Below are positions 1 through 21,769 of a DNA stretch of 21,769 bases, piece by piece. Positions within the stretch are counted from its first letter, which is position 1; each line of letters opens with the position of its first letter. This stretch comes from a virus, in the IMG/VR virus record IMGVR_UViG_3300032331_004365, positions 1-21,769 of that record. One strand, given 5' to 3'. The translations under genes were made by a program, and so were the position numbers. The notes beneath the pieces are model-generated. The model was not told where the DNA came from. It did no database searches and saw nothing but the letters and a program-made list of their open reading frames with translations.

Positions 1-644
1 AAGATGAAGATGAAGATGAAGATGAAGATGAAGATGAAGATGAAGATGAAGATGAAGAGGATGATGACGCAGACAATGAAGATGAAGATGATGAAGATGA
101 TGAAGATGAGGATGAAAAAGCTCCAAAAATGATGAAAAACAAGATGAAAAAAGAAGAAAGAGAATGGCTTGGTAGCCTTTTAAATCAAATTGGAGATCCT
201 ACTCAAAAGTTTGACAGCGGGTTTACAGAAGATAATCTTTCAGCTGATGAGCCCGGTCCAGGAGAAGTTGGATATGCTCCATCTGGAAGAATCGCAGATA
301 ACTTCACACAGGTTGCAGAAGCTGCTGAAGGATTAACTGCAAAACAAAAAAAACTTCCCAAGGCATTACAAGATGCAATTCTTAAGAAAAAGGGAGTAAA
401 GTCTGATGAAAAGTCTGAAGACTCAGAGGAAGCAAGTGATAAATCTGATAAAGACTCAGAGGAAGGCGAAAAGTCTGATGAGGGCTCAAGCGGCAGTGTA
501 GAAAAGCATTTAAAAGCCTGTCTTAAGAAAAATCCCAAAGCTTCATTTAAAGAAGCCAAAGATTATGTAAAGAAGCAAAAAGGCATGGGTAAATGCAAAG
601 TGACTTTAAAAGATTATCTTGTTTGTAAGAAAAAAGCAAAATGA
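1..644 (+). CDS. Acidic Asp/Glu-repeat protein, 5'-truncated
   Basis: The frame is open from the first complete codon (position 3), so the gene begins outside the window and the ATG at 129 is internal. What is visible is about 213 residues. It begins with at least nine Asp-Glu pairs from a GATGAA hexamer repeat, continues as a mixed Asp/Glu tract to about base 116, and becomes a Lys-rich body. A second low-complexity Ser/Asp/Glu/Lys tract lies at about bases 400-490. The C-terminal 50 residues are strongly basic and contain three cysteines, giving an acidic-to-basic polarity. The stop overlaps the next ATG (ATGA), so it is translationally coupled to a gene with a capsid-targeting-like N-terminus. 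I do not recognise the family. A head-internal or scaffold-like role is inferred from context only. Confidence 0.75.
   Translation, partial: DEDEDEDEDEDEDEDEDEEDDDADNEDEDDEDDEDEDEKAPKMMKNKMKKEEREWLGSLLNQIGDPTQKFDSGFTEDNLSADEPGPGEVGYAPSGRIADNFTQVAEAAEGLTAKQKKLPKALQDAILKKKGVKSDEKSEDSEEASDKSDKDSEEGEKSDEGSSGSVEKHLKACLKKNPKASFKEAKDYVKKQKGMGKCKVTLKDYLVCKKKAK
3..56 (+). repeat. GATGAA hexanucleotide microsatellite (9 units)
   Basis: Nine perfect tandem GATGAA units encode Asp-Glu pairs inside the first gene. The two bases before it (AA) fit a further unit, so the array probably continues upstream. Imperfect GATGAA/GATGAT units follow to about base 116. Slippage by whole units would keep the frame and change only the length of the acidic tract. 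Confidence 0.95.
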
Positions 645-841
645 AAAGCTTTCTTAATTGGCTTGAGGATGCTGTAGCAGCTGCACCTGCGGCAACAACA
701 TCAGTTTCTGGAAGCCCAGGAGCCACTACATCCAATGGGATTGCCCCATATTTACAACCTGTTGGAATTGGAACTGTGGTAAAAAGACAGTTTCCCGGAG
801 AGCACAGAAGGCACAGAAGGCACAAAAAGCATAAAAGGTAA
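641..841 (+). CDS. 66-aa protein: capsid-targeting-like N-terminus, His/Arg/Lys tail
   Basis: The start overlaps the upstream stop as ATGA. The first eleven residues (MKSFLNWLEDA) match position by position the pattern of the T4 internal-protein capsid-targeting peptide, which from memory is close to MKTYQEFIAEA. A low-complexity Ala/Thr/Ser/Gly segment follows (residues 12-32), then a short hydrophobic stretch, and the protein ends in four consecutive basic triplets HRR-HRR-HKK-HKR. Inference: it could be a small head-internal peptide that is packaged with DNA and binds it through the basic tail. The exact L/I-x-E protease site is imperfect here (LED before Ala). No recognised family. Expression as a real gene is supported by the ATGA coupling and by its position between two other same-strand genes. 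Confidence 0.65.
   Translation: MKSFLNWLEDAVAAAPAATTSVSGSPGATTSNGIAPYLQPVGIGTVVKRQFPGEHRRHRRHKKHKR
803..838 (+). repeat. Four 9-bp units encoding HRR/HKK triplets
   Basis: CACAGAAGG occurs twice in perfect tandem (803-811 and 812-820), followed by the diverged units CACAAAAAG and CATAAAAGG. Together they encode the basic C-terminus of the 66-aa protein. They look like duplications of one His-basic-basic unit. Confidence 0.85.
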
Positions 842-852
842 TATACATCTAT

Positions 853-1410
853 ATGCAATTTAAAGATTGGCTAAATATAAACGAAGCATCAAACCCGGGC
901 TCTAAAACTGGTTTGTATCCACCTGGTTATGGAGGAATAGCTCTTTATCCTCCTCAATGGTATCTAACCAGAAGCGCCGACGCTATTTTCTACCTTTCTG
1001 TAGACGAAAGAATATATAACTTTAAGAATCACAAAATGATTAACACTTCTCTTAATACAGGAGAAGGGGGATTGTGGAATATAAAACATATTCCTGGTGG
1101 CGGGGATCAAGCAAAGCCTACCAAAGATGGCTTAGGCGTTAACAATGGCGAAGGTGGTATGTGGAATATAAAACACATAAAAGGCAAGCCAACCTATACT
1201 AAGAACAAAGAGTTCATTCCAGACGCTGGAGAAGGGGGAATGTGGAATATAAAGCATATAAAAGGTGATTCTAAGCCTCCAAAAATGAATGTTGGAGAAG
1301 GACAACCTTGGGATATATCTAAATTAAAAGGCAAACCTAGTTATAAAAAGAACAAAGAGTTTATTCCAGATTTCGGTGAAGGTGGAACTTGGAATATAAA
1401 AAACTTGTAA
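853..1410 (+). CDS. 185-aa repeat protein (GEGGxWNIKxIKG) with capsid-targeting-like N-terminus
   Basis: The N-terminus MQFKDWLNINEA resembles the T4 capsid-targeting peptide and has an I-N-E/A junction that fits the known gp21 cleavage rule ([LI]-x-E). Residues 13-69 are Gly/Tyr/Pro-rich. From residue 70 the protein consists of five copies of a Gly-Glu-Gly-Gly-x-Trp-Asn-Ile-Lys unit starting near residues 70, 99, 126, 148 and 175; the fourth copy is the most diverged (GQPWDIS). Copies two and four share an almost identical linker (KGKPxYxKNKEFIPD). There is no clear Shine-Dalgarno; AATATACATCTAT sits directly before the ATG. I do not recognise the family. The repeats suggest a structural or multivalent binding role, and the N-terminus suggests head packaging; both are inference. 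Confidence 0.7.
   Translation: MQFKDWLNINEASNPGSKTGLYPPGYGGIALYPPQWYLTRSADAIFYLSVDERIYNFKNHKMINTSLNTGEGGLWNIKHIPGGGDQAKPTKDGLGVNNGEGGMWNIKHIKGKPTYTKNKEFIPDAGEGGMWNIKHIKGDSKPPKMNVGEGQPWDISKLKGKPSYKKNKEFIPDFGEGGTWNIKNL
1060..1407 (+). repeat. Five diverged repeats encoding GEGGxWNIK units
   Basis: Units begin at 1060, 1147, 1228, 1294 and 1375, with spacings of 87, 81, 66 and 81 bp. The 81-bp spacing occurs twice with the same linker (KGKP-Y-KNKEFIPD), which points to duplication of a two-unit block. Copies have diverged at synonymous positions, so the repeat appears to be maintained at the protein level. Confidence 0.9.
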
Positions 1411-1411
1411 C

Positions 1412-1645
1412 TCAACTTTCCATTTCTTTCTTTAAAATATCTCTACATTTTTGCATTATTTCTTCAAGTTCTTTAGGTTTGCAGGCTAAGAGTCTACATG
1501 CTCCGCTTTTATTTAATCTTCCTTTTTTTGTATAAACTTTATTTTCATTTAAAAGTAAAATATCAATTATTTTTCCGTATCCGTTATCTATCAATTTTTG
1601 AATTAATTCCTGTCTTTCAATTATCTCCAGAAAACTTAATTTCAT
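1412..1645 (-). CDS. 77-aa possible helix-turn-helix protein
   Basis: Starts at ATG 1645 with a Shine-Dalgarno-like AAAAGGA about seven bases upstream. The first 30 residues look helical. Residues 40-70 have the shape of a helix-turn-helix: GRLNKSGACRLL, a short turn (ACKP), then KELEEIMQKCRDIL. It is the last gene of the minus-strand tail block and ends one base from the convergent repeat-protein gene. A DNA-binding or transcription-accessory role is possible in a phage that carries a gp55-like sigma, but I do not see clear similarity to T4 gp33, and the function is not established. Confidence 0.6.
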   Translation of the reverse strand: MKLSFLEIIERQELIQKLIDNGYGKIIDILLLNENKVYTKKGRLNKSGACRLLACKPKELEEIMQKCRDILKKEMES

Positions 1646-1710
1646 ATTTTTTTCCTTTTTGTTGTACTTATAATAACAATATTTTTATATTAAATCAACG
1701 ACAAATTTAA

Positions 1711-2229
1711 TTATTCTAAATATGCTCTATCATATCTAAGAGTTAAATCTATAGTAACAATATCACTGGTACTCATATCTAGATCGCCAAATTCAATTGA
1801 GTTTGGCCAAACATTTTCTAAAACCCACTTTTCTATAGTTTCTCCGCAGCCATCATATAGTTCTAATGTGCATCTGCCTACTTTAAATCCAGAAGAGCTA
1901 GGTTTCCAAATAGACTTAGTAGAAGAAACCTCATATGATTTTTTAATCCAATCCATGACAGGATTAGACTTCTTCTTAATATCATATAAACTTAAATTTA
2001 TAGGCTTCCAGTCTGGTTTGCTTGGAAAATAAATCGTTTCATTTACATGCTGAGCGTCCATTTCCTTGAATGTTAATCCAGGTCTTCCTCCTTTGAATGG
2101 AGGAAGACAAGGGCTACCTTCGGCAGAAACATTTTCTATAAAGAATAGCCACCTATTTTTGCGTTTAAAACAAACTCCAGGATCTGTAAGCGCGCCATCT
2201 CCATAATCCCATCCCATTGATCTTGCCAT
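1711..2229 (-). CDS. Tail tube protein B (gp19-like)
   Basis: Contractile-tail inner tube subunit that polymerises around the tape measure under the sheath. The best start is ATG 2229 (MARSMG), giving 172 aa against 163 in T4 gp19. A longer frame begins at 2265, but its extra 12 residues are hydrophobic and fall in the terminator. Family signs: an N-terminal KRKNRWLFFIENV strand, the block ETIYFPSKPDWKPINLSLYD, the block LYDGCGETIEKWVLENVWP, and a C-terminal SD-VTIDLTLRYDRA strand. It is paralogous to the tube gene just upstream, from which it is separated by a strong terminator, so it is probably transcribed or dosed separately. The start has no clear Shine-Dalgarno (TAAATAATATT then ATG). 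Confidence 0.88.
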   Translation of the reverse strand: MARSMGWDYGDGALTDPGVCFKRKNRWLFFIENVSAEGSPCLPPFKGGRPGLTFKEMDAQHVNETIYFPSKPDWKPINLSLYDIKKKSNPVMDWIKKSYEVSSTKSIWKPSSSGFKVGRCTLELYDGCGETIEKWVLENVWPNSIEFGDLDMSTSDIVTIDLTLRYDRAYLE

Positions 2230-2250
2230 AATATTATTTAGTATAAATAT

Positions 2251-2288
2251 AAAAAAAAGATGCAAGATTTTGATGATCTTGCATCTTT
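2251..2288 (-). terminator. Intrinsic terminator after tube A
   Basis: A perfect 13-bp inverted repeat (2256-2268 with 2276-2288) has a 7-base loop. Read on the minus strand the hairpin runs into eight consecutive T residues (2258 down to 2251), the classic rho-independent form. It lies between the stop of tube A (2310) and the start of tube B (2229), so it should end or attenuate the sheath-tube A transcript. On the plus strand the tract after the stem is weaker (CTTTTA). Confidence 0.9.
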
Positions 2289-2309
2289 CTTTTATTGATA
2301 ATTTTTAAT

Positions 2310-2933
2310 TTAGCTCTTGCAGCCAACGCAGTTACAAGCAGTAAATGCTTTCTGGCAACCGCTTCCTGTGGCGTTATAAGTAGCCTCGGAATATCTTAAG
2401 GTTACCTCTACTGTAGCCTCATCACTACTTGCATAATCAAGCTCACCAAAATTAATCGATTGGGGCCAAACGTGTTTTAAAACCCAAGTTTCTAAGGTTT
2501 CTCCACAACCATCATATAGACTCAGAGTAGCTGTGCCAGCGTAACCGCCGCCAGTACTGCTAGTACTATTTTGAGTCAATCCACCATTGCCCTTGACTGA
2601 AGATTGATTTAATGACGAGTTATTGAAAGCATAAACTGTACTTAACCAACTATAAAGATTGGTTATATCATTGTTTCCATCGCCACCTTTTTCTAAAATA
2701 TCATAAAATGTAACTGCAGTTGTCTGCCAAGAAGCTTTTCCTGGTATCCACATTTTGCCGTGCAAATAATTTATTTCAGTTTCATCTATGTCTATTTGTG
2801 GTCTGCTTGCTACCTTGACAATAGTGTCAGGAATATTACCGCAGGGTGTTTGCAAAGCAAGTGTCCATCTATATTTTCTTTTAAATATAGTTGTTGAGTT
2901 CGATAACACTCCCAATCCCATGTTCTGAGCCAT
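2310..2933 (-). CDS. Tail tube protein A (gp19-like) with Cys-rich tail
   Basis: A second gp19-type tube subunit of 207 aa. It shares the family pattern with its neighbour: FKRKYRWTLAL near the N-terminus, a W-P-KASWQTTAVTFYD block, LYDGCGETLETWVLKHVWP, and SSDEATVEVTLRYSEA. It has a Gly/Ser/Asn-rich insertion at about residues 105-130 that tube B lacks, and a C-terminal extension with four cysteines (GCQKAFTACNCVGC). A good Shine-Dalgarno (AAGGAG, about 8 bases before ATG) follows the sheath gene by 38 bp, the normal sheath-then-tube order of T4-like phages. Which paralogue forms the main tube cannot be decided from sequence; position next to sheath and the strong ribosome binding site favour this one. 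Confidence 0.9.
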   Translation of the reverse strand: MAQNMGLGVLSNSTTIFKRKYRWTLALQTPCGNIPDTIVKVASRPQIDIDETEINYLHGKMWIPGKASWQTTAVTFYDILEKGGDGNNDITNLYSWLSTVYAFNNSSLNQSSVKGNGGLTQNSTSSTGGGYAGTATLSLYDGCGETLETWVLKHVWPQSINFGELDYASSDEATVEVTLRYSEATYNATGSGCQKAFTACNCVGCKS

Positions 2934-2971
2934 ATTAGGTTCTCCTTATAAAATTATTCATACTAAATTTA

Positions 2972-5413
2972 TCACGCTGTTTCGGCAAAACTCCCAGTTC
3001 TATGTATACTGAATTCTAGGAATATAAATTCTGCTGAACGTACAGGTTGTATTCCTATTCTTGCTCTAAATTCATTTCTATCTATAACGTCAGGTGTGTT
3101 AAGTTCTGTGTCAGCCTTGATTATGAATGCATTTACTCCTCTTCCAACTTGTATTTCTTGAAGAATTTGAGTTGCAATCAATACAAATCTTTGTCTAAAC
3201 TTATCATCATTTGGTTCAAATATAAGTGATCTGCTTGCTGTTCTTAATCTCTTTTCAACTGTAAGCATCAATCTTCTTACATTTACTCTATCAAGAGCTG
3301 TCGGCTTTCTTTGGAGTGTTTTTTGACCGAATATTACGAATCCACCAATATCAACAAACTGAATGATTGGATTCACGCAATTTCTATTACCATACATCAG
3401 ATCTCTTTCCTCTAGTGTTGGACGATCAAAAACATCCAATATATTAGAAACAGTTCCTCTATTTAGACCTGCTGGCGCAAACCAAGGAGCAGCCAGACTA
3501 TCTGATCGAGCTATGGTTGCCATAACAGCGCCGCTTGGTGGAACCCAAACATCAAGTAGATTAAAGGTATCTCTAATCTTAACCCATGGCCAATACAGAG
3601 CACCAAAATCGCTGTCAAATCTATTTGAATTTAAAGGATGGGCTCCATTTTGCCACTGAACTATTTCTTTAACTGTTAATCCAAATGGAGGATCAATTAT
3701 AGCCATGCAGTCCATTCTGACGTTTTGGCAAAGATCCAACAGAGCTGTTACAACATTTGTGCTGCTATGCCCAGGAACAGCAATCAGATCGATATCAATT
3801 TGTTCTGGCTCACTGAGAGCATAAATTCCTGTGTATCCTAAAGCACTACCAATTATTAGCTCGTCTTGCTTATCTGGATCTGATGGTATACCGTCAGCAC
3901 CACCAGTTAGTGAATAAGCTCCACTTAGTGGAGAATATGTAGTTGAGTTTAAAGGAGGTGAGCTTATATCTGTGGCGTCAACGACTCTCACATAGTCAGA
4001 AACCTGAGCTAGGTAAGATTCTACATAATAGCTACTTGCAGGATCTTTTGTAAGATTGCCCCAAGATTCTACCTGAACTCCATTACTATAAACTTCCATT
4101 GTGAAGTTGTTTTCGTATGAGTTATTTTTGATTTTAACTTGTGTTCTGTTACCTTCAATGCCTGGAGTATCAGCATATATTGTGAAAGTGACCTGACTCA
4201 TATTAGTGTTATCAGATCCCACAACAATACCACCGACATCAGAATCGGAATTGGATATGGATCCATCGACCGCAACAGCACTAGATTGAACTGGGCTTAC
4301 ACCTGTTGCTGTTGCTGTGTCCATTCCAAAAACTTCTAAAGCAACTCCTACTGCTTTAATTCTTAGTCTGGCATCTCGACCATAATGCTTGGTCTTAAAG
4401 CTCAGATAGTTTTTACCAACATTATCTCCTGTGCTTGGACTGTATGTCCCTGCTACCCAACCTCCAGGCAAAGTGCCAGCGGTTGAACCACCTTCATCAG
4501 ATATTCTTTGGTCGTTTATTTCTGTTATAATTTCGGTGAGAGATACGCTGGAATCTCCATCAAATTTAGACAGATCAACAACTTGAACAACATTGTCTAT
4601 AAGAGTGCTATCTGTGCCATCTACAATTAGTTGAATATTCATTCCTGACATTCCACTAAAATTAAAAGTACCATTTGTGGCTGCGGCAGGGGTTCCACTA
4701 TAACCATATTCTGAAGCAAGCACTTCTGCTTGTGTCATACCAGTGCCCAGACCGGTTTCGGCATCAGCTCCGTATATTGAATCTTTTACAGAAACTAATT
4801 CTAAACTTGCATTTGGACCATAAGCCCACACTGTTTTTACGCCGATATAAGTATCTGTATCAACTGTGTGGACGAAGAACACGATTCCATCATTGACTGT
4901 ATCTAACTGATCATTTAAGGTTGCAGCAAGATCATTAGCTGAGTAAGTATCAGCAGCAACTACAAGTGTCTTTGATGACAAAACTGTGTTAAGTCTCCAC
5001 TTGAAAAAAGAATCTACTGTGAAAGTATAATCACCAGCTGATTTTGAAATTATTTCCACAACAGATCCAGCACTTGGAACATCAACATAAGCTGATTCTG
5101 CTCTTTCATTACTAACGGCTTCTTCGTCAGCAACTCTTACAATGTAAAGCTCATTTGCTGCATTTAGATACTGCTCAGCAGCGTATATTAAAAAGGGATC
5201 ACTAACATCAGGATGGGGATAACCGAAAACTGTGTGAAGTTGTCTGCTGGTGGAAACTAGTGTTGGGATATTGATTGGACCCTTGCTAGCAAAACCTACC
5301 AAAGCACCTCTGTGAAAAGATTGATTGGGAGCTATGAAGCTCAAATCCTTCTCAGCTATTCTAACGCTTGGACTTATTGTATTGGAAGGTGGAAATCCCC
5401 TTAAAATTGCCAT
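2972..5413 (-). CDS. Contractile tail sheath protein (gp18-like)
   Basis: Subunit of the contractile sheath surrounding the tube; its contraction drives the tube through the host envelope. It has 813 aa, longer than T4 gp18 (659), with the extra length in the central variable region (about residues 130-560), which looks like surface-exposed beta insertions rich in Thr/Ser/Gly. The N-terminal 120 residues carry the ALVGFASKGP and EQYLNAANELYIVRVAD blocks usual for sheaths. The C-terminal part is strongly conserved, with PWFAPAGLNRG near residue 640 and a final R-GIQPVRSAEFIFLEFSI strand. The Shine-Dalgarno AAAGGGAG precedes ATG 5413. It sits between a gp15-like gene and gp19-like tube genes, the expected tail-assembly context. 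Confidence 0.95.
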   Translation of the reverse strand: MAILRGFPPSNTISPSVRIAEKDLSFIAPNQSFHRGALVGFASKGPINIPTLVSTSRQLHTVFGYPHPDVSDPFLIYAAEQYLNAANELYIVRVADEEAVSNERAESAYVDVPSAGSVVEIISKSAGDYTFTVDSFFKWRLNTVLSSKTLVVAADTYSANDLAATLNDQLDTVNDGIVFFVHTVDTDTYIGVKTVWAYGPNASLELVSVKDSIYGADAETGLGTGMTQAEVLASEYGYSGTPAAATNGTFNFSGMSGMNIQLIVDGTDSTLIDNVVQVVDLSKFDGDSSVSLTEIITEINDQRISDEGGSTAGTLPGGWVAGTYSPSTGDNVGKNYLSFKTKHYGRDARLRIKAVGVALEVFGMDTATATGVSPVQSSAVAVDGSISNSDSDVGGIVVGSDNTNMSQVTFTIYADTPGIEGNRTQVKIKNNSYENNFTMEVYSNGVQVESWGNLTKDPASSYYVESYLAQVSDYVRVVDATDISSPPLNSTTYSPLSGAYSLTGGADGIPSDPDKQDELIIGSALGYTGIYALSEPEQIDIDLIAVPGHSSTNVVTALLDLCQNVRMDCMAIIDPPFGLTVKEIVQWQNGAHPLNSNRFDSDFGALYWPWVKIRDTFNLLDVWVPPSGAVMATIARSDSLAAPWFAPAGLNRGTVSNILDVFDRPTLEERDLMYGNRNCVNPIIQFVDIGGFVIFGQKTLQRKPTALDRVNVRRLMLTVEKRLRTASRSLIFEPNDDKFRQRFVLIATQILQEIQVGRGVNAFIIKADTELNTPDVIDRNEFRARIGIQPVRSAEFIFLEFSIHRTGSFAETA

Positions 5414-5433
5414 TTTTTATTCTCCCTTTATAT

Positions 5434-5631
5434 CTAAATTTTCTTAGTAGTAATTAATCCTTTTTTCTCTGCCCTAAGTATATAGTCAGTTGACCTCTCT
5501 TCTTCGAGCAAAAAAATATTTTTTCCTGAACCAACTCCTGGTACATTTAAAACTGTAAATGTACGGGGTGCCCTTCTTGACAAAACAACCAGTTGCATAG
5601 GAAATTTATTTCTATTTGTTATCTCTAACAC
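5434..5631 (-). CDS. 65-aa small protein between gp15-like and sheath genes
   Basis: Starts with GTG at 5631, overlapping the upstream stop by seven bases, and has an AAGGAG five bases before it inside the upstream gene. This arrangement implies translational coupling. The protein begins LEITNRNKFPMQLVV and contains RRAPRTFTVLNVPGVGSGKNIFLLEEE, which reads as short beta strands. I do not recognise a family. Its position in the sheath operon suggests a small tail or neck accessory protein, which is inference. The C-terminus (GLITTKKI) ends 20 bases before the sheath ATG, close to the sheath ribosome binding site. Confidence 0.7.
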   Translation of the reverse strand: MLEITNRNKFPMQLVVLSRRAPRTFTVLNVPGVGSGKNIFLLEEERSTDYILRAEKKGLITTKKI

Positions 5632-6566
5632 TTCGTCTCCTTAACGGTTTCCTCAATTCGACTTACAATTGCACCTACTTCTTCTTCCGTCAAACCATCT
5701 GTCAATTCTATCTTTGTAGACAGAATAGACTTTTTCCTCACAATCGGCTGAGGTATATAAGACTCAGCAGTTAGGTTGAATTGAAATTTAACAACCCTAA
5801 TTGCCTGATCCCCAGGTTCTATCTCAAGATTATTAGCAATTGAATCTAATTTCACCTGAGTTTCCCAGTTTACACCTCTAACCTTTATATATGCAACAGG
5901 ACTAAATTTTAAAATAATTTGCTCTAATATTTGATTCATATCTTCAACATACATGGTCCAAGCATATAAACTATATGATATGTCTACTGGTATGCCCCAA
6001 GATGTTCCAAAAATTGTATCTCTTTTATATTTTTCACTTATCGTAGAAGAAGGTTTTCCATCTGGACCTCTTGCATAATCAACTGCTTTGTGATAAATGT
6101 ATCTTGATTGATTAAATTGATAATCTTGACTGTGTATAGCCATTATTGGAAGTCGTATTCTATCTACTACCAAAGAGTTATCTTTTCTTACATTATCTTG
6201 AAGTATTGCGGCTACTGCTTTTTCTTGTGTTCCCCAAATAATCGGAATGGGGTGAGCCTTACCGTCTTCATCCAACACAACTATATCTTTAAATAAATCT
6301 AAAACTGCTTCATCTGTTCCTCTTAAAGCTTTGGTATATCTATATATTGTATTAAAATTTGTGCCATCATTTATAATCTTGCCGCTTTGCATTGGATCAC
6401 AAAGATCGCTTTTGCCTATTCCTGTTTTTTCATTTATCGAAGATTCTTTTAAAAAATCTAAATTGTCTGGGGCGTTTGAACAGGTATCTGGTGTTGTTTT
6501 ATTTTCTTGAAAACTAAATCCTTTTGGGTTACAATCAACAAAGCTTTTTTCTGGGTGATTTTGCAT
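5625..6566 (-). CDS. Tail sheath stabiliser/completion protein (gp15-like)
   Basis: T4 gp15 forms the ring that caps the tail and joins it to the neck. This protein has 313 aa against 272 in T4. From memory of gp15, several blocks align in order: HPIPIIWGTQEKAVAAI with the T4 VPITYASKE segment, RLPIMAIHSQDYQFN with LPRINLHLVDFSYN, PVDISYSLYAWTMYVEDMNQ plus ILEQIILKFSP with the T4 YELSIFTRYEDDMFQIVEQI region, and VVKFQFNLTAESYIPQPI with the strand before the T4 tail. The first 70 residues are an extra Asn/Asp/Lys-rich N-terminus. It is the first gene of the minus-strand tail block and starts only ten bases from a divergent gene. No Shine-Dalgarno is visible; ATATATTATT directly precedes the ATG. 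Confidence 0.82.
   Translation of the reverse strand: MQNHPEKSFVDCNPKGFSFQENKTTPDTCSNAPDNLDFLKESSINEKTGIGKSDLCDPMQSGKIINDGTNFNTIYRYTKALRGTDEAVLDLFKDIVVLDEDGKAHPIPIIWGTQEKAVAAILQDNVRKDNSLVVDRIRLPIMAIHSQDYQFNQSRYIYHKAVDYARGPDGKPSSTISEKYKRDTIFGTSWGIPVDISYSLYAWTMYVEDMNQILEQIILKFSPVAYIKVRGVNWETQVKLDSIANNLEIEPGDQAIRVVKFQFNLTAESYIPQPIVRKKSILSTKIELTDGLTEEEVGAIVSRIEETVKETKC
5637..5642 (-). promoter_or_regulatory. Shine-Dalgarno deciding the GTG start at 5631
   Basis: AAGGAG on the minus strand, five bases before GTG 5631, lies within the last codons of the upstream gp15-like gene. There is no ATG in this frame near it, so the GTG is the most likely start. Confidence 0.8.
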
Positions 6567-6576
6567 AATAATATAT
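6567..6576. promoter_or_regulatory. Ten-bp AT box between two divergent starts
   Basis: AATAATATAT is the entire space between CAT (minus-strand start, 6566) and ATG (plus-strand start, 6577). Neither side has room for a ribosome binding site. It may act as a shared -10-like late promoter element giving leaderless or nearly leaderless messages; this is inferred from similar boxes at 8047-8058 and 13493-13506. Confidence 0.4.
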
Positions 6577-7395
6577 ATGAGTAACCTTAAATTAAAGTGG
6601 AGAAGTTTTTTTAATGCAAAAGAATTTCCTCCTACTCAAATAAAGCTTCAAATACCAGGATGGGCAGGTGAAGATAAAACTCATGAAAATGGGTCAAAAC
6701 CTCAACCTTGGCATTGTCCGCCATTTGTAGAAGCAAGCACCTACGGCATAGAATTGGTTTATCCATTTGAAACAGAATGCGTAGTTAAAAACATAGATGG
6801 AAAAACAGTATTCGAAGGTGACTTCTCAGAAGAAGAAAAAAAATATAATCACCCAATGCCTCCTTTTATGAATTTTGCACCCGGGCATTTTGGATTCACA
6901 TCAAGCTTTGATTTTGAACCTCCTGCTGACCACATAATAAGAATAGAACCTCATCCTAAATATTACACCGATTCTTCTTGGACTACACCTCTCCCAGTAG
7001 CCGGACACATACAAGGCGAATGGTGGTCAAAAATATTCTTTGTTGTTTTTAAACAACCACCTTTAAATTGTAAATACATTTTTAGAAAAGGAGAGCCATA
7101 CGCTCAAATATTAATCTTACCAAAAAGGGTAGATTATGAAATTGTTGAAATGACAGAGCAAGAAAAAGAAAAAAGAATTCTATTGGAAGCAAACATTTCA
7201 AAGTATAGCGAAGAGTTTTGTAAAAAATGGAAAGATCATCAAGGTAATACTTTTGACAATAAATATAAAGTTTTAAACACATCATTTTCTAAAGATGGAA
7301 TGAGCGGTATAAATAAACTGATCAAACAATCCGCAGAAAAGTATTTTAAAAAGAAGCATCCCAAAGTAAGTCTGTTTAGACGAAAAAGAAAATGA
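6577..7395 (+). CDS. 272-aa protein, possibly DUF6065-like
   Basis: A soluble protein of unknown function. Residues 20-120 contain a run of Trp/Pro/Gly blocks: IPGWAGED, WHCPPFVEASTYGIELVYPFE, APGHFGFTSSF. Residues 130-195 read TTPLPVAGHIQGEWWSKIFFVVFKQP and then FRKGEPYAQILILPKRVDYE. This order of motifs is what I recall from the phage and bacterial family DUF6065 (a Pro-Phe-Val-x-Ala-x-Thr-x-Gly segment, then a KGxPxAQ-hydrophobic-P segment), but no search was run. The C-terminal 60 residues are Lys-rich and end in LFRRKRK. It shares a ten-base divergent spacer with the gp15-like gene and is followed by a small ORF with ATGA overlap. Confidence 0.75.
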   Translation: MSNLKLKWRSFFNAKEFPPTQIKLQIPGWAGEDKTHENGSKPQPWHCPPFVEASTYGIELVYPFETECVVKNIDGKTVFEGDFSEEEKKYNHPMPPFMNFAPGHFGFTSSFDFEPPADHIIRIEPHPKYYTDSSWTTPLPVAGHIQGEWWSKIFFVVFKQPPLNCKYIFRKGEPYAQILILPKRVDYEIVEMTEQEKEKRILLEANISKYSEEFCKKWKDHQGNTFDNKYKVLNTSFSKDGMSGINKLIKQSAEKYFKKKHPKVSLFRRKRK

Positions 7396-7520
7396 AACTC
7401 ATAAACAATAAACTTAAAAATTTTATAAAAAGAGAATTATTTATTCCATTTCCAACTATAGAATACAAACAGCTTAAAAAACCTAATCTTCCTTTAAAGT
7501 TACTAAAAAAAACTAAATAA
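7392..7520 (+). CDS. 42-aa basic peptide coupled to the 272-aa gene
   Basis: A small ORF starts at ATG 7392 inside the upstream stop (ATGA) and encodes 42 residues ending at TAA 7520. It is highly basic (KLINNKLKNFIKREL at the start, LKLLKKTK at the end) with a short hydrophobic and aromatic core (FIPFPTIEY). Its end overlaps the convergent gp14-like gene by eight bases. The coupling and the lack of any other use for this stretch support a real gene. Function unknown. Confidence 0.5.
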   Translation: MKLINNKLKNFIKRELFIPFPTIEYKQLKKPNLPLKLLKKTK

Positions 7521-8046
7521 TTTTGAAATCTTGTTTTGGAGTAGGAATCTTACCCTCGCCAGTAGTAACACTTTCTTGAAACTTCTGAGAAATTAGTTGA
7601 ATATGTAAAACACCCCATTGTTTAAACTCAGCTAAATTTCTTTGTATAATAACCCAGTTTTCTTGAAGGTGTGGAGTGTATAATCTTGAACCTATTTTTG
7701 GTGGATGCCCAATAGCTTTTAATGTAGATCTGTAATTAAGCTCAAATATTTGTTCGTCTGGGGCATCTATTCCAAATTGATTAACATAATTTTGACTTGC
7801 TGCCGGTTCATAATATCCCCAAAGCTGAACAGGGGTTGGTGAAAATATTTTACCTCTATCTTCAAGATAGATTGGATCTACTGTTGATGATTGTATGAAA
7901 ACTTCATAATAAAATATGGGAATTCCACCTCTTTTTATGGCTTCCTCGTCCCAGCTATCATAAAGAGTAAATTGTGGGTCTTGAGGATCAAACTGCTGAT
8001 AACTTCCTGTTACACAATATGGAGTTCCGTCTTGTTTTTTAATCAT
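7513..8046 (-). CDS. Neck/head-completion protein (gp14-like)
   Basis: T4 gp14 forms part of the neck that closes the filled head and accepts the tail. This protein is 177 aa against 256 in T4. The order of blocks is similar to gp14 as I remember it: an acidic stretch then EEAIKRGGIPIFYYEVFI (compare the T4 ESIQMRGVECYYVPREY), a Trp/Tyr middle, NQFGIDAPDEQIFELN (T4 NFGMQVQDEVTLSIN), PPKIGSRLYTPHLQENWVI (T4 PKEGDLIYFPMDNSLFEI) and a final HIQLISQKFQ strand. The T4 C-terminal extension is missing. Its first residues (MIKKQDGTPYCVTGS) resemble the start of the 190-aa protein nearby. No Shine-Dalgarno; ATATATAATTAT precedes the ATG. Confidence 0.72.
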   Translation of the reverse strand: MIKKQDGTPYCVTGSYQQFDPQDPQFTLYDSWDEEAIKRGGIPIFYYEVFIQSSTVDPIYLEDRGKIFSPTPVQLWGYYEPAASQNYVNQFGIDAPDEQIFELNYRSTLKAIGHPPKIGSRLYTPHLQENWVIIQRNLAEFKQWGVLHIQLISQKFQESVTTGEGKIPTPKQDFKII

Positions 8047-8058
8047 ATAATTATATAT
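8047..8058 (-). promoter_or_regulatory. AT box abutting the gp14-like start
   Basis: Minus-strand ATATATAATTAT is directly followed by the start ATG, without a Shine-Dalgarno. It closely resembles the box before the gp13-like gene (13493-13506). Candidate late promoter core or leaderless start; no experiment or consensus search was run. The gene immediately upstream on the same strand ends at 8080, so this element would be internal to the block. Confidence 0.35.
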
Positions 8059-8079
8059 GATTTTAAAAACTATTAATTT

Positions 8080-8484
8080 TTATGAAACACCAATATTCAA
8101 ACTAACAGCAATAGTTCCGCCGCCACCAGGCAATTCAAATGGAACAGAAAATCTTTCTACCCAAAGTAAATAATTTGTACCATCTATATTAGTGGTTACG
8201 TAATATCCATACACTTTTATATTATTATTAAAAGTAAATGTTTGTTCTGGATAGGAAGCCGTTGTAATATTGCTTGAAGTTACAATGTTCCAATTAGAAG
8301 CACTTAGATTTTTAGAAGCATAGTTGGCAGTTGAAGCCTCTGTCAAATCCGAAAGAACTGTGTTTTTACTTGGGTTATGATTGTTTGCAAAAAGTCTTAA
8401 AGTTTGAGTATCAGAATTAGATATTTTACCAAAAATAAACTTTAATATTGTTTGATCCGATATGTTTGGAATTATTAGACTCAT
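8080..8484 (-). CDS. 134-aa small virion-structural-type protein
   Basis: A beta-rich protein without signal peptide or membrane segment. The N-terminal half contains LRLFANNHNPSKNTVLSDLTEAS with following NYASKNLSASNWNIV, a pattern I recall from small phage structural proteins of unknown function (leader, then R/K-LF-N-N-x-x-P-x-x-x-T-x-x-DLTEA). The C-terminal half reads VYGYYVTTN, YLLWVERFSVPFELPGGGGTIAVSLNI, a string of strands ending in a Gly-rich turn. It lies upstream of the gp14-like gene on the same strand. A decoration, neck or fibre-base role is possible; only the structural character is suggested. It is divergent from the 190-aa gene with 43 bp between. Confidence 0.7.
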   Translation of the reverse strand: MSLIIPNISDQTILKFIFGKISNSDTQTLRLFANNHNPSKNTVLSDLTEASTANYASKNLSASNWNIVTSSNITTASYPEQTFTFNNNIKVYGYYVTTNIDGTNYLLWVERFSVPFELPGGGGTIAVSLNIGVS

Positions 8485-8512
8485 TTGTTTGTTCTATTGT
8501 GTGGATAATTAC

Positions 8513-8527
8513 TAATATATAGATATC
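8513..8527 (+). promoter_or_regulatory. TAATATATA box before the 190-aa gene
   Basis: TAATATATA (8513-8521) stands six bases before ATG 8528 with no Shine-Dalgarno between. On the opposite strand the same TATATATTA lies about 29 bases before the divergent start at 8484. One AT box may serve both directions. The assignment is by similarity to other start-proximal boxes in this window. Confidence 0.35.
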
Positions 8528-9100
8528 ATGGCGATAAAAAATAAAGACGGAACTGTATTCAAAATTTCTGGTCCCAATCCTTTAATGGAAGAACAAACCT
8601 TGTGGAAAGGTTTTACAAAACATAATTTTGAATGGACAGAAGAAATAGACAAAGAAAATAAATCCAAAGCCTTTGAAATAAAACAGAACAAAGAAGAAGT
8701 GGTATTTGAAGAAAAGAAAGCTGAAGAAAAGAAAATAGTTGTTGAAGAGACCAAAAAAATAGTAATTGAAGAGCCAAAAAAAGAAGAAAAAAAGATCTCA
8801 GATCACAAAACTATTAAATGTTTTTGTCTTCCCGCAATAGTCATAGAAAAAAAAGACGATTTATATGAAGAGACATATCAAAAAATAGAATATCATGACA
8901 AATTTATATTCGAAACAGTAATTATAGAAAAACAAGATATTTATATTAAATTTTGGACTATGGAAAAAATAACTAAAAATTCTATTATATATCCAAAAAA
9001 TAAAGACAAAAGATGGTGGAAAGTTTCAGAAGAATCAGAGGCGCCAATGGGTTTTATATATATGGCAATAATTTCTGATTATACGCCTTCTTTTGAATGA
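8528..9100 (+). CDS. 190-aa Glu/Lys-rich protein
   Basis: No family recognised. Residues 1-36 form a compact N-terminus (MAIKNKDGTVFKISGPNP, then LWKGFTKHNFEW) that resembles the first residues of the gp14-like neck protein. Residues 38-92 are a Glu/Lys-rich, probably helical linker with many EEKK, VEE and IEEP units. Residues 95-190 form a second folded part with strands (KCFCLPAIVIEKKD, KFIFETVIIEKQDIYIKFWTME) and a Trp-Trp motif. The 3' end overlaps the convergent 88-aa gene by 22 bp. A structural adaptor joined to neck or tail is conceivable because of the shared N-terminus, but that is inference. Confidence 0.7.
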   Translation: MAIKNKDGTVFKISGPNPLMEEQTLWKGFTKHNFEWTEEIDKENKSKAFEIKQNKEEVVFEEKKAEEKKIVVEETKKIVIEEPKKEEKKISDHKTIKCFCLPAIVIEKKDDLYEETYQKIEYHDKFIFETVIIEKQDIYIKFWTMEKITKNSIIYPKNKDKRWWKVSEESEAPMGFIYMAIISDYTPSFE

Positions 9101-9345
9101 TCCGATATTACTTTTACACTATATCCAAGCTCTTCAAACTTTTTCTTGTGATCATCAACGCACTTAAGATATGCAGTTTCATAAACATCAGCAATCAACT
9201 TATTAAGATCTTTAAGATCTTGCTCAGTAGCTAGGTGATACAATATCCTATCTATTATATTTTCATTTCTATTGAATCTTTCTTTTAAGATTTCAAATAT
9301 ATATTTTTTAATATAATGATTTCTTTGATTTTGTAAAAAATCCAT
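9079..9345 (-). CDS. 88-aa helical protein downstream of the giant gene
   Basis: Starts three bases after the stop of the 1372-aa gene (CAATAAACAATG), so it is probably coupled to it. No clear Shine-Dalgarno. The protein looks wholly alpha-helical with mixed charges (HYIKKYIFEILKERFNRNEN, DLKDLNKLIADVYETAYLK) and a short C-terminal strand (YSVKVISDHS). I do not recognise a family. It could be a chaperone or partner of the giant protein because of the tight linkage, but this is only an inference from position. Its last 22 bases overlap the convergent 190-aa gene. Confidence 0.68.
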   Translation of the reverse strand: MDFLQNQRNHYIKKYIFEILKERFNRNENIIDRILYHLATEQDLKDLNKLIADVYETAYLKCVDDHKKKFEELGYSVKVISDHSKEGV

Positions 9346-9348
9346 TGT

Positions 9349-12300
9349 TTATTGATTTGCCTTTGCTGCATTTATAAATGTAGATTTAATTAAATCCATA
9401 ATTGGTTTTCTTGCCATCACAGCTTTTGTAAGCTTTTCAATATCAGCCTTCACTTCTCTATCTGTTAGGCGACTTGCACCCGCAATAGTTTCACGGAATC
9501 TATTTATATCTGGATCATTTTTAGTCCATGAAGGTGGCCATAATTTTGCTAATTCATCAATATTAGCAGAAATTTCATTTAAAAACTTAGGAGAAACTCC
9601 CTTTAAAGGAATGGTCGATATAGGTGGTATTTTATTATCTTTAAGTTGTTTTGATAAAACTGCCGCGTCATCGGAGGGAACTACTCCTTTTTTTCTAAGC
9701 TGATCTTTTTTCATAGAAACTTCTTGATTGTGTAATCTTTGACCAACGTCAGAAATTCCTCCTAAATGTTTTAAAAGAATATCAATGATGATATTTTCTC
9801 TTCCAAGTGCTCCCGCAAGACTTCGCCAGTAACTCGCCCAGTGATAAATTACACTCTCAGAAGACTCGTTGCTTGGAATTCTATAGTTTTGATACTTATT
9901 ATAAAGTTTAATAGGTCCTTTATAATCCTCATCTTCAAGAATATCTTCGATATTCTTAATTATAGCCAACATTCTATTACATCCGGCATTTATAGGAGAT
10001 TCTTCTGAGGCCTTTAAAGACTCCACAGAAGACTGAGCAAAATACTTTAATCTTTCTTTTGCATCTTCGTAGACATCATTTATTTTTTCTTTAATCGGAT
10101 TATCATTAAAATATTTTTCAAAATCCGACCCAGATACTCCTCTTGATTTATATGCATTTTTAATATTATTAAATAATCTTTGCCAATAATCTAAAAGGTT
10201 TGTTTTCTCTTTATTTAAAACTTCAAAAATAAAGTTATAGTTAGAGCTGCTTATTTTATCAGAATTTTCAAACATATATTTTAGTATGTGTGAAGTTCCT
10301 ATTGACGCAGACTTGTCATAAAGCCTTTTGGCTAAATCAGCTGGTGATCTAAAAACAAACGTAACTCTCTGTCCCTGTGGTGCATCAGGATCAGGATTGA
10401 GCATATCTAGAGTAATGTCCGCTCCACTACTAGATCTAAAACTTATTTTCTTACTTGTGTCGGCAAATATTGATATAAATTGATACTTCTCCAGTTTTGA
10501 AGAATTTTTATCTATTGTGAGTGGTTTTATTTTACTTAGATCGTCTTCAATAACGACTGTGTTCCTAGCTTTGAACAATCCCTCTGTATCAGTTCTTGTT
10601 TTTCTGCTTTCGCTATCTTTGTCTAATGTTTCTTCTCCTTGTTTTTCACGTCCTTCTGCAGATTTTTGCAAAAGAGTACTAATGTAATTTGCAGCCCTAG
10701 TTCGTCTCCCTAGTGCGTAATGTAAATCCTTATCTTTTGCGTTAGCATAGAACAAATCAACTATTCTTGCATGTAAATCTTCAAACTTGATTTTCAATCC
10801 TTTTAAAATATCAGTTTTATTTGCTTCCCCAGCACCAAATTTTTTGCCTAAAAAAGAATCCTTCATACCAACTACTATATCACTCCAACCAGAAATATCA
10901 CCAGAACCGTCTTCAACTTCTCTTATTTCATAAAAATCACTTAGTGTAGATTTACCATCAAATTTCGATGTTGTTTTTATTTGTTTCGCACCAGGTATAG
11001 CAGAACTGGTATCATAATCATCACCATCACCATCATCACTATAATCGTCATCGTATGATTCATCTTCATCTGATTCTTTTATGAGCTGAAACATAGATAA
11101 ATCAAAAGTTTTATTTTCTTTCAGCTCAGCCTTACTTTTTTCAACAATTCTATATGTCTTGAGTATCATAGGTCTTGCGTTATCTGGATAATATTCTGGG
11201 TGTTTTTCAAAATAACTCCAAAGTTCTTTTCCGATAAGCTCTCCGGAAGAAGATCCCATTACAGTAGAATTTCTTGGGAAAATTTTAGCCAATGCAACTT
11301 TAGTAGATTTTTCATGAATGGATCCTGGAATTTGACTCTTAACCTCGGGTCTCCATCCAACTAACCTAGTGCCCACTGCTCCATGTTTATATTTTCTTGT
11401 TCTATAAAATTTATTTAAAAGTGTCTCTGTTGTTTTACCTTCTTCGTCTTTACCCATGATCACACCACCTCTGGGCGTTGTCATCAGATCTGCTTCTAAA
11501 TTTTCTCCCATTAAATCAATTAATTCTTTGATTAAATCTTTAGTTGAATTATCGATTTCATTTTTATCTAATAATTTATTTAAATCATCCGATGACTGCA
11601 AATCTATAGATTCCAAATCTACCCCGACACTAACCAGATTTGCAGTTATTTCTTTTCTAAGATCTATAATTTCTTTTGATTCTTTTGGAGTAGAAGATCT
11701 AATAAATGATGGTGCATTCAGTAAAGGAACTGATCTGGCATTTTCTCCTTCTCCTATTTTTACATAAGGTAAAATTATTTTTGGCTTATCTCCTTCTACA
11801 ATTTCGCCTTTTTTGTTCTTAGTTTTACCGGACCCTACTCTTAACTTGTCTCCCTTTATTTTATATGGTATTCTCCCTGTTCTTTGAAATGATTCCCAAT
11901 CTCTCCCCAGTATGGCTTTTAATTTCTCTCTATCTTTTTCATTTAATTTATCTAATTCTCTTTTTCTTATCTCCTCATCCTTAACAGGATCTCCTGTTAT
12001 ATCAACAGAGAGAATTTTTGGACCATGAACAGCCTCTTGCCTAATTATTTCTTTTGTTCTCTGTTCAGAAAAATACTTGGCGAAAATCTTTTTTAACTTT
12101 GTGTTTTTTGCAATATGTCTCCATGTTGTCATATGTTCAAGAGTCTGTGCATTTATTTTGCCGTCAACTTTATTTTTTTCTACAACTTCTTCATAGTTGT
12201 TGTGAAATATACTCCGAAAATCATCTTCGCTCACTCTTGATATATCTTTTTCTGATGCATTTTGATCTTTTAAAAGAAATTTTATTAGCCATAAACCGCT

Positions 12301-13467
12301 CTCCATTTCTCGAAGTTCTTTTACTGGAGCGGGGCTGCTTTTGCGAAAATCAATAAATTGGGCGGTTGTATAGGGTCTATCGCCACCTAAACCTTTATTG
12401 TTATCTATAAATTTTAGAATAAAGTTTTGTATATTTCTTTGAACAGTGTTTTGAATTTCTGTATCATCAATCTCTGGGCGATACTTGGGATTTATTCCAC
12501 TTCTAACTATTTGATAAGTTACATCTCTATCTTCTACGTCTGACGGCAGGTGTCCAAAATGTCTGTGGTAATTCAAAGCATATAGATTTTTAAGAGCAGT
12601 TTTAATGCCACTCATTTTTGGAAAATTAAAACCATCATCACCTGAACCAACTTTATATATTACTTCTGTTCTTTCTTCTCCCTTTTTATCCTTGGTTGTA
12701 GTCTTGCTTTTTGTAGGATTAGATAAATCTATTCCATGTTTTCCATGAGTTTCAAATTCTATATCTTTACCATAAACTTGACTCAAATGTTCTAATTTTG
12801 TTTTTATAGTATGCTCATCACCGGGAAGTGTTTCAAGTTTTTCGATATATCTGTTTATATAAAATTTTATTTTTTTATCTCCAACACTATATGTTTCTTG
12901 ATCGCCGCCTTTTACATATGTCACTATGTGCTTTGTTATTTCGTGAATCAAAATTCTAATTGTTTTATAATTTTCTTTGCTTGTTCTTGATGTTGGGCTT
13001 TGGAAATCATAAGAATCAAGAAGTTTGTCAAACCAATCAGATAGTTCTTGTCGATTAATAGCCCCTGAAGATCTTTCTCCATAATTATCATACTTGCTGG
13101 CAAGATCTAAGATAAAGTTTTTAAATTCACCTATATTTGATTGGTCTATTGTAAAATTATTTTTAATTTTAGAGCTTTTTCTTTGATATGCTTTTGATGA
13201 TAATCCGAATTTTTCTTTAAAAGAATTCAAAATTTCTGATGATATTTTATTTCTTATATTTTGTCTTGCCTTAAGAAAATGCCAAGTTTTTTGTATTCTT
13301 TGTTGTAAAGCCGTTGCCCAATAGTTTTGATCTATCTGATAGAGAAAATCCAAATCTTCTTCGTCTATTTGAGTCGGGCTTTTGTCATAGGTTCCCCTAT
13401 AAGCTCTCGCCTCCATTAAAATTGGGTAATCAAAATTTTTGGTAAAGAATTCTTTGAAGTTATACAT
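9349..13467 (-). CDS. 1372-aa giant protein, candidate internal virion protein
   Basis: The largest gene in the window and without recognised catalytic motifs. The N-terminus MYNFKEFFTKNF resembles the capsid-targeting peptide of T4 internal proteins and is followed by I-L-M-E/A at residues 16-20, which fits a gp21-type cleavage site. The chain is mostly charged and helical. An acidic linker of mainly Asp/Ser/Glu/Tyr at about residues 797-819 divides it into an N-terminal part of about 795 and a C-terminal part of about 550 residues. No signal peptide or membrane segments. The start at 13467 has AAGAAG about 10 bases upstream. It separates the gp14-like and gp13-like genes, and the 88-aa gene follows it. 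An injected internal protein (analogous in placement only to Alt-type or large ejection proteins) is the working idea; function unknown. Confidence 0.8.
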   Translation of the reverse strand: MYNFKEFFTKNFDYPILMEARAYRGTYDKSPTQIDEEDLDFLYQIDQNYWATALQQRIQKTWHFLKARQNIRNKISSEILNSFKEKFGLSSKAYQRKSSKIKNNFTIDQSNIGEFKNFILDLASKYDNYGERSSGAINRQELSDWFDKLLDSYDFQSPTSRTSKENYKTIRILIHEITKHIVTYVKGGDQETYSVGDKKIKFYINRYIEKLETLPGDEHTIKTKLEHLSQVYGKDIEFETHGKHGIDLSNPTKSKTTTKDKKGEERTEVIYKVGSGDDGFNFPKMSGIKTALKNLYALNYHRHFGHLPSDVEDRDVTYQIVRSGINPKYRPEIDDTEIQNTVQRNIQNFILKFIDNNKGLGGDRPYTTAQFIDFRKSSPAPVKELREMESGLWLIKFLLKDQNASEKDISRVSEDDFRSIFHNNYEEVVEKNKVDGKINAQTLEHMTTWRHIAKNTKLKKIFAKYFSEQRTKEIIRQEAVHGPKILSVDITGDPVKDEEIRKRELDKLNEKDREKLKAILGRDWESFQRTGRIPYKIKGDKLRVGSGKTKNKKGEIVEGDKPKIILPYVKIGEGENARSVPLLNAPSFIRSSTPKESKEIIDLRKEITANLVSVGVDLESIDLQSSDDLNKLLDKNEIDNSTKDLIKELIDLMGENLEADLMTTPRGGVIMGKDEEGKTTETLLNKFYRTRKYKHGAVGTRLVGWRPEVKSQIPGSIHEKSTKVALAKIFPRNSTVMGSSSGELIGKELWSYFEKHPEYYPDNARPMILKTYRIVEKSKAELKENKTFDLSMFQLIKESDEDESYDDDYSDDGDGDDYDTSSAIPGAKQIKTTSKFDGKSTLSDFYEIREVEDGSGDISGWSDIVVGMKDSFLGKKFGAGEANKTDILKGLKIKFEDLHARIVDLFYANAKDKDLHYALGRRTRAANYISTLLQKSAEGREKQGEETLDKDSESRKTRTDTEGLFKARNTVVIEDDLSKIKPLTIDKNSSKLEKYQFISIFADTSKKISFRSSSGADITLDMLNPDPDAPQGQRVTFVFRSPADLAKRLYDKSASIGTSHILKYMFENSDKISSSNYNFIFEVLNKEKTNLLDYWQRLFNNIKNAYKSRGVSGSDFEKYFNDNPIKEKINDVYEDAKERLKYFAQSSVESLKASEESPINAGCNRMLAIIKNIEDILEDEDYKGPIKLYNKYQNYRIPSNESSESVIYHWASYWRSLAGALGRENIIIDILLKHLGGISDVGQRLHNQEVSMKKDQLRKKGVVPSDDAAVLSKQLKDNKIPPISTIPLKGVSPKFLNEISANIDELAKLWPPSWTKNDPDINRFRETIAGASRLTDREVKADIEKLTKAVMARKPIMDLIKSTFINAAKANQ

Positions 13468-13492
13468 AGTTTTAATTTCTTCTTGGTTACTT

Positions 13493-13506
13493 TATATATA
13501 TAATAT
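13493..13506. promoter_or_regulatory. TATATATATAATAT box between divergent gp13-like and giant genes
   Basis: This box directly abuts ATG 13507 of the gp13-like gene and lies about 26 bases before the start of the giant gene on the other strand. The plus-strand gene has no Shine-Dalgarno, while the minus-strand gene has a weak AAGAAG. It is a candidate bidirectional late promoter core. Confidence 0.45.
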
Positions 13507-14373
13507 ATGAGCAATATTTTAGAAATCCCCAGACCATCTCAAGATGTAAATTGTCAATCTTCTGCTCCTTGTGGATCAAACTTAGGTCCAACAGACCCAT
13601 TGGTCAAAATATCCCCCAGAAGAAATAGGGAAAAAGTAAGAGAACAAATAAAAGATTATGTTCTCCTGATGTTAGGTGCACCCGTAGTTAGTATTGAATT
13701 AGATCAGCAGCAACTCGATGGAGCTGTAGACTTTGCTCTTCAAATATTTGAAGATTACGCACCAAGAGAATATTATCAGTGGTATGTTTTTAACACTGTG
13801 CCTGGACAAACAATATATCAAATGCCTAATGATATAGGGATGATAAGAGAGGTTGCATATAAAGAAACTGCTCAATATGCCTTTAGCGCAGCCGATCTAG
13901 GAGGCGTAATCCCTCTGGAATATATGGGTGCTGGAGCCTATGGAAGCATAGCTGGAGGTATAAATCCACAAACCCCAGTTTGGGGAAAAATGAACGAGTG
14001 GATGTTATATAAACAATACGAAGATACATATAATAGAATGGCAAGTCAACAAGGAGGTTGGGAGTGGATTGGAGGCTATGGAGCTATAAAGCTTTATCCT
14101 GTGCCTTATAAAACCCACTTAGTTGCTGTTCATTATTTGCAAAAAAACACAGATTTCAAACAAGTTACACAAGCAATGCAAGAAGGAGCTCTTGCTTTTG
14201 CAAAAATAATGCTAGGAAGAATTCGCTCTAAGATAACAAATCCTCCTGGTCCAAATGGAGGAGTTCAGTTGGATGGACAACAAATACTTCAAGAAGGATT
14301 ACAAGAGAAAAAAGATTGGGAAGAAAGATTAATAAATAGATTTGGAGATCTTCCACAAATTAAATTAGGATAA
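13507..14373 (+). CDS. Neck protein (gp13-like)
   Basis: T4 gp13 builds the head-tail connector ring together with gp14. This protein is 288 aa against 309 in T4. After a Pro/Cys/Gly-rich 40-residue N-terminus it reads REQIKDYVLLMLGAPVV then IELDQQQLDGAVDFAL and IFEDYAPREYYQWYVF, the usual beginning of gp13-like neck proteins in T4-related phages. Next come a beta segment (PGQTIYQMPNDIGMIREVAY), a Gly/Ala/Tyr-rich middle, and a C-terminal helical part (ALAFAKIMLGRIRSKI, then GPNGGVQLDGQQIL and GLQEKKDWEERLIN) ending in LPQIKLG. It starts directly after an AT box and is followed two bases later by a gene with a capsid-targeting-like N-terminus. In T4, genes 13 and 14 are adjacent; here they lie on opposite strands 5.5 kb apart. 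Confidence 0.75.
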   Translation: MSNILEIPRPSQDVNCQSSAPCGSNLGPTDPLVKISPRRNREKVREQIKDYVLLMLGAPVVSIELDQQQLDGAVDFALQIFEDYAPREYYQWYVFNTVPGQTIYQMPNDIGMIREVAYKETAQYAFSAADLGGVIPLEYMGAGAYGSIAGGINPQTPVWGKMNEWMLYKQYEDTYNRMASQQGGWEWIGGYGAIKLYPVPYKTHLVAVHYLQKNTDFKQVTQAMQEGALAFAKIMLGRIRSKITNPPGPNGGVQLDGQQILQEGLQEKKDWEERLINRFGDLPQIKLG

Positions 14374-14375
14374 AA

Positions 14376-14837
14376 ATGAAATCGTTCAAAGACTGGAAAC
14401 TAGAAGAAAGTGTAGACGCAACAAGATATAGTGTTGCTATAAATTATAGAACTGACCCCAATGAAGTCCTAGATGCTTATTCAAAAATAGCTCTTGGATA
14501 CATAAGTGCTGCTATGAAAAACCATGGTTTCCACACAAAGCATGTCTACACAGAGCATCCCTACAGACTAATAGTGGCAAGTAGAAATTGGGATGATGGA
14601 GAATGGGTTGGAGTTGTAAGTTGGGATCACAAAAATAAATGTTTTGTAATATCAAAAGGATTTTATAATAAGTCAAATAAAACAACATCTATAATTAATA
14701 CCGATAAGTGTTCCGGAACGACACCAAGTGAAATAAGCAAAGATTTATATAAATTAATGCAAGATTTAAAAGATAAGCCTGACAGATATGTAGAAAAACT
14801 GAAACCAGTTAATATGAAAAGAGGACCAAAAACTTAA
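14376..14837 (+). CDS. 153-aa protein with capsid-targeting-like N-terminus
   Basis: The N-terminus MKSFKDWKLEES shares MKSF-x-x-W with the 66-aa protein and has an L-E-E/S junction that fits the [LI]-x-E cleavage rule of the T4 head protease. The remainder is a small alpha/beta domain: a helix with DAYSKIALGYISAAMKNHGF, strands HPYRLIVASRNWDDGEWVGV and NKCFVISKGFYNK, then a basic C-terminus ending in MKRGPKT. I do not recognise the fold. It begins two bases after the gp13-like stop, without a strong Shine-Dalgarno (TTAGGATAAAA precedes ATG). The last four bases overlap the convergent gp55-like gene. A packaged internal head protein is inferred from the N-terminus. Confidence 0.7.
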   Translation: MKSFKDWKLEESVDATRYSVAINYRTDPNEVLDAYSKIALGYISAAMKNHGFHTKHVYTEHPYRLIVASRNWDDGEWVGVVSWDHKNKCFVISKGFYNKSNKTTSIINTDKCSGTTPSEISKDLYKLMQDLKDKPDRYVEKLKPVNMKRGPKT

Positions 14838-15337
14838 TCCCTAGGTTTGTGTGTTTTAGACACATTGATCTCATTCTGCAGCTCCCGAGACATATGATCT
14901 TGATATTTTTTCTTTAATTCTGTATAATTCCTAGCAGATCTATACAATTGTTTGAAATGGTTCAATATACATGTTGTCATATAATTAAAAGCTTTCCCAA
15001 ACCTTGGATCAAAACGATCCAGCTTCTCGAAACATATAAGAACACCTTCTTGCACACTGTCATCTGGATCAATTAGATTAAACTTTGCATATCTAACTAT
15101 ATTTTCGGATAAAGTGTAAAAAGCGGTGGCTAAATCTCTTTGAGTAACATCATACTCGATTAATGTTTTATTGTACTCGTTTTTAACAAAAACCCAGGAA
15201 TCAGGCTCTATTTCTTTAACTCCATGCTCTTTGATGTTATTCATCAAATACTGATACATGTTTTTATGTCGTTTTATTTTTTGAAAAGAAACTATGACCT
15301 TCTCTAGCTTCTTATTGTTCAGATATTCTGATGCCAT
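14834..15337 (-). CDS. Late-transcription sigma factor (gp55-like)
   Basis: T4 gp55 is a reduced sigma factor that directs host RNA polymerase to late promoters with only a -10 type element. This protein is 167 aa against 185 in T4. The N-terminus SEYLNNKKLEKVIVSFQK resembles the T4 YVNNKELLQAIIDWK segment. The central part (DLATAFYTLSENIVRYAKFN, then SVQEGVLICFEKLDRFDPRF, then AFNYMTTCILNHFKQLYR and a basic ELKKKYQ helix) follows the sigma region 2 layout, with FDPxxxxAFxYMTxxxxNxF as the most diagnostic piece. Starts at ATG 15337 with Shine-Dalgarno AAGGAAATCA. Presence of this gene fits the AT boxes found at several start codons in the window. It stands alone on its strand between two plus-strand blocks. 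Confidence 0.8.
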   Translation of the reverse strand: MASEYLNNKKLEKVIVSFQKIKRHKNMYQYLMNNIKEHGVKEIEPDSWVFVKNEYNKTLIEYDVTQRDLATAFYTLSENIVRYAKFNLIDPDDSVQEGVLICFEKLDRFDPRFGKAFNYMTTCILNHFKQLYRSARNYTELKKKYQDHMSRELQNEINVSKTHKPRD

Positions 15338-15378
15338 TGATTTCCTTTTAATTTTTAAAGAATATATTCTATTAATTT

Positions 15379-15522
15379 ATGGATTATTATTACATATTCT
15401 ATAAAATATTAGAAGATCCAAGATGCATAAAGCACTATAAAGATCTGTTGTGTTATTATAAAAGTAAAAATAAACAAAATTTTATAATCGCAATAGAAAA
15501 TCTGATTGAAAAAATAAAATGA
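15379..15522 (+). CDS. 47-aa peptide coupled to the GT2/TPR gene
   Basis: A small ORF from ATG 15379 to TGA 15522; its stop overlaps the ATG of the following glycosyltransferase-like gene (ATGA). It is rich in Tyr, Lys and Ile (DYYYIFYKILEDPRCIKHYK, then LLCYYKSKNKQN) and looks helical. It fills the only gap between the sigma gene and the GT gene and begins after an AT-rich stretch (ATATATTCTATTAATTT). Function unknown. It may be a leader peptide or a small partner protein. Confidence 0.5.
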   Translation: MDYYYIFYKILEDPRCIKHYKDLLCYYKSKNKQNFIIAIENLIEKIK

Positions 15523-16457
15523 ATGACAACCTATCTTTTTGTATTGTTACAAAAAACAATGAAGAAACTTTACCTGAATGTATAGAGTCTTTTTTTGACA
15601 TATGTAAGAATATTTTTTATATTGATATGGGATCAACAGATAATACTTTGATTATTCTTGAAAAATATAAAGGTAAAAAATTTAAAAAAATAAGTGAAGA
15701 ATATTCATCTAATAAAAATTATTTGATAACAAATGTTAAAAAAGATTGGTTGTTTTTCATTGAACCAAATGAAAAAATAATAAATGGTAAAAAAGAAATA
15801 GTAGAAATATCAAATAAAAAAGAAGGAGTTTTTAGTGTTTCATTATTACAAAACGATATTTTATCTAAATCAATAAGATTTTTTTTTGGTAATAAAATAA
15901 AATTTGAAAACCCTATATTTGAAACAATACAATTAAAAGCCGAATCTTCAAATATAATTTTAAAAGAAATATCCCCAATAGAAGTTAAAGATGAATATAG
16001 CAAGATATTAAATTGGAAATCAAAAGAACCTTTGAAGGCACAACCTTTATACTACGAATCTTGTTATTATATTAAAAATAAAAAATGGGAAGAGTTTTTA
16101 AGAACCGCAGAAAAATATCTGTTTATGGAAAAAGATGATTCTTTGCCAAGTTATATCATGACAAAATACTATTTATCTCTAATATTATTTTATACTCAAA
16201 AAGATATCAAAAAATCAATTCAGACTATTGCTTTCTGCATAGAAAAAAATCCAACCATGGCTGAATTTTGGTGTTTACTTGGAGATATTAATTTTGAAAT
16301 GAAAAAATATCAAAAAGCATATTATTTTTATGATAATGCGTTACTACTGGGATCTCAGAGATTGAACGGCGATGAGTTACCGATAGATATTAAAAAATAC
16401 AAAGAGTATCCAGAAAAAATGAAAAATATTTGTAAGGAATTAGTATACAAAGTCTAA
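15519..16457 (+). CDS. GT2-type glycosyltransferase-like protein with TPR C-terminus
   Basis: Residues 1-90 form the start of a family 2 glycosyltransferase fold: LSFCIVTKNNEETLPECIES, then YIDMGSTDNT (residues 34-43), the nucleotide-binding acidic block of this family. The place where GT2 proteins of the WaaE-like kind carry a DxD-type LDADE block reads FIEPNEKI (80-87), so the metal-binding acids are changed. The N-terminal domain is short. Residues about 190-300 have TPR character (MTKYYLSLILFYTQKDIKKS, then NPTMAEFWCLLGDINFEMKK and YQKAYYFYDNALLLG). It is coupled to a 47-aa ORF and overlaps a convergent gene by 18 bp. Modification of a phage structural protein or host glycan is possible; catalytic activity is doubtful because of the altered motif. 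Confidence 0.75.
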   Translation: MNDNLSFCIVTKNNEETLPECIESFFDICKNIFYIDMGSTDNTLIILEKYKGKKFKKISEEYSSNKNYLITNVKKDWLFFIEPNEKIINGKKEIVEISNKKEGVFSVSLLQNDILSKSIRFFFGNKIKFENPIFETIQLKAESSNIILKEISPIEVKDEYSKILNWKSKEPLKAQPLYYESCYYIKNKKWEEFLRTAEKYLFMEKDDSLPSYIMTKYYLSLILFYTQKDIKKSIQTIAFCIEKNPTMAEFWCLLGDINFEMKKYQKAYYFYDNALLLGSQRLNGDELPIDIKKYKEYPEKMKNICKELVYKV

Positions 16458-16820
16458 TTCATTTATAACTACTGTAACTTGATCTTCATATCTTGAAATT
16501 GCAAGTTGTTTACGCCCAGGCGATAAAGATCTTAATTTCGATTCCAGTTCATCTATGGAACAATTTATTATAGAAAAATTATTTTGAGCAAGTTTACTCG
16601 CTTGTTCTTCAACCGCAACCACTTCTTTGTCCGGAAAATATTCTTGAAGTTGAGATTTTGCTTCTGATAAAAGTCTCTTATAAAGACCAACATTACACCC
16701 ACACCCAGGGTTAGATATAAATTTATTTAAATCTTCTTTGAATGTTTCTGGGAGGCTATTTCTAAATCTTTCATCTCTTAAAGCTTGTTTTACATCTATC
16801 AAACTAATAGGTTGCTTCAT
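16440..16820 (-). CDS. 126-aa protein of unknown function
   Basis: A soluble helical protein. It begins KQPISLIDVKQALRDERFRN and continues with a SLPETFKEDLNKFISNPGC segment holding a Cys-Gly-Cys pair near residues 40-42. The C-terminal 40 residues read ELESKLRSLSPGRKQLAI followed by SRYEDQVTVVINELDFVY. The SPGRKQLAI-SRYEDQVTVVINEL part looks strongly constrained, and I have an impression of similar proteins in marine T4-like phages, but I cannot assign a function. It lies seven bases after the DUF1360-like gene and has a Shine-Dalgarno-like GAGGAAG about six bases before its ATG (16820). Confidence 0.72.
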   Translation of the reverse strand: MKQPISLIDVKQALRDERFRNSLPETFKEDLNKFISNPGCGCNVGLYKRLLSEAKSQLQEYFPDKEVVAVEEQASKLAQNNFSIINCSIDELESKLRSLSPGRKQLAISRYEDQVTVVINELDFVY

Positions 16821-16827
16821 TTCTTCC

Positions 16828-17127
16828 TCACTTTGTTAGGCTTATTATAAAAGCTTCTAGTAAATTTAAGATTACAGCCATTAACTGAGACAGTATACTT
16901 CCTGCACATCCACAAGCAAATATTTGCAAAGGATCTTGTGTTAAAAGTGATGCTCCCATAAACATACCACACCAAAAACCTAAACACATATAACATTCAA
17001 AAAGTTTGGATATTTTTTCTGGTAGATTATTTTTAATCCAATCTCTTAAAAATTGAAATATAGATCCATCTATTATGATATGGGTCATGCCTATTGACGC
17101 CAAAATAAATATAACAGTATTGTTCAA
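16828..17127 (-). CDS. DUF1360-like small membrane protein
   Basis: A 99-aa protein with two or three membrane segments: residues 3-20, about 45-62 and about 66-96. Between the first two is the sequence FECYMCLGFWCGMFMG with cysteines at 45, 48 and 53. A Cys-x-x-Cys-x-Gly-[FY]-Trp sequence at the beginning of a membrane helix is what I recall for DUF1360 proteins, which occur in bacteria and phages. The start is TTG 17127, supported by GGAGGT nine bases upstream that overlaps the stop of the preceding gene; the next in-frame ATG (residue 14) would lose half of the first membrane segment. The role is unknown; a membrane location in the infected cell is expected. Confidence 0.8.
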   Translation of the reverse strand: MNNTVIFILASIGMTHIIIDGSIFQFLRDWIKNNLPEKISKLFECYMCLGFWCGMFMGASLLTQDPLQIFACGCAGSILSQLMAVILNLLEAFIISLTK

Positions 17128-17134
17128 AATTCAC

Positions 17135-17494
17135 CTACCTCCATAAAGTCAGATTAAAACCATCTTTTCCACGGGATATACAAAATTCTCTATATTCTTT
17201 CGCTTCTATTGGGATTTCACAATCATCAAAAGAAAAAATAAAGTTTTTTGTTATGTTGTCGTTGATCTTTTTCAAAACAACATTTATTTCGAAATATTGA
17301 CTTAAAATATCTATATGTTTTTGTTCAATAGAATTAATTAAATTTATCTCTATCTCCCTAAGCTTAGAAGCCATACCTCCTACCATTTTTGAAAATTTCC
17401 ATTGATCGAAAATTTCTTTAAATTCTGGCAATTTTCTTTGCAATTCCGAATTCAAAAATATTTTTTCTTCCAAGTTATAAAGATTTATTTCCAC
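17135..17494 (-). CDS. 119-aa protein of unknown function
   Basis: A soluble, mainly helical protein with alternating Lys/Glu and Ile/Leu. The middle reads FKEIFDQWKFSKMVGGMASK, and the end is EYREFCISRGKDGFNLTLWR. The longest start is GTG 17494. An AAGGGG on the coding strand touches this GTG directly, which is too close for a normal Shine-Dalgarno, so the start is uncertain. The next in-frame ATGs are around residue 37, which would remove a third of the protein. It is the first gene of a three-gene minus-strand block (119-aa, DUF1360-like, 126-aa). No family recognised. Confidence 0.65.
   Translation of the reverse strand: MEINLYNLEEKIFLNSELQRKLPEFKEIFDQWKFSKMVGGMASKLREIEINLINSIEQKHIDILSQYFEINVVLKKINDNITKNFIFSFDDCEIPIEAKEYREFCISRGKDGFNLTLWR
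17137..17142 (-). promoter_or_regulatory. Shine-Dalgarno deciding the TTG start at 17127
   Basis: GGAGGT on the minus strand overlaps the TAG stop of the 119-aa gene (17135-17137) and lies nine bases before TTG 17127. No in-frame ATG is correctly spaced. An AGGTG at 17132-17136 lies closer still. Confidence 0.75.
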
Positions 17495-17572
17495 CCCTTA
17501 TAATAGAAAAATTAAAAATTTTTGACTATGATAAATTTGCCATATAAGATAATTTTTAAGAAAGGCTTACAC

Positions 17573-18592
17573 ATGTCTGAAGAAGTTTTCCGCCCCAGAA
17601 AACCCGAAGAAAATTTAGAAAAACTACAGTCAGCAGAAGCTATTAGGCAAGCTGCTTCTGGAGAAACAACAAAACCAAGTGGACAAATGCCTTTTGAAAT
17701 TAAAGGCAATGTGCCTCCCGAGTTTTTGAACGCAATGGGTATGCAAAGCAACCCTGCTGCTGTGTCAAGTGGCGCTGATAGAGCAGCACCAAGTGGCAAC
17801 TTAAAAGATCTTCTTGATGATCTGAGGCAATCAACTTCTGTTTATGAGAAAATAGAACTTCCATCAAGAGGTATTTTTTATGATGGGGAAAATGGTCCTT
17901 CAGACGGAGTGCTTCATATAAAGCCAATGACAGGTGAAGAAGAACAAATATTAGCCACCCCAAGGTTTGTCAAAAAGGGACAGGCTTTAAACATGATATT
18001 CTCCAGATGTATTAAAGAAAAAATTAAGCCAGAAGATCTTCTTACTGTTGATAGAACATACTTATTAATTTATCTTAGAGGCATATCTTATTCTCCTTTA
18101 TACGAAGTAGAAATAAAATGCCCAGAGTGTGAAAGAAAATTTTCAACAGAGATAGATCTAAACACCTTGATGGTCGAGTCAGCCCCAGAAGGATATGGAC
18201 CATCTTTGGAAGGTGTTTTGCCTACTTCTAAATACACATTTAGATACAGATTATCAAAGGGCAAGGATGAAACAGATATTCAAGATCACCGAGAAAGAAG
18301 GATTAAGAATTTTGGAGATAATTCAACAGATGATACCCTAATATATAGAACTTCTATTTTGGTTGAAGAAATACAAGGAATAACAGACAAAAGAGATCTT
18401 CAAACATTGATTAAAAATCTTCCAATCTCAGATGTTTCACACATAAGAAATTGCGTAAATGAGCCTCCATTCGGTGTAGACACGAAAGTAGATATAGTTT
18501 GTCCAAGTTGTCTACAAGAATTTGACGTGGATCTTCCACTTGAAGCAAATTTTTTCTTCCCACGTCGGAGGAGGTACAAAATGCAAGCCTAA
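17573..18592 (+). CDS. Baseplate-type zinc-ribbon protein (gp26-like)
   Basis: Resembles the T4 baseplate protein family represented by gp26 (Pfam PF12322 from memory), needed for baseplate hub assembly in contractile-tail systems. The first 90 residues are a disordered Gly/Ser/Ala/Pro-rich arm. The core begins EKIELPSRGIFYDGENGPSD (about residue 93) and continues HIKPMTGEEEQILATPRFVK, then LLTVDRTYLLIYLRGISY. Two Cys-x-x-Cys pairs (residues 183/186 in CPECERKF and 310/313 in CPSCLQEF) can form one zinc ribbon. The start at 17573 (MSEEVF) has AAAGG eight bases upstream; a longer frame from 17522 adds 17 residues without a good ribosome binding site. At the 3' end a T TTT TTC heptamer (18550-18556) could send ribosomes into the next frame, extending the product from 339 to 400 aa. 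Confidence 0.85.
   Translation: MSEEVFRPRKPEENLEKLQSAEAIRQAASGETTKPSGQMPFEIKGNVPPEFLNAMGMQSNPAAVSSGADRAAPSGNLKDLLDDLRQSTSVYEKIELPSRGIFYDGENGPSDGVLHIKPMTGEEEQILATPRFVKKGQALNMIFSRCIKEKIKPEDLLTVDRTYLLIYLRGISYSPLYEVEIKCPECERKFSTEIDLNTLMVESAPEGYGPSLEGVLPTSKYTFRYRLSKGKDETDIQDHRERRIKNFGDNSTDDTLIYRTSILVEEIQGITDKRDLQTLIKNLPISDVSHIRNCVNEPPFGVDTKVDIVCPSCLQEFDVDLPLEANFFFPRRRRYKMQA
18550..18556 (+). other. Candidate -1 ribosomal frameshift heptamer T TTT TTC
   Basis: In the gp26-like frame the codons read AAT TTT TTC, so T TTT TTC fits the X XXY YYZ slippery rule. The -1 frame has a stop at 18541-18543 and is then open to 18774, so it becomes usable just before the heptamer. A purine-rich GGAGGAGG lies 10 bases after the heptamer. 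No strong downstream stem or pseudoknot was found by eye. Confidence 0.5.
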
Positions 18593-18594
18593 GT

Positions 18595-18774
18595 TTGTGG
18601 GAAAATTTAGCAGAAGAAATATTTTTCTTTCAATATCACATGCGACAAAGCATGAAAGATACTATGATATTGCCTATTAATCTTAGAAAATGGTTAATAC
18701 AAAGATACATACAACAAAAAGAAAAAGAAAATGAACAAATGGAAGCAGAAAGAAGAAAAGTCAGAAAGAGATAA
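18595..18774 (+). CDS. Small ORF after gp26-like gene, DUF6760-like; no ATG at its start
   Basis: This frame (open from 18544) encodes SLWENLAEEIFFFQYHMRQS, DTMILPINLRKWLIQRYIQQ and a Lys/Glu-rich end. The LWEN-AEEI-FFFQYH segment followed by LP-x-x-x-R-x-W resembles, from memory, the short DUF6760-like proteins that follow gp26-type baseplate proteins in contractile injection systems (L[YW]EE-AFxAYHFHW then R-RRRWxEEI). The conserved segment begins before any ATG; the first ATG is 18640 (44 aa). TTG 18595 would give 59 aa but lies too far from GGAGGAGG. Three explanations remain: -1 frameshift from the upstream gene, TTG reinitiation after its stop at 18592, or a short protein from 18640. 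The next gene begins three bases after its stop. Confidence 0.6.
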   Translation: MWENLAEEIFFFQYHMRQSMKDTMILPINLRKWLIQRYIQQKEKENEQMEAERRKVRKR

Positions 18775-18777
18775 AAA

Positions 18778-19521
18778 ATGCCTACAAAAGAAAGATTTCA
18801 AAATCCCAGCTGCGGCGATGATATAAACTTAAGATTATTTTCTTTTAATTCAAACACAAAGACAAATTTTTATCAAGTTGACAAGGTTGAGATATATTTT
18901 TTAGATCCTACTGAGATTACTACAGAAAACCCAACAGGTAAAAGACTTGTTCAGTCAATATTGGGGGAAGAAGTTGTTAATAACGAAGAAGGAGAATACC
19001 TTTTAACTGTAAATCTTACAAGTCCTTTGTATACAATTGGTAAATATGTTGATGTTTGGTATGTAAAATTTGAAGAGTCGGAGCCGTGCACAGAATCGAG
19101 TATTGAAAATTACTTTGAAGTATTCCCAAGTCTTTGGTTTACATCTACATCTCCAAGCATATACGATTTTAGTTTTTATTTTAAGCCCAATAAAATAACA
19201 AAAGGTAGTAAAAGATACGTAATAATAGAAGTAATTCCTAATGTTCCAAAAAGCGAAGAATTAGAAAGATATTATAATAATTTGGCTATAATATCTGATT
19301 TGAAAATATACCTAGAAAGAAACTGTTCTGATTGTTTGCCAGCAGAACAAGATTTAAGATTAGTAGTTGACGGAGAAAATGTTTCTTTTAGAGAAAAAAG
19401 ATTCGGATACTATTTCTTAGATACAACAGACTTAGATAGGGGCATATATGATATTTGGTTTGAATTAAACTATGCTGAAAATACTTACGTCTCAGATAGA
19501 AATCAATTACAAATATATTAG
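18778..19521 (+). CDS. 247-aa beta-rich protein, probably structural
   Basis: No family recognised by name. The protein reads as two beta-sandwich-like halves. Residues 1-115 contain INLRLFSFNSNTKTNFYQVD then KVEIYFLDPTEI, EGEYLLTVNLTSPLYTIGKY and VDVWYVKFEESEP. Residues 120-247 contain DFSFYFKPNKITKGSKRYVI, LKIYLERNCSDCLPAEQDLR, KRFGYYFLDTTDLDRGIYDIW and a final strand VSDRNQLQIY. Alternation of short strands and turns with few helices suggests Ig-like domains typical of phage adhesins and virion proteins. It follows the gp26/small-ORF pair by three bases and precedes a glycosyltransferase gene by twelve, so it may be a tail or baseplate component or a substrate of that enzyme; both are inferences. 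Confidence 0.72.
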   Translation: MPTKERFQNPSCGDDINLRLFSFNSNTKTNFYQVDKVEIYFLDPTEITTENPTGKRLVQSILGEEVVNNEEGEYLLTVNLTSPLYTIGKYVDVWYVKFEESEPCTESSIENYFEVFPSLWFTSTSPSIYDFSFYFKPNKITKGSKRYVIIEVIPNVPKSEELERYYNNLAIISDLKIYLERNCSDCLPAEQDLRLVVDGENVSFREKRFGYYFLDTTDLDRGIYDIWFELNYAENTYVSDRNQLQIY

Positions 19522-19533
19522 GAATAATATTTG

Positions 19534-20754
19534 ATGGAAAAAATATTTATAAGTATAGCCTCATATAGAGACTATCAACTAATACCAACTATAAAAGATT
19601 TATTAAACAAAGCTAAAAATCCGAATAACTTAATATTTGGCATATGTTGGCAACACAGCGATGATGAAAATTTAGATGAATTTAAAAATGATTCAAGATT
19701 TAAGATACTTGATATAAACTATAGAGATAGTAGAGGGGCTTGTTGGGCTAGAAGCAAAGTACAAGAACTATACTCTGGGGAAAAATACTACTTTCAACTA
19801 GATTCTCACCATAGGTTCTTACCGGAATGGGACTCTAAGCTTATAGAAATGTATAGCAGTTTAAAGTCTTCCAAGCCTTTATTGACAGGCTATTGCACAG
19901 TCTTAGATATGCAAAATGATCAAAAATTAAACAACCAGCCTTTGAAAATAGTTGGGTTTGAGACTTTTTCTCAAGATGGAAATTTAATGCTCAAGCCCCA
20001 CTACGTTGATGAATTCAGAACATTAACTGAACCTATTCCTGCAAGATTTGTTTCTGGGCATTTTATATTTGTGGATGGTAAGTGGGTTGAAGAGTGCGGG
20101 TATGATCCAAACTTATATTTTCACGGAGAAGAAGTAAGTTTGAGTATAAGATCTTATACTCATGGGTATGACTTATTTCATCCTCATTATTCAATAATAT
20201 GGCACCAATACATCAGAGAGGGTAATAAGAAGCATTGGGATGATCACACGAAAGATAACCCTTGGTGGAACTTAGACTCAAAAGCCAAGAAGAGATTGAG
20301 AAAATTATTACAACAAGAAAAAAATGATGAAGATCTGGGAAAATATTCACTAGGCACTACAAGGTCTTTTCATGACTATGAGTTATACACAGGAATTGAT
20401 TTTAAAAATAAAAAAGTTGGATCCAAAGCCAAACGAGGGCAAAACCCTTATGTTATGACCGAAGATGAATGGTCGAAAGATTTTGAAAATAAATATAATT
20501 TAAATATATCTTGGGATCCAAAAGAAATATCATCAAAAGATGATTGTGATTTTTGGTTTTTTGGAATAGAAGATGTTGATAATAAGTTAATTTTTAGAAA
20601 CGATTTTTTTTCTGAAAATAATAAAGAGATACTTGATAAAAAAATCAGTATGTTTAATGCTGTTTTTGACTCTAATTCAAATCCTCATCACTTTGTTATA
20701 TGGGCACATAGTAAAAAAGACGGCTGGCTTAATAAGTATACAAAAAATATATAG
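19534..20754 (+). CDS. GlcNAc-type glycosyltransferase (GT2-like fold)
   Basis: Resembles the family of UDP-GlcNAc-dependent transferases with a GT-A fold (Pfam GlcNAc, PF11397, from memory). The N-terminus IFISIASYRDYQLIPTIKDL is characteristic, followed by A--P--LIFGICWQ, SRGACWARSKVQELYSGEKY and FQLDSHHRFLPEWD, where Asp-Ser-His (around residue 90) is the metal/nucleotide site of the family. PIPARFVSGHFIFVDGKWVE and LYFHGEEVSLSIRSYTHGYD are further catalytic-domain blocks, so the active site looks intact. From about residue 330 there is an extra C-terminal segment (DCDFWFFGIEDVDNKLIFRN, HHFVIWAHSKKDGW). ATG 19534 is preferred over the adjacent TTG 19531; AGGA lies ten bases upstream. Possible targets are a phage structural protein or a cell-surface glycan. 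Confidence 0.88.
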   Translation: MEKIFISIASYRDYQLIPTIKDLLNKAKNPNNLIFGICWQHSDDENLDEFKNDSRFKILDINYRDSRGACWARSKVQELYSGEKYYFQLDSHHRFLPEWDSKLIEMYSSLKSSKPLLTGYCTVLDMQNDQKLNNQPLKIVGFETFSQDGNLMLKPHYVDEFRTLTEPIPARFVSGHFIFVDGKWVEECGYDPNLYFHGEEVSLSIRSYTHGYDLFHPHYSIIWHQYIREGNKKHWDDHTKDNPWWNLDSKAKKRLRKLLQQEKNDEDLGKYSLGTTRSFHDYELYTGIDFKNKKVGSKAKRGQNPYVMTEDEWSKDFENKYNLNISWDPKEISSKDDCDFWFFGIEDVDNKLIFRNDFFSENNKEILDKKISMFNAVFDSNSNPHHFVIWAHSKKDGWLNKYTKNI

Positions 20755-20764
20755 CTAGCCGAAA

Positions 20765-21769
20765 CTAAGTTGCAGCAGCGGCAGATCGGCGTGTTTGAGG
20801 TGCAGTGTTTGGCACTGTATTACCGGATGTTTGATAAATATTTATTATTTCATTAATTTGATTTCTAAACCCCGCTAGCTTTTGGTGTAAATTTTTATTA
20901 AAACCATCATCGGAGAAAATGTTATCTCTAATAAAAATTAAACTTTTTACAAAAGATTCAATGTTTTTTGGTAATATTATTTCATCTTCCCTTTTTGCAC
21001 TTATATAAACACCATGTATATAATTTGATATTCTACTTACATTTGATTTAGTTAGATCTATATTGAGATCTTCTGGTGTGCTTAATTTTTTAATTCTAAT
21101 TTGACTGAAATATTCTTTTAATATTGTGGTTAGTTTTATATCTAAATCTTGGTTTTTTTCACGAGAATTAAGATAGGCTATCCACAACTTCTTTATAAAA
21201 ACTTCTGGTTTCTCATCATTTAGTACGAGTTTTTTTCCTTGTTTGTGTGCATTATAAATACCCTCAATATACCTTGATATAGAGCCAGATCCTGGAACTT
21301 TTGATATAATGTATGTGCTATCTAATTTTTCCCTTTTTTCTCTTTCTTTTTCATATTCATTTGAATAAAACTTTTTCATTTGTGAAATAATTTTTATTCT
21401 TTCATTTTTATCTTTTGTTGAATCAAGCTTTGAAAGCAATTCATCCCAAGAAGGCTTGTATTCTCCTCTGACACCAAACATTTCTCCCCAACCATCGGCT
21501 CCCCCAGACTTCATATCAGAAAAGGGATTCCTGCCAGCCTCAACGCCTCGCCACAGACCAGCGACCGGTGATGTCAAAGCTTGAGTAACACCTCTTGCTG
21601 TTTGTCTTAAATTTGAACCAAGTTCTTTTTTAGATTGTTTTCTAGACTCTGGGGATCCAATAACAGACCCTATTCCGCTTGCCGCTGTCTTGGCACCACC
21701 CCAAACAGTATTTCCCAAGCCCCTTACAAATTGTTTGCCGAATGTTCCAACTCCACTAATGCCGGCATC
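20765..21769 (-). CDS. 5'-truncated protein with internal ~60-residue duplication
   Basis: The frame stays open to the window edge, so the start lies beyond it; a TTG at 21718 is probably internal. Visible length is 334 residues. The N-terminal visible part is Gly/Ser/Ala-rich (VGTFGKQFVRGLGNTVWGG, SGIGSVIGSPES) and looks like a flexible or membrane-interacting region. Then follow charged helices (EYEKEREKREKLDS) and two similar segments: ISRYIEGIYNAHKQGKKLVL onwards, and ISNYIHGVYISAKREDEIIL onwards, each about 60 residues. The end (QTRRSAAAAT) is low complexity. No family recognised. It is convergent with the GlcNAc transferase gene, with ten bases between. Confidence 0.72.
   Translation of the reverse strand, partial: DAGISGVGTFGKQFVRGLGNTVWGGAKTAASGIGSVIGSPESRKQSKKELGSNLRQTARGVTQALTSPVAGLWRGVEAGRNPFSDMKSGGADGWGEMFGVRGEYKPSWDELLSKLDSTKDKNERIKIISQMKKFYSNEYEKEREKREKLDSTYIISKVPGSGSISRYIEGIYNAHKQGKKLVLNDEKPEVFIKKLWIAYLNSREKNQDLDIKLTTILKEYFSQIRIKKLSTPEDLNIDLTKSNVSRISNYIHGVYISAKREDEIILPKNIESFVKSLIFIRDNIFSDDGFNKNLHQKLAGFRNQINEIINIYQTSGNTVPNTAPQTRRSAAAAT
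20855..21280 (-). repeat. Internal protein duplication (two ~60-residue copies)
   Basis: Copy one lies at about 21280-21098 and copy two at about 21031-20855 on the minus strand. Shared pattern: I-S-x-Y-I-x-G-[IV]-Y, then Lys/acid-rich residues, [LI]-[VI]-L, F-[IV]-K-x-L, and a closing F-x-x-Q-I. Similarity is at protein level; the DNA has diverged. Confidence 0.7.

Follow-up and report, generated by a model that had tools for sequence, protein, structure and literature searches.

As the gp26-like gene of an uncultured virus overlaps a small ORF in the −1 frame, and T TTT TTC stands in the overlap, this locus raises the question of whether the two frames are joined by programmed −1 frameshifting or are expressed in some other way. 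A reading made from the DNA letters alone (the sequence-only reading) had proposed the former. We analyzed the whole 21,769-nt stretch (the window; IMG/VR record IMGVR_UViG_3300032331_004365, positions 1 to 21,769) and compared the junction with those of related phages.

An in-phase heptamer near the end of the gp26-like gene

The features at the junction are as follows.

17573..18592, + strand: gp26-like gene coding for the short form (TAC-N) of 339 aa; matches PF12322 and phrog_150, and the profile of its family matches T4 gp26
18541..18543, + strand: TAA closing the −1 frame just 5' of the slip site
18550..18556, + strand: in-phase slip heptamer T TTT TTC within codons aat ttt ttc (18548-18556); present in 81/81 sequences
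18556..18774, + strand: −1 extension (TAC-C) of 72 aa plus stop; open in all relatives, with pN/pS as given below
18557..18603, + strand: possible local stem UUCCCACG/UGUGGGAA directly 3' of the heptamer; not conserved, status uncertain
18590..18592, + strand: TAA ending the short form in the 0 frame, 11 codons past the heptamer

This geometry is as the sequence-only reading had described it. The heptamer is in phase near the gene end, 11 codons before the 0-frame stop, and the −1 frame is shut up to 18543 and from there open as far as the stop that ends the extension (18772-18774). Gene length and translation of the fused frames likewise give the 339 and 400 residues that had been predicted for the two products. 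The long form would carry the peptide ...EANFFLPTSEEVQ... across the frameshift junction, with the extension contributing LPTSEEVQNASLSLWEN...KVRKR.

The gp26-like protein belongs to PF12322 'T4_baseplate' (E=4.2e-19, 69.5 bits, against a curated cut-off of 24.5), matches phrog_150 'baseplate hub' at E=2.9e-22, and contains two CxxC zinc-ribbon-like pairs. Directly 3' of the extension is a gene of about 247 codons and unknown family (18778-19521), and an ORF of similar size occupies the same place in most relatives examined. At its other end, the window starts within an ORF bearing a long run of Asp-Glu repeats (3-60).

In-phase X XXY YYZ motifs (Y=A/T) occur 66 times in the 6,213 codons of this AT-rich window's ORFs. 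Since chance supplies many such motifs, little follows from this window taken by itself, and it is conservation in relatives that makes this heptamer significant.

The heptamer codons do not vary among close relatives

Scanning viral contigs turned up 170 relatives, and we kept 80 of them. Together with the window they make up a junction set of 81 sequences, 57 of them distinct at the junction. TTTTTTC is in phase in all 81, at 8-13 codons from the 0-frame stop. The homologue alignment that the sequence-only reading had proposed as a check thus shows that 80/80 close relatives keep heptamer, overlap and −1 coding sequence, as do distant isolated phages.

A codon alignment of the 57 distinct sequences has 156 columns conserved in amino acid, where identical residues differ in codon at a mean fraction of 0.57. 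Synonymous variation is zero in just three of the 156, AAT/AGT, TTT and TTC, and these are the codons of the heptamer. The TTC codon right after the heptamer is almost frozen (synonymous difference 0.07), while other conserved Phe columns range from 0.41 to 0.51. We also considered A AAT TTT, one codon upstream, as an alternative heptamer and rejected it, as its first base varies (GCC or GCG precedes) and AGT replaces the Asn codon in 5/57.

Could the heptamer simply reflect biased codon use in a conserved Asn-Phe-Phe-Phe peptide, with the overlap an accident? The NFFF peptide is indeed conserved, and the abundance of in-phase slippery motifs in the window fits such an origin. However, Phe codons elsewhere in these genes are split between TTT (394) and TTC (358), there is free variation in 11 other conserved Phe columns, and RaK2-like, PA5oct-like and cyanophage genes retain T TTT TTC despite differing surrounding residues. 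We consider the chance that this account is correct to be negligible.

If the RNA polymerase rather than the ribosome changed frame by slipping on the T run, a run of six T would be the kind of site expected, and homopolymer slippage is known for other genes. Yet six is short for bacterial slippage, the run consists of exactly six T and keeps the X XXY YYZ phase every time, and TTT, which would lengthen it, replaces TTC in 0/57 distinct sequences. Polymerase slippage is therefore extremely unlikely in our estimation.

The −1 extension evolves as coding sequence

In the −1 frame, the extension has a pN/pS of 0.33 overall and 0.28 past the overlap; the identical bases read in the other frames give 1.09 and 1.37. 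Judged by these ratios, the extension is under purifying selection in the −1 frame only. Its invariant residues include E21, F23-F25, Y27, R44, Q54, K55 and E58. Together, heptamer codons without synonymous variation and a −1 frame under purifying selection lend strong comparative support to the frameshift that the sequence-only reading had suggested.

That reading had also observed that conserved-looking −1 sequence begins before any ATG, and the first −1 ATG does fall 3' of the LWENLAEEIFFFQYH motif. Between the heptamer and this motif, 39/57 sequences have no ATG, GTG or TTG. The remaining 18, the window included, have a TTG or ATG 1-3 codons upstream of the motif, at positions that vary and with no well-placed Shine-Dalgarno; in the window and its nearest relatives this is a TTG just 5' of LWENLAEEIFFFQYH, in the window without a Shine-Dalgarno at normal spacing. 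Homologues in which the small ORF has its own start were looked for, and no conserved independent start was found. As most sequences have no start here and the others have one in varying places, independent initiation is not the shared mechanism.

These observations bear directly on the idea that the small ORF stands as a gene of its own, translated by coupling or re-initiation at the TTG or another start near the stop. The 18/57 sequences with a start codon would allow this, and in the window the TTG is preceded by a purine-rich GGAGGAGG. But 39/57 lack ATG, GTG and TTG there, although the peptide upstream of the motif is conserved too, the start keeps no fixed place and no suitably spaced Shine-Dalgarno, and a separate gene leaves both the frozen heptamer codons and their recurrence in distant phages unexplained. 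We regard it as very unlikely.

The extension is predicted to be helical throughout (pLDDT 89). The sequence-only reading had called the small ORF DUF6760-like, an assignment that does not hold up: the match to DUF6760 (PF20546) is weak, at 14.2 bits against a cut-off of 27, and 12/36 relatives match at E up to 1, with a best value of 0.0018. Pfam Tma16 does pass its cut-off on the window's extension (18616-18771), and 33/36 relatives match it at E up to 1; as this is a eukaryotic family, we rejected the identity and take the match to be probably a chance likeness of a charged helix. Searches of the PDB by sequence and by fold gave no convincing relative. A fold search of BFVD returned several tail assembly chaperones and P-HM1 gp51 among its matches, none of them significant.

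We considered a downstream RNA stimulator as well. Some single sequences, the window included (z -2.2), fold well after the heptamer, with stems that differ between them. Over the 57 relatives, the mean z of the downstream folds is -0.6, with values below -2 in 9/57, and RNAalifold yielded 11 pairs with zero compensatory changes; no conserved stimulatory RNA structure was found across the relatives. A recurring hairpin at GAAGAAATATTTTTCTTTC was rejected as a stimulator, since it follows from the coding of EEIFFF.

Relation to T4 gp26 and gp51

The gp26 family profile pairs with T4 gp26 at E 1.9e-12. The profile of the fused frames aligns end to end with T4 gp51 at a score of 46.6, compared to 16.6 for the reversed profile and 20.4 for the best of 100 column shuffles. 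The extension alone matches residues 207-246 of gp51 in hhalign at 29.9 (best of 100 shuffles 15.5), a similarity beyond chance, whereas against T4 gp26 it scores 11.3 with no alignment. The gp51 match requires a diverse alignment, and a profile of the extension from the clade only gives none. In T4, gp26 is followed by gene 25, with no TAC-C-like −1 ORF there. As both the fused profile and the extension match gp51, T4 gp51 looks, on profile similarity, like the long-form chaperone written as one separate gene. In a review of the T4 tail, gp26 and gp51 are both entered as chaperones of hub assembly (PMC3004832).

Gene order points the same way in some phages. In SP-15, LIS04 and immuto, the order is sheath, tube, gp26 homologue, small ORF, tape measure, and the slot between tube and tape measure is the position of the tail assembly chaperones. 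No recognised tape measure gene lies beside the gp26-like gene in the window, and none was identified beside the gp26 homologue in the PA5oct region; in RaK2, the gene upstream, on the opposite strand, encodes a virion protein annotated as similar to a tape measure protein. From homology and gene order, we suggest that 'tail assembly chaperone' is a better name for the gp26-like gene than 'baseplate hub', and the same evidence supports renaming PF12322 'baseplate hub' genes accordingly. The sequence-only reading, which knew of no frameshift described for T4-type baseplate genes, was right about the homology to gp26; its baseplate label fits less well, and such frameshifts have been reported already (see below).

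In the record of Citrobacter phage Moon (L098 2250-3741), a joined CDS at the overlap of genes 27 and 28 is noted as a 'GT-like fusion protein'. By the present evidence, the equivalents of G and GT are gp26 and gp51.

Comparison has given us the site, a coding −1 frame, no conserved independent start, and homology to T4 gp26 and gp51. Weighing this comparative evidence, we conclude that programmed −1 frameshifting at T TTT TTC very probably operates in the gp26-like gene.

A model for the two forms, and known systems

We infer the slipping itself, its rate and the chaperone action as follows. The majority of ribosomes would terminate at 18590 and produce the 339-residue short form (TAC-N). A minority, with both tRNAs on phenylalanine codons, would slip one base back on T TTT TTC, such that TTT TTC is re-paired as TTT TTT, and would go on in the −1 frame to make the 400-residue TAC-NC, which ends in a C-terminal domain of 72 residues predicted to be helical. 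On the model of lambda gpG/gpGT, the tape measure protein would be coated by many copies of the short form and a few of the long one, whose C-terminal domain would bring in the subunit of the tail tube. Lambda differs in having another slip site and a much shorter protein. As proposed here, a lambda gene acting in tape measure and tube assembly yields a short product, gpG, and through a −1 shift a longer one, gpGT (PMC5009743). The same paper describes G/GT-type frameshifting as conserved widely among the long-tailed phages, 'except T4' (PMC5009743).

Frameshifting of tail-building chaperones is already known, some T4 relatives included. Vladimirov et al. (2022) reportedly identified T4 gp26 as TAC-N and T4 gp51 as TAC-NC, and found frameshifting in several other T4-like groups. 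Two other papers credit them with poly-T −1 signals in the TAC-N genes of T4-like phages (PMC12846349) and with short and long forms as distinct genes in certain of these phages (PMC10885494). As far as those accounts go, their chaperones resemble the window's in having a gp26-family short form, a long form with an extra C-terminal domain and, in some groups, a poly-T slip site close to where the short-form gene ends; T4 itself differs from the window in that the two forms are the separate genes 26 and 51. Pseudomonas phage Adele and the Vandenendeviridae also have a conserved −1 extension and a poly-T motif ending the short form, but they belong to another phage family and carry GTTTTT instead of TTTTTTC (PMC12846349).

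Given the frameshifting reported in other T4-like groups, the window adds a member to a known kind of system. What it brings is that frameshifted tail chaperones reach, with strong comparative support, into a large uncultured lineage of T4-like phages (170 contigs from one scan).

Extensions in distant phages

The same arrangement, T TTT TTC followed by a −1 ORF, is found in LR756511, RaK2, PA5oct, Atu_ph07 and Phosso, and in CBB, BF, UB, SCTP-2 and cyanophage S-BM1; XacN1 has T TTT TTT and then a −1 ORF. Two further relatives (L100 and L105) agree with the combination of heptamer and −1 ORF. Frameshifted tail chaperones would thereby extend to several jumbo phages and a cyanophage, with an extension ORF that is missing or mis-started in public annotation. 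In the records of RaK2, PA5oct, Atu_ph07 and S-BM1 (L092 3298-3525, L089, L088 and L109 3040-3249), this ORF is unannotated, late-started or truncated, and the S-BM1 annotation is a 31-codon 'gp51'.

A second group has the extension in the +1 (or -2) frame: SP-15, LIS04, GXN1, LR756508, Mel-JY01, immuto and RM378, as judged from the ends of their gp26 homologues (L083, L084, L085, L086, L087, L106 and L107). These sequences have a TTT codon at or next to the same conserved aromatic pair as in the −1 group, followed by C, T or A (C in 4/7). In Streptococcus phage GXN1, the sequence there is TTT CGT, resembling that of influenza PA-X. The TTT could be the point of a +1 slip on a single Phe-tRNA. 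Whether the extension has switched frame within the gp26 family (PF12322), with −1, +1 (or -2) and the two genes of T4 as three solutions at one site, is to our minds an evenly balanced matter.

Protein-based scans with the gp26 homologues of SP-15, PA5oct and RaK2 added few further contigs.
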